Source of the DNA: Kordia algicida OT-1
GTDB lineage: Bacteria; Bacteroidota; Bacteroidia; Flavobacteriales; Flavobacteriaceae
Assembly (NCBI RefSeq): GCF_000154725.1
Contig: NZ_DS544873.1
Coordinates: 3,237,397 to 3,301,396 of the forward strand
Reading direction: 5' to 3'
Length of the DNA stretch: 64,000 bases
Program-made: the position numbers and the translations under genes
The notes under the pieces: model-generated
Told to the model about the DNA's origin: nothing
Seen by the model: only the letters and a program-made list of their open reading frames with translations
Database searches by the model: none
Shown here: positions 1-64,000 of the stretch, one piece after another
Position numbering within the stretch: position 1 is the first letter of the stretch
Layout: each line of letters begins with the position of its first letter

Positions 1-152
1 CATTGCCACAATTACAACTTGCCAACGACAAAATATTGATCGGCTCAGTATTTGCAGGAATTTTAGTCATTGGTATTTTAATCACGTTGGTTAGTAGTTT
101 CTTTGCCACACAACGTTTCTTAAATTTACGTACCGATCAGTTGTATTACTAA
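1..152 (+). CDS. ftsX: cell division protein FtsX, C-terminal end (partial)
   Basis: Only the last 49 codons are present, running off the left edge and ending in TAA at 150-152. They encode one hydrophobic membrane segment (rich in I, L, V, G) followed by a short polar tail ending LRTDQLYY, which is what the last transmembrane helix and cytoplasmic end of an FtsX permease look like. FtsX is the membrane partner of the FtsE ATPase and couples division to peptidoglycan hydrolase activation. Support also comes from context: in Flavobacteriaceae ftsX usually precedes the DUF3098-uppP-truB genes, and those follow here at 3.9 kb, separated by an extra block. The identification rests on this short tail plus context. 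Confidence 0.7.
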   Translation, partial: LPQLQLANDKILIGSVFAGILVIGILITLVSSFFATQRFLNLRTDQLYY

Positions 153-258
153 GGTTTTAATCGTTCAACTTTTTTAAATCAGCTATCGCTTGCAAGCTGA
201 TATTATTTAATATCTTGTTCTCAATAAACACAAGCGTATTGCTTTCTAGAATTAATCT

Positions 259-1616
259 ATGGGATTTTTTGACTTTTTTAAACGTAAAAACGATGCTTCA
301 TCACAAAAAGAAGTGTCTAATACAGGAATTTCACCTGCATACAAAGTAGTTTCTACATATAACAAATACACCAAATTATTCGTCAATATGATGGCTAGTG
401 GAAATTATGCACCAATTGCCGCATAAGAAAAAGTCAAGGCGAAATTATTGGGTATTTATACATCACTAAAGACGAGAGTTATACAATTTCTATAGCAGAA
501 GTGATTACTGCGATGAAAGAAGAATTTTCAAAACGAATGAAGGCAAATGCAATCAAATCATATGCAATTTATTATCATTCGGTATTCAATAATGATAACA
601 ATCACGCAATTGCAGACGAACACAATTTGCCAAAAGCCATCTCTATTATTGTAAAAAATTCGACTGGTTTTGAGGAAACTTTTGCTATTTCTCATCAATT
701 TGAAAACGATGGTTTCAATGTAGGTCCGATGACGCATGTAACGCCACAGGAATTTCAGAAAATTTTAGAAGTTGAGTTGTTGGAAGGCAAAGATTATTTT
801 CAGGAACGTATAGAACGCGAACCGCCAACGGTTGAAAATGAATTTGGAGTTACCATTAAAACTGTTAATAATGGAAGCGTTGGCGATTTTTGGGGAGGAA
901 TGTTTGGTTTTGAATTTTTCAGAGAAATGTCGCGCGGAGAACTATTTGAACACATGACATTGGCAGAAACAAAATATGCACCAATAGCGGTTGTAGACGA
1001 TGTAAAAGTGCATGAACTCAACTTTAATAAACTCAGCCTGCGCACAGTGAGTAGTTCTGACGATGTTATTACTTCATTTCCAACGGTTAAAACCAAGCAA
1101 GCAATTACTGTAAGTTTGAAACAAATTGACCAATGGGAACACAGCAATGATTTGGAAGCGATTGTATATGGTGGCGGCAGAAATACATTTGCCATTCGTT
1201 TTTACGCAACGGATTATGCGTTTAACCGAGAAAAGTACCTTTCCAACACAACAGTAAATGTAAAATTGAGCGCAATTCTTTATGTACTTGACAAACATAA
1301 AGAAAAAGATAATAAAGTAACAGATGATTTAAGCATGAGTGCCGAATTTTGTATGTACATGCCAAGTCAGGAAAGTGCCGAATTTGGCTGTTTTGATTTC
1401 ATCGGAAAGTTAGAACACATGGAAGAAGCAAATTATCTTGACAATGACGAACACAGTGGCTATATTTTACGCATAAAACTGATAAACAATGAAGAAATTG
1501 AAGATTTTTTTACAATTGATATGTTTGTCAACAAAAAAAATATGCGTTTTACCGATCTCAAAATTGGCATGAAACTCACAGGAATGTTTCAACTCTTTGG
1601 CGAATTGGTAAATTGA
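259..1616 (+). pseudogene. hypothetical protein, apparently frameshifted near position 424
   Basis: An ATG at 259 opens a 55-codon frame (starts MGFFDFFKRK) that stops at TAA 424-426. A second frame overlaps and continues to 1616; its first possible start is a GTG at 501. Read backwards from 501, the second frame is open and protein-like to about 426 (IRKSQGEIIGYLYI, then TKDESYTISI), with no start codon. Adding one base around 424-426 would join the two into a continuous protein of about 450 residues (..YAPIAAY-RKSQGEI..). I do not recognise the family: no signal peptide or membrane segment, acidic and soluble-looking, with a C-terminal segment of alternating strands. It may be a true pseudogene, a sequencing error in a homopolymer-poor site, or two genes; if only the second frame is translated, the product has 371 residues. 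Confidence 0.6.
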
Positions 1617-1667
1617 TAGATTTTATAACTATCTTACAACCTTAAATATAAATTCAAAATAATAATA

Positions 1668-2177
1668 ATGAAGGCGTTTTTTTCACTTTTAATACTCTTA
1701 TTCTTTTTTACGAGCTGTGAAAACCAGCAAGAAATAAGTTCTTTTAATGCTGAAAATTGGGCAAAACGAACTATTGATATTAGTAGTAAAGATTCATTAA
1801 ACTACGGAAAAACTTATCTTTCTATTTATGCTCAAATTTACAGTTTATCTGAGCACAAAAAACATAGTTTGACCGCAATGGTAAGTTTGCGAAACACGAG
1901 TGACAAAGATTCTATCTATCTGTTAAGAGCTAGCTATTATGATACGCATGGAAAATTAGTGCGAACTTATTTTGACAAACCAATTTACTTGGCGCCTTTA
2001 GAAACCACTGAGATTATTATTGATGAAAAAGATGTTACTGGCGGTACAGGATCTAACTTTATTTTTGAATGGAAAACACCTAAAAATACTCCCGAACCGT
2101 TATTTGAAGGTGTGATGAATTCTACCATGGCACAACAAGGACTTTCATTTACCACACAAGGCAAACGCATACAATAA
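1668..2177 (+). CDS. DUF3124-family lipoprotein
   Basis: A 169-residue protein with a lipoprotein signal (MKAFFSLLILLFFFTSC, lipobox Cys at residue 17). The mature part matches my recollection of the DUF3124 family: an opening LSIYAQIYS, then SLRNTSDKDSI, SYYDTHGKLV, LAPLETTEIII and GGTGSNFIFEW, ending with a QQGLSFTT segment. The family has a beta-sandwich look and no known activity. The protein is probably anchored in the outer or inner membrane facing the periplasm. It lies 51 bases after the frameshifted gene and 8 bases before marC, so co-transcription with marC is likely. Confidence 0.8.
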   Translation: MKAFFSLLILLFFFTSCENQQEISSFNAENWAKRTIDISSKDSLNYGKTYLSIYAQIYSLSEHKKHSLTAMVSLRNTSDKDSIYLLRASYYDTHGKLVRTYFDKPIYLAPLETTEIIIDEKDVTGGTGSNFIFEWKTPKNTPEPLFEGVMNSTMAQQGLSFTTQGKRIQ

Positions 2178-2185
2178 CAGTTAAA

Positions 2186-2797
2186 ATGACCGCAATTCTT
2201 ACTACATTTTTTTTCCTTATTGCTGTAATTGACCCTTTGGGTTCAGTTCCTGTATACTTAGAAGCGACAAAGGAATTTGACAAAATTCATAAACGAAAAA
2301 TTGCCATCAGAGCAAGTGTGATTGCTTTTATGATTTTGCTATTTTTTATTCTTATTGGACAACTTATTTTGGAAGGAATGTCTGTTTCACTAGATGCATT
2401 TCAAATTTCTGGCGGCGTTATTTTATTTTTATTCGCCTTAACAATGATTTTTGGTGATGGAAAACCTGAACATGAAAAAAATCAAATTACTGACTACAAA
2501 CATGTTACTATTTTCCCCGTAGCGATTCCGTCTATTGCTTCGCCTGGAGCAATTATGGCAGTTGTATTAATGACAGACAATCATGTATACAGTATTGAAC
2601 AACAAGCCATCACAACTGTTCTTGTATTAATTGTAGTAGCACTAACTTGTTTAATTTTACTAGCGGCAAGTTCAGTACAAGAAAAAATAGGAAGCTATGG
2701 AATTACGGTAATTAGTAAGATCATGGGATTAATCTTAGCTTCATACGCAGTACAAAGTATTTTAAGTGGTATTGCTCATTATTTTGGGCAAATTTAA
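2186..2797 (+). CDS. MarC-family integral membrane protein
   Basis: A 203-residue protein with six hydrophobic segments spread over its whole length, the usual size and topology of MarC/YchE proteins. Typical family features are the N-terminal FFFLIAVIDPLGSVPVYL (the conserved D-P-x-G-x-x-P), the central FQISGGVILFLFALTMI, and AIPSIASPGAIM, corresponding to the conserved P-x-x-xGPGAI-like loop. MarC proteins were once linked to multiple antibiotic resistance but their substrate is unknown. The start codon lies 8 bases after the DUF3124 gene. A bidirectional hairpin follows at 2872-2891. Confidence 0.88.
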   Translation: MTAILTTFFFLIAVIDPLGSVPVYLEATKEFDKIHKRKIAIRASVIAFMILLFFILIGQLILEGMSVSLDAFQISGGVILFLFALTMIFGDGKPEHEKNQITDYKHVTIFPVAIPSIASPGAIMAVVLMTDNHVYSIEQQAITTVLVLIVVALTCLILLAASSVQEKIGSYGITVISKIMGLILASYAVQSILSGIAHYFGQI

Positions 2798-2871
2798 CTT
2801 TAGAAAATAACATTTTTTTAATCTTTAAATTTTCAAAAAAATACTTATTAGCCCAGAATATATAGTAAAAA

Positions 2872-2891
2872 AAGCGATCCGAAGATCGCTT
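2872..2891. terminator. bidirectional terminator between marC and the peptide gene
   Basis: AAGCGATC and GATCGCTT form a perfect 8-bp stem with a 4-base loop, flanked by an A-run on the left and a T-run on the right. It can end transcription from marC on the plus strand and from the convergent peptide gene on the minus strand. Confidence 0.75.
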
Positions 2892-2909
2892 AATTTTTTT
2901 AAATCTATC

Positions 2910-3137
2910 TTAATAAAGACCATTATCTATTGGACACGTCATACAACTAACGTCAGAAGCCGGGCAATTGTCATTCGTTTTGCAGTGTTTGTTATTCGTA
3001 CACACACAAGATGTTGTTTGACACGACCCTACTTGAGTTGCACAATCTACACCGCTTCCTCCAAGTATAGCACTCCCATCAAGATTTGAAATTGATTTTT
3101 TGTTAAGTGTTAACGTTTTTAAATTCTTTTTTTTCAT
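2910..3137 (-). CDS. GG-leader RiPP-like precursor peptide (class I lanthipeptide-type leader)
   Basis: A 75-residue peptide. The leader begins MKKKNLKTLTLNKKSISNL and ends at a double glycine (AILGG, residues 23-27), the pattern of the Bacteroidota class I lanthipeptide-type leader (lysine-rich, L-x-L-x-K, then I-S-x-L). The following core of about 48 residues is rich in Cys (8) and Ser/Thr, ending CMTCPIDNGLY. This fits a ribosomally made, post-translationally modified peptide, but no modification enzyme is near. It is one of seven such genes in the window. It is convergent with marC and isolated by about 300 bases from the next gene. The leader class is recognised from memory; whether it is modified or exported is not shown. 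Confidence 0.75.
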   Translation of the reverse strand: MKKKNLKTLTLNKKSISNLDGSAILGGSGVDCATQVGSCQTTSCVCTNNKHCKTNDNCPASDVSCMTCPIDNGLY

Positions 3138-3440
3138 AATGAACTATTTTGTATTTAAATTTTATTGAATATAGTTCTAATTGAATTTTCAGTATAATAA
3201 CTATTCTTACGATTCATAAATTGTAAGCATATGTTCATGAAAATTTATAAGCAGATAATCCTTGTATTGTATATGATATTAGCAAAATAGCACTCCAAAC
3301 ATTAACAGCATTTAACCTTTTCTTATAAAATAATTAGGAACTTATTGAGTTATCTTTACATTAACAATTCAAACCAAAATTTATGATGAAAATATTTACG
3401 TGATTAAGAAATGACATTTTAATTTTTAAAAATTATAATT
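3138..3440. other. intergenic region, 303 bases
   Basis: AT-rich spacer between two divergently oriented small genes. It must hold both promoters. TATCTTTA at 3351-3358 resembles the Bacteroidota -7 element for the plus-strand gene but lacks the final G. I see no coding potential, RNA structure or repeat. Confidence 0.5.
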
Positions 3441-3800
3441 ATGAGAAGATTCACATTTATATTTTTAGGCATAGCATTAGTAGTATTTTTAGCGTATTCA
3501 TTCAAACCAGTAACTAAGGTAAAATCGGATGATTGCGTACTTATTTCTGGAAAAATTGTTTCTATTGAAGAAGGAGCATCTAACGATATCCAAATTCGAT
3601 TAGAAAACGATAGCCATTACTATTATATCAATCGCGGCTTAGAGAAAGGCGTAAATTTAAAGCAATTAAGTTCAAAAGTTTTAAATAAAACCGTTACTTT
3701 GTACTGTCCGAACCGATGGACAATTACAAATCCTGATGGAATTGTTCCACATATTTCAAAAATGGAAAAAGGTACTTCCGTTGTTTACAGCGAATTTTAG
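3441..3800 (+). CDS. hypothetical exported or membrane-anchored small protein
   Basis: A 119-residue protein of unknown function. Residues 5-22 (TFIFLGIALVVFLAYSF) form one hydrophobic segment, either a signal peptide or an N-terminal anchor. The rest looks like a small beta-rich, possibly OB-like, domain with strands around CVLISGKIVSIEEG, IQIRLENDSHYYYI and KTVTLYCPNRW. Two cysteines remain in the mature part. I do not recognise the family. It stands alone, 55 bases upstream of the DUF3098 gene in the same direction, and belongs to the extra block between ftsX and that gene. Confidence 0.6.
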   Translation: MRRFTFIFLGIALVVFLAYSFKPVTKVKSDDCVLISGKIVSIEEGASNDIQIRLENDSHYYYINRGLEKGVNLKQLSSKVLNKTVTLYCPNRWTITNPDGIVPHISKMEKGTSVVYSEF

Positions 3801-3855
3801 TAGGCTTTTTTATTTTGGTGTATGTTTCGGTGGACACTTGTAAATTTGAGCGTGC

Positions 3856-4137
3856 ATGAAAAACAAGAAATCAAAAAACAGCAAACCTGCTGAAAAAAAT
3901 ACTCCACAACCGCAACAAAAAACCTTTGTTTTCGGAAAGAAGAATTATGTATTTATGCTGATTGGACTCGCCGTAATCGCATTAGGATTTATCTTGATGT
4001 CTGGTGGCGCAAGCAACGATCCAAACGTATTCAATGAAGCTGTCTTTAGCACAAGAAGAATACACATTGCACCAATGGTTGTCATTCTCGGATTTGCCAT
4101 TGAAGTATATGCTATCTTGTTGAATCCAGATTCCTAA
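3856..4137 (+). CDS. DUF3098-family small membrane protein
   Basis: A 93-residue protein with a hydrophilic lysine/glutamine-rich N-terminus, a conserved FVFGKKNYVFMLIG entry into the first membrane helix, the loop MSGGASNDPNVFNEAVFS, and a second helix preceded by RRIHIAPMVVI. This two-helix hairpin with the N-G-x-A/D-P-type loop is typical of DUF3098 proteins of Bacteroidota, which sit next to ftsX and uppP. The role is unknown; its conserved neighbours suggest cell envelope or division. It ends 3 bases before the uppP start, so translation is probably coupled. Confidence 0.88.
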   Translation: MKNKKSKNSKPAEKNTPQPQQKTFVFGKKNYVFMLIGLAVIALGFILMSGGASNDPNVFNEAVFSTRRIHIAPMVVILGFAIEVYAILLNPDS

Positions 4138-4140
4138 TTC

Positions 4141-4944
4141 ATGGACATTATTAATGCAATTATCCTTGGAATTATTCAAGGATTAACGGAGTTTCTACCT
4201 GTATCTTCCAGCGGACATATTGAATTGGGAAAAGCCATCTTAGACGTTGAAGTTAAAGATGAAGATAATATGCTCATGACGGTCGTACTGCATTTTGCTA
4301 CAGCATTAAGTACCATCGTTATCTTCCGAAAAGACATTCTAGAGTTACTCAAAGGTATCTTCCAATTTAAATGGAATGAAGAATCGCAATTTGCAATAAA
4401 AGTTATCATTTCAATGATTCCTGCGGCACTTGTTGGTGTTTTCTTTGAAGATCAATTGGAATCTTTATTTGAAGGAAATATTCTATTGGTTGGTTGCATG
4501 TTAATCATTACCGCAGTCCTACTCTATTTTGCCGATAAAGCCACAAACACTAACAAAGATGTAAGTTATAAAAACTCGATTGTCATCGGAATTGCGCAAG
4601 CGATTGCCATGCTACCAGGAATTTCACGTTCGGGCGCTACCATTTCTACGTCGGTTTTGCTTGGGAACGATAAAACGAAAGCAGCACGTTTTTCATTTTT
4701 AATGGTCGTTCCGTTAATTTTTGGAAAAATTGTAAAAGATATTTTTAGCGGAAAAATTACGTTTAATAATGATGAAATCATTCCACTTTCTGCAGGATTT
4801 TTAGCTGCTTTTATTGCTGGTTTATTTGCCTGTACTTGGATGATTAACTTGGTGAAAAAAAGTAAACTTACCTACTTCTCTATCTATTGTTTGGTAGTCG
4901 GATTGATCGCAATTGGATACGTAGGATTTCAAAAATTTCTATAA
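4141..4944 (+). CDS. uppP: undecaprenyl-diphosphatase (UppP/BacA)
   Basis: A 267-residue integral membrane phosphatase that converts undecaprenyl diphosphate to the monophosphate carrier lipid used for peptidoglycan and other envelope glycans; it also gives bacitracin tolerance. The two signatures are present: GLTEFLPVSSSGH at residues 14-26 (with Glu17 and the serine cluster) and PGISRSGATIS from residue 159, with the catalytic-site Arg163. The length and about eight hydrophobic segments match the family. It directly follows the DUF3098 gene and abuts truB (the next ATG is the following base), indicating one operon. Confidence 0.97.
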   Translation: MDIINAIILGIIQGLTEFLPVSSSGHIELGKAILDVEVKDEDNMLMTVVLHFATALSTIVIFRKDILELLKGIFQFKWNEESQFAIKVIISMIPAALVGVFFEDQLESLFEGNILLVGCMLIITAVLLYFADKATNTNKDVSYKNSIVIGIAQAIAMLPGISRSGATISTSVLLGNDKTKAARFSFLMVVPLIFGKIVKDIFSGKITFNNDEIIPLSAGFLAAFIAGLFACTWMINLVKKSKLTYFSIYCLVVGLIAIGYVGFQKFL

Positions 4945-5637
4945 ATGAAAACCCTCGAAGAATTCCAAGCTGGACAAACTTTATTGATTGATAAACCACT
5001 AACTTGGTCGTCATTTCAGGCTGTAAATAAAGTAAAATGGGCGTTAAAATCAACCTTTAAAGTCAAAAAACTAAAAGTAGGACACGCAGGAACATTAGAT
5101 CCGCTTGCTACAGGTTTGCTGATTATTTGTGTTGGAAAACACACGAAGAAAATTTCTGAATTTCAAGGTCAAGCCAAAGAATATACAGGAACTATTACGG
5201 TTGGTGGCACAACTCCTTCATATGATTTGGAAAGTGAAATTAATGAAACATTTCCAACAGATCATATTACAGGTGAACTGATTCACGAAACAACAAAACA
5301 GTTTTTGGGCGAAATAGATCAAGTTCCGCCTGTATTTTCTGCGTTAAAAAAAGATGGAAAACGCTTGTATGAATTGGCACGTGCTGGCGAGGAAGTTGAA
5401 GTTCCATCAAGAAAAATTACGATTCACGAATTTGAAATTACGCGTATTGTCTTACCTGAAATCGATTTTCGAGTGGTTTGTAGCAAAGGAACTTATATTC
5501 GTTCACTGGCGCATGATTTTGGGAAAGCTTTGAATTCTGGCGGACATCTTTCTGCATTGCGTCGTACAAAAATTGGTAATTTTGATGTGAAAAACGCGAT
5601 CACTCCTGAAGCTTTTGGCGAAAGTTTGCGTGGGTAA
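4945..5637 (+). CDS. truB: tRNA pseudouridine(55) synthase TruB
   Basis: A 230-residue TruB of the short bacterial form that modifies U55 in the T-loop of tRNAs. The catalytic motif GHAGTLDPLATG carries the nucleophile Asp52. Other family blocks are LLIDKPLTWSSF at 13-24, QVPPVFSALKKDGKRLYELAR, and CSKGTYIRSLAHDFG. The C-terminal PUA domain found in some TruB proteins is absent, which is usual for Bacteroidota. Its ATG follows the uppP stop without a gap. A repeat-filled intergenic region follows. Confidence 0.97.
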   Translation: MKTLEEFQAGQTLLIDKPLTWSSFQAVNKVKWALKSTFKVKKLKVGHAGTLDPLATGLLIICVGKHTKKISEFQGQAKEYTGTITVGGTTPSYDLESEINETFPTDHITGELIHETTKQFLGEIDQVPPVFSALKKDGKRLYELARAGEEVEVPSRKITIHEFEITRIVLPEIDFRVVCSKGTYIRSLAHDFGKALNSGGHLSALRRTKIGNFDVKNAITPEAFGESLRG

Positions 5638-5806
5638 CTTCGCTTCGCTCGATTCAAGGATTTAAAAATTCAATGATTCAAGGTTGTTTCTGAAATCATT
5701 ATTTGATTTTTTATAAAATGCTAAATGTTAAGTGTTGAATGCGTTTCTAAAACGAATCTGAGTGCTGTTTGAAACTAATTGATACATTTTCAAATTACTA
5801 CATTAA
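5638..5806 (+). repeat. dispersed intergenic repeat family 1, copy A
   Basis: About 169 bases, starting right after the truB stop with TTCGCTTCGCTCGATTCAAG and ending CAAATTACTACATTAA. Copy B lies at 5915-6098 in the same orientation at about 90 percent identity by eye, and an inverted copy lies at about 45752-45938. The element is AT-rich, not coding, and restricted to spacers. The function is unknown. Together with copy B it makes up most of the 466-base gap between truB and the thioredoxin-like gene; the bases between the copies (5807-5914) show nothing else. Confidence 0.75.
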
Positions 5807-5914
5807 AATTTAAGTATCGCTGTCGCTCAAAATATGTTCGTATTTTAGTTTGAATTTCCAATTACTCTTACAACTTGACTAATACCTAATTCCCAAAAGT
5901 TAATGCCTATTTTT

Positions 5915-6098
5915 TTCGCTTTGCTCAATTCAAGGATTTAAAAATTCAATGATTCAAAGTTGTTTCTGAAATCACTATTTGATTTTTTATAAAATGCTAA
6001 ATGTTAAGTTTTGAATGTTGAATGCGTTTCTAAGACGAATCTGAGTGTTGTTTAAAACTAATTGATACATTTTCAAAATTTCAAATTGCCACATTAAT
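5915..6098 (+). repeat. dispersed intergenic repeat family 1, copy B
   Basis: A second copy of the 5638-5806 element. Shared blocks include CTCAATTCAAGGATTTAAAA, GTTGTTTCTGAAATCA, TTATAAAATGCTAAATG and ACTAATTGATACATTTTCAA. It carries small insertions relative to copy A, for example an extra GAATGTT and an extra AATTTC. It ends just before the stop codon of the minus-strand thioredoxin-like gene. Confidence 0.75.
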
Positions 6099-6103
6099 AA
6101 CGC

Positions 6104-6715
6104 TTACACTAATTTCAACAAATCTGAAACCGTATTTTGTCCTTTGTCTTTATTGTACCAAACTTGTAAATCTTGTTTAAACTCTGGCGTCAATTTTCCG
6201 TGTTCGGCTTTGTAATCGTTTACCATTTTTGTAGCTTTTGTAGGTCTTGGTCCCCAATCTCCAATGACGTTTCCTGAAGTGTTATCAATAGCAATTAACT
6301 TCGGAATCGATTTTCCGCCATTGGTCAAAAACTCGTTCATTAACGCTTCATTTTCATCTCTCAATACTACTTTTAATGTAATATTATCATTCAATTCGGC
6401 AACTTTATTGATTACAGGCATAGTTTGTGCTGCATCGCCGCACCAACTTTCTGTCAATACGAGCCATGTAACATCGCCATCATACAATTTTATTTCAGCA
6501 ACAGCTTCATCCGTAAGTTTTGTAGTTTTGTCCAAGCGTTTCATACGTCTATCATTTAACATCGTATAATTTGTCAAAGCTTCCGTTTGTAGTTCGCCTG
6601 TAGATTTTCCTTCGGCAACTAAATTTTGAACAAGTGTTCTATATTCTTGATACGAAGTTGCTTTTGCCAAGCTTTCTTCAATAATACTTTTTATATGTGT
6701 TTCTGTTGTGGTCAT
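6104..6715 (-). CDS. thioredoxin-family protein (Thioredoxin_9 type)
   Basis: A 203-residue cytoplasmic protein without signal peptide. The thioredoxin fold is visible around VTWLVLTESWCGDAAQTMPV at about residues 80-99, followed by a later cis-proline segment (GGKSIPKLIAID). The active-site position reads W-C-G-D, so the second cysteine of the usual CxxC is missing; only one redox Cys remains. This form is common in Bacteroidota Thioredoxin_9 proteins, which may act as monothiol thioredoxin-like proteins. It stands alone between the repeat region and the divergent tag gene. Confidence 0.82.
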   Translation of the reverse strand: MTTTETHIKSIIEESLAKATSYQEYRTLVQNLVAEGKSTGELQTEALTNYTMLNDRRMKRLDKTTKLTDEAVAEIKLYDGDVTWLVLTESWCGDAAQTMPVINKVAELNDNITLKVVLRDENEALMNEFLTNGGKSIPKLIAIDNTSGNVIGDWGPRPTKATKMVNDYKAEHGKLTPEFKQDLQVWYNKDKGQNTVSDLLKLV

Positions 6716-6864
6716 AACTAAATGGTTTTTACACGAACTCAGTCGCAGTTTTGTATAAAACTTACGTTTCTGCTTTTTGTTCTTTATGTTAAGCGTTGTA
6801 AATTTACGAAACGAATCAGCGGTATTTCCTGATGTTTGTCATAAATTAATTAAATTAAAGAAAA

Positions 6865-7446
6865 ATGGAGTTTACGGAAAAAAGAAGATGTGCTTGGTGT
6901 GGAAACGATCCGTTGTATATGACATATCATGATGAAGAATGGGGCGTTCCTGTGTATGACGATGCTACATTGTTTGAGTTTTTAATTTTAGAGACGTTTC
7001 AGGCTGGACTGAGCTGGATTACCATTCTGCGGAAGCGTGAAAATTTTAGAAATGCTTTTGACAATTTCGATTATAAAAAGATTGCAAATTACGGTGAAGA
7101 AAAATACTTGAGTTTGTTAGAAGATTCGGGAATCATTCGCAATAAGCTAAAAATTAAAGCGACAATTACCAATGCGCAAGCGTTTATGAGAATACAAAAG
7201 GAATTTGGTAGTTTCTCAAAATATATTTGGCAATTTACTGATGGAAAACCAATTCAAAATGCTTTTACCAACCGACATGATGTTCCTGCAACTACTGAAA
7301 TTTCAGATAAATTAAGCAAAGATTTAAAGAAAAGAGGTTTTAAATTTATTGGTTCGACAACAGTGTATGCACACATGCAAGCTACAGGAATGGTAAACGA
7401 TCATACCACAAGTTGTTTCCGTTATTCAGAATTAAAAAACGCGTGA
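6865..7446 (+). CDS. tag: DNA-3-methyladenine glycosylase I
   Basis: A 193-residue base-excision repair enzyme that removes 3-methyladenine from alkylated DNA. The zinc ligands of Tag are conserved: Cys9 in the RRCAWCG start, His22 in TYHDEEWG, and the C-terminal pair in HTTSCF. The catalytic/base-binding region EFLILETFQAGLSWITIL and the HhH-like DSGIIRNKLKI are typical. Its stop overlaps the next gene's start by one base (ATGA-type overlap at 7444-7448), indicating translational coupling to the following gene. Confidence 0.96.
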   Translation: MEFTEKRRCAWCGNDPLYMTYHDEEWGVPVYDDATLFEFLILETFQAGLSWITILRKRENFRNAFDNFDYKKIANYGEEKYLSLLEDSGIIRNKLKIKATITNAQAFMRIQKEFGSFSKYIWQFTDGKPIQNAFTNRHDVPATTEISDKLSKDLKKRGFKFIGSTTVYAHMQATGMVNDHTTSCFRYSELKNA

Positions 7447-8033
7447 TGAAGTATTATTTTATAGTTTTATGTTTGGGATTTTCGTTGTATTGCAGCGCAC
7501 AAAATTCATATAAATACGAAAAAGAAGATCGTATTGAAAAGCAGTTATTTCCTCAAAATGCTTTAAAACTTTTGGAAGAAACTTTACCAAAAAAAGTGAA
7601 AAAGCTAAAGTATTATAAAGAGCAAGATAGTGTGAAAATTAGCTATGAAACAAAGTTAAAATACAAAGGCACAAAATACAGTATTGAGTTTGATAAAAAA
7701 GGACATTTGGAAGATGTAGAAGTTACGATAAAACAAAAACACATTCCGCCAAAAACGCTCGAAATGATAAAAAAGCACATGTATGACGAATATGATTCAT
7801 TTCGCATCAAAAAGATTCAGCGTCAATACAGAAATTCAAAAAACTCCATAGGCAAAAAAGTCATAAAAAATGCTTTTTCTGAAGCTGAAGACAGCTCGTT
7901 TTATTACGAAATTATTGCAGAAGTAAAGACTGGAAAAAAGCGCTATTTTATTGAAATTACGTTTACCAAAACAGGCAAATTCGATTTGGTAAGAACTATT
8001 ATCCGAAGCTCATATGACCACATTTTATACTAG
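7446..8033 (+). CDS. hypothetical exported protein (PepSY-like appearance)
   Basis: Start chosen at 7446, where ATG overlaps the tag stop and opens a clean signal peptide (MKYYFIVLCLGFSLYCSAQ); an earlier in-frame ATG at 7413 would put extra residues in front of the signal. The mature 176 residues are lysine-rich and contain two similar halves with YSIEFDKKGHLEDVEVTIK and FIEITFTKTGKFDLVRTII. That duplicated strand-turn pattern resembles PepSY-like periplasmic proteins, but I cannot assign a family firmly. The downstream DUF2490 gene overlaps it by 20 bases. Confidence 0.65.
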   Translation: MKYYFIVLCLGFSLYCSAQNSYKYEKEDRIEKQLFPQNALKLLEETLPKKVKKLKYYKEQDSVKISYETKLKYKGTKYSIEFDKKGHLEDVEVTIKQKHIPPKTLEMIKKHMYDEYDSFRIKKIQRQYRNSKNSIGKKVIKNAFSEAEDSSFYYEIIAEVKTGKKRYFIEITFTKTGKFDLVRTIIRSSYDHILY

Positions 8034-8700
8034 ATTTTATATAGCTTTTGCGATTTTTCTCTGTTCGTACTCAGTATGCTCACAGAATGATTTTACCATT
8101 TTTTTTGAACCATCTTTCGCTGTCAATCATAAAGTGAATGACAGTTATAAAGTGAATTTTTCTACCGTAGCTAGAAATTATGTGTACCGTGATGACGAAT
8201 TTGAGTTTACTACCCGACAACTTCAATTTGTACACTTTTCTACTTATAGCTTCAACTCTAATCATAGTTTGAGTGGTGGAATTATGTATCGTTTTCGTGA
8301 AAATTTTGAAGATCGTAGCAACGAGTTACGGCTCACCCAACAATACAATTATGCCGAAAGACCAAATATAGTTCGTTTTGGACATCGCTTTCGAAGTGAA
8401 CAACGCATTACCACCAATAATACAGTACATCGCTTTCGCTACCGATTTACGATTGACTTTCCACTTTCGGGAGAAAAACTCGATATTGGCGAAGCGTATT
8501 TTGTGGCAAATGCCGAATCATTGTTAAGTGTCGTAAAAGCAGATGCTCCACAAATCGATCAACGGTTTACAACGCAAATTGGTTGGCAATGGACAGAAAA
8601 TTTAAAGTTTCAAACAGGTTTGGAATATCGTTTTGAAAACTACAATCAAACCACACAAGAAATCTTATTTATCTTGACTTCTGTCATCTTAAAGATTTGA
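8014..8700 (+). CDS. DUF2490-family outer membrane beta-barrel protein
   Basis: A 228-residue protein with a signal peptide (cleavage near CSQ, residue 24), followed by alternating amphipathic strands rich in Tyr, Phe and Arg, and ending in ILTSVILKI. The arginine-rich central strands (YRFRENFEDRSNELRLTQQY and FGHRFRSEQR) are characteristic of DUF2490 proteins of Bacteroidota, predicted small outer membrane barrels of unknown function. It overlaps the preceding exported protein gene by 20 bases, so the two are very likely made together and may act together in the envelope. Confidence 0.82.
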   Translation: MTTFYTRFYIAFAIFLCSYSVCSQNDFTIFFEPSFAVNHKVNDSYKVNFSTVARNYVYRDDEFEFTTRQLQFVHFSTYSFNSNHSLSGGIMYRFRENFEDRSNELRLTQQYNYAERPNIVRFGHRFRSEQRITTNNTVHRFRYRFTIDFPLSGEKLDIGEAYFVANAESLLSVVKADAPQIDQRFTTQIGWQWTENLKFQTGLEYRFENYNQTTQEILFILTSVILKI

Positions 8701-8744
8701 TATTAAACTACAGCTTGCAAAATCCTTGAATTTTTCAATTACAA

Positions 8745-9374
8745 TCACAAATACGACAAAAACACTTCGCGTGGTACTTCATACGCACCTAAACTTGCCA
8801 AATGATCGGTATGCATCTGGCAGTCTATAAGTTGGCAACCATTTTGTTTCAAGTGTTGTACCAAATGAATAAAACCGAATTTGCTCGCATTACTTTCAAA
8901 GCTAAACATGCTTTCTCCACAGAAAATATGTCCTAAATCAATTCCGTAAATTCCGCCAACAAGTTTATCATCGCGCCAAACTTCTACAGAAGTTGCATGC
9001 CCTTTTTCGTGAAGTTCTATGTACGCTTCTTCCATTTCAACCGTAATCCAAGTATCATCTTGTCCAGGACGTTCAATGAGTGCGCATGCGCGGATGACAT
9101 GTCGAAACGCTTGATTGTAAGTGACTGTAAATGTTTCTCGACGCAAGAGCTGTTTCATACTTTTAGAAACTTTTAAATCGTCTGGAAACAATACCATTCG
9201 CGGATCTGGTGACCACCAAATAATGGGTTCACCTTCACTATACCAAGGAAAAATTCCACTTTGATATGCTAATAATAAACGTTCAGGTTGCAAATCGCCT
9301 CCAACTGCCAAAATCCCTTCTGATGTTGCTTCCGACACTGGCGGAAACGCTATTTTATCTGTTAATATATACAT
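8745..9374 (-). CDS. aat: leucyl/phenylalanyl-tRNA--protein transferase
   Basis: A 209-residue Aat enzyme, which attaches Leu or Phe to proteins with N-terminal Arg or Lys, making them N-degron substrates of ClpS/ClpAP. Family blocks are FPPVSEATSEGILAVGGDL, SGIFPWYSEGEPIIWWSPDP, the GYE-like ITVEMEEAYIELHEKGHATS, VGGIYGIDLGHIFCGESMFS and LIDCQMHTDHLASLGAYEVP. All are conserved and the length is normal. It is monocistronic on the minus strand. The facing spacer carries a possible plus-strand small RNA. Confidence 0.95.
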   Translation of the reverse strand: MYILTDKIAFPPVSEATSEGILAVGGDLQPERLLLAYQSGIFPWYSEGEPIIWWSPDPRMVLFPDDLKVSKSMKQLLRRETFTVTYNQAFRHVIRACALIERPGQDDTWITVEMEEAYIELHEKGHATSVEVWRDDKLVGGIYGIDLGHIFCGESMFSFESNASKFGFIHLVQHLKQNGCQLIDCQMHTDHLASLGAYEVPREVFLSYL

Positions 9375-9422
9375 GTAATTCTCCCGATCTTGTCGTTAGT
9401 TTTAGAAAAGAAATAGTAATTC

Positions 9423-9453
9423 TTTGATTTTTAGTATTTTTTCGCCAAATTTG
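9423..9453 (+). promoter_or_regulatory. candidate Bacteroidota promoter for a small RNA
   Basis: TTTG at 9423-9426 is followed after exactly 19 bases by CAAATTTG at 9446-9453, close to the -33 (TTTG/TTG) and -7 (TAnnTTTG) elements of the Bacteroidota housekeeping sigma factor. No plus-strand gene follows; instead a terminator lies about 90 bases downstream. Confidence 0.45.
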
Positions 9454-9458
9454 TAATT

Positions 9459-9565
9459 AGTCTAAATACAGCTAAACGTATATTTCATCATTGCTTTTTG
9501 AATTAGAGTATGAGGACTAAAGCCTAAAACCACAATACTAAGTCCCGTTTTCGGGACTTTTTTTA
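9459..9565 (+). ncRNA. candidate small RNA of about 105 nt ending in a terminator
   Basis: The interval between the promoter-like site at 9423-9453 and a strong plus-strand terminator has no open frame. AGTCCCG TTTT CGGGACT at 9541-9558 is a perfect 7-bp stem followed directly by TTTTTTT. Both neighbouring genes (aat and atoE) are on the minus strand, and for them the hairpin lacks a T-run on the correct side. The simplest reading is a short independent plus-strand transcript, possibly antisense to the 3' end of the atoE message. I do not recognise an RNA family. Confidence 0.45.
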
Positions 9566-10954
9566 TAGCAATAATAATCCTAAAATATACACTGCCGATC
9601 CTACTAACATTAAAATAATGGTGTATGGTAATATTTCTTTTGCTTTTAATCGTGTAATACCCAATAATGGCAAAGCCCAAAAAGGTTGTAACATGTTTGT
9701 GATTTGATCTCCGTAAGCCAACGCCATGATTGCTTTTTGTAACGGAACGCCTAATTCTAAAGCAGATTTTATCACAATTGGACCTTGTACTGCCCATTGT
9801 CCGCCGCCACTTGGCACAAATATATTGACCAGTCCTGCGCTGAAAAATGTAAATATTGGCAATGTGGTTTCGGTTGCAACCGACACAAAACTATCTGAGA
9901 TCATTCCGACCATTCCAGAACTTTTCATGATGCCCATAATTCCAAAGTATAATGGAAATTGAATTAGAATTCCCGAAGTTCCTCTGATTGCTTCTTCTAC
10001 AGCAGTGAGAAAACTTTTAAAATTTCCGTGCAATACTATTGCCAAACCTAACATAAAAAAGTTGAGCATATTTGGGGAGATTTTTATTTCAGATAATGAA
10101 CTTAAGTTGCCAGAATATTGAATAAAAAACACAGCTAAAAGTAAAATTCCAAATATGATAGCGAATACAGGAGAATAATCTAATTTTTCTGCACCTTCTA
10201 AATCTTCTTTTCCTTTTGTGTTGAATTGATACGTTGGCAAATCTAGTTTTGTAGGAGTCGCTTTTTTGGAAAGAAAACGCAATGTTAACGGAATTACGAC
10301 AAGTAAAATTGTGAATAATAATAAATTCCACCAACTAAAAATGGTACTACTTGAAGTGATGACTTCTGGAACTTTTCCAAACGTATCCACATCCAAAACG
10401 CCATTCATCATGTCGAGCAAATGTCCTTCTTCTGCTACTTTTGAAGGTGCCGAACCACTAATACCGCCATGCCAAACCATCAAACCAACATAACCTGCGG
10501 CGCCAACCAACGGATAATTGATCGGAATGTTATTCTGTTGCGCGTGTTCGCCAACTTTTCTTGCGAGAATGGCTCCGAATATCAAACCCAATCCCCAATT
10601 GAAAAAAGCGACCAACATGGTGGTTACACTAACTAAAACGACCGCATTTGTCGTATTAGTTACTGATTTTGTAATACTGATGATGATTTTATTGACAGGT
10701 TTACTCAAAACCAATACATGTCCCAAGACAAGAATCAACATCATTTGATAAGCGAATACTAACAAGCCTGAATTCCAGATGCCATCTTCCCAAAATGACA
10801 ATACACTTACAAAATGATTGGCTGTATTTGTATCTTCTGGTCGGGTAAAAAATGTTGCCAATACAATCGTTATCAACGTTAACAAAACCGCAATGGTAAA
10901 TGGTGACGGCAAATAACGTTTAAAAATGGTTTCAATAGCTTTGGTAATGCGCAT
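9563..10954 (-). CDS. atoE: short-chain fatty acid transporter, AtoE family
   Basis: A membrane protein of about 463 residues with roughly ten or more hydrophobic segments. Start chosen at 10954 (MRITKAIETIFKRYLPSPF), as homologues begin shortly before the conserved RYLPSPF; an ATG at 10999 would add 15 residues, and a CATTTTTG -7-like element at 10977-10984 lies between the two, supporting the inner start. Family blocks include FNWGLGLIFGAILARKVG, LVWHGGISGSAPSKVA and FVPSGGGQWAVQGPI. These proteins are proposed to import short-chain fatty acids such as butyrate and acetoacetate. No fatty acid genes are adjacent. Confidence 0.88.
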   Translation of the reverse strand: MRITKAIETIFKRYLPSPFTIAVLLTLITIVLATFFTRPEDTNTANHFVSVLSFWEDGIWNSGLLVFAYQMMLILVLGHVLVLSKPVNKIIISITKSVTNTTNAVVLVSVTTMLVAFFNWGLGLIFGAILARKVGEHAQQNNIPINYPLVGAAGYVGLMVWHGGISGSAPSKVAEEGHLLDMMNGVLDVDTFGKVPEVITSSSTIFSWWNLLLFTILLVVIPLTLRFLSKKATPTKLDLPTYQFNTKGKEDLEGAEKLDYSPVFAIIFGILLLAVFFIQYSGNLSSLSEIKISPNMLNFFMLGLAIVLHGNFKSFLTAVEEAIRGTSGILIQFPLYFGIMGIMKSSGMVGMISDSFVSVATETTLPIFTFFSAGLVNIFVPSGGGQWAVQGPIVIKSALELGVPLQKAIMALAYGDQITNMLQPFWALPLLGITRLKAKEILPYTIILMLVGSAVYILGLLLL

Positions 10955-11133
10955 GGTTGATTTTTGCGTGAATTTACAAAAATGTTTTTTGAAGTTCATT
11001 TGTGAATGATTTACTCAAATTCAACTAATTGACAAATTAAAAAACATTAAATCATTTTTTCTGTTGATTTTAACTTGTATTATTATTAGTTTTAAAGCAT
11101 ATACATTATACAAGCAATCTAAAAAGAAAACGC

Positions 11134-12813
11134 ATGCTAAAAAAATTTTACGATTTTAAAAACTTTAAAGGCGACTTTACGGGCGGACTCGTAGCTGGTG
11201 TCGTGGCTTTACCGCTAGCTTTAGCGTTTGGAGTACAGTCTGGAATGGGCGCAACGGCAGGTTTATATGGAGCTATTGCTGTTGGTATTTTTGCTGCGCT
11301 TTGTGGAGGCACAGAAACACAAGCAAGTGGTCCTACAGGTCCGATGACCGTAGTTTCGGCTGCTTTGATTGCTGCTGCTATTCAAATGAGCGGAAGTGAA
11401 GCTTTAAATGATAATGCCATGAGTATCATTTTAGCAACCTTTCTATTAGGTGGAATTTTCCAAGTCGTTTTCGGGTTTTTAAATATTGCCAGTTATGTAA
11501 AATACTTCCCATATCCTGTTATCTCAGGATTTATGAGTGGTGTGGGACTGATTATCGTGCTTTTACAAATATTTCCCTTTGCGGGAATGGCTTCGTCAAA
11601 ATCAACTATTTCCGTAATTCAGAATTTTCCGAGTTTATTTACGGATGCAAATGTATATGCATTGTTACTCGGTGCGATTACCATTGCAGTGTATTATATT
11701 TTTCCAAAAATTACAAAAGCAATTCCAAGTGCTTTAGTGGCTTTAATTGTAGCTACATTGATTGCGTATTTTATGAAAATGGATGTTCCTTTGATTGGAG
11801 AAATTCCTTCAGGATTGCCTACTTTTCAGTTAGGAAATATTTTAAGTATTGATTCAGCTGCATACGCTACCATTGTAGAATATGCTGTGGTTTTGGCAGT
11901 GCTTGGAAGCATTGATTCACTATTAACATCTGTAATTGCAGATAATATGACCAAAACCAAACACAATAGCAACCGAGAACTCATCGGACAAGGAATTGGA
12001 AATATGATTGCGGCAGCTATTGGTGGAATTCCTGGAGCTGGAGCAACAAAAGGAACTGTTGTAAACATTAATGCAGGTGGAAGAACAAGAGTTTCGGGTA
12101 TAATACACGGACTTTTCCTATTGGCTGTCTTACTCGGTTTGGGACAATTAGCCGCACACATTCCATTGTGTGTATTGGCTGGTTTATTAATTCCAATTGG
12201 ATTTAAGATTGTAGATTTTAAAGGATTAAAACACCTTTTAAAAGTTCCAAGAGCTGATGCCGTTATCATGATATTGGTCTTATTAATTACTACGTTTGGA
12301 AGTTTGATTCAGGCTGTTGGAATCGGAATTGCGTTGGCTTGTTTGTTATTTATGAAAAAATCGGGTGACATTAGTGAAAAAGGTATGGAAGTTGGAAAAG
12401 TCGCTGATATTGATGGTTCAAAACCTTGGCAAGATGAAATTGAGTTTTATGAAGAATATAAGAGTAAAGTCATCATCAAACATTTGTATGGACCTTTATT
12501 TTTCGGATTTACCTCGTATTTTAAAGATCAGATTCAGTTATTGCCTAAAGATATAAAAGCAGTTATTTTTAGAATGGACAGAGTTCCGTATATCGATCAA
12601 TCTGGTTTGTATACCTTAGAAGATATCATTTTCGATTTGCGTGCCAAAAACATCGAAGTCATTTTAGTTGGACTTCAAGAACAACCGTGTGACATGTTGA
12701 AAAAGGTTGATATTATTCCTGATCTCGTTCCCGAAGATGATTTATTCAAAACCATTGATGATAGTTTTGACTATTTGAAGGAAAAGTTGAAAGGAAATGC
12801 TGTTGTGAAATAG
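11134..12813 (+). CDS. SulP-family inorganic anion transporter with STAS domain
   Basis: A 559-residue transporter. The membrane part has the SulP start FTGGLVAGVVALPLALAFGV, the GTETQASGPTGPMTVV segment that lines the anion site, and the IGQGIGNMIAAAIGGIPGAG motif, over about 12-14 segments. Residues from about 440 form a cytoplasmic STAS domain, including FRMDRVPYIDQSGLYTLE, where the conserved serine of the STAS loop is present. Substrates of the family are sulfate, bicarbonate or other anions; in marine bacteria many act on bicarbonate, but there is no carbonic anhydrase next to it, so I leave the substrate open. Confidence 0.93.
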   Translation: MLKKFYDFKNFKGDFTGGLVAGVVALPLALAFGVQSGMGATAGLYGAIAVGIFAALCGGTETQASGPTGPMTVVSAALIAAAIQMSGSEALNDNAMSIILATFLLGGIFQVVFGFLNIASYVKYFPYPVISGFMSGVGLIIVLLQIFPFAGMASSKSTISVIQNFPSLFTDANVYALLLGAITIAVYYIFPKITKAIPSALVALIVATLIAYFMKMDVPLIGEIPSGLPTFQLGNILSIDSAAYATIVEYAVVLAVLGSIDSLLTSVIADNMTKTKHNSNRELIGQGIGNMIAAAIGGIPGAGATKGTVVNINAGGRTRVSGIIHGLFLLAVLLGLGQLAAHIPLCVLAGLLIPIGFKIVDFKGLKHLLKVPRADAVIMILVLLITTFGSLIQAVGIGIALACLLFMKKSGDISEKGMEVGKVADIDGSKPWQDEIEFYEEYKSKVIIKHLYGPLFFGFTSYFKDQIQLLPKDIKAVIFRMDRVPYIDQSGLYTLEDIIFDLRAKNIEVILVGLQEQPCDMLKKVDIIPDLVPEDDLFKTIDDSFDYLKEKLKGNAVVK

Positions 12814-12854
12814 ATTTTTTGAAAAATATCGATTAAAAAAAGCTATCTAAAGAG

Positions 12855-13160
12855 TTAAATATTCAAAAACTCTTTTAACTCTTTCGGATTATCTTTATTG
12901 TTCCAAAATAGCAGCAGTTCTATGGTTTGAGTATCTTCAAAAACATCAAAGTATAATGTTGTTTGTTTAGAGATTACAAATGAGCGCAAATTTGTTTTAG
13001 GTGATCCTTTGCCTTCAATTAATCCTAACTCAAGTTTTTTAACAAAATCATCCACTAAATTTATAAAGTCAATAATTTCATTGATTGACCATTTTTTACT
13101 GATTTTGTCTAATTCTTTTACAAATGATAATTCAGCAGTTGGTGTCCATATAACGTTCAT
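12855..13160 (-). CDS. type II toxin, RelE/ParE superfamily
   Basis: A 101-residue small basic/acidic-mixed protein with the RelE/ParE fold pattern: an N-terminal strand (MNVIWTPTAELSFVKELDKI), two helices (INEIIDFINLVDDFVKKLE), then strands with RSFVISKQTTLYFDV and IELLLFWNNKDNPKEL. The ending FW-x-N-x-D-P is typical of this toxin branch. RelE members cut mRNA at the ribosome, while ParE members inhibit gyrase; I cannot tell which applies. It follows the putative antitoxin by 7 bases in the same direction. Confidence 0.85.
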   Translation of the reverse strand: MNVIWTPTAELSFVKELDKISKKWSINEIIDFINLVDDFVKKLELGLIEGKGSPKTNLRSFVISKQTTLYFDVFEDTQTIELLLFWNNKDNPKELKEFLNI

Positions 13161-13167
13161 AAGCGTA

Positions 13168-13413
13168 TTAAGCTATGTCATATTTCTTTCGAAAATCATC
13201 CATTACATCTTTGTGTGAACGTGTCTTACCTTGGCGAGCTTGATTTCTGCTTTCTTTAAGGATTTCTTGAATTTCTGTAGGGAGTTCATCGTAGAAATCA
13301 GTAACCTCTTGTTCAGAATATGTTTTATGCAATGCGCTTACCATTCGCAAAAATCGTTCATCTGACGAGTTAATAATCTCAATGACTTTATCTCTTAATT
13401 CAATTGCTCCCAT
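13168..13413 (-). CDS. antitoxin of the RelE/ParE-type pair
   Basis: An 81-residue, mostly helical, acidic protein (LRDKVIEIINSSDERFLRMV at residues 6-25, then a linker EVTDFYDELPTEIQEIL) with a basic C-terminal half (KESRNQARQGKTRSHKDVMD). The size, order (antitoxin first) and 7-base spacing to the toxin fit a type II antitoxin of the sort common in Bacteroidota. No known DNA-binding fold is obvious. A -7-like element (13436-13443) sits just upstream, so the pair has its own promoter. Confidence 0.8.
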   Translation of the reverse strand: MGAIELRDKVIEIINSSDERFLRMVSALHKTYSEQEVTDFYDELPTEIQEILKESRNQARQGKTRSHKDVMDDFRKKYDIA

Positions 13414-13435
13414 GATACATGAAGTATTATACTAT

Positions 13436-13443
13436 CAAATATA
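13436..13443 (-). promoter_or_regulatory. -7 element upstream of the toxin-antitoxin pair
   Basis: Read on the minus strand this is TATATTTG, an exact TAnnTTTG match 23 bases upstream of the antitoxin ATG. A matching TTG at the usual 19-base distance is not present, so activity may depend on other factors. Confidence 0.5.
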
Positions 13444-13653
13444 GACAAATTATGGCATATTTAGTAACTATAAAATAGATTCAAAAACTATTTTATACAT
13501 TTATTAGGAGAAAGCCTTTAACGATAACTAAGATAAATAGTTGTTTAAATATAACTATTCATCACAAGATCATATTAGTATTAGGAGGATGCTAATTCAT
13601 GAATCACTTAAAATCAGAGACATTTATAAGACTATCCTTTCGGGTATAAAAAT

Positions 13654-13686
13654 AAAAACCTGTAATCTTTTAAATTACAGGTTTTT
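13654..13686. terminator. strong hairpin with T-run, no gene upstream on plus strand
   Basis: AAAAACCTGTAAT and ATTACAGGTTTTT form a perfect 13-bp stem with a 7-base loop. The right arm ends in TTTTT followed by further T-rich sequence; on the minus strand the left arm likewise gives T-rich sequence. The nearest minus-strand gene end on its right is the phosphatase at 13851, so it could terminate that gene about 165 bases after its stop, or an unannotated plus-strand RNA. Confidence 0.6.
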
Positions 13687-13850
13687 ACATTTTTTTACAA
13701 CGACTATAGCCGTAATCAAGTGTACTTTTAAAGTACAATTACAGATTAAAAAGGCAAGTCATATTTTTTTAATACCAATTGTGAGCTTGAAATTACTATA
13801 AAAAGTAAATGATGGTTTTTTTATTCAAGTTGTAAATGGTAGAACCTCAA

Positions 13851-15530
13851 CTAAGAGTTTCTCGCTTCTATTTCTTGTAACTTATTCATTTTTTCAATCA
13901 AATCTCCTGTAATTGCAACCACACTTGATTTTGGAATATTATCCACATCAAACGGCCACGTACTTGTTGGGTTTTGAAGGTCTTTGGTTTGTTCGCCTGG
14001 ATGTTGTACACTTAAAAACAAGCTTTTCCCATCGGGTGAAAACCAAGGCCCTGTCAATTCTGCATCTATTGGCGCTGACGCGACGCGAATGATTTTCCCT
14101 GCGTCTTTGCCATAGCGCGGAATCACAAATAAACTATTATTTTTAAACGGCATATATGGTTTGTCTTCTCTGTTCATCACACTTCCTGACATATCCGTAG
14201 TAATCCATAAATTTCCAGACATATCAAATGCCAAGTTATCAGGACACGAAAACCCATTTTCTTCCCCACCAGCCATATATGTAGACGCTTTAAACGTTAA
14301 GGCATCGTATTCTCCATTAGTTTCCTCTATTTTAAGAATAGAGCCGTGAAAATCATTTTTAGGTTTGTTATTTGTTAATGAGACAAATACATGTCCTGTT
14401 ACTGGATCAATTTCAATATCTTCTGGACGATTTAATTCAGTAGCCTTTAATATTTTGGAAGCTTCTCTTGCTCTCACTAATACTTCTGTTTGATCTTTGA
14501 ATTTTTCTTTTAATAGCGGTTGCGTTGACCAATCAAGTGCTAACCATTTTCCATTAATAGTATCTGCAACATACAATGTTCCTTCTTTAAGGGAACCAGG
14601 TTTAGAAGAAATAAACTTGTATAAATGTTCGCTGTTTTTATCATCTCCTGTGTAAGCCACTACGCGTTTATCATCTAATTCGTACAACGTACAACATTCG
14701 TGTGCAAACCTTCCCAAAGCAATGTGTTTTTGAGCGGAACCATCTTTCGGATCTATCTCTACAACCCAACCATAGTGTTCAGGTGGACGATTGTAAAATT
14801 TCTCCCAACCGTATTGACTTGCTATTCTTGATCGATTGTTATTTTCATCATATTTGATCTCTCCAAAACAGCTATCATAATTCTCTTCACAGGTTAGAAA
14901 TGTATTCCAAGGTGTTATTCCTCCTGAACAATTACTGAGTGTTCCAATAGCTGTATTTTTTCCTGCAATAGGAACATCCCAATTTAATTTGATAGGAGTA
15001 TGTGCCGTAATTCGTTTGTTATATGGATCATTTTCAACTACTTTCCATTGACCGTTTTCTTCTTTTATCCTCACAATAGTTCCACCAACACTATAGATTT
15101 CTTTGTCCACTTGTTCTTTGGTTTTTGTAGCTCCAGGGTTACGGTAATTATAACCAGAAACAAAAAGAGAATTCATATACTCATGATTTACCCAAAGCAA
15201 TCCATCTTTCGGATTCTTTTCATCAAAAGGAATAAAACAAGTAAAGTCATTATTATCACCAAAAGTATCTTCTACACTTATTTTGTCTCCGTGTTTCACA
15301 ATGACGTTATACTTTAATCCATTGGCAAGTAGTAAGTCGTCTGTATCAGAAGGCAACATTCCTTTCAAAACGAAGTTCTTCAATTTTTTCAAAATAGCTT
15401 CTGGAGTGTTTTTAAATCCAGGGGCTGGAGTGGTAGTATTGCCACAACTGATTAAAAATTGTGGCATCATTACAGCTCCCAAACTCGCTTTTCCTAAAAA
15501 GGATATAAAATTTCTACGACTGTATCCCAT
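13851..15530 (-). CDS. PhoX-like phosphatase (DUF839), Tat-type lipoprotein
   Basis: A 559-residue protein. The N-terminus reads MGYSRRNFISFLGKASLGAV, with the twin-arginine pair at residues 5-6 and a lipobox Cys at about residue 29 (FLISCG), so it is probably a folded Tat-exported lipoprotein. The rest matches the DUF839/PhoX family, a calcium- and iron-dependent beta-propeller phosphatase fold: FDEKNPKDGLLWVNHEYMNS, GTLSNCSGGITPWNTFLTCE, LGRFAHECCTLYELDDKRVV and LNRPEDIEIDPVTGHVFVSL. PhoX enzymes release phosphate from organic esters in the periplasm. A 13-bp hairpin lies in its leader (15552-15602). Confidence 0.9.
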   Translation of the reverse strand: MGYSRRNFISFLGKASLGAVMMPQFLISCGNTTTPAPGFKNTPEAILKKLKNFVLKGMLPSDTDDLLLANGLKYNVIVKHGDKISVEDTFGDNNDFTCFIPFDEKNPKDGLLWVNHEYMNSLFVSGYNYRNPGATKTKEQVDKEIYSVGGTIVRIKEENGQWKVVENDPYNKRITAHTPIKLNWDVPIAGKNTAIGTLSNCSGGITPWNTFLTCEENYDSCFGEIKYDENNNRSRIASQYGWEKFYNRPPEHYGWVVEIDPKDGSAQKHIALGRFAHECCTLYELDDKRVVAYTGDDKNSEHLYKFISSKPGSLKEGTLYVADTINGKWLALDWSTQPLLKEKFKDQTEVLVRAREASKILKATELNRPEDIEIDPVTGHVFVSLTNNKPKNDFHGSILKIEETNGEYDALTFKASTYMAGGEENGFSCPDNLAFDMSGNLWITTDMSGSVMNREDKPYMPFKNNSLFVIPRYGKDAGKIIRVASAPIDAELTGPWFSPDGKSLFLSVQHPGEQTKDLQNPTSTWPFDVDNIPKSSVVAITGDLIEKMNKLQEIEARNS

Positions 15531-15551
15531 TTGGCTTTTATTTAGTTAATA

Positions 15552-15602
15552 GCAAAAAACTACCTCTTTTTCTTGTATGAACTAAGGAAAGGTAGTTTTT
15601 GC
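15552..15602 (-). promoter_or_regulatory. long hairpin in the 5' leader of the PhoX-like gene
   Basis: GCAAAAAACTACCT and AGGTAGTTTTTGC pair over about 13 bp (one bulged A), with a loop of about 24 bases. It lies between two divergent genes (the phosphatase at 15530 leftward and folE at 15704 rightward), so it cannot terminate either of them. Read on the minus strand it ends in TTTTTTGC about 20 bases before the phosphatase start, like an attenuator. No known riboswitch pattern is visible. Confidence 0.45.
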
Positions 15603-15647
15603 TTTCATTAATTTTTTAATTTTCGCAATAAATTTAGCGCAACACAG

Positions 15648-15675
15648 TTGCATTAGCAAAATATTCATAGTTTTG
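15648..15675 (+). promoter_or_regulatory. promoter upstream of folE
   Basis: TTG at 15648-15650 and TAGTTTTG at 15668-15675 (an exact TAnnTTTG) are separated by 17 bases, slightly less than the usual 19. The element lies 28 bases before the folE ATG. Confidence 0.5.
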
Positions 15676-15703
15676 TAACATAATTTTTTAAAAAAAGAAT
15701 CGA

Positions 15704-16366
15704 ATGGACAAAGAACAGATAGAGGTATTGGGCAATAATCATATTGCTACTAGCATACAAACTCCGTTGCGACCTGATGCTTTTGACACCTCTGATAATG
15801 AGAAGATTAAAAATATAGAAACATACTTCGGACATATCATGCAAGAACTTGGACTTGATCTTACCGATGATAGTTTATCAGGCACACCGTATCGTGTTGC
15901 GAAAATGTATGTAAAAGAATTATTTTACGGATTAAATCCAGCAAACAAACCGAAGCTTTCCACTTTTGAAAATAAATATAAATATGGAAAAATGCTGGTA
16001 GAACAAAACATTACTATTGATTCGGCTTGCGAACATCATTTTTTACCTATTGTTGGTCATGCACACGTAGCGTATATTCCAAATGATAGGGTTATTGGAC
16101 TTTCTAAAATTAATCGTTTGGTAGATTATTATGCACACAGACCGCAGGTTCAAGAGCGATTATCATTGCAAATTTTGAAAGACTTACAATATGCCTTAAA
16201 AACTGAAGATGTAATTGTAATGGTAGTTGCCAAACATTTGTGTGTTTCTTCTAGAGGAATCAAAGATAAAAACAGCTTAACCACAACAGTAGAATATGGC
16301 GGGTGTTTTGAACTAGATCAAAAAAGACAAGAGTTTTTAGATATCGTTACAAAAATTTCTATTTAA
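15704..16366 (+). CDS. folE: GTP cyclohydrolase I
   Basis: A 220-residue enzyme that converts GTP to 7,8-dihydroneopterin triphosphate, the first step of tetrahydrofolate synthesis. The zinc ligands are in SACEHHFLPIVGHAHVAYIP (Cys and His of C-E-H-H) and in KHLCVSSRGIKD. GTP-binding blocks GTPYRVAKMYVKELFYGL and GLSKINRLVDYYAHRPQVQE are intact. Two lipoprotein genes follow 15 and 24 bases apart in the same direction, so an operon is likely although their link to folate is not apparent. Confidence 0.97.
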   Translation: MDKEQIEVLGNNHIATSIQTPLRPDAFDTSDNEKIKNIETYFGHIMQELGLDLTDDSLSGTPYRVAKMYVKELFYGLNPANKPKLSTFENKYKYGKMLVEQNITIDSACEHHFLPIVGHAHVAYIPNDRVIGLSKINRLVDYYAHRPQVQERLSLQILKDLQYALKTEDVIVMVVAKHLCVSSRGIKDKNSLTTTVEYGGCFELDQKRQEFLDIVTKISI

Positions 16367-16381
16367 AATTAGTAATCACAG

Positions 16382-17329
16382 ATGATCTATAAAAGAACCC
16401 TTATTTTTATACTAATCCTCTCTTTTTCTTGTAGTAAACAACAAAAAGACTTGGAAAAATCTTCTGTAGATTATGATAAAGTGGATGCATTTTTTGGTAC
16501 AAATGTATCTCAGATACTATTTGACCATTTGTATGTCGTATTAGATAGTGTGTCGTATGCACAGTTAAAGCAGAATGCATTTTTTAATGATATGTATGGA
16601 AGTATAGATAAAGGCTTGCCTAATTTTGAAGCTATTGACGCTAAAACATCATCTTGTTATATAAGAGGTCATTCTCATTATATTGAAATTTTAGGACCAA
16701 ATAACCGTTATCAGGAGCCTATAGGAAAAAGTGGCATTGGTTTTTCACTACACAATAAAGGAGAGCATTTTCACTTAGGTGTACAACCAAAGTTAGCACA
16801 AAATAAAACTCCATACTTAAGCATTTCTGAAACTATTGACTTGCCTATTGAAAATACTGAAATTACATGGTTTAAAGCTTTTTACTCGCCTAATATAAGT
16901 ACAAATCTACATACGTGGTATGCTTTTTATAATCCTATTTTTCTAGACAGTTTGTATCACGTTAAACACCATACGTATTCACGAGAAGCTTTTTTAAAAA
17001 AATTATATAAAAAAGAATGCCTTTTTAAAGATATTGAGAGTATTTCAATGCATTGCACCAAAGCAGATTTTTATCGTATTGCACAAGAAATGCGACATTT
17101 GGGATGCGATCTTATCAAAAATGAAGGAAAAACACTTACCATCGCTAGCGGTGATATAACTATAGAAATTCGCCTTTCTGAGACCATAAAAAATAGTCAT
17201 ATTACACAAATACAATGTAAATTAAATACTATTGATAGTAGCGTGATACAATTAGGAAATCTCACAATTACCAATTATGGTATGAAATCTATATGGGATT
17301 TTAATACTTTTAATAAAACCATCTTTTAA
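16382..17329 (+). CDS. DUF5829-like lipoprotein
   Basis: A 315-residue protein with a lipoprotein signal (MIYKRTLIFILILSFSC, Cys17). The mature part begins with a segment typical of glyoxalase/VOC-like folds: FDHLYVVLDSVSYAQLKQN, then SCYIRGHSHYIEILGPNNRY and GKSGIGFSLHN. I recall this combination as DUF5829, of unknown function. A C-terminal half (about 205-315) may be a second VOC-like module. It follows folE by 15 bases and precedes another lipoprotein by 24 bases. The family assignment is from memory and moderately sure. Confidence 0.65.
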   Translation: MIYKRTLIFILILSFSCSKQQKDLEKSSVDYDKVDAFFGTNVSQILFDHLYVVLDSVSYAQLKQNAFFNDMYGSIDKGLPNFEAIDAKTSSCYIRGHSHYIEILGPNNRYQEPIGKSGIGFSLHNKGEHFHLGVQPKLAQNKTPYLSISETIDLPIENTEITWFKAFYSPNISTNLHTWYAFYNPIFLDSLYHVKHHTYSREAFLKKLYKKECLFKDIESISMHCTKADFYRIAQEMRHLGCDLIKNEGKTLTIASGDITIEIRLSETIKNSHITQIQCKLNTIDSSVIQLGNLTITNYGMKSIWDFNTFNKTIF

Positions 17330-17353
17330 TTAATAACCATAAAACTATTAGAA

Positions 17354-18181
17354 ATGAAAATGAAAACTTTACGTGTATTTGCAATAATGCTGGTACTTAT
17401 TACAGGAATAACCGCTTGTAAAGACGAAAAAAAAGACGCTAACAAAGAGATTTCTAAAGATACAGAAACAACAAAAACTGTTGAGACAAAAAAGGTGAAA
17501 ATCACGCTTGAAAAATTAGAAGGATCACCTGCATACGCTGATGCTGTATTAGCAATGGATGCGCCCGAGGATACAAAAATTACTACGGTAGGAGAAGTGG
17601 ATTTTAATTTTACTGTAAATAATTATAATCTTGGAGAGCAGACAACTGGACCAAATACTACATTATTAGCCAATTCTGGAAAAGGACAGCATATTCACTT
17701 TATACTAAACAATCAACCATACTCTGCTCATTATACACCATCTTTCAAAAAAGAGATTCCAGAAGGTGTACATCATTTGGTGGCCTTTTTAAGTCGTTCT
17801 TTTCATGAATCTGTAAAAAATGAAAACTCTGTAGTTGTCAAAAAATTGGAAGTTGGAGAAAATCCTCAAGACACACATGGTTTAGATATGAGTACACCAA
17901 CATTGATTTACAGTAGACCTAAAGGAAAATATACTGGAAAAGACACTGAAAATCTTTTGTTAGATTTCTTCGTTTTAAATACTAAACTTTCAGAAACTGG
18001 TCATAAAGTAAAAGCGACTATTAATGGCGAAGAATTTATGATTACCGAATGGGCTCCTCATATTATAAAAGGGTTACCAATGGGTGAGGTTACGATACAA
18101 TTGGAACTGTTAGATGAAAATGGAAAATTAATTCCTGGACCTTTTAATAAAGTCACTAGATCTGTAACACTAACAAACTAA
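17354..18181 (+). CDS. hypothetical lipoprotein with two beta-domain modules
   Basis: A 275-residue protein with a lipoprotein signal ending LITGITAC (Cys22) and an acidic/lysine linker. Two similar beta-rich segments follow: the first with VGEVDFNFTVNNYNLGEQT, HIHFILNNQPYSAHYTP and EGVHHLVAFLSRSFHESVK; the second with DFFVLNTKLSETGHKVKATI and GLPMGEVTIQLELLDENGKL. The GQHIHFILNNQPY and histidine-rich HHLVAFLSRS pattern hints at a surface Ig-like or copper-type domain, but I do not recognise a named family. It is the last gene of the folE group and ends just before the MITE-like element. Confidence 0.65.
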   Translation: MKMKTLRVFAIMLVLITGITACKDEKKDANKEISKDTETTKTVETKKVKITLEKLEGSPAYADAVLAMDAPEDTKITTVGEVDFNFTVNNYNLGEQTTGPNTTLLANSGKGQHIHFILNNQPYSAHYTPSFKKEIPEGVHHLVAFLSRSFHESVKNENSVVVKKLEVGENPQDTHGLDMSTPTLIYSRPKGKYTGKDTENLLLDFFVLNTKLSETGHKVKATINGEEFMITEWAPHIIKGLPMGEVTIQLELLDENGKLIPGPFNKVTRSVTLTN

Positions 18182-18205
18182 TATACTTTAAAATTTGGCT
18201 TAAAA

Positions 18206-18339
18206 AAAGAGGCTGTCTAAAAGTAACAATTTCATCAAACTGAGTCTAGCTCTGTTTCTCATAACAGTTATAAATCAATGTGATGAGATTTTAAACAAGA
18301 CCAAAATGAAGTTTTTCATAGCTTTTAGACAGCCTCTTT
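18206..18339. repeat. MITE-like element with 18-bp perfect terminal inverted repeats
   Basis: AAAGAGGCTGTCTAAAAG at 18206-18223 and its exact reverse complement at 18322-18339 enclose 98 bases without coding potential. The GAGGCTGTC end resembles the ends of IS1182-type insertion sequences (from memory), suggesting a non-autonomous relic. It sits between two convergent genes, so it may also serve as a bidirectional terminator. I see no clear target duplication. Confidence 0.6.
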
Positions 18340-18355
18340 ATTAATTGAACTTTTC

Positions 18356-18730
18356 TTAAAAAGGCAAATCGTCATGATCTTCTTCCTTGAAGTCGTTTGC
18401 TGGTTCAAAAGCATCTGCTGGCGGCACTGGCGGCATTCCTGCTGGCGCTTCTTGTTGTAAGTTTTCAATTCTCCATCCTTGAATAGAGTTGAAATATTTT
18501 GTTTCTCCTTGCGGATTTACCCATTCTCTACCACGCAAGTTGATGCTGATTTTTACAGGTTGCCCTACTTGGAAATTATTTAGTAAATCTGTTTTATCTT
18601 GTACAAATTCCACCATAATATGTTGTGGATATTGTTCTTCTGTTGTTACAACAACTTCACGCTTTCTAAATCCGTTGTTTCCGAATGTCTGCGTTTGCCC
18701 GATCATTTTTATTTTTCCCTGTACTTCCAT
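18356..18730 (-). CDS. DUF3127 protein with SSB-like acidic C-terminal tip
   Basis: Start chosen at 18730 (MEVQGKIKMIGQTQTFG), where the family normally begins; an ATG at 18760 would overlap the upstream gene and add 10 atypical residues. The 124-residue product has the DUF3127 OB-like core (FRKREVVVTTEEQYPQHIMV, then VGQPVKISINLRGREWVNPQ and FNSIQGWRIE), a Pro/Ala linker and an acidic end EEDHDDLPF. That end is the same kind of tip as bacterial SSB proteins use to recruit repair and replication partners. A role in single-strand DNA binding is inferred, not shown. It is 5 bases downstream of the flavin reductase gene. Confidence 0.85.
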   Translation of the reverse strand: MEVQGKIKMIGQTQTFGNNGFRKREVVVTTEEQYPQHIMVEFVQDKTDLLNNFQVGQPVKISINLRGREWVNPQGETKYFNSIQGWRIENLQQEAPAGMPPVPPADAFEPANDFKEEDHDDLPF

Positions 18731-18735
18731 GTTAT

Positions 18736-19596
18736 TTATTTTGCTAATAATATTTTCCAAGCAGTCATCACATCTCCTTTCGCTAAAAACGCTTGTGCTG
18801 CTTTATGATTTGTTTCTAATATATCTGAAATCGTAATTTCAGTTGTTTTTTTAAATTCTTCAATGTCTTTTGCAGATGGCAATTGCTCTACATTTCCTAA
18901 AATTCCAAGATCGTTTCCTGTTAAAATTTTGCTTGTTCGAATAGCTTCAGGAATTTGATCTACGCCAATTCCCAACGTTGCGATGGGTTTTGGAATTTCG
19001 AAAAATCCGTCGCGCGCTCTGCTGTAAAAACTTCCGCCGGCTCTGGCTACCAAGTCAATTTTGTAATGATCTATCGTTCCACGATCATTTAAAACGTCTT
19101 CATTTATGTGTAATTTTACCACTTCACAAATAATCAAATTTCCTGCGCCGCCTTCATTTCCTAAATGCACAATTTCATTGACTTTACATTCAAATTGTAC
19201 TGGCGATTCTGCCACACGAAATGGTTTTATTTTTTCCGATGGCAACATCGTCAATCCTGCTTTTTCAAACTCGTTTACACCTTCGGCATATTCCGTACTA
19301 CTCAACGACATTTGTTGAACAATGGCATGATTTACCACATTTATCACGACTTCTTTCGTTGCCAACGCATTTTCCAACGTATGTTTTGTCGTATTGTTAC
19401 GAACTCTACGCGCTGGCGAAAAAATCATGATCGGCGGATTGGCACTAAAAACATTAAAAAAGCTATACGGAGATAAATTCGGATTTCCTTCCGCATCAAT
19501 CGTGCTGGCGAAGGCAATCGGTCTTGGAGCGACTGCACCTAATAAATATCCGTGCAATTTAGCCGTTGGAATTTCTTTTGGATCTATCGATAACAT
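18736..19596 (-). CDS. flavin reductase-family FMN-binding protein
   Basis: A 286-residue protein with the flavin reductase-like split-barrel: LLGAVAPRPIAFASTIDAEG at about residues 20-39, LSPYSFFNVFSANPPIMIFS and the RRVRNNTTKHTLENALATKE region, then SPVQFECKVNEIVHLGNEGG and a late IGVDQIPEAIR. Such proteins bind FMN and reduce flavins or carry out other flavin-dependent reductions; no specific substrate can be read from the sequence. It is the first gene of a probable two-gene unit with the DUF3127 gene. Confidence 0.9.
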   Translation of the reverse strand: MLSIDPKEIPTAKLHGYLLGAVAPRPIAFASTIDAEGNPNLSPYSFFNVFSANPPIMIFSPARRVRNNTTKHTLENALATKEVVINVVNHAIVQQMSLSSTEYAEGVNEFEKAGLTMLPSEKIKPFRVAESPVQFECKVNEIVHLGNEGGAGNLIICEVVKLHINEDVLNDRGTIDHYKIDLVARAGGSFYSRARDGFFEIPKPIATLGIGVDQIPEAIRTSKILTGNDLGILGNVEQLPSAKDIEEFKKTTEITISDILETNHKAAQAFLAKGDVMTAWKILLAK

Positions 19597-19850
19597 TTCT
19601 ACGTGTTTAGTACCACAAAACTACTATAAAAAAGCGGAGCAAACAACTATAGTTATTAACGTTGAACGGCGGTTTTTAACAACTAAATTCAAATAGAATG
19701 ACTTTTTCGTAATTAATGAGAATGAATTAAAATAGCTTTCACAATCATTTTGTCGCAAGTACGTCATTACCTACTTTTTTTGAAGTTAAAATACTAACAT
19801 ATTGTATTTCTTCGTTATATTTATGATTTAATAATTAAAAATTTAAAATT

Positions 19851-20093
19851 ATGATTAAAAACATTTTAAATGTTGATGGTGTAAAGACATTGACGAAAAC
19901 GGAGCAACATACAGTTTTGGGTGGAATTAACTACAAGCTGGTCTGCAAAGATGGAGTTGCTCTAGGTGGAATTTTAGATAACTGTCATTGTAACAATTTA
20001 TCAGACGGTCTTTACATAGTTCAATTTCCAGATGATGGGACTGCTGGTTATACAACATATAATATTTTAGGACGCGTTGTGGAGGAACTCTAA
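19851..20093 (+). CDS. GG-leader peptide precursor (bacteriocin/RiPP-like)
   Basis: An 80-residue peptide with leader MIKNILNVDGVKTLTKTEQH and a double glycine in TVLGG at residues 22-26. The leader differs from the other peptides here (no L-x-L-x-K) and is nearer to the Bacteroidota GG-leader natural product precursors with a L-T-K-x-E-Q motif. The mature part contains three Cys (VCKDG and NCHCNN) and is otherwise ordinary. The next gene, 121 bases downstream in the same direction, is an orphan histidine kinase. A TATATTTA element lies 27 bases before the ATG. Whether it is exported or modified is unknown. Confidence 0.6.
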   Translation: MIKNILNVDGVKTLTKTEQHTVLGGINYKLVCKDGVALGGILDNCHCNNLSDGLYIVQFPDDGTAGYTTYNILGRVVEEL

Positions 20094-20214
20094 TCTTTAA
20101 TTGAGATATAGAGTTGTTTTCAAGAATAGAAATAACTCTATATTCTTTTTCAAAGTATTCGCAAACAATAAAACTCCTAGTTTTCGTTTATATTAGTGTT
20201 TTCAAATTATTTCT

Positions 20215-21387
20215 ATGATTTTAAAAAATAGGCAGGTTTTTGTTCGTTGGATTCTTATCATCGCCTCTTTCGCGATAGTTTCTGGAATTTTATGGAATAC
20301 ATACATCTTCTTTCAAGAATTTAAACAAGAAGAACGAGCTAAAATGGAGATTTATGCTTTAGCAGTTTCTGAAATAAGTCAAGGCAAAGCCGCTAGTGAT
20401 GACGATATAACTTTAAACTTAGAAGTTATGATGAGAAATACCTCAAATCCAAGAATATCTGTTACTAAGGATGGAATAATGGATGCTCAAAACATGGATG
20501 AAGATAAAATCAGAGACTCATTATATTTAAAGAAAAAAATTAAACAATTTTCAAGCGAAAACACACCTATTGATATTTCTTACTTTGATGAGGATTTAAA
20601 TCGTCAAGTAAAGCTTGGAACATTGTATTATGGGGATTCTCCAGCCTTAAACAAACTCAAATATTATCCACTTGCACTATTGCTAATTATAGTGTTATTC
20701 GCCGCTGTTGCCTATTTCTTTTTTAGTGCTTCAAAAGCTTCCGAACAAAATAAATTGTGGGCAGGAATGGCAAAGGAAACCGCACATCAAATTGGCACAC
20801 CGCTTTCTTCGCTAGTCGGTTGGACAGAGATTTTAAAGACTGAAAATGTAGATCCTGAGTATGTACAGGAAATCGAAAAAGATATTGATCGCCTACAAAC
20901 AATTACCGAACGTTTCTCCAAGATTGGCTCGATTCCAACATTAGAACGTTTGGATATTGTACAAGAAACCAAAGATTCTTACGATTATTTACTATCGCGA
21001 ACGTCTAAGCTAGTTAATTTTACTTTTAACGCTCCTGAAACCGCAATTTACAGTGAAATTAACGCGCAATTGTATAGCTGGACGATTGAAAATATGGTAA
21101 AAAACGCCATTGACGCCATGAAAGGAAAAGGCGCGTTGCATGTAGAAATTATTCCTGCAGATAGTTTTGTAAGGATTCAAATTACGGATAACGGAAAAGG
21201 AATTCCGAAGCGAAATTTTAAAAAGGTGTTTCAACCTGGATTTACCAGCAAAAAACGTGGTTGGGGATTGGGTTTATCACTCGCCAAACGTATTGTTGAG
21301 AATTACCACAACGGAAAGATTAAAGTTTTAAAGTCTGAACTTGGCAAAGGAACAACGATGCAGATTTCGTTGAAAACAGTTGTTTAG
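20215..21387 (+). CDS. orphan membrane-bound sensor histidine kinase
   Basis: A 390-residue protein with two membrane helices (about residues 11-33 and 147-168) bracketing an extracytoplasmic domain of about 110 residues. The dimerisation box AKETAHQIGTPLSSL carries phospho-acceptor His191. The ATP-binding domain has the N box MVKNAIDAM, G1 DNGKGI, an F box region VFQPGFTS and G2 GWGLGLSLAK. There is no HAMP domain visible and no response regulator on either side. It follows the GG-leader peptide gene by 121 bases, which is suggestive but does not prove a ligand relationship. Confidence 0.93.
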   Translation: MILKNRQVFVRWILIIASFAIVSGILWNTYIFFQEFKQEERAKMEIYALAVSEISQGKAASDDDITLNLEVMMRNTSNPRISVTKDGIMDAQNMDEDKIRDSLYLKKKIKQFSSENTPIDISYFDEDLNRQVKLGTLYYGDSPALNKLKYYPLALLLIIVLFAAVAYFFFSASKASEQNKLWAGMAKETAHQIGTPLSSLVGWTEILKTENVDPEYVQEIEKDIDRLQTITERFSKIGSIPTLERLDIVQETKDSYDYLLSRTSKLVNFTFNAPETAIYSEINAQLYSWTIENMVKNAIDAMKGKGALHVEIIPADSFVRIQITDNGKGIPKRNFKKVFQPGFTSKKRGWGLGLSLAKRIVENYHNGKIKVLKSELGKGTTMQISLKTVV

Positions 21388-21492
21388 AATCGCTTTGCTA
21401 TTAGATTATTAGATCGCTTACGCTGTTAGAATCAAGATCGCTTTGCTACTAGATTTTAGACACGCTTCGCTTTTAGACTTTGTCGCTTGCTC
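21388..21492. repeat. degenerate tandem CGCTT-type intergenic repeats
   Basis: Four imperfect units such as ATCGCTTTGCTATTAGATT, ATCGCTTACGCTGTTAGA, ATCGCTTTGCTACTAGATTT and ACGCTTCGCTTTTAGACTTT follow one another. The same motif in reverse (AGCGAAGCG flanked by TCTAA) occurs at about 45975-46036, and a similar CGCTTCGCT start opens the repeat at 5638. It is non-coding and lies between two convergent genes. Confidence 0.55.
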
Positions 21493-21538
21493 TTTTGTTT
21501 TTTGTTGATTCGTGATACACAAAACACTTTAGAATTTC

Positions 21539-21928
21539 CTAGAGTTTCGCGCGAATTTTTTCAGCGATTTCCTCAAACGCGCCAGGCGTGAGTTTTTCTT
21601 TGTTTGCAAAATTCATGCTTTGCATATTATGTAACGGAATTAAATGCACATGTGTATGCGGAACTTCCAAACCGATGACTGTCATTCCTACACGCTGACA
21701 AGGAATGGCTTTTTCGATGGCAATCGCAACTTTTCTTGAAAAACGCATCAACCCCATATAGGTTTCTTCCGATAAATCGAAAATTTTATCTACTTCTTCT
21801 TTCGGAATACATAAAGTATGACCTGCCGAATTTGGATTGATATCTAAAAAAGCATAGTAATTTTCGTCTTCTGCAATTTTGTAGGATGGAATTTCTCCAT
21901 TAATTATTTTGGTAAAAATCGAAGCCAT
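21539..21928 (-). CDS. HIT-family nucleotide hydrolase
   Basis: A 129-residue protein with the histidine triad HTHVHLIPL near residue 92, the N-terminal FTKIINGEIPSYKIAEDENY and the central LDINPNSAGHTLCIPKEEVD, all standard for HINT/HIT proteins. These hydrolyse AMP- or GMP-linked substrates such as aminoacyl-AMP. It follows greA in the same direction, a neighbour pair frequently seen in Bacteroidota, though a terminator hairpin (21983-22019) lies between them. Confidence 0.95.
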   Translation of the reverse strand: MASIFTKIINGEIPSYKIAEDENYYAFLDINPNSAGHTLCIPKEEVDKIFDLSEETYMGLMRFSRKVAIAIEKAIPCQRVGMTVIGLEVPHTHVHLIPLHNMQSMNFANKEKLTPGAFEEIAEKIRAKL

Positions 21929-21982
21929 ATCAATGAATTTGGATAATTGGTAAGATAAAAAAGTTCTTGCGAATAGATATAG

Positions 21983-22019
21983 AAAAATCCTTTTTTAACA
22001 AGTAAGAAAGGATTTTTTT
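21983..22019 (-). terminator. terminator after greA
   Basis: AAAAATCCTTT and AAAGGATTTTTT form a stem of about 11 bp with a 14-base loop; the T-run needed for minus-strand termination is supplied by the left arm. It lies about 20 bases beyond the greA stop. Confidence 0.65.
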
Positions 22020-22039
22020 ATTTAAAAATTTGTTAGGTA

Positions 22040-22516
22040 TTAACTTCGTGTAATTTCCAACACTTCAAATTTCATTATTCCGTTTGGTACTTTTACCTCA
22101 GCAATTTCACCCACAGATTTTCCTAACAGTCCTTTTCCGATTGGAGAAGTTACAGAAATTTTTCCAGCAGCTAAGTCTGCTTCACTTTCTGCTACCAATG
22201 TATATGTCATTTCCATTCCGTTGGTCGTATTTTTGATACGTACTGTAGAAAGCACTAATACTTTTGAGGTGTCTAACTGACTTTCGTCAATGATTCTTGC
22301 AGTAGATAAAACAGCTTCCATTTTTGAAATTCGCATTTCTAACAATCCTTGTGCTTCTTTGGCTGCATCATATTCTGCGTTTTCACTTAAATCGCCTTTG
22401 TCTCTTGCTTCTGCAATTGCTTGCGAAGCTTTTAATCGTTCCACATTTTTTAAGTGATCTAACTCATCTCTTAATTTTTTTAGTCCTTCTGCTGTATAAT
22501 AAGATACTTTACTCAT
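22040..22516 (-). CDS. greA: transcription elongation factor GreA
   Basis: A 158-residue protein with the N-terminal coiled-coil (YYTAEGLKKLRDELDHLKNV, SQAIAEARDKGDLSENAEYD) whose tip acidic pair (D-x-x-E in GDLSENAEY) stimulates RNA cleavage by stalled RNA polymerase, and a C-terminal FKBP-like domain (SEADLAAGKISVTSPIGKGL, LGKSVGEIAEVKVPNG). Length and motifs are standard. The leader carries its own -7 element and a terminator-like hairpin, see 22587-22630. Confidence 0.97.
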   Translation of the reverse strand: MSKVSYYTAEGLKKLRDELDHLKNVERLKASQAIAEARDKGDLSENAEYDAAKEAQGLLEMRISKMEAVLSTARIIDESQLDTSKVLVLSTVRIKNTTNGMEMTYTLVAESEADLAAGKISVTSPIGKGLLGKSVGEIAEVKVPNGIMKFEVLEITRS

Positions 22517-22586
22517 AATTTCTTCGTTTTCTATCTATTCATCGGTAGGTTTTTACGATATAAATAGATAATCATGTATTATATAA

Positions 22587-22630
22587 CGCAAAAAAATCCC
22601 ATCGAATACGGGATTTGTTATACAAATATA
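22587..22630 (-). promoter_or_regulatory. greA promoter and attenuator-like leader hairpin
   Basis: On the minus strand TATATTTG (22623-22630) is an exact -7 element. Just below the expected start of the RNA, AAATCCC and GGGATTT (22594-22616) form a 7-bp hairpin followed by seven Ts (about 22587-22593), a complete intrinsic terminator about 75 bases before the greA ATG. No minus-strand gene ends here, so it must act in the greA leader. E. coli greA is known to have a leader terminator that yields short RNAs (GraL). Confidence 0.55.
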
Positions 22631-22713
22631 AGAAAATATTTAAAGTGCTTGCTGTTGAGAGTTTTTAAAAAATGATTTTACGTAAATTGCAAAACTTAAT
22701 AAATACTGATTAA

Positions 22714-23157
22714 ATGAAACGTTTTTTATTTTTATGTTGTACGCTTGTCGCTTTTCTTTCATGTAATTCGGATGATGATGGCGTGAATAACAATCCTTAT
22801 ATACCAAATGCGTTGGTGCAGTTTCAGATCAATCTGAATTTACCACAGTTTGACAATTTAAATTTTGCTGGCGGTTCAACCTATATTGCTAATGGTGGCG
22901 GCGTTCGTGGTTTTTTTGTGTTTAATTTATCTGGCGATCAGTTTTTAGCTTGGGAAGCAAGTTGTCCGAACCATATTCCTAGTACATGCTCCACAATGGA
23001 AATTAATGGCGTGTTGGCAAAATGTGATTGTGAAGATTATGAATATAGCTTGGCAAACGGACAGTTATTGAATCCTGTGGAAGGTGCTGATAGTTATCCT
23101 ATGGTAAATTATCGCACGACGAAATCAGGAAATGTTGTGACTGTTTCAAATAACTAG
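22714..23157 (+). CDS. lipoprotein with a degenerate Rieske-like domain
   Basis: A 147-residue protein with a lipoprotein signal (MKRFLFLCCTLVAFLSC, Cys17). Residues 85-140 have the layout of a Rieske domain: FLAWEASCPNHIPSTCS in place of the first C-x-H loop, then KCDCEDYEYSLANGQLLNPV in place of C-x-x-H, followed by Y-P-M-V-NY as in the usual proline loop. The second histidine ligand is missing and the first spacing is C-P-N-H, so a normal 2Fe-2S cluster is unlikely. It is alone, with a bidirectional terminator after it. The fold assignment is inference from this pattern. Confidence 0.6.
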   Translation: MKRFLFLCCTLVAFLSCNSDDDGVNNNPYIPNALVQFQINLNLPQFDNLNFAGGSTYIANGGGVRGFFVFNLSGDQFLAWEASCPNHIPSTCSTMEINGVLAKCDCEDYEYSLANGQLLNPVEGADSYPMVNYRTTKSGNVVTVSNN

Positions 23158-23197
23158 AGAAATAGTTCTTAGTATTGAGATTTTAGTATTGAGATAA

Positions 23198-23225
23198 AAA
23201 AAGCGACTCTTTCAAGTCGCTTTTT
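23198..23225. terminator. bidirectional terminator
   Basis: AAAAAGCGACT and AGTCGCTTTTT form an 11-bp perfect stem with a 6-base loop, placed between the convergent lipoprotein and TonB receptor genes. Confidence 0.8.
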
Positions 23226-23246
23226 ACATATGGTATGGTTGGTTTG

Positions 23247-25637
23247 CTAGAATTTCAAAGTCATTCCTACTAAGAAGTTTCTAGTGGCTTGCGGATAAAA
23301 TCCTGCGCCTTCAATGGTTGTTACGGTTCCTGGATTTGACCAAGTATCATCAAATGTGAAGAAATATCCATTAGAGACATATTCTACACCAAAAATGTTA
23401 TTGATTAATCCTGTAAAGATGATGGATTCGAAGATAGAATTCATTTTGATTTCATAGTTCAAATTCAGGTCATTGATAAAATAACTGTCTAGTTTTGAAA
23501 CATCTGAGTCAATATTTCCCATGTATTGTTCGCCTACATATTTAGACAATAATGATACTTGAAACTTCTGCGATGGCGCATACGAAAGTATGTTTCCTGC
23601 CACAAAATTTGGTGAAAACGAAATGTCTGTATTTCCTAAATCGACCAAACTTCCATCTCTTGATGTTATAAAATCTACGTTTTTATTCGTGCTGATTGCC
23701 ACGTTCGGACGAAGCGTAAATTGCTCACTTAGTTTGAAAGAAGCATCAATTTCCAATCCTAAACGGTAACTTTTTCCACTGTTGGTACGCAACGGCGTTC
23801 CTGTGTCATCTAACGCTCCCGTAAGTACCAATTGATCGTTGTACAGCATGTAATATGCGTTTGTATTTACGGTGAAATTTTCTCCGTTCCAACGCCAACC
23901 TAATTCGAAATCGTCTAGTTGTTCAGGTTTTACTTCGTTGTTGTTTTCAAAATCACTTCGGTTTGGTTCTCTGTTGGCACGCGCATACGAGAAGTACAAA
24001 CTATTTTTTGGATTGATTCGGTAATTGATTCCTGCTTTTGGATTGAAAAACGTGTAATCTTCATCAATGTTAAAAGGCACTAAATCTGACGTAATTCCAG
24101 AGGTTTTATAGGTCACATTTCTCAATTGTAAATCTCCAAAAAGACTTATTTTATCGTTTACACGAATGGTCGCTTTTGTAAAGAAACTCAAATCGTTTTT
24201 CTTTCCGTTTCCTTCGTAATAACGATCTCTTATTTCACTATCACTTGCAAAACGCGCCCAAATTACTTCTCCGAAATGATCTCCATCGTAGATTCCTAAA
24301 AACGCTCCGAAATCCATGTCTAGATTGTTCTTTTTGTAATTTGCATTTGCGTTGATAACGTAGAAATCGTTGTCTAACCAACGTCTGCGGATTAAATCGG
24401 TTTCATTGATGGTTGTTCCGTTGATGACGATTTCTTCAAAACCATATTCATCAAAAGGTTCATCTTCTTTGTATTGCTCAAAATATCCGCGTCCGTACGT
24501 GTAGTTTAATCCAAGATTGGTAGTCCAGTTTTCAGAAAGTTTTTGATTCCAATGAAATTGGTAATGATCTTGGCGATAATTGTCTACTTCATTGTCATAA
24601 AAACGTACATTTCCATTTTCGTCTGTAAATTGACCTGAAGGATTGAAGGTACGATCTCTTTCTAATGTTTCTCTGTCAATTCCGTTCCAAGCTTGATATG
24701 TAATTTCATGTCCGCCAAACGTCAAAGCTTTGATTAGTGTTGTTTCATCCACATACGAACCTTGTAAAAAGTACGCGCTTAAGTCGGAAGAAGCACGATC
24801 AATATAACCATCTGATTTTATTTTTGATAAACGACCAGCCAATTCAAAGTTGCCATCTAGTTTTCCTGTACTGAATTTTACCGTGTGTTTTCTGGTGTTG
24901 AAACTACCGAAAGAGTTTGAAATTTCTCCGTTGGCTTTTTCAGAAACGGCGTCTGTAAGTAAACTTAAGCTTGCGCCAAATGCTCCAGAACCATTTGTGG
25001 AAGTTCCTACTCCACGTTGCAACTGAATGCTTTCGGTAGAAGAAGCCAAATCAGGCATGTTTACCCAAAATGTTCCCTGACTTTCCGCGTCATTGTACGG
25101 AATACCGTTGATCGTTACGTTTACACGAGTCGCATCACTACCACGCACACGAATTCCGGTGTAACCGACACCAGCACCAGCATCAGAAGTTGTAACGACA
25201 GAAGGCATGAAGTTCATCAAAATTGGCACATCTTGTCCCAAATTACGTTCTGCGATTTCCTCTTTTTCTAGGTTTGAGTGAGTGATTGGTGAGTCGGCAT
25301 TTACGCGGACTGCTGAAATGAGGACAGCATCTAAAGCTTCCGCCGAATCGGATAAGGTAAAGTTTACTACGGTGTTTCCTGTTACGGAGACATTTTTCGT
25401 TGCAGTTTTCATTCCCACGAAAGTGCAAACAAATTCATAATTCCCAGAAGCGACTTTTATAGCATACTTTCCGTCGCTGTCGGTTGTAGTTCCTGTGGAA
25501 GCATTTTTAACGGCAATGGTTGCGCCTAATAATGGTTTTCCATTTTCATCGGTTACAGTTCCTGAGACTGTAAAGTTTTGCGCTTGCATACTGACTGATA
25601 GTACGAAAAGGCATAAAAAAGCGAATAAATTCTTCAT
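23247..25637 (-). CDS. TonB-dependent receptor, TPP-riboswitch controlled (probable thiamine uptake)
   Basis: A 796-residue outer membrane receptor. It has a signal peptide (to about residue 19), a carboxypeptidase-regulatory-like beta domain (about 22-105, with GTVTDENGKPLLGATI), a plug domain (about 110-230, with GVGYTGIRVRGSDATRVNVT and NGIPYNDAESQGTFWVN), and a 22-strand barrel ending in the aromatic LVGMTLKF. Its messenger begins with a TPP riboswitch (25752-25834), so the natural substrate is probably thiamine or a thiamine precursor; the receptor sequence alone would not reveal this. The transporter and kinase encoded at 28.4-29.8 kb probably complete the pathway. Confidence 0.93.
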   Translation of the reverse strand: MKNLFAFLCLFVLSVSMQAQNFTVSGTVTDENGKPLLGATIAVKNASTGTTTDSDGKYAIKVASGNYEFVCTFVGMKTATKNVSVTGNTVVNFTLSDSAEALDAVLISAVRVNADSPITHSNLEKEEIAERNLGQDVPILMNFMPSVVTTSDAGAGVGYTGIRVRGSDATRVNVTINGIPYNDAESQGTFWVNMPDLASSTESIQLQRGVGTSTNGSGAFGASLSLLTDAVSEKANGEISNSFGSFNTRKHTVKFSTGKLDGNFELAGRLSKIKSDGYIDRASSDLSAYFLQGSYVDETTLIKALTFGGHEITYQAWNGIDRETLERDRTFNPSGQFTDENGNVRFYDNEVDNYRQDHYQFHWNQKLSENWTTNLGLNYTYGRGYFEQYKEDEPFDEYGFEEIVINGTTINETDLIRRRWLDNDFYVINANANYKKNNLDMDFGAFLGIYDGDHFGEVIWARFASDSEIRDRYYEGNGKKNDLSFFTKATIRVNDKISLFGDLQLRNVTYKTSGITSDLVPFNIDEDYTFFNPKAGINYRINPKNSLYFSYARANREPNRSDFENNNEVKPEQLDDFELGWRWNGENFTVNTNAYYMLYNDQLVLTGALDDTGTPLRTNSGKSYRLGLEIDASFKLSEQFTLRPNVAISTNKNVDFITSRDGSLVDLGNTDISFSPNFVAGNILSYAPSQKFQVSLLSKYVGEQYMGNIDSDVSKLDSYFINDLNLNYEIKMNSIFESIIFTGLINNIFGVEYVSNGYFFTFDDTWSNPGTVTTIEGAGFYPQATRNFLVGMTLKF

Positions 25638-25662
25638 ATTCGTAATACGTTTTGTTACGAAT
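25638..25662 (-). promoter_or_regulatory. hairpin directly before the TonB receptor start codon
   Basis: ATTCGTAA and TTACGAAT form an 8-bp stem with a 9-base loop, ending at the base before the ATG. Together with a second stem (GACAG..CTGTC near 25708-25722) it may form part of the riboswitch output, controlling translation initiation rather than termination. The remaining spacer to 26025 holds the riboswitch, its promoter and AT-rich sequence. Confidence 0.4.
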
Positions 25663-25751
25663 AAAAGGGGTAATTATTCTTGATTAAAAATTAATAGTTA
25701 GTGTTGACAGACTATGACTGTCGGCATACCAATCTTTGAAAGATTTAGTTT

Positions 25752-25834
25752 GTCCCTTGGCAGCATTACCTGCCCAGGTTCATTGGGTATAATCTCAGCG
25801 TTTTGAATGTGATTCAAGTTGCACCCCTTTGAGA
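25752..25834 (-). promoter_or_regulatory. TPP (THI-box) riboswitch
   Basis: On the minus strand the conserved parts occur in order: AGGGGTGC, CTGAGATTATACCC, GAACCTG, GGTAATGC, and AAGGGA. These are the signature segments of thiamine pyrophosphate riboswitches. It lies in the leader of the TonB receptor, about 115 bases upstream of its ATG, and should lower expression when thiamine pyrophosphate is abundant. Confidence in the class is high; the exact ends and the output mechanism are approximate. Confidence 0.95.
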
Positions 25835-25839
25835 TGCTG

Positions 25840-25869
25840 CAAAAGTAATTCAGTTTTTTGAATTGTCAA
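25840..25869 (-). promoter_or_regulatory. promoter of the riboswitch-controlled transcript
   Basis: On the minus strand TTG, 19 bases, then TACTTTTG (25840-25847) give an exact fit to the Bacteroidota promoter consensus. The predicted RNA start falls just upstream of the first riboswitch segment. Confidence 0.75.
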
Positions 25870-26025
25870 TCGTTTTTTTAAACAATTATCAAACTGTTTT
25901 TATTTTGTTACATAATGGTGTTTTTTATTGAATTTCTTTATGAAACGTAAGAAAATATCATTTTTTAACATTTTAGCATTCTGAAAATCAGTACTTTTAA
26001 TAGGTAACCATAAAACTTTATTCTC

Positions 26026-26265
26026 ATGAAAAAACAAAATTTCCAGAAAAAGCTCGCTTTTAAAACGACTAAAATTTCACATGTATCTTATTTGAATACC
26101 GTTCGTGGAGGTGCTGCAGCCAGATTTACAGAGAATCCGTGTATTATTTCTGATGTAGATACCTGCCAAACAGTGACAGAACCTATAAAACTTACTGAAG
26201 CAATTCGCTGTACGCATACAATTGGAAACGGGCAAAACCCTGATGGAACACCGTGTAAGTTTTGA
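26026..26265 (+). CDS. GG-leader RiPP-like precursor peptide
   Basis: A 79-residue peptide. The leader (MKKQNFQKKLAFKTTKISHV, then a GG in NTVRGG at residues 25-30) follows the same lysine-rich K-x-L-x-F/L-K-x-x-K-I-S plan as the other peptides of the window. The core of about 49 residues has four Cys (NPCIIS, DTCQTV, IRCTHT, TPCKF) and many Thr. It is monocistronic, on the opposite strand from the TonB receptor, with a TACTTTTA element 27 bases before its ATG. No enzyme for modification or export lies nearby. Confidence 0.7.
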   Translation: MKKQNFQKKLAFKTTKISHVSYLNTVRGGAAARFTENPCIISDVDTCQTVTEPIKLTEAIRCTHTIGNGQNPDGTPCKF

Positions 26266-26363
26266 TTATAGTAACGTGATTTCGATATAATTAATTCGAT
26301 TTATATCTACAGCAACTTCAGAAACATCTCTATTAAGTTATTAATTTTTAGTTTTTTAATTTT

Positions 26364-26600
26364 CGTTTTCTTTGCTTACCCAAAGAAAAGAAACAAAAAA
26401 AAGGGAACTTTTCCAGAGGTATTTCTAGTTTTTCTTTTAGGGAAAAACTAAAACCGCATGAATTTTTCTAAATTTTAGTTCACCAAGCTCTATTTTCTGT
26501 TATGGAGTTTATGAATTAACATTTTTTCAAAGCTTCAAAAAACTTTAAAGAAAAATCCCTACTATACTGCGGAAAAGAATAGTTTCAAACTACAATTCTT
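26364..26600 (+). repeat. dispersed intergenic repeat family 2, copy A
   Basis: This copy shares long blocks with 55913-56104: CTTTGCTTACCCAAAGAAAA, AGGGAACTTTTCCAGAGGTA, AAAAACTAAAACCGCATGAA, and ACTGCGGAAAAGAA. It differs by an insertion of about 45 bases in the middle (near 26478-26525). The element contains two hairpins, CTTTG..CAAAG and TAGTTTTTC..GAAAAACTA. It makes up much of the 563-base gap between the peptide gene and the DUF4301 gene; the rest of that gap (to 26828) shows no gene. Confidence 0.75.
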
Positions 26601-26793
26601 ATGCTGAACTCACATTACAGTAGATCGTATTTTGAAATTGCATTGATGAAATAATTTATTTTTTTCAATGCAATTTTTTTTAGCAGTGATTATGTATGAT
26701 AAGATTGTTCTCGGTTTGCTTAGTTAGTAATTGTAAGTAATTCACAATATAAATTTGAGAGTGTAAATCCTTTTTGGTCTTTTTGCTTTCTAG

Positions 26794-26821
26794 TAGATTC
26801 CTTCCTGCGAAGGAATGACAA
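26794..26821. repeat. short palindromic intergenic element
   Basis: TTCCTTC CTGC GAAGGAA is a perfect 7-bp palindromic stem inside AGATTCCTTCCTGCGAAGGA followed by ATGACA. The wording is close to a short palindromic motif I recall from many bacterial spacers. It lies 8 bases beyond the end of the DUF4301 gene. Confidence 0.45.
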
Positions 26822-26828
26822 TAAATTG

Positions 26829-28376
26829 TTATTTTACTTGGTGCGTAGGTTTTAGCAAATCGTTGATGGTTTTTACAGGATTGAACGTGACTAATGGAAC
26901 TTCCACAAAAATAGTGTTCCAAAACGCCATGGCACCATTCCACAAACCTGGCAACTCCAGCGCTTTTATTTTTTTGCCACTTTTTGATTTGGAAGCAATA
27001 AAGTATGATTTACGATCTACAAATTTTGTGAGATCGTATTTGTTTCCTTGATAGTCTTTTACGCCACAAACAATGTCTACCGGATTGAAATGTGTTGCAA
27101 GTTTTTGAATGCTTTGATGGTAGTCGTTCTTTTTGTCTATTTGAGCTGATTCTACAATTTGTAGGGAAACAGCACCGTTTTCATGTTTTACCCAAAATGG
27201 TCCGCCGCCAGGTTCTCCTTCATTTTTTACCATGCCACACACACGAATTGGTCGGTTGAGTTTTTCGATGAGATATTCAATTTGATATTTTTGTGAGTAT
27301 TTTTCAAATTCTTCACTGATTTGAATGTTAAGTTCGGTGTAGAGAAAGTTTAAGATGGTGTTGAGTTCTTCATCTGATACACCTTCATGTAACATTTCCA
27401 TAAATTTGAAAGCTTTCTGCTGCAATTCAATGAGTTTGCCTGCCAGAATTTTTTTGTAGCGCGATATTTCTTCTGCGTACGTATTCACTACAACATTGTC
27501 TATATTTTTGATGAAGATTAAATCGGCATCAATCAGATTTAGGTTTTCAATGAGCGCGCCATGTCCGCCAGGTCTGAATAGTAGCTTTCCTTCGGCATCA
27601 TGTATTGGTCTGTTTTTTTGATCGACCGCAATGGTATCCGTTTGCTCCGATTGATAGGAATAAGATATGTCAAAAGTGCAACCTGTTTTTTGAGAAATGT
27701 GTGGTAAAATTTTATTTTCTGTGGCTTTAAATTTCTCGTAATGTTGTTTTGAAATAGTAAAGTGCAACTTGGCTTTTCCGTTTTTACAAGCGTAACTTGC
27801 AGCTTCGAATAAATGCTCTTGAAAAGGCGTAGAAAGGTGGTTTTTGTATTTGTGAAAAGGAAGTAATCCTTTTGGATAGTTTCCGTAGTTGAGTCCAGTT
27901 TCTGCTAGCAACGTATGTACAAAATCATAATTGAACTGATCGGGTTTTTTAATACGATCTAGTTCTGTTTTGTTCATTATTTTTAGCACATCATCGTAAA
28001 AAGGAAATTTTTCCAATCCGATAAAGAATAGACGAATTTCTGGTTCTTTTTCTTTGTTGATGTATGAGTTTATGGAATCCTTTTTTGGGTTGTAGTTTTC
28101 AAGAAATTTGTATAGAAATTTAAACATTCTCGTTGCCGCTCCTGAAGCTGGCGTAAATTTGACAATTTCTAGCGTTTCATAGGTTTCCTCGTATATTTTG
28201 CTGTAGCTTTCTTCTGTTTCAGACGTCAGTTTTAGTATGCCACGATCAACACTTGCGTGTTCAGTGATTTGAGTGTAAGGTATTTTTTTTTCAAACTTGT
28301 CTAATTGTTTTTCTACTTGAAGCAATGTTAATCCTTTTGCTTCTATTTGCTCCGTATGTTTTTTTGAAAAGTTCAA
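26829..28376 (-). CDS. DUF4301-family protein, nucleotidyltransferase-like
   Basis: A 515-residue cytoplasmic protein. Matches to DUF4301 as I recall it include the N-terminal IEAKGLTLLQVEKQLDKFEK, VKFTPASGAATRMFKFLYKF and a central KLLFRPGGHGALIENLNLID. The last motif (P-G-G-H-G-x-L) is like the uridyl-binding loop of UDP-sugar pyrophosphorylases, so a sugar-nucleotide role is possible; this is inference. Its start overlaps the stop of the kinase gene by 4 bases (28373-28376), so it is the last gene of the YkoF-PnuC-kinase unit. Confidence 0.82.
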   Translation of the reverse strand: MNFSKKHTEQIEAKGLTLLQVEKQLDKFEKKIPYTQITEHASVDRGILKLTSETEESYSKIYEETYETLEIVKFTPASGAATRMFKFLYKFLENYNPKKDSINSYINKEKEPEIRLFFIGLEKFPFYDDVLKIMNKTELDRIKKPDQFNYDFVHTLLAETGLNYGNYPKGLLPFHKYKNHLSTPFQEHLFEAASYACKNGKAKLHFTISKQHYEKFKATENKILPHISQKTGCTFDISYSYQSEQTDTIAVDQKNRPIHDAEGKLLFRPGGHGALIENLNLIDADLIFIKNIDNVVVNTYAEEISRYKKILAGKLIELQQKAFKFMEMLHEGVSDEELNTILNFLYTELNIQISEEFEKYSQKYQIEYLIEKLNRPIRVCGMVKNEGEPGGGPFWVKHENGAVSLQIVESAQIDKKNDYHQSIQKLATHFNPVDIVCGVKDYQGNKYDLTKFVDRKSYFIASKSKSGKKIKALELPGLWNGAMAFWNTIFVEVPLVTFNPVKTINDLLKPTHQVK

Positions 28377-28930
28377 TGTACTTCTAGCAGTTTGTTTATG
28401 TGTGTAATTGCTGTTTGGAGTCGTGTTTGCTCATTTCCTTTCAACAATACATAGGGTTGATTATAGGTTTTTAGGGTTTGTTGAAATTGTAAAAATGCTT
28501 CTTCTCTTTTGTGAGGCAAATCGCGAATTCCGTCCGCTTCCCAAGGTGTATCAATATAAGTTAAAAAATAGAGATTTGCAGTGTTTTTTGCCACATATTT
28601 TTTAAGGGTTTCACTTTTAAATTCAGGATAATAGATGCGTGCATACGTTAAGGTTTCTAGAATGTCGGTATCACAGATGAGCATGGTATTTTTAGGAGCT
28701 TGACATTCTAATCGCAATTGTCCTTTGGCAATAGGAATGACATCTTCCGAAGTTAGTTTTTCACCTTTTTGCTGTTTTTCTTCTGCAAGAATACGCGAAT
28801 ATTCGGGCACAAATGTAGCGTTGTAATGTGCAGCTAACTGCTTTGCTAGTGTTGTTTTTCCTGTAGATTCAGGTCCAAAAATGACTATTTTGATGCTGCT
28901 ATTGCTTTGTTTTTCAAGGTTTTTCTCCAT
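28373..28930 (-). CDS. NadR-like P-loop kinase, probably a vitamin kinase paired with the PnuC-type transporter
   Basis: A 185-residue ATP-binding protein with a Walker A motif GPESTGKTTLAKQLA (about residues 19-33) and the NadR-type continuation FVPEYSRILAEEKQQKGEKL, then LICDTDILETLTYARIYYPE. It corresponds to the ribosylnicotinamide kinase domain of NadR without the adenylyltransferase half. By analogy it phosphorylates the vitamin imported by the partner transporter, trapping it in the cell. In this setting, beside a YkoF-like protein and a TPP-riboswitch receptor, the substrate may be thiamine rather than nicotinamide riboside. It overlaps the transporter gene by 46 bases. Confidence 0.85.
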   Translation of the reverse strand: MEKNLEKQSNSSIKIVIFGPESTGKTTLAKQLAAHYNATFVPEYSRILAEEKQQKGEKLTSEDVIPIAKGQLRLECQAPKNTMLICDTDILETLTYARIYYPEFKSETLKKYVAKNTANLYFLTYIDTPWEADGIRDLPHKREEAFLQFQQTLKTYNQPYVLLKGNEQTRLQTAITHINKLLEVH

Positions 28931-29589
28931 GCGATATATCCAAAGATGGCTAAAATTAAGAAAATTGCAAATTGAATTGCTGTAAAACCATATCCTTTAA
29001 CAAAATATAACGGAACGGACACAAGATTTCCGAAAATCCAAAAAATCCAGTTTTCAATCTTTTTATTCGCCATGAGCCACATTCCTGAAAAGAAAATTCC
29101 AGTTGTAAAAATGTCTAAATACGGTGTAATGGTTTTAATTTCTGCTATAGAACCAAAATTAGAAAATACCAGATCAATAGTTTCCTGAACGCCCAAGTGA
29201 ATGTCTATTACATCATATTGTACATATACGACATAGGTAAAAGCTGCCGTAAAAAGAAATATAGAGATTGTTTTTAGCTTGTCCCAAAAGTTGGTGCGTG
29301 AGATTTCTAATTTGGCATCTTCCCGAACGCGTGTCCACATATACCAACCGTAAATACTCATTAACGAATAATAAATATTTACAATCATATCACCATAATA
29401 TACTGCGTGATAACAGATGTAAATATAAATTACCGTACTGACAATTCCTGTAGGATATACCCAAATTTTTTCCTGTTTGGCAAACCATACGCTTGCAATA
29501 CCAAAAGCTGCTGCAGTAAATTCGAGCAGTATCATAAACCAGGTTACATTTTCATACGGTTTGGCTAAGAAATCAAAAAGTTGGCTCAT
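28885..29589 (-). CDS. PnuC-family vitamin transporter (thiamine, PnuT-like, or nicotinamide riboside)
   Basis: A 234-residue inner membrane protein with about seven hydrophobic segments. PnuC features are FAAAFGIASVWFAKQEKIWVYP-like start (LEFTAAAFGIASVWFAK, then IWVYPTGIVSTVIYIYI), YYSLMSIYGWYMWTR, and a late WIFWIFGNLVSVPLYFVKGY with the conserved W-x-x-x-N region. These proteins let vitamins diffuse inward, trapped by phosphorylation by a coupled kinase. The partner kinase overlaps its end and the YkoF-like gene overlaps its start by 17 bases. The thiamine assignment rests on context. Confidence 0.9.
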   Translation of the reverse strand: MSQLFDFLAKPYENVTWFMILLEFTAAAFGIASVWFAKQEKIWVYPTGIVSTVIYIYICYHAVYYGDMIVNIYYSLMSIYGWYMWTRVREDAKLEISRTNFWDKLKTISIFLFTAAFTYVVYVQYDVIDIHLGVQETIDLVFSNFGSIAEIKTITPYLDIFTTGIFFSGMWLMANKKIENWIFWIFGNLVSVPLYFVKGYGFTAIQFAIFLILAIFGYIAWRKTLKNKAIAASK

Positions 29590-29833
29590 AGTTGCTTCTG
29601 TCGGATTTTACGATTTTCATTGTGAGTAGAATGTTGTTTTCTTTTTCAAACGCTGTTTTTACTTCGGAAGTTAGTAGTTTCATAATGCCGTCATAATCGC
29701 CATAAATTTGCGTACTTAATGGATTTTCCAATACTGTATATTGTGAAGCTCTAAGTTTTTTGATGAAATTGATAATTGGAGTTTCAAAATCGTTTTGTAA
29801 TGGTGTGAGCGTTAATTCTACTGAGATATTCAT
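29573..29833 (-). CDS. YkoF/MTH1187-family thiamine-binding protein
   Basis: An 86-residue small protein. The pattern VELTLTPLQNDFETPIINFI, then YTVLENPLSTQIYGDYDGIM and LLTMKIVKSDRSN matches the thiamine-binding YkoF/MTH1187 fold (a ferredoxin-like alpha-beta repeat that dimerises). YkoF of Bacillus binds thiamine or its pyrimidine part. It is the first gene of the unit followed by the PnuC-type transporter, the kinase and DUF4301, and supports a thiamine role for the whole group. Its leader contains a heptamer tandem repeat. Confidence 0.82.
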   Translation of the reverse strand: MNISVELTLTPLQNDFETPIINFIKKLRASQYTVLENPLSTQIYGDYDGIMKLLTSEVKTAFEKENNILLTMKIVKSDRSNYEPTF

Positions 29834-29874
29834 TTTTTTGTTTGTTGTTTGTTGTTTGTTTTTCGTTGTTTGTT

Positions 29875-29956
29875 CTCTTGGCTCTTGGCTCTTGGCTCTT
29901 GGGTCTCGGGTCTCGGGTCTCGGGTCTTGGGTCTTGGGTCTTGGGTCTTGGGTCTT
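29875..29956. repeat. heptamer tandem repeat (about 11.7 units)
   Basis: Eleven consecutive 7-base units plus a partial one: four CTCTTGG, three GTCTCGG, four GTCTTGG and GTCTT. Adjacent to it, up to the YkoF-like gene start, is a TTTGTTG-type repeat. On the minus strand, transcription towards the YkoF-like gene would pass through CCAAGAC units and then an A/C-rich leader. Such arrays can change length by slippage. Confidence 0.9.
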
Positions 29957-30005
29957 AAAAAAATCTTTTTTCTAATTTAAAATTCAACATTAAGCATTTA
30001 AAATT

Positions 30006-30737
30006 TCATCTTTTCAATTCATTCAAAAAGGCTTCGTTTTGTTCAAAGGCAGTTCCGATGACTATCAAATCGGCTCCAGCATTGAATGCAACATTAAGTT
30101 GATTTTTGGAACGAATGCCGCCACCAACAATCAATGGAATTTGCAATTTGGTTGAAACTTCTTGTATGATTTCTGGCTTGATCGCTTTTTGTGCGCCACT
30201 TCCCGCTTCTAGATAGACGAGTTTTTTGCCAGAAAATTGTCCTGCTAAGGCTGTATGTAAAATTTCTGCATGATTTTTTTGTGAAATTGGCTGTGTTTCG
30301 CTCACGCGTTGTACCGCAGTTTCTATGCCGCCATCAATTAAAATATATCCTGTCGGAATGATTTCTAAACTTGTGTTTATCAGTTTTACAACCGATTGTA
30401 CTTGCTGTTCAATTAAGTATTTCGGATTTCGTCCAGAAAGTAGCGACAAGAACAGAATTCCGTCTGCCATTTCTGTGATTTGCTCGTGACTTCCTGGAAA
30501 AATTAAAACAGGTAATTTTGTATGTTGTTTGATGATTGCTACCACGTTTTCCATTTTTCGTTCTGCATCCGTACTTCCACCAACAAATACATGTGTGACA
30601 ATCGATTTGTGTACTTTTTTGAAAAATTCAGGAATGTGATTGATGTCTATTTTATCGGGATCAATTAAAACTGCCAATAATTTTTGACCGTTTTGTTTTG
30701 CCTGAATAATATCGTCATAGATTGTTTTTTTCATCAT
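30006..30737 (-). CDS. pcrB: geranylgeranylglyceryl/heptaprenylglyceryl phosphate synthase family protein
   Basis: A 243-residue TIM-barrel prenyltransferase of the PcrB/GGGPS family, which joins glycerol-1-phosphate to a polyprenyl diphosphate. Visible motifs are LAVLIDPDKI near the start, THVFVGGSTDAERKMENVVA, LPVLIFPGSHEQI, a late VYLEAGSGAQKAI and LIVGGGIRSKNQLNVAFNAG (phosphate binding). Bacteroidota carry this archaeal-like branch, which may make ether-lipid precursors. It follows the phosphopantetheinyl transferase gene by 1 base. Confidence 0.92.
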   Translation of the reverse strand: MMKKTIYDDIIQAKQNGQKLLAVLIDPDKIDINHIPEFFKKVHKSIVTHVFVGGSTDAERKMENVVAIIKQHTKLPVLIFPGSHEQITEMADGILFLSLLSGRNPKYLIEQQVQSVVKLINTSLEIIPTGYILIDGGIETAVQRVSETQPISQKNHAEILHTALAGQFSGKKLVYLEAGSGAQKAIKPEIIQEVSTKLQIPLIVGGGIRSKNQLNVAFNAGADLIVIGTAFEQNEAFLNELKR

Positions 30738-30738
30738 A

Positions 30739-31377
30739 CTAACGATTTTCTTCTAAGGCATAGACACAGGTAAATCCTTCAAATTCTAAAAAATCGAGCG
30801 AATACGTCGCGGTATTGTTTCCATAATAAACAGTTCCTTTTGTTTTGGAAGCATCCATCGAAAAATCGTCAATATCAATGTGCTTTATAAAGCTTAATCC
30901 TTTTTCAGCATATACTTTGTAAATAGATTCTTTTCCGCCCCAAACAATGGTTACCTTGCGAACCAACGCTTCATGATTGGCAATGGTATTGTATTCTTCT
31001 AGTGGAGTAAATTTATGAGCTATTCGCAGAATTTTATCACGTTGTTTTTCAATATCAATCCCAACAGGAATGGTATCGCTTATGATAATTCCTGAAAAGT
31101 TGAATGAATGTGTGATTGAAATGTATTTTCCGTCTTTCAAATGCGGTTTTCCTTTTTCGTCATAGTACAAATCAAAATCAGTATATCCGCAAACTGCCAA
31201 TAAGTGACGAACACTTAAAAAGCCACGTTGATGAATTTCAGAGCGCATTCCGTCAAGGCGTTGCTGACAGTGATTTGTGAGTTTTATTTCACGATTTAAT
31301 TCTTCAAAAGACTCTTCTATCTTCCAAATCAGCACTTTAGTATGTTTATTTACTGTTATAGTTTTGTAAAGAGCCAT
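30739..31377 (-). CDS. 4'-phosphopantetheinyl transferase superfamily protein
   Basis: A 212-residue protein of the Sfp/AcpT-like superfamily. The magnesium/CoA motifs are seen in VGIDIEKQRDKIL and, about 45 residues on, WGGKESIYKVYAEKG (the W-x-x-K-E-x-x-x-K signature). It transfers the phosphopantetheine arm from CoA to carrier proteins, such as the fatty acid acyl carrier protein. Its gene starts 20 bases left of the ahcY promoter region and runs divergently from ahcY; the next gene (pcrB) is 1 base downstream. Confidence 0.92.
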   Translation of the reverse strand: MALYKTITVNKHTKVLIWKIEESFEELNREIKLTNHCQQRLDGMRSEIHQRGFLSVRHLLAVCGYTDFDLYYDEKGKPHLKDGKYISITHSFNFSGIIISDTIPVGIDIEKQRDKILRIAHKFTPLEEYNTIANHEALVRKVTIVWGGKESIYKVYAEKGLSFIKHIDIDDFSMDASKTKGTVYYGNNTATYSLDFLEFEGFTCVYALEENR

Positions 31378-31397
31378 TATATTAAAAAGTTATTTAG

Positions 31398-31405
31398 TAC
31401 CTTTG
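31398..31405 (+). promoter_or_regulatory. -7 element upstream of ahcY
   Basis: TACCTTTG is an exact TAnnTTTG match 111 bases before the ahcY ATG. The leader between them includes a small hairpin AGTGC..GCACT (about 31421-31437). I could not match the leader to a known S-adenosylmethionine or S-adenosylhomocysteine riboswitch. Confidence 0.6.
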
Positions 31406-31515
31406 CACTCGCAAACTTTTAGTGCTTGCGAGGCACTGCAAAGTTATGAAGCGAATTTAAAAATATTTTAGGTCACAAACCATAATTATTCTAACTATAA
31501 AAAAAAGAAAAGAGT

Positions 31516-32832
31516 ATGAGTACAAAATCAGTTCCTTACGTAGCTTATAAAGTTAAAGATATTTCTTTAGCAGCATGGGGAAGAAAAGAGATCGAATTAG
31601 CCGAAGCAGAAATGCCAGGATTAATGAGTCTTCGTGAAGAATATAAAGATGAACAACCGTTAAAAGGCGCAAGAATTGCTGGATGTTTACACATGACTAT
31701 CCAAACTGCTGTTTTAATTGAGACTTTAAAAGCACTTGGTGCAGAAGTAACTTGGAGTTCTTGTAATATTTTCTCAACACAAGATCAGGCTGCTGCCGCT
31801 ATTGCTGATGCTGGAATTCCAGTATACGCATGGAAAGGAATGAACGAAGAAGAATTTGATTGGTGTATTGAACAAACATTATTTTTTGGAGAAGATCGCA
31901 AACCATTAAACATGATTTTAGATGATGGTGGAGATTTAACAAATATGGTTTTAGATCGTTACCCAGAATTGGTTGATGGCATCAAAGGTTTATCTGAAGA
32001 AACAACTACAGGTGTACACAGATTATACGAAAGAATGAAAAATGGTACGTTGCCAATGCCAGCCATTAACATTAACGATTCTGTTACAAAATCTAAATTT
32101 GATAATAAATACGGATGTAGAGAAAGTGCTGTAGATGCAATTCGTCGTGCAACGGATGTTATGTTAGCAGGAAAAAGAGTTGTTGTTTGTGGATACGGAG
32201 ACGTAGGAAAAGGAACTGCTGCTTCTTTTAAAGGTGCAGGAAGTATTGTTACCGTTACTGAAATTGATCCAATTTGCGCATTACAAGCTGCAATGGACGG
32301 TTTTGAAGTTAAGAAATTAGAAAATGTTGTTGGAAATGCTGATATCGTAATTACAACAACAGGAAACAAAGATATCGTTACTGGAAAGCATTTTGAAGCA
32401 ATGAAAGACAAAACGATTGTTTGTAATATTGGACATTTTGATAATGAAATTGCTGTTGCTTGGTTAAATGACAACCACGGAGATACAAAAGTAGAAATCA
32501 AGCCACAGGTTGATAAGTATACCGTAAACGGAAAAGACATCATTTTATTAGCCGAAGGACGTTTGGTAAACTTAGGTTGTGCTACAGGTCACCCAAGTTT
32601 TGTAATGAGTAATTCATTTACAAACCAAACATTGGCACAAATTGAACTTTGGAATCATTCAGACAAGTACAAAAATGAAGTGTACATGCTACCAAAACAC
32701 TTAGATGAAAAAGTAGCTCGTTTACACTTAGCAAAAATTGGCGTTGAGTTAGAAGAACTTTCTACAGATCAAGCGGAATATATTGGTGTAACTGTAGAAG
32801 GTCCATACAAGCCAGAATACTACAGATACTAA
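31516..32832 (+). CDS. ahcY: adenosylhomocysteinase
   Basis: A 438-residue enzyme that splits S-adenosylhomocysteine into adenosine and homocysteine, removing the product inhibitor of methyltransferases. NAD-binding motif [17 protein letters not shown] and substrate motifs [37 protein letters not shown] and the C-terminal [12 protein letters not shown] are intact. The length is that of the short (no 40-residue insertion) class. It has its own promoter and a strong terminator. The upstream neighbour runs divergently. Confidence 0.99.
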
Positions 32833-32854
32833 GATTTATTCTTATACAATATGT

Positions 32855-32888
32855 AAAAGCCTTTTATCGTTTTTGATAAAAGGCTTTT
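32855..32888 (+). terminator. terminator after ahcY
   Basis: AAAAGCCTTTTATC and GATAAAAGGCTTTT form a perfect 14-bp stem with a 6-base loop, followed by T-rich sequence, about 23 bases after the stop codon. Confidence 0.85.
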
Positions 32889-32968
32889 TATTTTTTTATC
32901 TTAGGGTAACAAAACAAATAGTTACATCACTATTAGGTAGAATACCTCTTTTGCCAAATTGCCACTTT

Positions 32969-34663
32969 ATGAGATTCATTTCCTGTATTACTTTATTGCT
33001 TATTTTATGCTGTTGTGAAAACGTTTCTGCCCAGGAAAATGATTCACTGCTAAAAAAAAGCTATCAAGCATTAAAAGATGGATACCGAAATTTAGCATAT
33101 TCAAAACCTAAAATCGCCGAAAAATACGCCGAAGCATTATTCACAAAAGCTACTAATGCAGGCAATATACTGGAGCAACATGAAGGTATTTTATTGCAAG
33201 CATCTTCTAAAAATTATTTTGGTGATATGGATGCGGCTTTAAATCACATCAATATCGTAATTCTTTATGCCACACGAGAAAAAAATGATAGCTTACTCAT
33301 TAAAGCAACAAGTCAAAAAGGAAAAACATATTTTACATTTGGCAAATATAAGGACGCCATTTACTTCTATTTACAGTTGGACGCTTTGGCGAGAAAAACA
33401 AAAAACATTCGTTATCAGATTTACTCAAATCACAGTATTGGTTCCATCAAAAATATTATGGGCGATCATGAAGGCGCTACAGCGTTGTTTTTGAAAAATA
33501 AAGAAATCATCACACCAATTATAGAAGAAAAAAAATATCACACATTATACTTAAACACATTGATCGGATTGATTTCTGCTTACACGTATGTAGATGTTGA
33601 AACTGCTGCTGAATATTTACCCGAACTTAAAGAAATGAGCATTGCACAAAAAGACACAGATGCATTGAGTTATTATTTTACCCTACAAGGAATTGTTGAT
33701 TATATGCGGAAAGATTATGACAAATCACTGACGGTTTTACACAAAGCCGATAGCTTAGTCTCTCTATTGGGAACAAAACGAAATTTATATCCTATATGTC
33801 GCTTTCGCGGGAAAACATACTATGAAAAAAAGATGTTTCCGGAAGCAATTACCGAATTTGAAGCGATAAAATCATTACAGAAAGAAATTGAGTTTGACGA
33901 TTTTAAATTCAGAGAAGTACTTTCATTACTAGCAAATAGTTACGAACAGATTGACAGCACAGACAAAGCATTGGAAAACTATCGCTTTGCACACGATTTT
34001 GCCTATACAGATACCATTCAAAAGCAAATTACTCATACGAATACTATTTTAAAAGAATATGACACAAAAACATTAGAAGATAAAATTTCATCTTTACAGC
34101 TTACTTCTAAACGAAAAGAAAAACAAAACAAATCCTTACTTTTTATCTCCATCGGATTGCTTATTTCGCTTGTTGGACTATTTCTTGCCTATAAAAAACT
34201 ACAACGCAACAACAAGAAAAAATTTGATGAGTTGTTGCAAAAACTTTCAACGGAACCTTCCAAAAAAGATGTTTCGGAAGCAACTATAAATAAATTTCAA
34301 ATTTCTGATGAAAAAGTTGCTACTATCTTAGAAGGCTTGGAAAAGTTTGAAAAATCAGAAGCATTTCTACATAAAAATACAAGTTTGGTTTCCGTTGCCA
34401 AGAAATTAAATACAAATACTTCATATTTATCTCAAATCGTAAACGAACACAAAGGGCTTACATTCAAAAAATACATTACACAATTGCGCATCAATTATGT
34501 ATTGCATGCCTTAAAAAATGATAAAGTGTTGCGATCGTATAGCATCAAAGCGATTGCTAAAGAATTAGGTTTTAAAAGTGAAGGTGCTTTTTCGAGAGCA
34601 TTTAAAAAACAAACAGGCATTTATCCTTCATTTTTCATCAAAAATCTTACCGCTATTTCATAA
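32969..34663 (+). CDS. membrane-anchored TPR-AraC transcriptional regulator
   Basis: Start chosen at 32969, where MRFISCITLLLILCCCENVS gives a signal peptide; an earlier in-frame ATG at 32873 lies inside the ahcY terminator. The 564-residue protein has a periplasmic region of tetratricopeptide-like helices (about 25-375), one membrane segment (LLFISIGLLISLVGLFLAY, about 388-406) and a cytoplasmic AraC-type HTH pair (about 455-555, with LVSVAKKLNTNTSYLSQIVN and KELGFKSEGAFSRAFKKQTG). It can therefore sense something outside the cytoplasm and act on DNA. It is 76 bases upstream of the four-peptide operon. Confidence 0.92.
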   Translation: MRFISCITLLLILCCCENVSAQENDSLLKKSYQALKDGYRNLAYSKPKIAEKYAEALFTKATNAGNILEQHEGILLQASSKNYFGDMDAALNHINIVILYATREKNDSLLIKATSQKGKTYFTFGKYKDAIYFYLQLDALARKTKNIRYQIYSNHSIGSIKNIMGDHEGATALFLKNKEIITPIIEEKKYHTLYLNTLIGLISAYTYVDVETAAEYLPELKEMSIAQKDTDALSYYFTLQGIVDYMRKDYDKSLTVLHKADSLVSLLGTKRNLYPICRFRGKTYYEKKMFPEAITEFEAIKSLQKEIEFDDFKFREVLSLLANSYEQIDSTDKALENYRFAHDFAYTDTIQKQITHTNTILKEYDTKTLEDKISSLQLTSKRKEKQNKSLLFISIGLLISLVGLFLAYKKLQRNNKKKFDELLQKLSTEPSKKDVSEATINKFQISDEKVATILEGLEKFEKSEAFLHKNTSLVSVAKKLNTNTSYLSQIVNEHKGLTFKKYITQLRINYVLHALKNDKVLRSYSIKAIAKELGFKSEGAFSRAFKKQTGIYPSFFIKNLTAIS

Positions 34664-34739
34664 AATGAAGGCATGTCTTTTTCGTTTCAGCCTAGGTAAT
34701 ATCTATCTTTAAGAAAAAGTTTATACTAATTCTTATACT

Positions 34740-34946
34740 ATGAAAAAACAAGATTTTACTTTAGTTTCCTTAAAATTAAAAAAAGTTAGCATTTCAAATC
34801 TTACCATTGCAGGTGGCGCAGACGCTCCCGAAACTAATGAAGTTGATTGTTTTACTGAATTTCCACACTGTCAATATACAATAACCACAAGACCTGACAG
34901 CCTAAATCACGCGGATGAAGGTAAAGATGATGCAGGACATATGTAA
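34740..34946 (+). CDS. GG-leader RiPP-like peptide 1 of the peptide operon
   Basis: A 68-residue peptide. The leader runs MKKQDFTLVSLKLKKVSISN and ends at LTIAGG (residues 21-26), with the L-x-L-x-K, V-S-I-S plan of the family. The core of about 42 residues has only two Cys (VDCFTEFPHCQY) and an acidic, His/Asp-rich end, so it is the least cysteine-rich of the group. It is the first gene of the operon; a TATCTTTA element lies 29 bases upstream of its ATG. The preceding gene is the TPR-AraC regulator. Confidence 0.75.
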   Translation: MKKQDFTLVSLKLKKVSISNLTIAGGADAPETNEVDCFTEFPHCQYTITTRPDSLNHADEGKDDAGHM

Positions 34947-35044
34947 CACCTCTTTTTTATAAAACGAAGTTTCGTTTGATTGCGTACACTAAAAATACAT
35001 TCTAATTTCATGTCACTAAAAACTCCCAAAAATTTTTAAAGATT

Positions 35045-35251
35045 ATGAAAAAAAAGAATGTTCATTCTAAGTTAAATTTAAAAAAAGCTCCTATTGCTGA
35101 CTTAACTAATAAAAAAGTTACAGGAGGTTTGGCAAAAGACACTTTGCAAAGAGGTTGTGCATCCTATCCGTATCGATGTTCAATACAGGAATGCGTGTAT
35201 ACAGATGTTACTTGCTACCATACCGAAACATGTCAAAGACCAAGAAATTAA
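35045..35251 (+). CDS. GG-leader RiPP-like peptide 2
   Basis: A 68-residue peptide. The leader (MKKKNVHSKLNLKKAPIADL) ends at KVTGG (residues 25-29). The core of about 39 residues has six Cys (RGCASYPYRCSIQECVY, TCYHTETCQR) with Ser/Thr and is Tyr-rich. It follows peptide 1 by 98 bases and precedes peptide 3 by 19 bases. Confidence 0.78.
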   Translation: MKKKNVHSKLNLKKAPIADLTNKKVTGGLAKDTLQRGCASYPYRCSIQECVYTDVTCYHTETCQRPRN

Positions 35252-35270
35252 CCTTAAAACCAATAAAATT

Positions 35271-35465
35271 ATGAAAAAATCAAAAATCAAACTTCACCTC
35301 AACAAGCAAAATGTTTCTACTCTAAAAATTGATGAGATAAAAGGAGGTGTTTCTGGACGTACTTGCGATTTTACAAACAAATACTACAAAACATGTTATT
35401 CTCCTTGTACTCCTCAACCAACCTGGAACGATTGTGAAAATACTCAGGTAATCTGTGACCATTAA
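35271..35465 (+). CDS. GG-leader RiPP-like peptide 3
   Basis: Start chosen at 35271 (MKKSKIKLHLNKQNVSTLKI), which matches the leaders of its neighbours; a longer in-frame start at 35157 would lie inside peptide 2. The 64-residue product has GG at residues 25-26 (DEIKGG). The core of about 38 residues has six Cys (TCDFTN, KTCYSPCTP, DCENTQVICDH). The gene lies 19 bases after the stop of peptide 2 and 32 bases before peptide 4. Confidence 0.8.
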   Translation: MKKSKIKLHLNKQNVSTLKIDEIKGGVSGRTCDFTNKYYKTCYSPCTPQPTWNDCENTQVICDH

Positions 35466-35497
35466 AAATTAAATAAACCTTTTAAAACGTTAACCAA

Positions 35498-35665
35498 ATG
35501 AAAAAAAAGAATGTAAATAAATTAAAACTAGAGAAAAGCACTATTTCAGATTTCAAAGCGGTAAAAGGAGGAATTGGCTGGGCATCTATTCCTCATACAG
35601 ACTGTGTTTGTTGGTCACGACCAGCAGATCCTGTGTGGTCAAATATTGGCTGCAGCCCAAGTTAA
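35498..35665 (+). CDS. GG-leader RiPP-like peptide 4 (55 residues)
   Basis: A short gene, found by its leader: MKKKNVNKLKLEKSTISDF and VKGG (residues 22-25), the same K-x-L-x-L-x-K-x-x-I-S-x-F plan. The core of about 30 residues is IGWASIPHTDCVCWSRPADP plus a short end, with three Cys and three Trp and no Lys. It closes the operon; a strong terminator follows 30 bases later. Confidence 0.75.
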   Translation: MKKKNVNKLKLEKSTISDFKAVKGGIGWASIPHTDCVCWSRPADPVWSNIGCSPS

Positions 35666-35694
35666 CGATACGCAGATCATAGATCTTTAGGTAA

Positions 35695-35728
35695 ACTTTT
35701 ACCAAACGAATTTTAGTTTGGTAAAAGT
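35695..35728 (+). terminator. terminator of the four-peptide operon
   Basis: ACTTTTACCAAAC and GTTTGGTAAAAGT form a perfect 13-bp stem with an 8-base loop, followed by TTTTTTT. It defines the operon end. On the minus strand an A-rich left side could also help end the caspase-like gene. Confidence 0.85.
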
Positions 35729-35747
35729 TTTTTTATAAAATAATTTC

Positions 35748-36503
35748 TCAATACCCTGTGACCAACAAACCTCTTGCGCCACGCATACCACATTTTTGGT
35801 ATTTGTGATACGCCTTTGCAGCACGTTCGCGAATTTCTGCATCAGATTCGTTTAAAATCCAACCATCAATTGCCCATTTTAGCGTATATGCTTCGGGCGA
35901 CATCAATCCTGTAGACCAAACTAACAGATTTGCACCTGTTTGCTGTACATACGGTTTAAAATAATTTTTACTAATACATGCTAAAATAATTACATCGCGC
36001 TTTTTATTGTTTTTGGGTGAAAACTTTGTATCTAAAGTAAACTCCATTAAACCATCATGACCAATATACGCGACTAAATCTGCACCTCCACCAAAATTTA
36101 TTTTTTGATGGTTGATGGTTATTTCTTCAGAATTTGCTCCGCTACTCGCTTGTAAAAAGTCGATCGTTGTTTGTTTAATATACTTTCCATCATATGCATC
36201 AGCCAACAAATATGTGTCAGAAGTTTTGTGTTTGAAAAGAACACGTTCTAGTATTTTTGAGTTTTTTGAGGGAATCGTTTTTATAAATTCCCAATCTTTA
36301 CTGCGCTTAAAATATGTTTTCATTCCATACAACGCGCCCCAATACAAATTTGTTTGTGGATTTTGACCGTTTCCTAATGATTTTGGCACTGGCACAATTC
36401 CCTGATGTATATTATCGCACAACGCTACAAACACATGAATTTTCTTTTGACCAAAAACTGAAAAACTAATGCAAAAAAGTAAAATGGTAAAAAATGATTT
36501 CAT
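35748..36503 (-). CDS. exported caspase-like protein (clan CD-type), putative
   Basis: Start chosen at 36503 (MKSFFTILLFCISFSVFG, then a signal cleavage near Gln19); earlier in-frame ATGs at 36506 and 36581 would put extra residues before the signal. The mature part of about 230 residues has a His motif VAYIGHDGLMEF and a Cys motif VIILACISKNYFKPY, in the order and spacing of the His/Cys dyad of caspase-like peptidases (metacaspases, gingipains). A later segment GANLLVWSTGLMSPEAY is consistent with a C14-like fold. The fold is inferred from the dyad only; it could be an inactive relative. It is convergent with the peptide operon. Confidence 0.6.
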   Translation of the reverse strand: MKSFFTILLFCISFSVFGQKKIHVFVALCDNIHQGIVPVPKSLGNGQNPQTNLYWGALYGMKTYFKRSKDWEFIKTIPSKNSKILERVLFKHKTSDTYLLADAYDGKYIKQTTIDFLQASSGANSEEITINHQKINFGGGADLVAYIGHDGLMEFTLDTKFSPKNNKKRDVIILACISKNYFKPYVQQTGANLLVWSTGLMSPEAYTLKWAIDGWILNESDAEIRERAAKAYHKYQKCGMRGARGLLVTGY

Positions 36504-36625
36504 CATGTGTCGGTTTTTGTGAATGTATACTATACAAACGTGTTGAATATACAATTCGTATAGAACGTTAAAATCATTCATAAAATTTAAAAAAATAGTA
36601 TCTTGTTGTACTAATTAACTATAAA

Positions 36626-38758
36626 ATGAAACGTACTTCAATAGCCATTATTAGTAGCATTCTACTATTTGCTTCCTGCAAAGATGCTACGCCCGAAAAA
36701 AAATCAGAAACCAAAATGACCGACAATCCTTTATTGACCGAATGGAGCACTCCACACGGCGTACCACCTTTCGATATAATAAAAAGCAGCGATTACTTGC
36801 CTGCATTCAAAATTGCACTGAAAGAAAATCAAGAAGAAATTACTGCCATTAGCGAAAGTACCGAAACACCAACTTTTCAAAACACCATTGAAGCGTTAGA
36901 ATTTAGTGGAAAATATTTAAAAAGATTACAACGTATTTTTTATGCCGTAAATGGCGCAAATACGGATGATACGCTAAAAGCCGCTGCAAAAGAAATTACG
37001 CCTGCATTGGCTACGCATAGCGATTTTATCAACCTAAATGCTAAATTATATGAACGTGTAAAAGCAGTGTACGATCAAAAAAATACACTTAACTTATCTC
37101 CAGAAGAAACACGTTTGCTTGAAGAAACTCACAAACGTTTTGTGCGTGCAGGAATCAGTCTAAAAGGTGAAAAACAAGATCGCTTGCGCGAAATCAACAC
37201 GCGACTGGCAAAACTAAGTGGTGATTTTGGAGAAAACTTACTAGATGAAACCAACGCATTCGAATACCATACAAAAGACAAAAAAGACCTCGGAAATCTT
37301 CCTGAAAGTCTAGTGGCTTTAGCTGCGGAAGAAGCTAAAAAAAGAGGACATGAAGATGGTTGGTCGTTCACATTGCAACGTCCAAGTATCAATCCGTTTT
37401 TACAATCATCTCCAAACCGAGAAGCTCGCAAAGCCTTATTTGACGGGTATGCAATGCGTGCAAATAACGATAATGAAAACGACAACAAAGCCATTCTAAG
37501 CGAAATGGCAGCATTGCGTTTGGAAAAAGCAAAACTATTAGGTTACGATTCACATGCAGCTTACATTCTTTCGGATAATATGGCAGAAACTCCAGAAGCT
37601 GTATATGGTTTTATGGACAAATTATGGTCTTCTGCACTAGCAATGGCAAAATCGGAACGTGAAGCTTTAGCCAAAAAAATGAAAAGTGAAGGTGTTACAG
37701 GAACATTTGCAGGAAGCGATTGGAGACATTACGTAGAAAAAGTCCGCAAAGAACGATACAACTTTGACGAAGAAGAAACACGTCCGTACTTTGAAGTAAA
37801 TGCGGTAAGAGATGGCGTTTTCGCGTTGGCAAATGAACTCTTTGGTTTGGAATTTAAAGAAATGAACAACGTTCCAAAATGGCATGACGATCAGCAAGTA
37901 TTTGAAGTATTAGAAGCCGATGGTTCACATTTAGGAATCATTTATATGGACTTCTTTGCCCGCGAAAGCAAGCGTGGTGGTGCTTGGATGAATGCTTTAC
38001 GCAGTCAGATGAATGTTGATGGAATGGTAACACCAATTGTAACAAATAACTTTAATTATCCTGCTCCTTCCGGAGATTCGCCATCGTTGCTATCTTTTAC
38101 GGAAGCTGAAACCTTGTTCCATGAATTTGGTCATGCACTCCACGGATTGTTTTCTAATGTAAAATATGAATCCTTATCAGGAACTAATGTACCGAGAGAC
38201 TTTGTAGAATTTCCTTCGCAAGTAATGGAAAACTGGATGAGCGAACCGCAAGTATTACGCATGTTTGCCAAACATTACAAAACAGGAGAAGTAATTCCTG
38301 ATGCAATGATTAAAAAAATGAAAGATGCCAATTCCTTCAATGGTGGTTTTGCTACGGTTGAATATATGGCGGCGGCATACTTAGACATGGCTTGGCATGC
38401 AAAAACAGCAGATATTCCAACAGATGTTAATGCTTTTGAAGCAGCAGCGATGACCAAATTAGGATTGATTGACGAAATTATTCCGCGTTACAGAAGCACA
38501 TATTTCGGACATATATTTTCGAGTCCTGTGGGCTATTCCTCTGGATATTACAGCTACTTATGGTCAGAAGTATTGGATGCAGATGCTTTTCAAGCATTCA
38601 AAGACACAGGAAATATATTTGATCCAGCAACCGCAAAAAAATATCGTAACATGTTAAGTAAGGGCGGTTCATTACCAGGAATGGAATTATACAAAGGATT
38701 CCGTGGTGCAGAGCCAAAAATTGAGCCTTTATTAAAGAAAAAAGGATTTGTAAAATAA
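36626..38758 (+). CDS. M3-family metallopeptidase, Dcp-like lipoprotein
   Basis: A 710-residue oligopeptidase with a lipoprotein signal (SILLFASC, Cys at about residue 19), so it probably works in the periplasm. Its zinc motif HEFGH is at residues 499-503, followed by the downstream Glu in FVEFPSQVMENW and a late substrate-binding motif RYRSTYFGHIFSSPVGYSSG (Tyr and His). It cleaves short peptides. It is monocistronic between the caspase-like gene and the L27 gene, with a terminator at 38782-38814. Confidence 0.96.
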   Translation: MKRTSIAIISSILLFASCKDATPEKKSETKMTDNPLLTEWSTPHGVPPFDIIKSSDYLPAFKIALKENQEEITAISESTETPTFQNTIEALEFSGKYLKRLQRIFYAVNGANTDDTLKAAAKEITPALATHSDFINLNAKLYERVKAVYDQKNTLNLSPEETRLLEETHKRFVRAGISLKGEKQDRLREINTRLAKLSGDFGENLLDETNAFEYHTKDKKDLGNLPESLVALAAEEAKKRGHEDGWSFTLQRPSINPFLQSSPNREARKALFDGYAMRANNDNENDNKAILSEMAALRLEKAKLLGYDSHAAYILSDNMAETPEAVYGFMDKLWSSALAMAKSEREALAKKMKSEGVTGTFAGSDWRHYVEKVRKERYNFDEEETRPYFEVNAVRDGVFALANELFGLEFKEMNNVPKWHDDQQVFEVLEADGSHLGIIYMDFFARESKRGGAWMNALRSQMNVDGMVTPIVTNNFNYPAPSGDSPSLLSFTEAETLFHEFGHALHGLFSNVKYESLSGTNVPRDFVEFPSQVMENWMSEPQVLRMFAKHYKTGEVIPDAMIKKMKDANSFNGGFATVEYMAAAYLDMAWHAKTADIPTDVNAFEAAAMTKLGLIDEIIPRYRSTYFGHIFSSPVGYSSGYYSYLWSEVLDADAFQAFKDTGNIFDPATAKKYRNMLSKGGSLPGMELYKGFRGAEPKIEPLLKKKGFVK

Positions 38759-38781
38759 CGGCAAATGAAATGATTCCATAA

Positions 38782-38814
38782 AAAAAGCCTGAACAAAAAA
38801 TGTTCAGGCTTTTT
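38782..38814. terminator. bidirectional terminator
   Basis: AAAAAGCCTGAACA and TGTTCAGGCTTTTT form a 14-bp perfect stem with a 5-base loop between the convergent M3 peptidase and L27 genes. Confidence 0.85.
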
Positions 38815-38832
38815 TTATAGGGTAAATCTTAA

Positions 38833-39093
38833 CTATGCTTCGAAAGGTTCGATAGATACGTAAGATCTGTTGTTTGATTTCTTTGTGAATTTCACAATAC
38901 CGTCTACTTTAGCATGTAATGTATGGTCTTTTCCCATATATACATTTTCTCCTGGGTTGTGAGTAGTACCTCTTTGTCTAACAAGTATGTTACCAGCAAT
39001 TGCTGCTTGTCCACCAAAAATCTTAACACCTAATCGTTTCGATTCTGATTCTCTACCGTTTTTAGAACTACCAACTCCTTTTTTGTGAGCCAT
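38833..39093 (-). CDS. rpmA: 50S ribosomal protein L27
   Basis: An 86-residue L27. The N-terminal [20 protein letters not shown] and the following [20 protein letters not shown] are standard; the N-terminus reaches the peptidyl transferase centre. It follows the L21 gene on the same strand at a distance of 40 bases, the usual L21-L27 order. Confidence 0.98.
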
Positions 39094-39133
39094 CTTAGTA
39101 AGGTTTTATTTGTTATACTTAAGTGATATGCAA

Positions 39134-39781
39134 TTATGCTTTACCACCATCTAATTCGTCTTGCCATTTCTTTAACTCATCCCACTTTCCGTCAGCAGCT
39201 AATTGAGCTTGTGCTGGCCAAGTATCAGTAACGTGGTTTCCACGAACACCTGAAATGATTTCAGAAATTTTTGCTGGTTCAGTTTTCGCTAATTCAGCGA
39301 AAGTAGCAATTCCAGCTTCTACTAAAGTAGATGCGATTTTAGGACCAATTCCTTCAATCTTTTTTAAATCATCTGCTTTACCTGTTGCTTTTTTAGCAGC
39401 TGGCTTTTCAGCCGGCTTCGCAACTTCTTTTTTAGCTTCTTCTTTCTTTGGTGCTGCTTTTTTAGCTCCAGAAGCTACAATGTTTTCAACAACAATTTCT
39501 GTTAAAGACTGACGGTGACCGTTCTTCACACGGTACCCTTTACGTCTTTTTTTCTTGAAAACAATAACTTTATCACCTTTAAGGTGCTTTAAAACTTTGG
39601 CCTCTACTGCGGCTCCGTTTATAGCTGGGGCGCCAATAGTAACTTGTCCGTTGTCATCTAACAAAAGAACATTGTCGAAAGTAACTTTCTTTCCTTCTTC
39701 TGTTGCCAAACGATGAACAAATACTTTTTGATCTTTTGCAACTTTAAATTGCTGCCCTGCTATCTCTACAATTGCATACAT
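39134..39781 (-). CDS. rplU: 50S ribosomal protein L21 with C-terminal HhH domain fusion
   Basis: Residues 1-102 are a normal L21 (YAIVEIAGQQFKVAKDQKVF, VIVFKKKRRKGYRVKNGHRQ). A lysine/alanine-rich linker follows (about 103-140), and then a helix-hairpin-helix domain (about 141-215) with KKIEGIGPKIASTLVEAGIA and KISEIISGVRGNHV, giving 215 residues instead of about 103. This extended form occurs across Flavobacteriaceae; the extra domain resembles those that bind nucleic acid. Its promoter is at 39823-39830. Confidence 0.95.
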   Translation of the reverse strand: MYAIVEIAGQQFKVAKDQKVFVHRLATEEGKKVTFDNVLLLDDNGQVTIGAPAINGAAVEAKVLKHLKGDKVIVFKKKRRKGYRVKNGHRQSLTEIVVENIVASGAKKAAPKKEEAKKEVAKPAEKPAAKKATGKADDLKKIEGIGPKIASTLVEAGIATFAELAKTEPAKISEIISGVRGNHVTDTWPAQAQLAADGKWDELKKWQDELDGGKA

Positions 39782-39822
39782 AGCGTATCGTTTAATTAAT
39801 TAATTTTATCCAAAAATGGACG

Positions 39823-39830
39823 CAAATATA
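39823..39830 (-). promoter_or_regulatory. -7 element upstream of the L21-L27 operon
   Basis: On the minus strand this is TATATTTG followed by C, an exact TAnnTTTG match 42 bases before the rplU ATG, in an otherwise AT-rich spacer. Confidence 0.7.
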
Positions 39831-39858
39831 CATCTAATTAATTAATCTACAAACACTT

Positions 39859-40308
39859 CTATTGTAGTTTATTGCTAATATTCCAACTTGGCTTAAATTT
39901 TTGCATAAATAATAGACTTAAAACCACTGTAGAAGCAAAACCTTCTATCAATATAATGAATAGTAAAAGTCCAGGTTCGGTAGCAACACTTCCCAAGCTC
40001 ATTGCCATAATTTTTTCGGCAAACTCAGTGTCAATATGAAAAATATAAATTCCCATAAAAAGAGTAAAAATTAACGTTGCCACAAATCCTGAAATGATTC
40101 CTGCTTTAAATCCTTCAAAATAGTTAAAGCTTGCACCGCTTTCTTTTTTTACATCTTTAATCACTTTGTATATTCCAAACGCTACAATAACACCATTTAA
40201 CAAACGTAGCCAAGGATTTTCATGCAAGCCTACCAATCTTACTATTAAAAAGTATAAAATGAGACTCATTGCAATAAAGCCTCCATATTTAATGATTTTA
40301 TTTCCCAT
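39859..40308 (-). CDS. DUF4199-family membrane protein
   Basis: Start taken at 40308 (MGNKIIKYGGFIAMSLILYF); an in-frame ATG at 40359 would add a basic stretch. The protein of about 149 residues has four hydrophobic segments, ASFNYFEGFKAGIISGFVAT between the second and third, and a late LFIILIEGFASTVVLSLLFM, matching DUF4199 (four membrane segments with the Y-x-x-x-F-x-x-G turn). The function is unknown. It lies upstream of L21 in the same direction but 78 bases apart, with the L21 promoter between them. Confidence 0.8.
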   Translation of the reverse strand: MGNKIIKYGGFIAMSLILYFLIVRLVGLHENPWLRLLNGVIVAFGIYKVIKDVKKESGASFNYFEGFKAGIISGFVATLIFTLFMGIYIFHIDTEFAEKIMAMSLGSVATEPGLLLFIILIEGFASTVVLSLLFMQKFKPSWNISNKLQ

Positions 40309-40475
40309 ATTTTTCCCTTTTTTTTGGTTTCTAATCAATTGATTTCCTTTAATATACAAAAAAGATGAGACTTGATGAAATATTTAAAAAATTGATTGTT
40401 CTCTTGTGAGATGTAACATTTTTATAGAACTTGCGTCCTATCTAAATAACTTAAAGTCAAAAAAAGTTTAATGCA

Positions 40476-41804
40476 ATGAGAAAAAGATTATTTTCAATAG
40501 CTTCATTGTTGCTTTTAGGATTTATTTCGCAAGCACAAGAAGTTAAGTTTGAAGAATATGATTTAGACAATGGTCTACACGTAATTCTTCACCAAGACAA
40601 TTCAGCCCCAGTAGTCACTACAGCTGTTATGTATCATGTAGGTGCCAAAGATGAAAACCCAGAACGTACTGGATTTGCCCATTTTTTTGAGCACCTTTTG
40701 TTTGAAGGAACAAAAAATATTGAGCGTGGACAATGGTTTAAAATTGTATCTTCTAATGGAGGAAGCAATAACGCAAACACAACTGATGACAGAACATATT
40801 ATTATGAAGTATTCCCGTCAAACAATTTACAATTAGGATTATGGATGGAATCAGAACGTATGCTACATCCTGTAATTAATCAAATTGGAGTTGATACTCA
40901 AAATGAGGTTGTGAAAGAAGAAAAAAGACTTCGTGTAGACAATCAGCCTTACGGACGTATTATTGAAGAAGTTAAAAAGAATATGTTCAAAAAGCATCCG
41001 TACAAAGGAACTACCATTGGTAAAATGGAACATTTAGATGCTGCTACTTTAGAGGAGTTTATGGCATTCAATAAAAAATTCTACGTTCCTAACAATGCTA
41101 CATTAGTTGTTGCAGGAGATTTTGATACTGCTAAGACTAAAAAAATGATTAGAGATTACTTCGCAGCAATTCCAAGAGGAAAAGATGTTAAGAGAAACTT
41201 TCCTAAAGAAGATCCTATTACACAGGAATTCCGTGCAAAAGCATACGATCAAAATATTCAAATTCCAGCAGTTATTGCAACGTACAGAACACCATCTTTC
41301 AAAACAAGAGATGCTAGAGTTTTAGATATGATTTCTTCTTACTTAAGTAGCGGAAAGAGTTCTAAATTATACAAGCGTTTGGTGGATGAAAAGAAAATGG
41401 CTTTGGCAGTACAAGCAGTAAATTTGAGCCAAGAAGATTATGGAACATACGCTTTATTTGCAATTCCATTAGGTGAAAACTCGTTAGATGATTTGGTTGC
41501 TGAAATGGATATTGAGATCAAAAAGCTTCAAACAGAGTTAATTTCTGAAAGAGATTACCAAAAGCTTCAAAATAAATTTGAAAATAACTTTGTAAACTCA
41601 AATTCAAGTGTGCAGGGAATTGCAAACTCGTTGGCAAGATTCAATGTATTATATGGTGACACCAACCTTATCAATACAGAAATTGATATTTACAGATCAA
41701 TTACAAGAGAAGAAATTAGAAATGTAGCGAACAAATATTTAAAGTCAAACCAACGTTTGATTTTGGAATATTTACCAGCTGAAAAAACACAAGAAAAAAA
41801 ATAA
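40476..41804 (+). CDS. M16-family zinc peptidase, catalytic subunit
   Basis: A 442-residue exported protein (signal MRKRLFSIASLLLLGFISQA). The inverted zinc motif HFFEH is at residues 69-73, with a downstream Glu in NEVVKEEKRLR, giving the H-x-x-E-H ... E set of active M16 enzymes. The second half has the conserved structure of the family. It acts in the periplasm on small peptides. The next gene, 39 bases downstream, encodes the partner without a zinc motif, as in two-subunit M16 pairs. Confidence 0.95.
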   Translation: MRKRLFSIASLLLLGFISQAQEVKFEEYDLDNGLHVILHQDNSAPVVTTAVMYHVGAKDENPERTGFAHFFEHLLFEGTKNIERGQWFKIVSSNGGSNNANTTDDRTYYYEVFPSNNLQLGLWMESERMLHPVINQIGVDTQNEVVKEEKRLRVDNQPYGRIIEEVKKNMFKKHPYKGTTIGKMEHLDAATLEEFMAFNKKFYVPNNATLVVAGDFDTAKTKKMIRDYFAAIPRGKDVKRNFPKEDPITQEFRAKAYDQNIQIPAVIATYRTPSFKTRDARVLDMISSYLSSGKSSKLYKRLVDEKKMALAVQAVNLSQEDYGTYALFAIPLGENSLDDLVAEMDIEIKKLQTELISERDYQKLQNKFENNFVNSNSSVQGIANSLARFNVLYGDTNLINTEIDIYRSITREEIRNVANKYLKSNQRLILEYLPAEKTQEKK

Positions 41805-41843
41805 AAAGGATTCTGATCTTTTAAAAACATTAAAAAATAACAG

Positions 41844-43931
41844 ATGAAAACAAGAATATTTTCACTCCTTGTATTGTTTTTAGCATCGCTAACAATACAA
41901 GCTCAAATAGATAGATCTGTGCAGCCAAAACCAGGACCTGCACCGAAAGTTAATATTGGAAAGCCAACGACATTTACACTGAAAAACGGATTGACCGTAA
42001 TGATTGTAGAAAATCATAAATTACCACGAGTTTCTGCAACATTAACTATTGACAATCCTTTGATTGTTGAAGGGAAAAAAGCAGGAGTTACCAGCTTAGT
42101 AAGTGCGTTACTTGGAAGCGGCTCTACTTCGATCTCAAAAGACGATTTTAATGAAGAAGTTGACTACTTAGGAGCTTCTTTAAATTTTGGTTCGCAAAGT
42201 GCATTTGCAAACTCCCTTTCAAAGTATTTTCCGAGAATTATGGAATTAATGGCAGATGGCGCTTTAAATCCTAACTTCACAAAAGAAGACTTAGAAGCAG
42301 AAAGAACTAAGATTTTAGAAAACTTAAAATCTGAAAAGAAAAATGTGAAGGCTGTTGCTGGTAGAGTTCAATCTGTATTAGCTTATGGTGCAAATCATCC
42401 TTACGGAGAATTCATCACAGAAGAATCTGTAAACAATGTATCACTTGAAGATGTAAAAGCATTTCACAACAAATACTTTAAGCCAAACAATGCATATTTA
42501 ATCATCATTGGAGATGTAAAAACAAGAGATGCTAAAAAATTAGTAAAGAAGCTTTTCAAAAACTGGGAAAAAGGAACCATTGTTGCTGATACATACGATA
42601 CGGCTACAAATCCAACAACTACAGAAATCAACTTCATCAACATGGAAAATGCTGTACAATCTGAAATAAGCGTTCAGAACACAGTAACATTAGCAATGAA
42701 AGATGAAGACTATTTCCCTGTATTAATCGCCAACAACATCTTAGGTGGCGGTGGAGAAGCACGTTTATTTAACAACTTACGTGAAGACAAAAAATTCACA
42801 TACGGTTCATACTCTAGTATCGGAAACAACAGAAAAACAATTTCTACATTCAGAGCTACGGCAAGTGTTCGTAACGCTGTAACTGATAGCGCTGTAGTTG
42901 AGATTTTGAAAGAGATTAAAAAAATGTCTACAGAATTAGTTTCTGATGAGGAATTAAAAAATGTAAAAGCAAAATACATTGGACGATTTGTAACTGGAGT
43001 TGAGCGTCCTTCTACAATTGCCAACTACGCACTAAACATCATTACGCAAGACCTTCCAAAAGATTTCTACGAAACATACTTAGAAAGAATTGAAGCAGTA
43101 ACAAAAGAAGATGTATTAAGAGCTGCTAAAAAATATTTCTTAAACGACAAATTACGTATCGTAGTTACAGGAAAAGGAAGCGAAGTTGTAAACGCATTGG
43201 AAAACATGACTTTTGAAGGGAAAAAGATTCCTGTTAAATACTTTGACCAATACGGAGCGCCAACAAAAAAGCCTGTATTCAAAAAAGAAATTCCTGCTGG
43301 CGTTACTGCCCAAACGGTAATTGACAACTATATCAAAGCTGTTGGAGGAAAAGAAAAATTAATGAAAGTAACTTCACTTGTACAAGAAATGGAAGCTTCT
43401 ATGCAAGGAATGAATATGATTACAACATTAAAACAAAAGTCGCCTAACATGATGATGACTGATGTAAGCGTTGTTGGAATGGGATCGGTTTTCAAACAAT
43501 CATTTGATGGAGAAAAAGGATACATGTCACAACAAGGTCAAAAAAGAGATATGCCAGCAGATATGCTTGCTGAAATGAAATCAAGAAAAGGTTTATTCCC
43601 TGAATTAAATTACGATAGCAGTAGCATTGAATTAAAAAGTATTGAACCAGTAGATGGAAAAGATGCTTATGTAATTGTAGTTACTTCAGGTGCTGGAAAA
43701 ACTACAAACTACTACGATGTAGCTTCCGGCTTAAAAGTGAAAAAATCTGAAACGGCAAAAGGTCCAGGAGGACAAGAAGTTACTCAAGAAACTACATACG
43801 GAAACTACAAAGAAGTAGATGGAATAAAATTCCCTTACAAAATGGTAGCTCCTGCTGCAGGGCAAAAAATTGAGTTCACAACGATTTCAATGAAGGTCAA
43901 TGCGCCTTTAACAAAAAAAGATTTCGAATAA
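41844..43931 (+). CDS. M16-family non-catalytic subunit with C-terminal LolA-like domain
   Basis: A 695-residue exported protein (signal MKTRIFSLLVLFLASLTIQA). Residues about 40-470 are an M16 fold without a zinc motif at the usual place but with the R/Y substrate-binding region GGGGEARLFNNLREDKKFTY. Residues about 475-695 form an extra domain (VIDNYIKAVGGKEKLMKVTS, then EMKSRKGLFPELNYDSSSIE) that resembles an outer-membrane lipoprotein-sorting-like beta fold. It pairs with the active M16 gene 39 bases upstream. A strong bidirectional terminator follows. Confidence 0.9.
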   Translation: MKTRIFSLLVLFLASLTIQAQIDRSVQPKPGPAPKVNIGKPTTFTLKNGLTVMIVENHKLPRVSATLTIDNPLIVEGKKAGVTSLVSALLGSGSTSISKDDFNEEVDYLGASLNFGSQSAFANSLSKYFPRIMELMADGALNPNFTKEDLEAERTKILENLKSEKKNVKAVAGRVQSVLAYGANHPYGEFITEESVNNVSLEDVKAFHNKYFKPNNAYLIIIGDVKTRDAKKLVKKLFKNWEKGTIVADTYDTATNPTTTEINFINMENAVQSEISVQNTVTLAMKDEDYFPVLIANNILGGGGEARLFNNLREDKKFTYGSYSSIGNNRKTISTFRATASVRNAVTDSAVVEILKEIKKMSTELVSDEELKNVKAKYIGRFVTGVERPSTIANYALNIITQDLPKDFYETYLERIEAVTKEDVLRAAKKYFLNDKLRIVVTGKGSEVVNALENMTFEGKKIPVKYFDQYGAPTKKPVFKKEIPAGVTAQTVIDNYIKAVGGKEKLMKVTSLVQEMEASMQGMNMITTLKQKSPNMMMTDVSVVGMGSVFKQSFDGEKGYMSQQGQKRDMPADMLAEMKSRKGLFPELNYDSSSIELKSIEPVDGKDAYVIVVTSGAGKTTNYYDVASGLKVKKSETAKGPGGQEVTQETTYGNYKEVDGIKFPYKMVAPAAGQKIEFTTISMKVNAPLTKKDFE

Positions 43932-43953
43932 AAAATCAATAGCATAAAACTAA

Positions 43954-43986
43954 GAAAGCCAAAAATCACAATGATTTTTGGCTTTT
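43954..43986. terminator. bidirectional terminator
   Basis: AAAGCCAAAAATCA and TGATTTTTGGCTTT form a 14-bp stem with a 4-base loop, between the convergent M16 pair and EamA gene. Confidence 0.85.
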
Positions 43987-44005
43987 TTTATGTCTAAAAA
44001 TTAAT

Positions 44006-44890
44006 TTATGTTTTCTTCTTTTTAGTATTATTCACCAAATACACGCCCAATAAAATAATAACGCCTCCAAGTAACTGATACAAACTCAATTTTTCTCCAA
44101 AAATCACTCCCCAAAATATCGCAACAACTGGCATTGTATATGTTACAGATGAAGCAAAAACGGGACTCGATATCTGAACCAATCTACTGTAAATTACTTT
44201 TGCAATGGCACTTCCAAATAACGATAAAATAGCAACGTAACCCAATGCAATTTGCATCGCTTCATTTTCTAAAATCGTTTCAAAAAATCCTGTATACCAC
44301 AAGATAATCAACCCAGGAATCGTAATAATTACAAAATTTCCAGCAACAATTGCAATGGCATTCAAATCGTTCAAATAGCGTTTTATTATGTTTACATTCA
44401 AACCATATCCAATAGTTGCTAAAAGAATAAAAATACTATACCAATAATTTTGATTCGGATTAAATTCTGCTCCAGCAAAAACCAACACCAATGCGCCAAT
44501 CAAACCAATCAATACTCCAAAAATCTGGCGTTTTTGCACCACGACACCAAAAAACAAAACTCCAAAAACAATGGTGTGCAATGGTACTAACGAATTTAAC
44601 ATACTCGCTACCGAACTATCCAATTGATCTTGCGCTATTGCAAACAAAAACATCGGAAACAAGGAACCTGCAAGTGCTGTCCAAAAAATCCATTTCCATT
44701 GCTTGCTTTCAATCAGTTTGATCTTATTCGCTCCTGCGGAAAGAATAAAAATTCCGGTCACAACGACACGCAACGAACCAACCTGAATTGGCGTCAATCC
44801 GTCCATCGCAAGATCAATCAGAATAAAAGAACTTCCCCAAATTAATGACAACAAGGAAAGGTAAATCCACTTTAATTTTGAAACATCCAT
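44006..44890 (-). CDS. EamA/DMT-family transporter
   Basis: Start taken at 44890 (MDVSKLKWIYLSLLSLIWGS), the usual entry into the first helix; an in-frame ATG at 44926 would add 12 residues. The protein of about 294 residues has ten hydrophobic segments in two repeats, the first with SLLSLIWGSSFILIDLAMDG, the second around the central VFAGAEFNPNQNYWYSIFIL. This is the drug/metabolite transporter superfamily; the exported compound cannot be predicted. Confidence 0.9.
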   Translation of the reverse strand: MDVSKLKWIYLSLLSLIWGSSFILIDLAMDGLTPIQVGSLRVVVTGIFILSAGANKIKLIESKQWKWIFWTALAGSLFPMFLFAIAQDQLDSSVASMLNSLVPLHTIVFGVLFFGVVVQKRQIFGVLIGLIGALVLVFAGAEFNPNQNYWYSIFILLATIGYGLNVNIIKRYLNDLNAIAIVAGNFVIITIPGLIILWYTGFFETILENEAMQIALGYVAILSLFGSAIAKVIYSRLVQISSPVFASSVTYTMPVVAIFWGVIFGEKLSLYQLLGGVIILLGVYLVNNTKKKKT

Positions 44891-45014
44891 AAGTGTTTTT
44901 CGTAAGATCACACAAAAGTCCGACAAATATTTCTAATAATTAATTCATATTTCCTTAATTTTGTAATGTTCATATAAGCAGAAATTATATATGAATTGAC
45001 TAAATAAAATCATA

Positions 45015-45521
45015 ATGAAAAAAATACTATTTATTTGCGTATTGGCGATTGCTGTAGTAAGCTGCAAAAACAACGCAACGCCTGAAACTGTTACTGTAAA
45101 TACACAAGTTGAAACGGTAAAAAAAGAAATTAGCAAAGAAGACTTAGCCGCAAACTACAACAAAGCTGAATTCAAAATTGATGGAATGACGTGTGCTATT
45201 GGATGCGCAAAACGTATTGAAAGCAAATTAGCCGCTATGGAAGGTGTAAAATCTGCAACGGTAGATTTTGACCAGAAATTAGCAATGGTCGAATACAACG
45301 AAGCTAAAGTTGATTTTGTAGCACTTACTAAAGAAGTTGCAAAAGTTCCTGGTGACTATAAAATTTCAGACATGAAAAATGTAGATGCATTCTCTGCTAA
45401 AGAAGCTGCTAAAAAAGCATGTAAAGCTGATTGTAAAATGGAATGTTGCGCAAAGAAAGAAGACAAAAAAATGGCTTGCGCCGAAGATTGTAAAAAAGAA
45501 TGCTGTACTAAAAAGGCGTAA
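45015..45521 (+). CDS. HMA-domain lipoprotein with cysteine-rich C-terminal tail
   Basis: A 168-residue protein with a lipoprotein signal (LAIAVVSC, Cys17). The heavy-metal-associated domain contains GMTCAIGCAKRI (about residues 58-69) in which two cysteines face the metal site. The C-terminus has a duplicated cluster, CKADCKMECCAKKED and CAEDCKKECCTKKA, with four cysteines each. The protein therefore has one ordinary metal site and one or two thiolate-rich sites, suiting copper or another soft metal in the periplasm or at the membrane. No partner efflux pump lies nearby. Confidence 0.88.
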   Translation: MKKILFICVLAIAVVSCKNNATPETVTVNTQVETVKKEISKEDLAANYNKAEFKIDGMTCAIGCAKRIESKLAAMEGVKSATVDFDQKLAMVEYNEAKVDFVALTKEVAKVPGDYKISDMKNVDAFSAKEAAKKACKADCKMECCAKKEDKKMACAEDCKKECCTKKA

Positions 45522-45543
45522 TTTTTTTTAAGATATAAAACCT

Positions 45544-45575
45544 AAAAATCCTCAATCATTATGATTGGGGATTTT
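45544..45575 (+). terminator. terminator after the HMA lipoprotein gene
   Basis: AAAATCCTCAATCAT and ATGATTGGGGATTTT form a 15-bp stem (one G-T pair) with a 2-base loop, followed by TTTT. Confidence 0.8.
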
Positions 45576-45670
45576 TTTATTAAAATATATGGTTGGAAAC
45601 GTCTTTGGGAAAATTTTGAGAAAAATTCGTGGCAATCTGTGACTTTAAATAGTAAATTCGTTCTAAAATA

Positions 45671-45705
45671 ATGAGATTACTTCGTCATACTTCCTCGTAA
45701 AGACG
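45671..45705. repeat. degenerate short dispersed element
   Basis: GAGATTACTTCGTCATACTT followed by CCTCGTAAAGACG resembles a widespread bacterial spacer motif (as I recall it, TTCGTC..TCCTCG..AATGACG) in degenerate form. It sits in the 515-base gap between the HMA lipoprotein and gldD genes. Confidence 0.35.
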
Positions 45706-45751
45706 TATTATAGAAGTTTACTAATCCTAACAGACGAAGTCGAATCTAATT

Positions 45752-46036
45752 AATGTAGCAATTAGTTTCAAACAACGCTCAAATTTTTCTTAGAAACACA
45801 TTTAAAATTTAAAACTTAGCATTTTATATAATATTAAATAATGATCTCAGAAATAACCTTGAATCATTGAATTTTTAAATCTTTGAATTGAGCGAAGCGA
45901 ATGTTAGTAATGTGATAATTTGAAAATGTATCAATGATGCTTCTATAAAAAGCTAGCATAAGGTTTGAAACGATCCAACATCTAACAGCGAAGCGCCCCA
46001 AAAGCAATAGCGCGTCTAAGAGCGAAGCGAATCTAA
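45752..46036 (-). repeat. dispersed intergenic repeat family 1, inverted copy C plus CGCTT-type units
   Basis: On the minus strand, 45752-45901 matches the element at 5638-5806 (TTCGCTTCGCTCAATTCAAA, then AATTCAATGATTCAAGGTTA and so on). At 45904-45938 the beginning of a further unit follows directly (TGATACATTTTCAAATTATC). From about 45975 to 46036, two motifs of the AGCGAAGCG type occur. The copies are arranged as nested or tandem relics. Nothing else is seen between 45576 and 45750 apart from the short element at 45671. Confidence 0.6.
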
Positions 46037-46600
46037 TTAATCTTCCCACTTCAAAGATTCAATCATCATACGAATGTCTTTTTTAATATAATTCACCGCA
46101 GGATAAATAGAATCGTAATTTGGTTTTACATTAAAATACAACGAACCAGTTAAGAAATGTTTGGTACTATCAGTGACATAAAACTGTGCTTGTGAAGCTG
46201 CATTTCCTTCTACTTCATATACCATTCCATATACACCCTGTTCCTTATTTTCATACACAGTAGGTTCAATTGCATCTGCTTTTACGGCGTGTTCGTAAGT
46301 TAATTTTTGAATATCTTCTACTAATTTTTCTAAATTATTTTCTACAGGAATGTATGATAAATGCACGGTTCCGTTGAGCAAAGGATAATCCAAATTCATC
46401 CAACAATCTTTTTTAGGCTGAATTACCGCAAGTTCATTTTTCTCAAACGTATACGGACAATCCATTTGCACTTTGGCATACGTTGCTTTCGGATATTCCA
46501 ATCGTAAAAAAGCTTTCGGTTTGGGTAACACTTCTCCTTCACAAGAAATAAAAAGGAGACTGAGTACTAAAATGATACTTATATAATTTAAAATTTTCAT
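46037..46600 (-). CDS. gldD: gliding motility lipoprotein GldD
   Basis: A 187-residue lipoprotein (signal with FISC, Cys20) that is required for Bacteroidota gliding and T9SS function. Features: KAFLRLEYPKATYAKVQMDC, CPYTFEKNE, DCWMNLDYPLLNGTVHLSYI and the late GSLYFNVKPNYDSIYPAVNY. Its start overlaps the gldE stop by 4 bases, the usual gldE-gldD arrangement (transcribed gldE first). Confidence 0.95.
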   Translation of the reverse strand: MKILNYISIILVLSLLFISCEGEVLPKPKAFLRLEYPKATYAKVQMDCPYTFEKNELAVIQPKKDCWMNLDYPLLNGTVHLSYIPVENNLEKLVEDIQKLTYEHAVKADAIEPTVYENKEQGVYGMVYEVEGNAASQAQFYVTDSTKHFLTGSLYFNVKPNYDSIYPAVNYIKKDIRMMIESLKWED

Positions 46601-47901
46601 TCTTTGCGTGTTACTTTTACTTGTTTCAATCGTTTGTTATCAATCACTTCCACCGTAAACGTATAATTACCGAAATTTATTTTATCCTTTATCTTCGGAA
46701 ACCCTCTAAAAATTTCCAACACAAAACCCGCAATTGTTTCCGATTCTCCTTTGTGTGCTTCAAATTCTGAATTATCTTCCACACCAATAATTTTGTAGAA
46801 ATCTTTCAAATTGGTTTTTCCTTCAAAGACATAGTTTCGATCATCAATCTTAGAATAATGCACATCTTCATCATCAAATTCATCACTAATATCACCTACA
46901 ATTTCTTCAATCACATCTTCCAACGACACCAAACCAGAAGTTCCACCGTATTCATCAACCACAATTGCTAAATGGATTTTTTTATCTTGAAACTCACGTA
47001 ATAAATCGTCTAACTTTTTATTTTCGGGCACAAAATACGCATTGCGCAAAAGTGTGGTCCAAGCAAAACTTTTTTTATCAATATGCGGAATCAAATCTTT
47101 GACATATAAAATTCCTGAAATCTCGTCCAAACTCTCTTTATACACAGGAATGCGCGAATATCCTTTTTTGGTAATTTCGCTCAAAACCACTTCAAACTTC
47201 ATGTCTTCTTTTAGGGCAAAAACATCCATTCGCGGTTGCATCACTTGCTTGGTATCGGTATTTCCAAACGATACAATTCCTTGCAAAATTTTCTGTTCTT
47301 CTTTGGTTGTTTCGTCTTCGGAAGTCAACTCCAATGCTTGCGATAATTGATCTACCGAAAGATTAGAACGTTGTTTTCCAAAATTCTTCTGAATCAACCC
47401 AGAAACAAAACTCATCGGCAAACTAATGGGCGCAAAAAGCTTGTCCAGCACACTCAACGGATATGCCATCATGGACGAAAACTTGTGCTTATTTCGACTC
47501 GCGTATACTTTTGGTAGAATTTCCCCAAAAAGCAAAATTAAAAATGTAACAACACCAATTTCAATCAGTAATTTAATCCAAGGAGTTGCAATTTCTGCAA
47601 AAAATTCATCACTAATAGCGGCAAATAATAGCACAGTAGCAATATTTATAAAATTATTCGCAACCAAAATAGTGGCTAATAATTTCTTAGGGTTTCGAAG
47701 TAATTTTGCCACCAATCGCATACGAGCAGAATCAGATTCTTCTGCTTCATTCACTTCTGTTTGCGACAACGAGAAAAAAGCAACTTCTGCTCCAGAAATC
47801 AACGCAGAGCAACATAATAAGATACCAAAAAAAACAATCTTAAAAATAAGGATTCCGTCAATGGAAGTCGTAAATATTAGTAAACTGGGTTCTGGATCCA
47901 A
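46597..47901 (-). CDS. gldE: gliding motility-associated protein GldE (CNNM/CorC-type)
   Basis: A 434-residue membrane protein: a DUF21/CNNM membrane domain (about 15-195), a pair of CBS domains (about 210-335, with VMQPRMDVFALKEDMKFEVV and LAIVVDEYGGTSGLVSLEDV) and a C-terminal CorC/HlyC domain (about 350-430). Related proteins transport or regulate magnesium and other divalent ions. In Bacteroidota it supports GldD. It follows ssb by 26 bases on the same strand, and mutY precedes ssb. Confidence 0.94.
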   Translation of the reverse strand: MDPEPSLLIFTTSIDGILIFKIVFFGILLCCSALISGAEVAFFSLSQTEVNEAEESDSARMRLVAKLLRNPKKLLATILVANNFINIATVLLFAAISDEFFAEIATPWIKLLIEIGVVTFLILLFGEILPKVYASRNKHKFSSMMAYPLSVLDKLFAPISLPMSFVSGLIQKNFGKQRSNLSVDQLSQALELTSEDETTKEEQKILQGIVSFGNTDTKQVMQPRMDVFALKEDMKFEVVLSEITKKGYSRIPVYKESLDEISGILYVKDLIPHIDKKSFAWTTLLRNAYFVPENKKLDDLLREFQDKKIHLAIVVDEYGGTSGLVSLEDVIEEIVGDISDEFDDEDVHYSKIDDRNYVFEGKTNLKDFYKIIGVEDNSEFEAHKGESETIAGFVLEIFRGFPKIKDKINFGNYTFTVEVIDNKRLKQVKVTRKE

Positions 47902-47927
47902 AATGGCAATGATTAATTAAACTTCGA

Positions 47928-48413
47928 TTAAAATGGCAGATCATCATCTTCCTCAACTTGCGTCGTTTGTGGCGTTTGTTGTTGTGATTGTTGTACTGGC
48001 TGTGCAGTTTGATGATTCGTGGTTGTATGAGCAGCAGTATTAGTATTTCCTGCTGCGGCATTGGCTTGCGATTCTTTCTTTGTAGACAAAAATGTAAAAT
48101 CGGTTACTTGTATTTCCGTAGAATAGCGTGTATTGCCGTCTTCACCTTGCCATTGTCTATTTTTTAAGCGACCTTCCACATATACCTTATCTCCTTTACT
48201 CAAATACTTTTCACAAATTTCCGCAGCTTTATTTCGTACCACAATATTGTGCCAATCGGTATTTACAACGCGTTCACCTGTTTGTTTGTTCGTATAGGAA
48301 TCATTAGTTGCTATCGGAAAACGTCCAATACAACCGCCACCTTCAAAATGATGCATTTTTACTTCATCGCCCAAGTGTCCTATCAACATTACTTTATTTA
48401 GTGTTCCGCTCAT
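47928..48413 (-). CDS. ssb: single-stranded DNA-binding protein
   Basis: A 161-residue SSB. The OB-fold spans residues 1-110 (MSGTLNKVMLIGHLGDEVKM, DWHNIVVRNKAAEICEKYLS and GDKVYVEGRLKNRQWQ), then a Gln/Thr-rich linker, and the acidic tip EEDDDLPF that recruits replication and repair proteins. It lies between mutY and gldE in the same direction. Confidence 0.97.
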   Translation of the reverse strand: MSGTLNKVMLIGHLGDEVKMHHFEGGGCIGRFPIATNDSYTNKQTGERVVNTDWHNIVVRNKAAEICEKYLSKGDKVYVEGRLKNRQWQGEDGNTRYSTEIQVTDFTFLSTKKESQANAAAGNTNTAAHTTTNHQTAQPVQQSQQQTPQTTQVEEDDDLPF

Positions 48414-48456
48414 CTTCTAAAATTTATGTGTATAATCAAATGTACTAAAAAAACCA

Positions 48457-49497
48457 TTAAAAATTGAATTCTTCAATGAAGTTTCCAATCAATATTGGCA
48501 CTGGATATGTTCTAATTTCCTGCAAAGATATTCCGTTTTTTAAACTATCGGTCGTTTCTACAATCCAAAATGTCGTATACAAATGTTGATGTGATAATTT
48601 ATGAATCATTTCTTTCTCATTAAACTTTGTAACGGAAAAATCTTTAATCTTTATAATTTCTTCTATTTCAGATTGATAGTCGGCAATCGTTTCAATCGAC
48701 GTTTCTGTCTCCAATAAAGGAAACTGATATAATCCTTGCCAAATTCCCTTTCCTTTTCGTTTCTCCAGAAGCGTCTCTGATGCATTTGAAACCACTACCA
48801 AATAATTGAACCAACGCTTTTTTACCTTTGTCTTTTTCAACTTTACGGGCAACATGTCAACACGCTGATTTTTCAAACCTTCGCAACTTTCATGCAACGG
48901 ACATATAATGCAATACGGATTTTGAGGTTTGCATTGTACGGCTCCAAACTCCATAATTGCCTGATTAAAATTTGCTGGATCATCATGATCGACGACTTCA
49001 AAAGCCAATTCTTTAAACTTCTTGATGCCTTCCGTGCTATTTATAGGTGTATCTATATCAAAATAGCGAGACAAAACGCGGTATACATTTCCATCGACAA
49101 CAGGCGCAACTTCGTCAAAACAAATCGAAGCAATGGCACTTGCGGTATAATCTCCGACGCCTTTTAGCTTCAAAAGTGCTTTATACGTGCTTGGAAACTG
49201 CCCATTATAGTTTTCTACAATATCTTTTGCGGTATAATGCAAATTGCGTGCTCGCGAATAATAACCGAGTCCTTGCCAAAGTTTTAACACCTGCGATTCT
49301 TCGGCATTTGCCAAATCATACACTGTTGGAAAAGCTTCTGTAAACTTCTCATAATAAGGTAGTCCCTGCGCTACGCGGGTTTGTTGCAGCATAATTTCAG
49401 ACAGCCAAATTCGGTATGGATCTTTGGTTTTTCGCCATGGCAAATCGCGTTTATTTTGGAAATACCACTGTATAATTTCTTTGGAAAAGTTCATCAA
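48457..49497 (-). CDS. mutY: A/G-specific adenine glycosylase MutY
   Basis: A 346-residue base-excision enzyme removing A opposite 8-oxoguanine. Visible motifs: WLSEIMLQQTRVAQGLPYY at the start, HhH LKGVGDYTASAI, the catalytic-Asp segment VAPVVDGNVYRVLSRYF, and a complete 4Fe-4S ligand set C-x6-C-x2-C-x5-C (CKPQNPYCIICPLHESC). The C-terminal MutT-like domain follows from about residue 230. It is divergent from the HU gene. Confidence 0.96.
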   Translation of the reverse strand: MMNFSKEIIQWYFQNKRDLPWRKTKDPYRIWLSEIMLQQTRVAQGLPYYEKFTEAFPTVYDLANAEESQVLKLWQGLGYYSRARNLHYTAKDIVENYNGQFPSTYKALLKLKGVGDYTASAIASICFDEVAPVVDGNVYRVLSRYFDIDTPINSTEGIKKFKELAFEVVDHDDPANFNQAIMEFGAVQCKPQNPYCIICPLHESCEGLKNQRVDMLPVKLKKTKVKKRWFNYLVVVSNASETLLEKRKGKGIWQGLYQFPLLETETSIETIADYQSEIEEIIKIKDFSVTKFNEKEMIHKLSHQHLYTTFWIVETTDSLKNGISLQEIRTYPVPILIGNFIEEFNF

Positions 49498-49576
49498 ATC
49501 AAAATAATGTGCAAAAATAAATCTTTATATCGTTAAATTTTAATCAATTAGAATATAAATATTATCTAATTAATTA

Positions 49577-49584
49577 TATATTTG
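49577..49584 (+). promoter_or_regulatory. -7 element of the HU promoter
   Basis: TATATTTG followed by C is an exact TAnnTTTG match, 41 bases before the HU ATG. Confidence 0.65.
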
Positions 49585-49624
49585 CATCCCTTAATTTTAT
49601 AACGAATAAACAAAATATATTAAA

Positions 49625-49915
49625 ATGACGAAAGCGGACATCGTAGCAAAGATTTCAGAAAAATTAGGAATGGAAAAAGGTGATGTACAGGCAACTGTAG
49701 AAACTTTTATGGAAGAAGTGAAGAATTCTTTAGAGAGTGGAGACAATGTTTACTTAAGAGGTTTTGGTAGTTTTATCATTAAAACTAGAGCAGAAAAAAC
49801 TGGAAGAAACATCTCTAAGAACACTACAATTAAAATTCCTGCACACAATATTCCTGCATTTAAACCTGCAAAAGTTTTTGTTGAAGGCGTAAAGAGCAAC
49901 GTTGAAGTAAAGTAA
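49625..49915 (+). CDS. HU/IHF-family DNA-binding protein
   Basis: A 96-residue nucleoid protein with the HU-fold sequence TKADIVAKISEKLGMEKGDV at the start, VYLRGFGSFIIKTRAEKTGR and GRNISKNTTIKIPAHNIPAF (beta-arm with the conserved proline) and a short acidic/basic end. It bends and packages DNA. It is followed, 38 bases downstream, by the 29-residue COX24-like gene and then rng. Confidence 0.96.
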   Translation: MTKADIVAKISEKLGMEKGDVQATVETFMEEVKNSLESGDNVYLRGFGSFIIKTRAEKTGRNISKNTTIKIPAHNIPAFKPAKVFVEGVKSNVEVK

Positions 49916-49953
49916 TTGAAAAAATAATTTATTAATTAAAAACATAGAGCATT

Positions 49954-50043
49954 ATGCCAAGTGGTAAAAAAAGAAAAAGACACAAGGTGGCTACGCATAA
50001 GCGTAAAAAGAGAAGAAGAGCTAATCGTCACAAGAAGAAGTAG
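49954..50043 (+). CDS. tiny basic AURKAIP1/COX24-type ribosomal-associated protein (29 residues)
   Basis: MPSGKKRKRHKVATHKRKK followed by RRRANRHKKK. It is a 29-residue, 65-percent Lys/Arg/His protein. It matches the Bacteroidota AURKAIP1/COX24 domain family, related to mitochondrial ribosomal protein mS38. The gene is very short and easily missed, but the start, high basic content and position between HU and rng are conserved. Confidence 0.9.
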   Translation: MPSGKKRKRHKVATHKRKKRRRANRHKKK

Positions 50044-50197
50044 TTTATAGCAAACTACTTCTTTGTTTTATAGTAATTTATAAAACACAACGTTCTTTGA
50101 AAAAAAATTGCATACCTAAGTAAGCACTTCTGTCTTGTGCTTGCGTGAGCGTATGTATATTTTATTGGGTAAAAACAATACCTGTGAAAATTGTTTA

Positions 50198-50223
50198 ATC
50201 CATCTGTACATTTATGTATGGAT
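50198..50223 (+). promoter_or_regulatory. hairpin in the rng leader
   Basis: ATCCAT, then TACAT TT ATGTA and TGGAT form an imperfect 10-11-bp hairpin with a 3-base bulge. It ends 15 bases before the GTG start of rng. A role in autoregulation, as for E. coli RNase E, is possible. Confidence 0.4.
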
Positions 50224-50238
50224 AAAAATTAAATCAGA

Positions 50239-51786
50239 GTGAATAAAGAATTAATTATTAGATCCAATTCCTCTGAAGTTGATTTTGCCTTGCTAAAGGA
50301 TGGAAAACTTATAGAATTACATAAGGAAGAAGATAACAATGATTTTGCAGTTGGAGACATATTTCTTGCCAAAATAAGAAAACCCGTTTCTGGACTAAAT
50401 GCAGCTTTTGTAAATGTTGGCTACGAAAAAGACGCCTTTTTACATTACCACGATTTAGGACCGCAACTTCCTTCCTTACTAAAATTTATAAAACGTGTAA
50501 GCACAGGTAAATTAAAAGATTATACATTAAAAAACTTTCCGTTTGAATCAAATATAGACAAAAATGGTAGCATTATGGATGCTGTAAAAGCCAATCAATC
50601 TATATTAGTGCAAATTGTGAAAGAGCCAATTTCGACCAAAGGTCCTAGAATTAGTTCGGAACTTTCTATTGCTGGACGATATATTGTACTTGTTCCCTTT
50701 TCGGAGCGTGTTTCTATATCTCAAAAAATAGAAAGTAAAGAAGAAAAAGACCGTTTAAAACGTTTGGTACTCAGTATCAAGCCTAAAGGTTTTGGCGTTA
50801 TTGTACGTACAGTAGCTGAAGGCAAAAAAGTAGCTGAATTGGACCAAGACTTGCAAAACTTGTTGACAAAATGGTCAACGATGTGCAAAAAATTGTATAA
50901 AGCAGAACATCCGTCGAAAGTACTAAGTGAAATGAACAAAGCGTCTTCTATATTAAGAGACATTTTTAACGAATCATTCACAGGAATTCAAGTAGATGAT
51001 GAAGATCTTTATTACGAGATTAAAGAATACGTGCAGAAAATTGCACCAAAAAAAGAGTCTATAGTAAAATTGTACCAATCAAAAGTTCCACTCTTTGAAA
51101 AATATGGAGTAGAACGACAAATTAAAACCTCTTTTGGAAAAACAGTTTCCATGAGTAAAGGCGCTTATTTAGTAATTGAGCATACCGAAGCATTACATGT
51201 TATTGATGTAAACAGTGGTAACCGTTCTAACAAAGCCAAAACACAAGAGGACACTGCATTAGAAGTCAACCTAATTGCCGCAAGAGAAATTGCTAGGCAA
51301 CTACGATTACGCGATATGGGAGGAATTATCGTAATCGACTTTATCGATATGACCAATGCAGAACACCGCAGAACTCTATTCGATCATTTGAAGACAGAAA
51401 TGAAAGATGACAGAGCGAAACATAAAATATTACCTCCTAGCAAATTTGGTTTGGTACAAATTACGCGACAAAGAGTACGACCAGAAGTAAATATTAAAAC
51501 ACGCGAGAAAAACCCAAATGGTGGCGGAAGCGAAGTAGAAGCTCCCATTGTTCTCGTAGACAAAATTACGACTGATCTAGAAAGAATTTTAGCCAAGAAA
51601 GATGGCTTCAACGGAGTTACGTTAAACACGCATCCTTTTATTGCGGCGTATCTCACAAAAGGATTTCCATCCATCCGTTTTAAGTGGTTTTTAGAACACA
51701 AAAAATGGGTAAAAATATTACCAAGAGATGCTTACACGTATCTAGAATATCGTTTTAAAGACAAAAACGATGAAATCTACAACTAA
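50239..51786 (+). CDS. rng: ribonuclease E/G-family endoribonuclease
   Basis: A 515-residue RNase G-type enzyme; it begins with GTG. The S1 RNA-binding domain spans about residues 38-125 (VGDIFLAKIRKPVSGLNAAF, NVGYEKDAFLHYHDLGPQL). The catalytic region has IDVNSGNRSNKAK and GGIIVIDFIDMTNAEHRRTL with the magnesium-binding Asp residues. It lacks the zinc-link Cys pair of E. coli RNase E, typical for this group. It processes rRNA and turns over mRNA. A terminator follows at 51790. Confidence 0.96.
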   Translation: MNKELIIRSNSSEVDFALLKDGKLIELHKEEDNNDFAVGDIFLAKIRKPVSGLNAAFVNVGYEKDAFLHYHDLGPQLPSLLKFIKRVSTGKLKDYTLKNFPFESNIDKNGSIMDAVKANQSILVQIVKEPISTKGPRISSELSIAGRYIVLVPFSERVSISQKIESKEEKDRLKRLVLSIKPKGFGVIVRTVAEGKKVAELDQDLQNLLTKWSTMCKKLYKAEHPSKVLSEMNKASSILRDIFNESFTGIQVDDEDLYYEIKEYVQKIAPKKESIVKLYQSKVPLFEKYGVERQIKTSFGKTVSMSKGAYLVIEHTEALHVIDVNSGNRSNKAKTQEDTALEVNLIAAREIARQLRLRDMGGIIVIDFIDMTNAEHRRTLFDHLKTEMKDDRAKHKILPPSKFGLVQITRQRVRPEVNIKTREKNPNGGGSEVEAPIVLVDKITTDLERILAKKDGFNGVTLNTHPFIAAYLTKGFPSIRFKWFLEHKKWVKILPRDAYTYLEYRFKDKNDEIYN

Positions 51787-51789
51787 TGA

Positions 51790-51813
51790 AAAGCGACCGT
51801 AATTGGTCGCTTT
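51790..51813 (+). terminator. terminator after rng
   Basis: AAAGCGACC and GGTCGCTTT form a 9-bp stem with a 6-base loop and a T-run. It directly follows the rng stop codon. Confidence 0.8.
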
Positions 51814-52061
51814 TTTTGTTTTAAAAGTTATGAAAAGATTGAAAACAGAGTGATTGAAAAATTATTTCAGGTTTTCTTCAAACTTCAAATAACTCAATTG
51901 CGGCAACATATCTTCTGTAGTTGCAGTAGCTATTTTTTAAATAATACATGACTTTTTGATTTTGTTCTCATTCAATAAAAAAGTTAACTCGATCAATTCA
52001 AAAGAAACAATCTGTTTTTGAAAGCTTTACGTTTGATGTATCTTTAAGAAAAAACAAAGAA

Positions 52062-52274
52062 ATGATACGAAAAGGAACAGAAGTAAAATGGAAATGGGGA
52101 AACGGTTATGCAGAAGGAAAGGTTGAAGAAACCTATACAGAATCAATCTCAAAAACAATTAACGGCACCGAAATTACCCGAAAAGGTTCAGATGATGACA
52201 AAGCACTTCTTATAAAACAAGAAGACAGCACAAGCGTTTTAAAACTTGAAAGTGAAGTTGAACGCAATGATTAA
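52062..52274 (+). CDS. DUF2945 (Tudor-like) small protein
   Basis: A 70-residue protein: KGTEVKWKWGNGYAEGKVEE, then an internal TETISKTINGTEITRKGSDD-like linker and KALLIKQEDSTSVLKLESEV. This is the DUF2945/hypervirulence-associated TUDOR fold (two beta-hairpins around W-x-W/G-N-G). The function is unknown in bacteria. A TATCTTTA element is 21 bases upstream. It precedes an unrelated hypothetical gene by 24 bases. Confidence 0.82.
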   Translation: MIRKGTEVKWKWGNGYAEGKVEETYTESISKTINGTEITRKGSDDDKALLIKQEDSTSVLKLESEVERND

Positions 52275-52298
52275 TCTACAAACTTAAAACAAGTAATT

Positions 52299-52760
52299 AT
52301 GTTTCCAAATCGCGGCATCAATATCACAGAAGAAGAATTATTTTTTGAAGCATTTCCTTTGCAAGAAACAGGCAAAGCAATGTATTGTGAATCGTTTCGA
52401 ATTCTACTCAAAAATATCAAACATATTTCTATAAGTACTCGATATGTTTTGGATAACGACGGAATTTTCATCGAAATTACAGGAAAAGATAATAAAATCT
52501 ACAAAATACCTTACACGTATAAAACGGAGGATTTTGAAGCATTTGAGAAGCATTTTGAAATTCATCCTATTTACCAAGAAGAATTAAAATTAGAATGTGG
52601 CGATTATACAGGGAAAATTAATAAAATCATTTATCCACAAGAACTATATTGGCAAGATATCCCTGAAAAGAACAGAAAACTAACACTACAAAGTATTTTT
52701 ACCATGTTTTATCCAAGTTCAATTTTGGGAAATTTTAATCGAAAATTGGATTTTAATTAA
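52299..52760 (+). CDS. hypothetical protein
   Basis: A 153-residue acidic soluble protein, no signal peptide, beginning MFPNRGINITEEELFFEAFP. It contains aromatic-rich strands (ISISTRYVLDNDGIFIEITG, KIYKIPYTYKTEDFEAFEKH) and a late LYWQDIPEKNRKLTLQSIF. I do not recognise a family. It may share the messenger with the DUF2945 gene 24 bases upstream. Confidence 0.6.
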   Translation: MFPNRGINITEEELFFEAFPLQETGKAMYCESFRILLKNIKHISISTRYVLDNDGIFIEITGKDNKIYKIPYTYKTEDFEAFEKHFEIHPIYQEELKLECGDYTGKINKIIYPQELYWQDIPEKNRKLTLQSIFTMFYPSSILGNFNRKLDFN

Positions 52761-52894
52761 AGAATATCCTAAAATCAAAGTCACTACCATTTTAGGACGA
52801 TTCACAGACTAAAAACCTGTGTTTACGCATTTTATTTTTTTTGTGAAGCCTAATTCTGTTACATTTGAGTATACGAATTACATAAGTACGACTC

Positions 52895-53755
52895 ATGAAA
52901 AAACTAATTACGCTTTTCGCCATACTCTTTATCTACAACTCTAGCTTTGCCCAAAAGGAAAACGCCAGACTTAAATTTGATAAAAAATATTATGAAGCTG
53001 TTGACAAATGGGTTGCTTTTATTGGTGATGAGGAAAATGCCAAAATTTCTGTAGGCTTTATTTACATCGATCAGCAAGCTGGTTTTACCATGAATTATGA
53101 ATGTGATATTTTGCCAACTCCAGATGGCGTAAAAAAAATAGCAACTCCTGATACTATAAACTTAAAACTCAGACTCACGCCAAATGCAGGAAAGGTAGCA
53201 ATTTTAACTCCTATACAACGCACTGCTTTAGAACTGCCAGAACAACCAGACTGGCTAAAAATTTACAAACGTGACGCCCAAAAAGTTTCCTATTTGACAC
53301 GAATAGGATATCATTACAATCATGTTGGCGCAAGTCAATTTGCCTTAAAACCTTTGTTGAAAGCTTACGAAAAAGATCCGCATTTTCAAGGTTTAGAATT
53401 TGAATTATCGTACGCATACAACGCATTGGAACAATTTGAAAAAGCCATTCCTGTATTGAAAAAAGCCATTGAAAACAATCCTGAAAATTATTATTTCTAC
53501 AGAGAATTAGGCTATTCTTATAAAAATTTAAATCGTATAGAAGACGCAGAAGCCATTTACCAAAGAGGAATTTTACTTTCTGATAATGATTTTGAGAAAA
53601 GTGAAATGGCAGTCAATATGGCACAAACTTATTTTCAATTACGCAATAGAGAAAAGTTTGATATTTGGGCAAAATTAACACGAGAATTTGCCGAAGAAGG
53701 TTCGCGATACGCTCAGTTTATTGATATTTTTGAAAGTAATTGGGATAAAAAATAA
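52895..53755 (+). CDS. exported tetratricopeptide-repeat protein
   Basis: A 286-residue protein with a signal peptide (to about residue 19, AQ-KENAR). Residues about 20-130 are a beta-type domain (KWVAFIGDEENAKISVGFIY). From about 140, three TPR units follow (YEKDPHFQGLEFELSYAYNA, KKAIENNPENYYFYRELGYS and MAVNMAQTYFQLRNREKFDI). It probably forms a periplasmic protein-protein adaptor. Its promoter has TACATTTG at 52860-52867. The following ATP-grasp gene starts 49 bases downstream. Confidence 0.75.
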   Translation: MKKLITLFAILFIYNSSFAQKENARLKFDKKYYEAVDKWVAFIGDEENAKISVGFIYIDQQAGFTMNYECDILPTPDGVKKIATPDTINLKLRLTPNAGKVAILTPIQRTALELPEQPDWLKIYKRDAQKVSYLTRIGYHYNHVGASQFALKPLLKAYEKDPHFQGLEFELSYAYNALEQFEKAIPVLKKAIENNPENYYFYRELGYSYKNLNRIEDAEAIYQRGILLSDNDFEKSEMAVNMAQTYFQLRNREKFDIWAKLTREFAEEGSRYAQFIDIFESNWDKK

Positions 53756-53804
53756 ATGCTTTTCAACATCTTCAATAGAATACACAAAACTACTTTCACT
53801 TCAC

Positions 53805-54584
53805 ATGCTTTTTTTAGTACAATCGAATATTTATTCTGATCCAGATCACAATCGTATTTTTGATGCGTTGCAGGATTTGAATATTCCTTACGAAAAAATT
53901 GAACTGAATTCAGAAACACAAGAAATTACCATACAAGCTGATCGTACAGACGTTTTCGTGTACGGTTCGGTAAAATTGGCACGACTCGCGAAAGTAAATA
54001 CACATTGGAATCCTGGATCGTTTTATGGCGGAAATCATCAATATAAAATCTATTCTAATTATTATAAAGACAATTTGCTCAACTACGATGTGGAAGTTTT
54101 TGAGTTTCAAAATGCAATTTCCTGGAAACCAAACGAACAAAAATTCATCAAACCCTATAAAGATGCTAAAATCTTTACAGGAAACGTATTTACAGAGACA
54201 AAATGGACAGATTTTGTGGCAAATTCGCTCGAAAACCCAAGAACTCCATTGCTCAATGGCAAATCGTTAATTCAGGCTTCTATCCCAAAAGAAATATACA
54301 AAGAAGCACGTTTGTGGATTGTTGGCGGACAAATTGTAGCTGCTGTGTATTATAAATTTAATGGCGATGTGATGTTTGAAGCTGAAGTTTCCTCTGAAGG
54401 AATCAATTTTGCTAAAAAAATGCTTCAAATATACGAAGTTGCCGAAGCCTTTGTAATGGATATTTGCCTGACAAATTATGGCTGGAAAATTGTAGAAATC
54501 AACTGCATCAATAGCGCCGGATTTTATCCAAACCTCAACGTACATAGTTTGATAAAAGCATTGGATATTTATTTTTCAGCGTAG
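53805..54584 (+). CDS. ATP-grasp protein (R2K clade-type)
   Basis: Start chosen at 53805 (MLFLVQSNIYSDPDHNRIFD); an earlier in-frame ATG at 53688 is inside the preceding gene. The 259-residue protein fits the ATP-grasp R2K clade family 3, with DVFVYGSVKLARLAKVN, TGNVFTETKWTDFVANSLEN and the metal/ATP segments IPKEIYKEARLWIVGGQIVA, AFVMDICLTNYGWKIVEIN and CINSAGFYPNLNV. These enzymes ligate carboxylates to amines or thiols; the substrate is unknown. Nearby genes do not suggest a RiPP role. Confidence 0.78.
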   Translation: MLFLVQSNIYSDPDHNRIFDALQDLNIPYEKIELNSETQEITIQADRTDVFVYGSVKLARLAKVNTHWNPGSFYGGNHQYKIYSNYYKDNLLNYDVEVFEFQNAISWKPNEQKFIKPYKDAKIFTGNVFTETKWTDFVANSLENPRTPLLNGKSLIQASIPKEIYKEARLWIVGGQIVAAVYYKFNGDVMFEAEVSSEGINFAKKMLQIYEVAEAFVMDICLTNYGWKIVEINCINSAGFYPNLNVHSLIKALDIYFSA

Positions 54585-54699
54585 TTTCTTCCAACAAAAA
54601 CTATTCAAATTTTTTGAGACTTTGAACATAGAAATACGTAATTCTTCGTATTTTCTTTTCAACAGATAAAATTTATTTTTATCTCGAAATTAACATACC

Positions 54700-55731
54700 A
54701 TGCAAAAACCACTTACTCCAAAAGACAAAAAGATTCTTCGAAAAAAATTGATATTCGTTGCTTTCTTTGCTGCTATTGCTATAGCTATTTTTTATATGAT
54801 TTATTCGTCTGTACTCAAAGACTTCTCAAAAAGTGACGGTTTTGGATATATACCTCTGATTATTTTTGGTGTTTTTGGATTGTTTTTTGCGGGTGTGATT
54901 GTATTTATAGCATGGAGCAACATTCAGGATATTAAAATTGGTGTTAAAAATTGTTTTGAAGGAGTTGTAGAAGATAAACGACTCAATATTAGTCAAAGTA
55001 CATCGCACGGAAGATCTACTGCTGGCGGCAGAAGAACTGGCGGAAGCAGAACAAGTACCAAGCGAGATTACTACATTACAGTAGCAGGAACAGAGCATAA
55101 TGTGGAATATCCTATGTATAGTAAGGTAAGTGTTGGCGATGAAATTTATTTTGAAATTGCTCCAAAATCAAATGCATTGTTACACTACGAAATTCTTGAA
55201 GAAGCTGTTGACGAACAGAAACATGTGCAACGCTATTCACGAAAAACATATCCAGATTCTAAGATTAGAAAAGCACCACTAACCGCAAGAGATAAAGATT
55301 TTGTAAAACGTTTTTATAATAAAAAATTACGTTCTCGATTGATTGGAATTGCATTTTTCGCTTTTCCCGTGGTAGGTTTGTTGGTAAGTAATTTGGGCGG
55401 ACTTTTGGTATTTCTGTTTCCGTTGCCACTTATTTTGATATATCGTTTATACAAACTCATTCGTTTTTATATGAATTACCAAAAGTTTGTGAGTGAAGGA
55501 CGAAAAAAATTGATTACCACACAAATAACCGACAAGCTTTTTACTACCATGTCTAGAAACGGCGCAAAAAGTCAAAAACGAGCGATTAAAACTACCTATG
55601 GTTCACTTTCGGTTTCAGAAGATATCTATCAAAAGTTACACACAGGAGACGAAATTATTTTACATGAAGCGCCGTATTTATCTCATGTAATTGGGTTTTC
55701 ATTAGATGAAGTCTATTATCCGCTGACTTAG
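54700..55731 (+). CDS. membrane protein with internal duplication
   Basis: A 343-residue protein with two halves of the same plan. Each half begins with a basic stretch (PLTPKDKKILRKKL at residue 4; PLTARDKDFVKRFYNKKLRS at about 196), followed by two membrane segments, and then a beta segment ending in GDEI-type strands (VGDEIYFEIAPKS, then TGDEIILHEAPYLS). A Ser/Thr/Gly/Arg-rich loop (about 98-120) occurs only in the first half. I do not know the family. It is monocistronic. Confidence 0.7.
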   Translation: MQKPLTPKDKKILRKKLIFVAFFAAIAIAIFYMIYSSVLKDFSKSDGFGYIPLIIFGVFGLFFAGVIVFIAWSNIQDIKIGVKNCFEGVVEDKRLNISQSTSHGRSTAGGRRTGGSRTSTKRDYYITVAGTEHNVEYPMYSKVSVGDEIYFEIAPKSNALLHYEILEEAVDEQKHVQRYSRKTYPDSKIRKAPLTARDKDFVKRFYNKKLRSRLIGIAFFAFPVVGLLVSNLGGLLVFLFPLPLILIYRLYKLIRFYMNYQKFVSEGRKKLITTQITDKLFTTMSRNGAKSQKRAIKTTYGSLSVSEDIYQKLHTGDEIILHEAPYLSHVIGFSLDEVYYPLT

Positions 55732-55912
55732 GTTTTGATAATTTTTGTAAAATAATTGTGAGATTTCGTAATAAGAAGATTTTGCTTGTTATTTTTATCT
55801 GATTTACTTCCGTAAAACAATTTAACATCAGTCTTAAATAACTTATTCAATTGATACTATTAATGAATCAAGAATATTTCTATAGCAAAATACATTTTTT
55901 ATCTGCTATTGT

Positions 55913-56104
55913 CGTTTTCTTTGCTTACCCAAAGAAAAGAAACAAAAGAAAGGGAACTTTTCCAGAGGTATTTTTAGTTTTTCTTGTAGTGAAAAACTAA
56001 AACCGCATGAATTCTTCTAAATTTTCTCCAAGGCTTCGAAAATTTTTAACGAAAAATCCCTATTATACTGCGGAAAAGAAAAGTTTCCAAATCAAATTTT
56101 TATT
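55913..56104 (+). repeat. dispersed intergenic repeat family 2, copy B
   Basis: The 192-base partner of 26364-26600, with shared blocks listed there (CTTTGCTTACCCAAAGAAAA, CTTTTCCAGAGGTATTT). It ends right at the start codon of the following gene. The preceding 180 bases (55732-55912) show no gene or structure. Confidence 0.75.
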
Positions 56105-56746
56105 ATGAAACTACTTTGTTCTTGGTCTGGCGGAAAAGATTCTTGTTATGCACTGATGCAAATGCAAGAACGACCAATAGTTTTGCTAAATGCTTTGAAT
56201 GAAAATGGTGAGATTAGTCGCTCACACGGACTTACCAAAGCCTTATTACGTGCGCAAGCTGATGCTTTAGGCGCTTCCATTCACTTTATTGCTGCAACTT
56301 GGAGTGATTATACAGAAAAGTTTATTAATAAGCTGAGAATGCTTACGAATCAGTATGAATTAACCGATGTCGTTTTTGGAGATATTGATATAGAATCACA
56401 TCGCGAATGGGAGGAAAAAGTCTGCAATGCCGCAAAAATCAACTGTAATTTACCGCTTTGGCAACAAGATCGCAGCGCATTGGTTACCGAAATGGTAGCA
56501 GCAGGAATTGTTGCGATGATTGTTTCTTGTAACGATCATTTGGGACAAGATTTTTTGGGAAGAATCATTAACAAAGAAACCATTGAATTACTTGAAGCAA
56601 AAGGTGTAGATGTTTGCGGAGAAAATGGCGAATTTCATACCGTTGTTATAGATTGTCCATTATTCAAAAATCCAATAGATGTTGTACAAGGAAAAAAGCT
56701 ACACAATGGAACTGGTTATCATTTTTTAGAATTGTCGCTTGCGTGA
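56105..56746 (+). CDS. Dph6-related ATP pyrophosphatase (diphthine--ammonia ligase-like)
   Basis: A 213-residue PP-loop ATPase: the loop SWSGGKDSCYALMQM is at residues 7-21. The later SRSHGLTKALLRAQADALGA, TDVVFGDIDIESHREWEEKV, and GENGEFHTVVIDCPLFK complete the family (the E-x-x-F-H-T-x-V signature). The eukaryotic and archaeal members amidate diphthine on elongation factor 2; bacterial ones do not have that target and their substrate is unknown. The gene starts directly after repeat family 2 copy B and its stop abuts the stop of the giant T9SS gene. Confidence 0.88.
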   Translation: MKLLCSWSGGKDSCYALMQMQERPIVLLNALNENGEISRSHGLTKALLRAQADALGASIHFIAATWSDYTEKFINKLRMLTNQYELTDVVFGDIDIESHREWEEKVCNAAKINCNLPLWQQDRSALVTEMVAAGIVAMIVSCNDHLGQDFLGRIINKETIELLEAKGVDVCGENGEFHTVVIDCPLFKNPIDVVQGKKLHNGTGYHFLELSLA

Positions 56747-59700
56747 TTATCGCGTTATTTTCTTTTTAATTTGCCCTTTTTCTGTATCAATCACAACTAC
56801 ATATACGCCTGAAGCTTGTGTACGTAAAGATATCTTCTGATTCATATCTGTAATTGTACCTATTTGTTGCCCTAACATAGAATATACTGTAACACTATTG
56901 ATGATTGTTCGTGTGCGTTGTTTGATTTCAATTTCTTTGTTATCGTTCAAATAGACTGCCAAAGCATTATCATCAAGCACTTCATCTTCCACGCTTAAAA
57001 TTGCATTGTTAATAAATTCTAATTGAAATCTGTTTGGAAAAACGCCATCTGTTGTGGTAAATGTGTAATCCGATTGTTTTAAATCGTGTGTGATATTCAA
57101 CTCTAAATCTTTTAGATATACATCGACATCAGCTGTGTTCAAAATTCCTTCTATATTATCAATACTAATTGTGATATCGCCCAAAATTCTAGCATCATAT
57201 CCTAACGGAACAATGTCTGTTTCTACAAATGTTGGTCTTCCTTGAATTCCGTATTTGTTATTCGTTGCATCGTTTGAGTAAAAACTCAAGTAGTTAGAAC
57301 CATTCAATCGGATTCCGTCGTACAATCTGTCTTTTTGCAACGTTGCATCATCCAAGAAACCTATTAACAGTTGGCTAAATGCGCCATCAGGATTTGTAAG
57401 ATTTAGCCAAATTCGATCACGTTCTTCAGTTGTTTCCGTAGTCGTTTCTGCATTTGCAGGTCTGTAAAAATTATCATTGCTATATGTGTTGCTTCGCAAG
57501 CTATTGTTAAACGTAACCGTTCCCGCAGTAATAGCTTCTATAAAGAAACCTTGCCCAGAAGCTATGAAACCAGTTGGCGCAGTACTTCCACTTGTAGAAC
57601 CTGTACCAACACCACCAACCGTATTGTACATTGCATAATCGTCTGTACTGTAATTAAATAAATCTGGTCCAGGATTTGATATTGAGACGTCATCAATATG
57701 TGTCCAAAAGTATAGCGTTCCTGAAATATTTGTGTTTAACGTGACAAAATCGTCAGCACTTATTGCTGAAGGATACGGATTTCCAACAAAATTCCAATCG
57801 TCTTCAGTATCGGTAGCATCAGCACTTAAACTTATTGGCGCTGTGATAACTCCGTTGTTTACGGCGCCACTAAATGTCACATTTTCTGTTCGCGGAAAGC
57901 TTCCTGTTGTTGGTCCCATTACGGCATATCCAACACCTGGCGTCATCGTATCTGTTGATAGAATATGTGCCCAAACATCGTCGTTATCGTCAAACTCATC
58001 ATCATCTAAATCTTCAAAATTAGATGCTACATATCTAAAAGTTCTGTCTAAACGCCATGTTCCTAAAGAAGTTCCAAATGTTGTACTTGCTATAGGCGAA
58101 GACCAATACGTATAATCGTATTGCTCAAATGAAGCTGTTGTTTTTTCAACATTAATCATTCCCGTTCCGTTTAGAGTAACAACGCCTGCATCATTTACCA
58201 TGACAAGTGAGCCTTCATGATTTATATTGATAATTCCAGTATCGTCTACCCTCAGATCATTTTCAATATCTATATAAGATCCCGCAGGAATTGTCACTGT
58301 AATACCAGCATCTACCATTAGTGAGCACACTTCTAGATCGCCGCTTACTCCAACATTGTAATTTCCCGATAATGCTACAAATCGTGATCTTTCAGGCAAT
58401 CCATTACTCCAAGAAGCACCATTCCAAGTTGTTACGGCTTCTTCATGTTCTCCTAGATATGGATTTGTTCCTGTTAAAGAATTTTCTACTTCGGCATCTG
58501 TAAATTCTACCCAATCATTCAGGTCAAAAGTTGTTGAAGGTTCAGTGGACACACAGGTGTTTCGTACAAAACATCTACGATTTCCCCAAGTTGTACCATT
58601 ACCAATAACATCTACTCTATTTGCCCAAGTAGAACTATCATTTGTGGTAGAAATAATGACCAAATCGTCACCACTGAACATACTTGCTGCAGCTGCAAAG
58701 TTAAATGTTGGATTTCCGTCATAACCAACTTCTCCTGGAGTTGCGTACGCAGGCACAGTAGCACTGTTATGTTTATAGCGTCTTACCTCATCTACTGCCA
58801 TATCGGTACTGATGAGTAGATTGTTATTTGCTGAAGGCGAACCGCCCGCAGTTGGATCAGCTGCAGTTGGATTATCAGCATCTGCATTGTTTAATATCAC
58901 AATATAATAGGTGTTTGCTGGAATCACAGCACCACTTACATTTTTTACTTCAACCCATTTATTAATTCCCGCACCTTCATAATACTGAGTAATCATGATA
59001 TCAGTAGAACCAGCACCATCATTGTCTGTAATGGTGAGTGTATGCGTAGAATTTGTTGCAATAGAAGCTGTAGTGCCACCTGAAACATTTTGTAAATTCA
59101 GAATTACGGTTTCGCTTGGTTCTACAACTGCATCATCGTTTGAAATAAATATTGTTACACATTGGTTTGCTGATGAACCTGCAGGAAATGTGAGTGTAAC
59201 AGGAAATGAGATCGCGGCTGGTGTTCCTGCGCCATCGTCGTAGTCTGTTCCGTTGGTTGCTGTGCTTGCTCCATCAAGTGCTACTTCTACCGTTGTTGCT
59301 GTGCTTCCGCTTGGATTTACAATTTCGACACAAATATCAATAAACAATCCATCTTCAGCAAGTGTTGAGGTTGTGTTTACAAATTCTACTTGTGTTGTTG
59401 CACATGGTGATGTTAAAGAGTTTGTTCCTGGCGATCCGCCATTGGTAACTTCTTGCCAATTAGTTCCTGTATCAGAATTATCTAAAGAAGCATCAATCAC
59501 GTGTAATGAGTTTCCATTACCATTAGCGCCGTCTCCTGTATTATATGTAACAGCATCTGCCGCTGTTGTTCCATCTGCGGCAAATAATGTGATTGTTTGT
59601 GTTGAGTTGGGTAAGTTATTGGAATTGTCGATACTTCCGTTGAGTCCAAAATCTGGTGTAAAGTTACATCCTGGATTGAAATTTCCATCTCCATTACTTC

Positions 59701-61333
59701 CAATTCCAATAGTGATACAAGTTCCGTCTGCAATGGTGGTTCCGCCAGAAAAAGTATATACGGTAGAACTGTTTACTTCTATAGTATATAAACTTAGACT
59801 TTGTGTACTTCCGGAGTTATTACAGATTTCAACCCATTCGTCGTCTGTTCCCGTAGAATTATACATGATTTCTGTAATGACAACATCTGCTAATGGTGGC
59901 GCGTTTACGGTTAATATTCCGGAGTTATACGTTACAGGGTCCCAAAAGTTCCCCATATTGTCTGCAAGAATTCCTCCATAGGTAAAATCGCTACCATTTA
60001 TTCTGAATCGTGAAGCATAATAATACGTTCCTGGTGTTCGTAAAGAACCGATTTCTGCGGTGTATTGGTCATTATTCCCAACATCTGAGTCATATGTTGC
60101 GGCAACCCAAATCCAACCAGCATCTACTCTCGGATCATTATCAATGGCACTGTAACCAATCCAAGCTTCTACATTAGCACCTTGTCCTACAGCATCTGTA
60201 ATTCCTGGTTCATAAATTTGTGCATATACATTGAATGAATCGCCTTCTGTGATCGTTGCTGATTTCGGAAAATCTACATTACAGAAATCTGCCACATCAG
60301 GATTTACGGTAAGTTGTACTGAGTCATTATTCCAGTCGCCACCAGAACCTCCATAAGTAAAGTTGCAGTTATTGAGTCTAAAACGACTTGCATAATAATA
60401 GGTTCCTGTGGGTAATGCGGAACCAATTTCAGCGCTAAATTCATCGTTATTTCCTACTTGCACATTAAATGTCGCTGGAATCCAAGTCCATCCTGCATCT
60501 ACACTAGGATCGTTATTTGTTGTATTATAACCAATCCATGCTTCTACGCCAGTTCCTGCTCCAGCAGCTTCTGTAACGCCAGGCTCGTAAGTTTGCGCAA
60601 ATACTGTGAAGTTATCACCAACAGTTATGGTTTGTGATGTTGTTGGAAATTGTACGTTTGAAAAATCCATGGCGTCAGTACAGGCGCTTGTTTCTGTGAT
60701 AGTGATGTTATCTAAATATATTCCTTCATCACCAGCTGTAAGTCCGTTAAATTGTAATCGTATATCAAGTGTACTATTTCCCGATAGTGTTATTGCAGAT
60801 GTTGAAAATGTTTGAAAATCAGATGATGATACTGTACATCCTGCATTTGTACCTGTTGTTAAAGCTGGTAATACATTACCACATTCACCATCACCATCAA
60901 AATCTGTATCAAGTGCAGCGACAGAATTGGAAATGTCTCCATCAGGAATACTTTGCACCCACATTAAGTTTTGATAGCTTCCTCCATCTACAGAATATGT
61001 TATTAAAAGCTCATCTGATGTGTCCCAATCTAGGTAATGATGTGCTACCATATCTATTGAAAATGTAAAATCAGCAGAACCTGTTACATCAATTTGATCT
61101 AAATCTATACTTGGATTTGAGAGTGATGTATCTTCTATTGCCCAATAAAAACCTGTTTCTGATGTAGTATTTGGTAAATCTGCATTTGTTCTGTTGAAAA
61201 CGTCTGTAAATCCAGTTCCTGAAGTCCCTGAAGGCGTGTAACCACTATTTACAGTTTCAAAATCAATTACTGTTTGACTATTTCCAATAAAACACATTAG
61301 AAAAAAGAAAACTAGGGTTATTTTTTTTTTCAT
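56747..61333 (-). CDS. giant T9SS-secreted multidomain protein with LTD and Calx-beta domains
   Basis: A 1528-residue exported protein (signal MKKKITLVFFFLMCFIGNS). From the N-terminus: a region ending at about residue 217; two tandem repeats of about 130 residues (about 218-480, each with VEAWIGY and TYYYASRFR); a lamin-tail domain (about 485-640, ITEIMYNSTGTDDEWVEICN); a Calx-beta domain (about 645-775); a second lamin-tail-like domain (about 775-960); a long beta region with the SFPRTENVTFSGAVNNGVI-type repeat; and a T9SS type A C-terminal domain (about 1445-1528: SVTVYSMLGQQIGTI, ASGVYVVVIDTEKGQIKKKI). It is probably exported and attached to the surface. Confidence 0.92.
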   Translation of the reverse strand: MKKKITLVFFFLMCFIGNSQTVIDFETVNSGYTPSGTSGTGFTDVFNRTNADLPNTTSETGFYWAIEDTSLSNPSIDLDQIDVTGSADFTFSIDMVAHHYLDWDTSDELLITYSVDGGSYQNLMWVQSIPDGDISNSVAALDTDFDGDGECGNVLPALTTGTNAGCTVSSSDFQTFSTSAITLSGNSTLDIRLQFNGLTAGDEGIYLDNITITETSACTDAMDFSNVQFPTTSQTITVGDNFTVFAQTYEPGVTEAAGAGTGVEAWIGYNTTNNDPSVDAGWTWIPATFNVQVGNNDEFSAEIGSALPTGTYYYASRFRLNNCNFTYGGSGGDWNNDSVQLTVNPDVADFCNVDFPKSATITEGDSFNVYAQIYEPGITDAVGQGANVEAWIGYSAIDNDPRVDAGWIWVAATYDSDVGNNDQYTAEIGSLRTPGTYYYASRFRINGSDFTYGGILADNMGNFWDPVTYNSGILTVNAPPLADVVITEIMYNSTGTDDEWVEICNNSGSTQSLSLYTIEVNSSTVYTFSGGTTIADGTCITIGIGSNGDGNFNPGCNFTPDFGLNGSIDNSNNLPNSTQTITLFAADGTTAADAVTYNTGDGANGNGNSLHVIDASLDNSDTGTNWQEVTNGGSPGTNSLTSPCATTQVEFVNTTSTLAEDGLFIDICVEIVNPSGSTATTVEVALDGASTATNGTDYDDGAGTPAAISFPVTLTFPAGSSANQCVTIFISNDDAVVEPSETVILNLQNVSGGTTASIATNSTHTLTITDNDGAGSTDIMITQYYEGAGINKWVEVKNVSGAVIPANTYYIVILNNADADNPTAADPTAGGSPSANNNLLISTDMAVDEVRRYKHNSATVPAYATPGEVGYDGNPTFNFAAAASMFSGDDLVIISTTNDSSTWANRVDVIGNGTTWGNRRCFVRNTCVSTEPSTTFDLNDWVEFTDAEVENSLTGTNPYLGEHEEAVTTWNGASWSNGLPERSRFVALSGNYNVGVSGDLEVCSLMVDAGITVTIPAGSYIDIENDLRVDDTGIININHEGSLVMVNDAGVVTLNGTGMINVEKTTASFEQYDYTYWSSPIASTTFGTSLGTWRLDRTFRYVASNFEDLDDDEFDDNDDVWAHILSTDTMTPGVGYAVMGPTTGSFPRTENVTFSGAVNNGVITAPISLSADATDTEDDWNFVGNPYPSAISADDFVTLNTNISGTLYFWTHIDDVSISNPGPDLFNYSTDDYAMYNTVGGVGTGSTSGSTAPTGFIASGQGFFIEAITAGTVTFNNSLRSNTYSNDNFYRPANAETTTETTEERDRIWLNLTNPDGAFSQLLIGFLDDATLQKDRLYDGIRLNGSNYLSFYSNDATNNKYGIQGRPTFVETDIVPLGYDARILGDITISIDNIEGILNTADVDVYLKDLELNITHDLKQSDYTFTTTDGVFPNRFQLEFINNAILSVEDEVLDDNALAVYLNDNKEIEIKQRTRTIINSVTVYSMLGQQIGTITDMNQKISLRTQASGVYVVVIDTEKGQIKKKITR

Positions 61334-61438
61334 TCCGCTACATTTAATGAGTTTACTAATATACTAGATAATTGGCTAATTTTCAAGAGTTGTAAAACTT
61401 GTTTCTATCAACAAATAGTTATTCTTTTGTAAACTCTT

Positions 61439-61909
61439 ATGAAAAATGATTCTTATTCACTTACGGAAGCGAAGTTAAAGCTGCAACAATTTTGTGCATA
61501 TCAGGATCGTTGTCATAAAGAAGTGGTAGAAAAGTTACAGAAAATGAATATGATTCCTGAAGCAATTGATATGATTGTTTCTGAGTTGATTCAAGATAAT
61601 TTTTTGAACGAAGAACGCTTTGCTCAGAGTTTTGCCAGAGGTAAGTTTCGCATTAAAAAATGGGGAAAATTACGTATTACAAGAGAATTGAAGTTACGCC
61701 AAATTTCTAAGTATAATATTGAAACTGCGCTAAAAGAGATTGAAGAAACTGATTATTTAGACACCTTAGATGAGCTTGCCCGAAAACGAAATGAAGCAGT
61801 AAGGGAAACAAATATGTTTAAACGAAAGAAAAAAATAGCAGATTATTTATTTTATCGTGGTTGGGAAGCACATTTGGTATATGAGAAGATTAATGAATTG
61901 GTAAAGTAA
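61439..61909 (+). CDS. recX: regulatory protein RecX
   Basis: A 156-residue helical protein of three tandem three-helix repeats, with CAYQDRCHKEVVEKLQKMNM, ELIQDNFLNEERFAQSFARG and FRIKKWGKLRITRELKLRQI, the family pattern of RecA-regulating RecX. It limits RecA filament formation. recA is not adjacent in this window. It runs divergently from the giant T9SS gene and converges on the cupin gene. Confidence 0.93.
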   Translation: MKNDSYSLTEAKLKLQQFCAYQDRCHKEVVEKLQKMNMIPEAIDMIVSELIQDNFLNEERFAQSFARGKFRIKKWGKLRITRELKLRQISKYNIETALKEIEETDYLDTLDELARKRNEAVRETNMFKRKKKIADYLFYRGWEAHLVYEKINELVK

Positions 61910-61917
61910 GTATTTCT

Positions 61918-62787
61918 TTAAAAAATCTTGTTTTTTCTGTGTGTTCTTAAAATAGCTTGCTCATTTTTCCAATCAATCCATTTTTGTCCTTTCATTCGTC
62001 GCATCAAATTGTCATAGTGACGCATCACAAATAGGTTGTATACCGCTTTACCAAAGTTTTTAGGGTTTCTAGCAATGGCGCGTAAACTCATTGAAAAACC
62101 TGGTGTTAGGTATTTCATGTAATGCCAATATCCTTCTGGCATGTAGAGAATGTTTCCGTGTTCTAAGTTGGTAATATATCCTTTTGCTTTTTGCAATGCT
62201 GGCCATTTTTCAAAGTCCGGATTAGAGAAATCGATATCTTCACGAACGATCAAAGAGTGTGGAATTTTATATAGAAAATCGTTTTGTTTTTGATCGAACA
62301 GAATGCATTGTTTTTTTCCTTCAAAGTGAAAGTGAAAGATGTTTGCCAAATCTATGTCGTAGTGCATGAAGGTATGCGAATTGGTTCCGCCAAAGAATAA
62401 CATTGGCAATGATTTCATAAGTTTTAATCCAAAATCGGGATATGAGAAGTCGTCTTGTAACGAAGGAACTTCTTTGAGAATATTCCACAGAAAGATTCTG
62501 TATTTTGTAGGTTCACGTTTGAGCAAATCTACGTATTCCGCCATTTTCATTTTGGCGTGTGGTTCGTTAAAACCATCTTTATAATCTACAGGTCTGTCGT
62601 CATAGAGCGGCACTTCTTTATCGCCTGCAACTTCTTTCATATACTCCAAACTCCATTTGTTATACGCAGGCCAATCTTCTATAAAACGCTCTATCACCAC
62701 AGGTTTTTGTGGTTTGAAGTAGTTTTTTATAAAATCTTCTTTGGTAATCGTTTTAACCCTTGGAATTTCTTGTAGATTCAATTTCAA
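61918..62787 (-). CDS. JmjC-like cupin_8 family protein
   Basis: A 289-residue protein with the cupin-8 fold: RVKTITKEDFIKNYFKPQKP at the start, an HxD-type pair in TFMHYDIDLANIFHFHFEGK, and the distal His in ILYMPEGYWHYMKYL. Those residues are the usual iron(II) ligands; Lys and Tyr of the 2-oxoglutarate site fit VREDIDFSNPDFEKWPALQK. Such enzymes hydroxylate proteins or small molecules. It is the gene downstream of bioB, separated by a hairpin at 62851-62876. Confidence 0.86.
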   Translation of the reverse strand: MKLNLQEIPRVKTITKEDFIKNYFKPQKPVVIERFIEDWPAYNKWSLEYMKEVAGDKEVPLYDDRPVDYKDGFNEPHAKMKMAEYVDLLKREPTKYRIFLWNILKEVPSLQDDFSYPDFGLKLMKSLPMLFFGGTNSHTFMHYDIDLANIFHFHFEGKKQCILFDQKQNDFLYKIPHSLIVREDIDFSNPDFEKWPALQKAKGYITNLEHGNILYMPEGYWHYMKYLTPGFSMSLRAIARNPKNFGKAVYNLFVMRHYDNLMRRMKGQKWIDWKNEQAILRTHRKNKIF

Positions 62788-62850
62788 AATTCTAACGTTT
62801 ATACTAGCTAAGTTAATAAATTGTTATGAAAGAATATTTTAAAGCTAAAA

Positions 62851-62876
62851 AAAAGAGCTCATTTAAGAGCCCTTTT
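62851..62876 (-). terminator. terminator after bioB
   Basis: AAAAGAGCTC and GAGCCCTTTT pair over 10 bp with one mismatch and a 6-base loop; the left arm gives the T-run for the minus strand. Confidence 0.55.
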
Positions 62877-62898
62877 TAGTATAATATATGAAACTCAA

Positions 62899-64000
62899 TT
62901 ATTGTTTTTTCTCTAATACTGCTGCTTTTTTCTTTTCTTTCGCTTCTTCATTTCGATCAATTTTATGATCTGGTCGTGACCATTTAGGCTTTTCACCTAA
63001 AGCTTCATATTGAGAATCTTTTGCTTCTACCGTTTTTGGTTGTACCTTTTTTGTAAATGGTTTTTGCGGATTTAATCCTAACATTTCAAACATTTTCATG
63101 TCTTCATTTACGTCTGGATTTGGTGTTGTTAATAGCTTATCTCCTGCAAAGATAGAGTTTGCACCTGCAAAGAAACACATGGCTTGTCCTTCTCTACTCA
63201 TGTTAGTTCTTCCTGCAGAGAGACGTACTTGCGTTTCTGGCATGACAATTCTGGTAGTTGCTACCATACGAATCATTTCCCAAATTTCTACAGGTTTTTC
63301 GTTTTCTAGTGGTGTTCCATCAACTGCAACTAATGCATTGATAGGTACAGATTCTGGTTGCGGATTGAGTGTTGCCAATGCCACTAACATTCCTGCTCTG
63401 TCTTCTACTGATTCTCCCATTCCGATGATTCCTCCACTACAAACCGTAACGTTGGTTTTACGCACGTTGTCAATAGTTTCCAAACGATCTTCGTAACCGC
63501 GTGTGGAAATAACTTCTTTGTAATATTCTTCTGAAGAATCTAAGTTATGATTGTACGCGTATAATCCGGCTTCTGCCAAACGCTGTGCTTGATTTTCTGT
63601 GACCATTCCTAGTGTACAGCAAACTTCCATGTCTAGCTTGTTGATGGTACGTACCATTTCTAGTACTTGATCGAATTCTGGACCGTCTTTTACATTACGC
63701 CAAGCTGCTCCCATACATACACGTGAACTTCCTGATGATTTTGCGCGTAAGGCTTGTGCTTTTACTTGCGAAACCGACATCAAATCGTTTCCTTCAATAT
63801 CCGTATGATAACGTGCTGCTTGCGGACAGTAGCCACAATCTTCTGGGCAACCGCCTGTTTTTATGGATAGTAATGTAGATACTTGTACCGTGTTTGGATC
63901 GTGGTGTAATCGGTGTATTGTTGCTGCTTCATATAACAATTCCATCATTGGTTTGTTGTAAATCGCAATGATTTCTTCTTTGGTCCAATTGTGTCGTATG
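62899..64000 (-). CDS. bioB: biotin synthase, start beyond the right edge
   Basis: The frame is open to the right edge of the window: before the Met at 63948 it continues upstream as RHNWTKEEIIAIYNKPM, the usual BioB N-terminus, so the true start is a few codons beyond 64000 and no internal start should be used. The radical-SAM cluster GGCPEDCGYCPQ is present, along with CMGAAWRNVKDGPEFDQVLE, YNHNLDSSEEYYKEVISTR and GIIGMGESVEDRAGMLVALA. BioB inserts sulfur into dethiobiotin. The C-terminus carries an extra lysine-rich tail of about 35 residues after the usual end. Confidence 0.95.
   Translation of the reverse strand, partial: IRHNWTKEEIIAIYNKPMMELLYEAATIHRLHHDPNTVQVSTLLSIKTGGCPEDCGYCPQAARYHTDIEGNDLMSVSQVKAQALRAKSSGSSRVCMGAAWRNVKDGPEFDQVLEMVRTINKLDMEVCCTLGMVTENQAQRLAEAGLYAYNHNLDSSEEYYKEVISTRGYEDRLETIDNVRKTNVTVCSGGIIGMGESVEDRAGMLVALATLNPQPESVPINALVAVDGTPLENEKPVEIWEMIRMVATTRIVMPETQVRLSAGRTNMSREGQAMCFFAGANSIFAGDKLLTTPNPDVNEDMKMFEMLGLNPQKPFTKKVQPKTVEAKDSQYEALGEKPKWSRPDHKIDRNEEAKEKKKAAVLEKKQ

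What the first reader, a model, noticed from the sequence alone, without database searches (positions are those of the whole stretch)
34740..35728. A four-gene operon of divergent Cys-rich GG-leader peptides with no maturation genes
Seen: four consecutive small genes with the same leader plan (lysine-rich, L-x-L-x-K, I/V-S/A, double Gly) but unrelated cores of 30-42 residues with 2, 6, 6 and 3 cysteines, closed by one strong terminator. Known: this leader type belongs to Bacteroidota class I lanthipeptide-like precursors. Inferred: a diversified peptide family served by one enzyme set encoded elsewhere. No LanB/LanC, YcaO, radical-SAM partner or peptidase-ABC transporter is seen within 28 kb on either side. 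The last peptide (55 residues) is easily missed.
Basis: partly seen in the sequence, partly recalled or inferred. Interest (0 to 1): 0.8.

Follow-up and report, generated by a model that had tools for sequence, protein, structure and literature searches.

The report
Peptide genes paired with membrane regulators
A marine bacterium of the genus Kordia carries four small secreted-peptide genes right behind a membrane-bound gene regulator, one of many such regulator-and-peptide pairs in these bacteria, which look like private signals and receptors wired to a very large store of peptide products probably made with one shared set of enzymes.

Summary
The four peptide genes are real, at the stated coordinates, with the stated leader plan; cysteines in the cores are 2, 5, 5 and 3, not 2, 6, 6 and 3. 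The genome is Kordia. So 'one enzyme set elsewhere' is supported; that Kordia is RiPP-rich was already in print. Kordia genomes have 15-48 matches to it; 63 of 79 examined (77 of 79 with weaker leaders) have a GG-leader peptide gene starting 68-208 nt downstream, against 8 of 93 other genes. Aquimarina: 19 of 21. Peptide 1 keeps the motif TRPDS beside the same regulator in 10 of 10 genomes that have it; peptides 2-4 come and go. Best reading: peptide 1 is the secreted ligand of its neighbouring receptor, peptides 2-4 are regulated cargo. Ligand function is inferred, not shown.

The parts
32969..34663 (+). Membrane regulator: N-terminal signal-peptide-like segment, TPR solenoid (about residues 32-346), hydrophobic helix (about 388-410), AraC-type HTH at the C-terminus (564 aa from this ATG; the ORF list gives an alternative TTG start at 32873)
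   Evidence: HTH_18 1e-17 and TPR_12 2e-9; model mean pLDDT 91.2, pTM 0.69, with TPR-type helix pairs, long helix, HTH; hydropathy peaks at the N-terminus and 176 residues from the C-terminus
34704..34711 (+). Promoter-like element TATCTTTA, 36 nt before the ATG of peptide 1 (one mismatch to TAnnTTTG, the flavobacterial -7 consensus, recalled)
   Evidence: in 77 regulator-peptide gaps the looser TAnnTTYR occurs in 48 (shuffles 0.386 per gap) and strict TAnnTTTG in 28 (shuffles 0.077); 31 of 77 gaps have a looser site 31-40 nt before the ATG
34740..34946 (+). Peptide 1: leader of 26 aa ending Gly-Gly (34740-34817), core of 42 aa with 2 Cys and TITTRPDSL; proposed ligand of the upstream regulator
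   Evidence: same position and motif in nine sister genomes
35045..35251 (+). Peptide 2: leader 28 aa, core 40 aa, 5 Cys; among the 10 sister stretches matched only in G003 (76% identity)
35271..35465 (+). Peptide 3: leader 26 aa, core 38 aa, 5 Cys; relatives in G001, G002, G003, G009 and weakly G008
35498..35665 (+). Peptide 4: leader 25 aa, core 30 aa, 3 Cys; weak relatives in G009 and G003
35693..35730 (+). Terminator-like inverted repeat with T-run
31516..32832 (+). Adenosylhomocysteinase, left anchor of the syntenic locus
   Evidence: TIGR00936 1.6e-194; found in 6 of the 10 sister stretches fetched
35748..36581 (-). Conserved protein without Pfam match, right anchor of the syntenic locus
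   Evidence: no family; a match in 11 of 11 Kordia genomes

Best explanation
The stretch is a receptor-and-peptide cassette followed by cargo. The regulator at 32969-34663 sits in the inner membrane with its TPR solenoid in the periplasm and its AraC-type domain in the cytoplasm. Peptide 1 is made as a GG-leader precursor, trimmed and exported by a C39-type ABC transporter, and binds the TPR groove of its own neighbouring regulator, which then switches on the promoter between the regulator gene and peptide 1, and so peptides 2-4. Peptides 2-4 are cargo, most likely thioether or disulfide peptides, modified by the single LanB/LanC set 143 kb away. Shown: gene order, pairing, domain plan, conservation of peptide 1 beside the regulator, turnover of the rest, one LanB per genome. 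Inferred: topology, export by C39, binding, autoinduction, and modification.
For: Pairing: 63 of 79 regulators from 11 genomes have a leader-scoring ORF within 300 nt downstream, same strand, gap median 90 nt, range 68-208; other genes of the same loci 8 of 93, opposite strand 3 of 79. With a looser rule 73 of 79, opposite strand 5 of 79, shuffled downstream DNA 2 of 790, own-genome non-regulator ORFs 12 of 167. Both rules together give 77 of 79. Loci in G006 and G010 hold the regulator and peptide 1 with no other leader peptide between the anchors. Ten genomes (own and nine sisters) have a regulator 65-100% identical at this locus, and in 10 of 10 a peptide with T[ILV][TS]TRPDS follows it at about 76-78 nt: eight aligned, G008, G001. 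The eleventh, G007, has the regulator broken by stops and no leader peptide in the 8 kb fetched. Regulators fall into 30 clusters at 50% identity; in the six clusters of four or more the paired peptides share cluster-wise motifs. In 8 of 8 named Kordia LanB loci the next large gene after LanB is such a regulator, followed by its peptide. Outside Kordia: Aquimarina 19 of 21. The TPR profile matches the peptide-binding quorum receptors RapF (1.6e-16) and NprR (2.9e-13), and Foldseek has a phage Rap solved with pheromone at rank 37, E 2e-4. One LanB in 11 of 11 genomes.
Against: No binding, expression or mass data. Co-divergence does not single out the sensor: the peptide core follows the HTH domain (partial rank correlation 0.289) more than the TPR sensor (0.108), so co-inheritance explains it. 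The best structural and sequence matches of the TPR part are eukaryotic scaffold and engineered TPRs, not Rap-type receptors. A clear N-terminal hydrophobic peak was seen in 49 of 77 regulators only (the inner helix in 77 of 77). TRPDS-type peptides also occur as extra copies without a regulator of their own directly before them: one in G001, one in G008. In the own genome only 8 of 15 pass the leader-HMM rule, and leaders of regulator-adjacent peptides are not separable from the rest beyond shuffled labels (AUC 0.70, shuffles up to 0.79). Leptobacterium 1 of 5 and Lacinutrix 1 of 4 show the pair, and 10 of 15 regulators in the Aquimarina LanB loci. Upstream of regulators 16 of 76 also have a leader peptide.
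Confidence: 0.5

Rival explanations
1. All four are ordinary lanthipeptide-type precursors (bacteriocin-like), and the upstream regulator is a local switch that senses something else, such as a host or algal compound; it sits beside a precursor gene because it controls it.
For: Same leader type for all four; peptide 1 also has two cysteines and hydroxy residues; extra copies of the peptide 1 type exist without an adjacent regulator; AraC-type regulators commonly act on neighbours (established knowledge); core relatives of scattered Kordia precursors lie inside LanB clusters of Aquimarina and Lacinutrix.
Against: Pairing is one regulator to one peptide at short distance across 30 regulator clusters, also where no other precursor follows; peptide 1 keeps its core motif while peptides 2-4 turn over.
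Confidence: 0.3
2. The peptides are not modified by LanB/LanC at all: they are exported by a C39 transporter and fold through disulfides as secreted Cys-rich peptides; the LanB set serves only a minority of precursors near it. (This concerns the chemistry and can hold together with the signalling reading.)
For: None of the four reaches the curated cut-off of the lanthipeptide leader family; more than 100 substrates for one LanB is a heavy load; 97 of 103 other own-genome precursors have at least two Cys, which suits disulfides as well.
Against: LxLxK leader with GG is the published class I leader of this phylum (PMC7268733, passages); near-identical cores of other Kordia precursors sit beside LanB in other genera.
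Confidence: 0.3
3. The peptide beside each regulator acts inside the cell or in the membrane as an antagonist or stabiliser of the regulator rather than as a secreted signal.
For: Tight genetic pairing fits any regulator-cofactor pair.
Against: A GG leader implies export by C39 transporters (established knowledge); the sensor is predicted periplasmic.
Confidence: 0.1

Closest known systems
Bacteroidota class I lanthipeptide precursors with LxLxKx5L-GG leaders (NCBIfam NF038153; described in PMC7268733)
   Same: Leader plan, double Gly, Cys-rich variable cores, C39 transporter and LanB with LanC in the genome
   Different: Precursors scattered over the chromosome, far from the one LanB; all four below the curated score; peptide 1 tied to a regulator
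RiPP-rich Kordia genomes reported by the TrRiPP study (PMC11118758)
   Same: Genus and scale: up to 176 precursors in a Bacteroidota genome, Kordia named as RiPP-rich, LanC beside nucleotidyltransferase noted
   Different: Its main text holds none of the words AraC, TPR, tetratricopeptide, quorum, regulator or receptor, so the pairing is not described there; supplements were not seen
Prochlorosins (class II, many LanA, one LanM; named in passages of PMC7268733)
   Same: One enzyme set, many precursors encoded far from it, conserved leader and unrelated cores
   Different: Class II enzyme, other leader family, other phylum
RRNPP quorum-sensing receptors of Gram-positives (Rap, NprR, PlcR; plan recalled)
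   Same: TPR receptor encoded beside its small secreted peptide; profile match to RapF and NprR
   Different: Here the receptor is membrane-bound, with AraC-type output and sensor outside the cytoplasm; peptides have GG leaders instead of Sec signals

Membership tests
Bacteroidota class I lanthipeptide precursors (NF038153) | Leader scores above the curated cut-off of 22 bits | tested here: not met
   14.4, 19.0, 7.4 and 10.1 bits
Bacteroidota class I lanthipeptide precursors (NF038153) | LxLxK motif and Gly-Gly at the leader end | tested here: met
   sequence and alignment
Bacteroidota class I lanthipeptide precursors (NF038153) | LanB and LanC encoded in the same genome | tested here: met
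   one LanB N-domain, separate C-domain gene, LanC beside it; not in the same cluster as these genes
Bacteroidota class I lanthipeptide precursors (NF038153) | Dehydrated Ser/Thr and thioether rings | not testable with these tools
   needs mass spectrometry
RRNPP peptide receptors | TPR peptide-binding domain | tested here: inconclusive
   TPR repeats are there with RapF and NprR profile matches, but eukaryotic and engineered TPRs match better; peptide binding not tested
RRNPP peptide receptors | Cytoplasmic receptor, peptide re-imported (recalled) | tested here: not met
   signal-peptide-like start, inner hydrophobic helix and C-terminal AraC-type HTH
RRNPP peptide receptors | Cognate peptide gene adjacent | tested here: met
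   63 of 79, or 77 of 79 with weaker leaders; that it is cognate is inferred
RRNPP peptide receptors | Receptor binds the peptide and changes transcription | not testable with these tools
   experiment needed

The most novel reading that the evidence does not exclude
Kordia and Aquimarina carry a dozen to several dozen private peptide channels per genome: each is a membrane one-component receptor (periplasmic TPR, AraC-type output) with its own GG-leader, possibly thioether-modified, pheromone, and together they control a pool of more than a hundred RiPP precursors that, in Kordia, share one LanB. This would be a peptide quorum-sensing class of Gram-negative Bacteroidota that the paper searches made here did not turn up.
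Probability: 0.42. Interest if true: 0.87.

Novelty: new variant of a known kind. Interest (0 to 1): 0.72.

Why it matters
Peptide signalling is well known in Gram-positives; a large, multiply paralogous receptor-peptide family in marine Bacteroidota would give that phylum its own peptide language and could explain how genomes with over a hundred precursors choose which to express. The pairs give immediate, testable ligand guesses for otherwise orphan TPR-AraC regulators, and a handle for waking silent peptide genes.

Tried and rejected
Rejected: that the genome might hold several LanB sets (one N-domain in 11 of 11). Rejected as proof of ligand binding: co-divergence of peptide core and sensor; the Mantel test is positive (0 of 500 permutations) but the HTH correlates more, so co-inheritance suffices. 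Rejected: a clear split of leader types in the own genome (AUC 0.70, maximum of 100 shuffles 0.79); genus-wide counts do differ (LxLNK 4 of 77 against 47 of 103; [TS]xR[PTD] 35 of 77 against 11 of 103), but the 77 are related by descent and come from 11 genomes, the 103 from one. The own-genome census of 109 leader ORFs came from 112 after three without a clear GG were dropped, and from the fetched stretches only; five loci were turned the wrong way, mended. The 130-143 count is from the whole-genome search, where at most 150 candidates per genome were scored. The alignment A2 contains the four window leaders, so their scores are circular; the NF038153 scores are not. Family comparison: NF038153 at E<=0.01 in 12 of 199 Flavobacteriaceae genomes: 25 in each of two Kordia (37 candidates scored), 14 in one other, 1 to 3 in the remaining nine. 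Paper searches for TPR-AraC plus GG-peptide pairs that turned up no description; only open-licence full text is held, so absence is weak. PMC10352776 (passages) suggests that separate TPR proteins in Bacteroidales RiPP clusters might act after pheromone binding; PMC8939145 (passages) lists TPR proteins of unclear role beside graspetides. Papers seen: PMC7477175, PMC10734526, PMC7268733, PMC10352776, PMC8939145 as passages; PMC11118758 as passages plus one section and a word search; all others as search listings.

Full report
What was checked. The four ORFs are where the finding says, with the leader plan it describes. Core cysteine counts are 2, 5, 5, 3, so two of the four counts given were wrong. 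An inverted repeat with a T-run follows the last gene. Against G003 relatives peptides 2 and 3 show dN far below dS (dS is near saturation), so they are coding genes under constraint. No Pfam family matches any of the four above its cut-off, and NF038153 (class I lanthipeptide leader) is below its cut-off in all four.

The genome. The window is C1:3237397-3301396 of a 5.03 Mb single contig. Closest named LanB sequences are Kordia, 89-94% identical; the species was not determined. With NF038153 there are 97 places at E<=10, 19 over the cut-off, and with a leader alignment of 84 own-genome leaders 143 at E<=1 and 130 at E<=0.001. In the genus 11 of 11 genomes, own included, have 109-150 such places, 150 being the number scored per genome. 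In the wider family NF038153 rings in 12 of 199 genomes, two of them Kordia. There is one LanB N-domain (C1:3416113-3418083) in the own genome and one in each of 11 genomes. Its cluster reads sigma-70-like factor, TPR protein, LanC, LanB N-part (759 aa), LanB C-part (304 aa), and, after a regulator and peptides, HlyD and C39-ABC on the other strand. Cores nearly identical to some scattered Kordia precursors lie beside LanB in other genera: the MCNxV...GGIGCH cores at C1:3302427 and 3302170 match Aquimarina loci L111 and L112, and the SVNQTCTGM core at C1:1567731 matches Lacinutrix locus L104. This supports LanB substrates among the scattered precursors, though not for the four in question.

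The regulator upstream. The gene ending 76 nt before peptide 1 has TPR repeats and an AraC-type HTH. From the ATG at 32969 it starts with a signal-peptide-like segment and has one further hydrophobic helix 176 residues before its end; across 77 regulators the inner helix peak is in 77 and a clear N-terminal peak in 49. The model (76 sequences, mean pLDDT 91.2, pTM 0.69) shows a TPR solenoid, a long helix and the HTH. Topology is inferred from this, not measured.

The pairing. The own genome has 19 regulator matches, 17 distinct genes. By eye 15 of 17 have a GG-leader-like ORF within 130 nt downstream, some of them weak; the other two matches lie in short frames of 249 and 156 aa. I then took regulators from all 11 genomes: 79 of at least 400 aa with at least 700 nt downstream, out of 305 matches counted, of which 150 or so were listed. 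The sample is the listed matches of G002, G004, G005, G006 and G010, the own genome, and some of the rest, so it leans to closer relatives. By leader HMM 63 of 79 have a peptide within 300 nt, gap 68-208, median 90; other genes of the same loci 8 of 93; opposite strand 3 of 79; upstream 16 of 76, where tandem modules lie. By a looser rule 73 of 79, with 5 of 79 on the opposite strand, 2 of 790 shuffled and 12 of 167 for non-regulator ORFs of the own genome. Taken together 77 of 79. The HMM was built from own-genome leaders, some regulator-adjacent, so it is partly circular there; yet the own genome scores lowest (8 of 15). Outside Kordia, 30 loci of 99 matches: Aquimarina 19 of 21, Lacinutrix 1 of 4, Leptobacterium 1 of 5, opposite strand 1 of 30; one Psychroserpens genome had no match, and one Aquimarina record was not held. 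In the Aquimarina LanB loci alone 10 of 15 regulators have one. In 8 of 8 named Kordia LanB loci the next large gene after LanB is such a regulator with a peptide just behind it.

Peptide 1 against the others. The locus is anchored by adenosylhomocysteinase on the left and a conserved protein on the right, the latter in 11 of 11 genomes. Ten genomes have a regulator 65% or more identical to the window's here (own included), and in 10 of 10 a peptide with T[ILV][TS]TRPDS follows at about 76-78 nt. In the eight aligned a C[CF][ST]xxxxC block precedes the motif; the G001 copy lacks it, so TRPDS is the firm part. Further copies of this type stand without a regulator directly before them in G001 and G008. 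G006 and G010 have peptide 1 alone. Peptide 2 is matched only in G003, peptide 3 in G001, G002, G003, G009 and weakly G008, peptide 4 weakly in G009 and G003. Second regulators in the locus bring their own peptide with another motif, such as CPTT[LIV][TD]PR[TA]D. In G007 the regulator is broken and no leader peptide was found in the 8 kb fetched. Strict TAnnTTTG (flavobacterial -7 consensus, recalled) is in 28 of 77 regulator-peptide gaps, shuffles 0.077 each; 17 of 77 gaps have it 31-40 nt before the ATG. So many of these peptides likely have their own promoter; the window's element is a one-mismatch version.

Mechanism. Best reading: peptide 1 is exported and sensed by the periplasmic TPR domain of its neighbour, which activates the promoter of peptide 1 and the cargo. 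Against it: no binding data; sensor-specific coupling is not seen; TPR matches lead with eukaryotic scaffolds and engineered TPRs, with RapF and NprR further down. The main rival is that the regulator senses something else and merely sits beside the precursor that it controls.

Known and new. The leader type and C39 link are published for Bacteroidetes class I precursors (PMC7268733, passages); the RiPP wealth of Kordia, up to 176 precursors in a Bacteroidota genome, and LanC beside nucleotidyltransferase are in PMC11118758 (passages and one section), whose main text does not hold the words AraC, TPR or regulator. I found no description of the TPR-AraC and GG-peptide pairs in eight searches. 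I therefore rate the four genes themselves as members of a known kind and the regulator-peptide pairing as a new variant.

Noticed in passing
L048 7045-10475 (C1:3082044-3085474): APH-type kinase, HopA1-like protein and LanC-like protein in a row, with a subtilase upstream: the gene set recalled for class V lanthipeptides. No precursor was looked for.
   Followed up: no
L046 8781-10737 and L050 7798-9615: LanC-like gene paired with a nucleotidyltransferase gene, each near a leader peptide gene; the second LanC is matched mainly over its first half. The pairing is already mentioned in PMC11118758.
   Followed up: partly
window 2910-3137 (-) and 26026-26265 (+): Two further GG-leader Cys-rich peptide genes of the same family inside the window, 75 and 79 aa.
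   Followed up: no
L094 4588-4749 (C1:3018587-3018748): Small peptide with a different, bacteriocin-like GG leader shortly before a C39-domain match.
   Followed up: no
L049 10941-12857: Five near-repeat precursors with a shared core plan close together.
   Followed up: no
Aquimarina loci L110-L113, L116 and those among L198-L226: Many regulator-adjacent peptides have their own leader style (KKLTIARI...IKGGSS), different from the LanB-clustered precursors beside them.
   Followed up: partly
Leptobacterium G214 C1:1054560-1066600 and C4:279059-284036: Runs of TPR-AraC regulators with small gaps between them; in the C4 run only the last of three is followed by a peptide gene by the rule used.
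   Followed up: no
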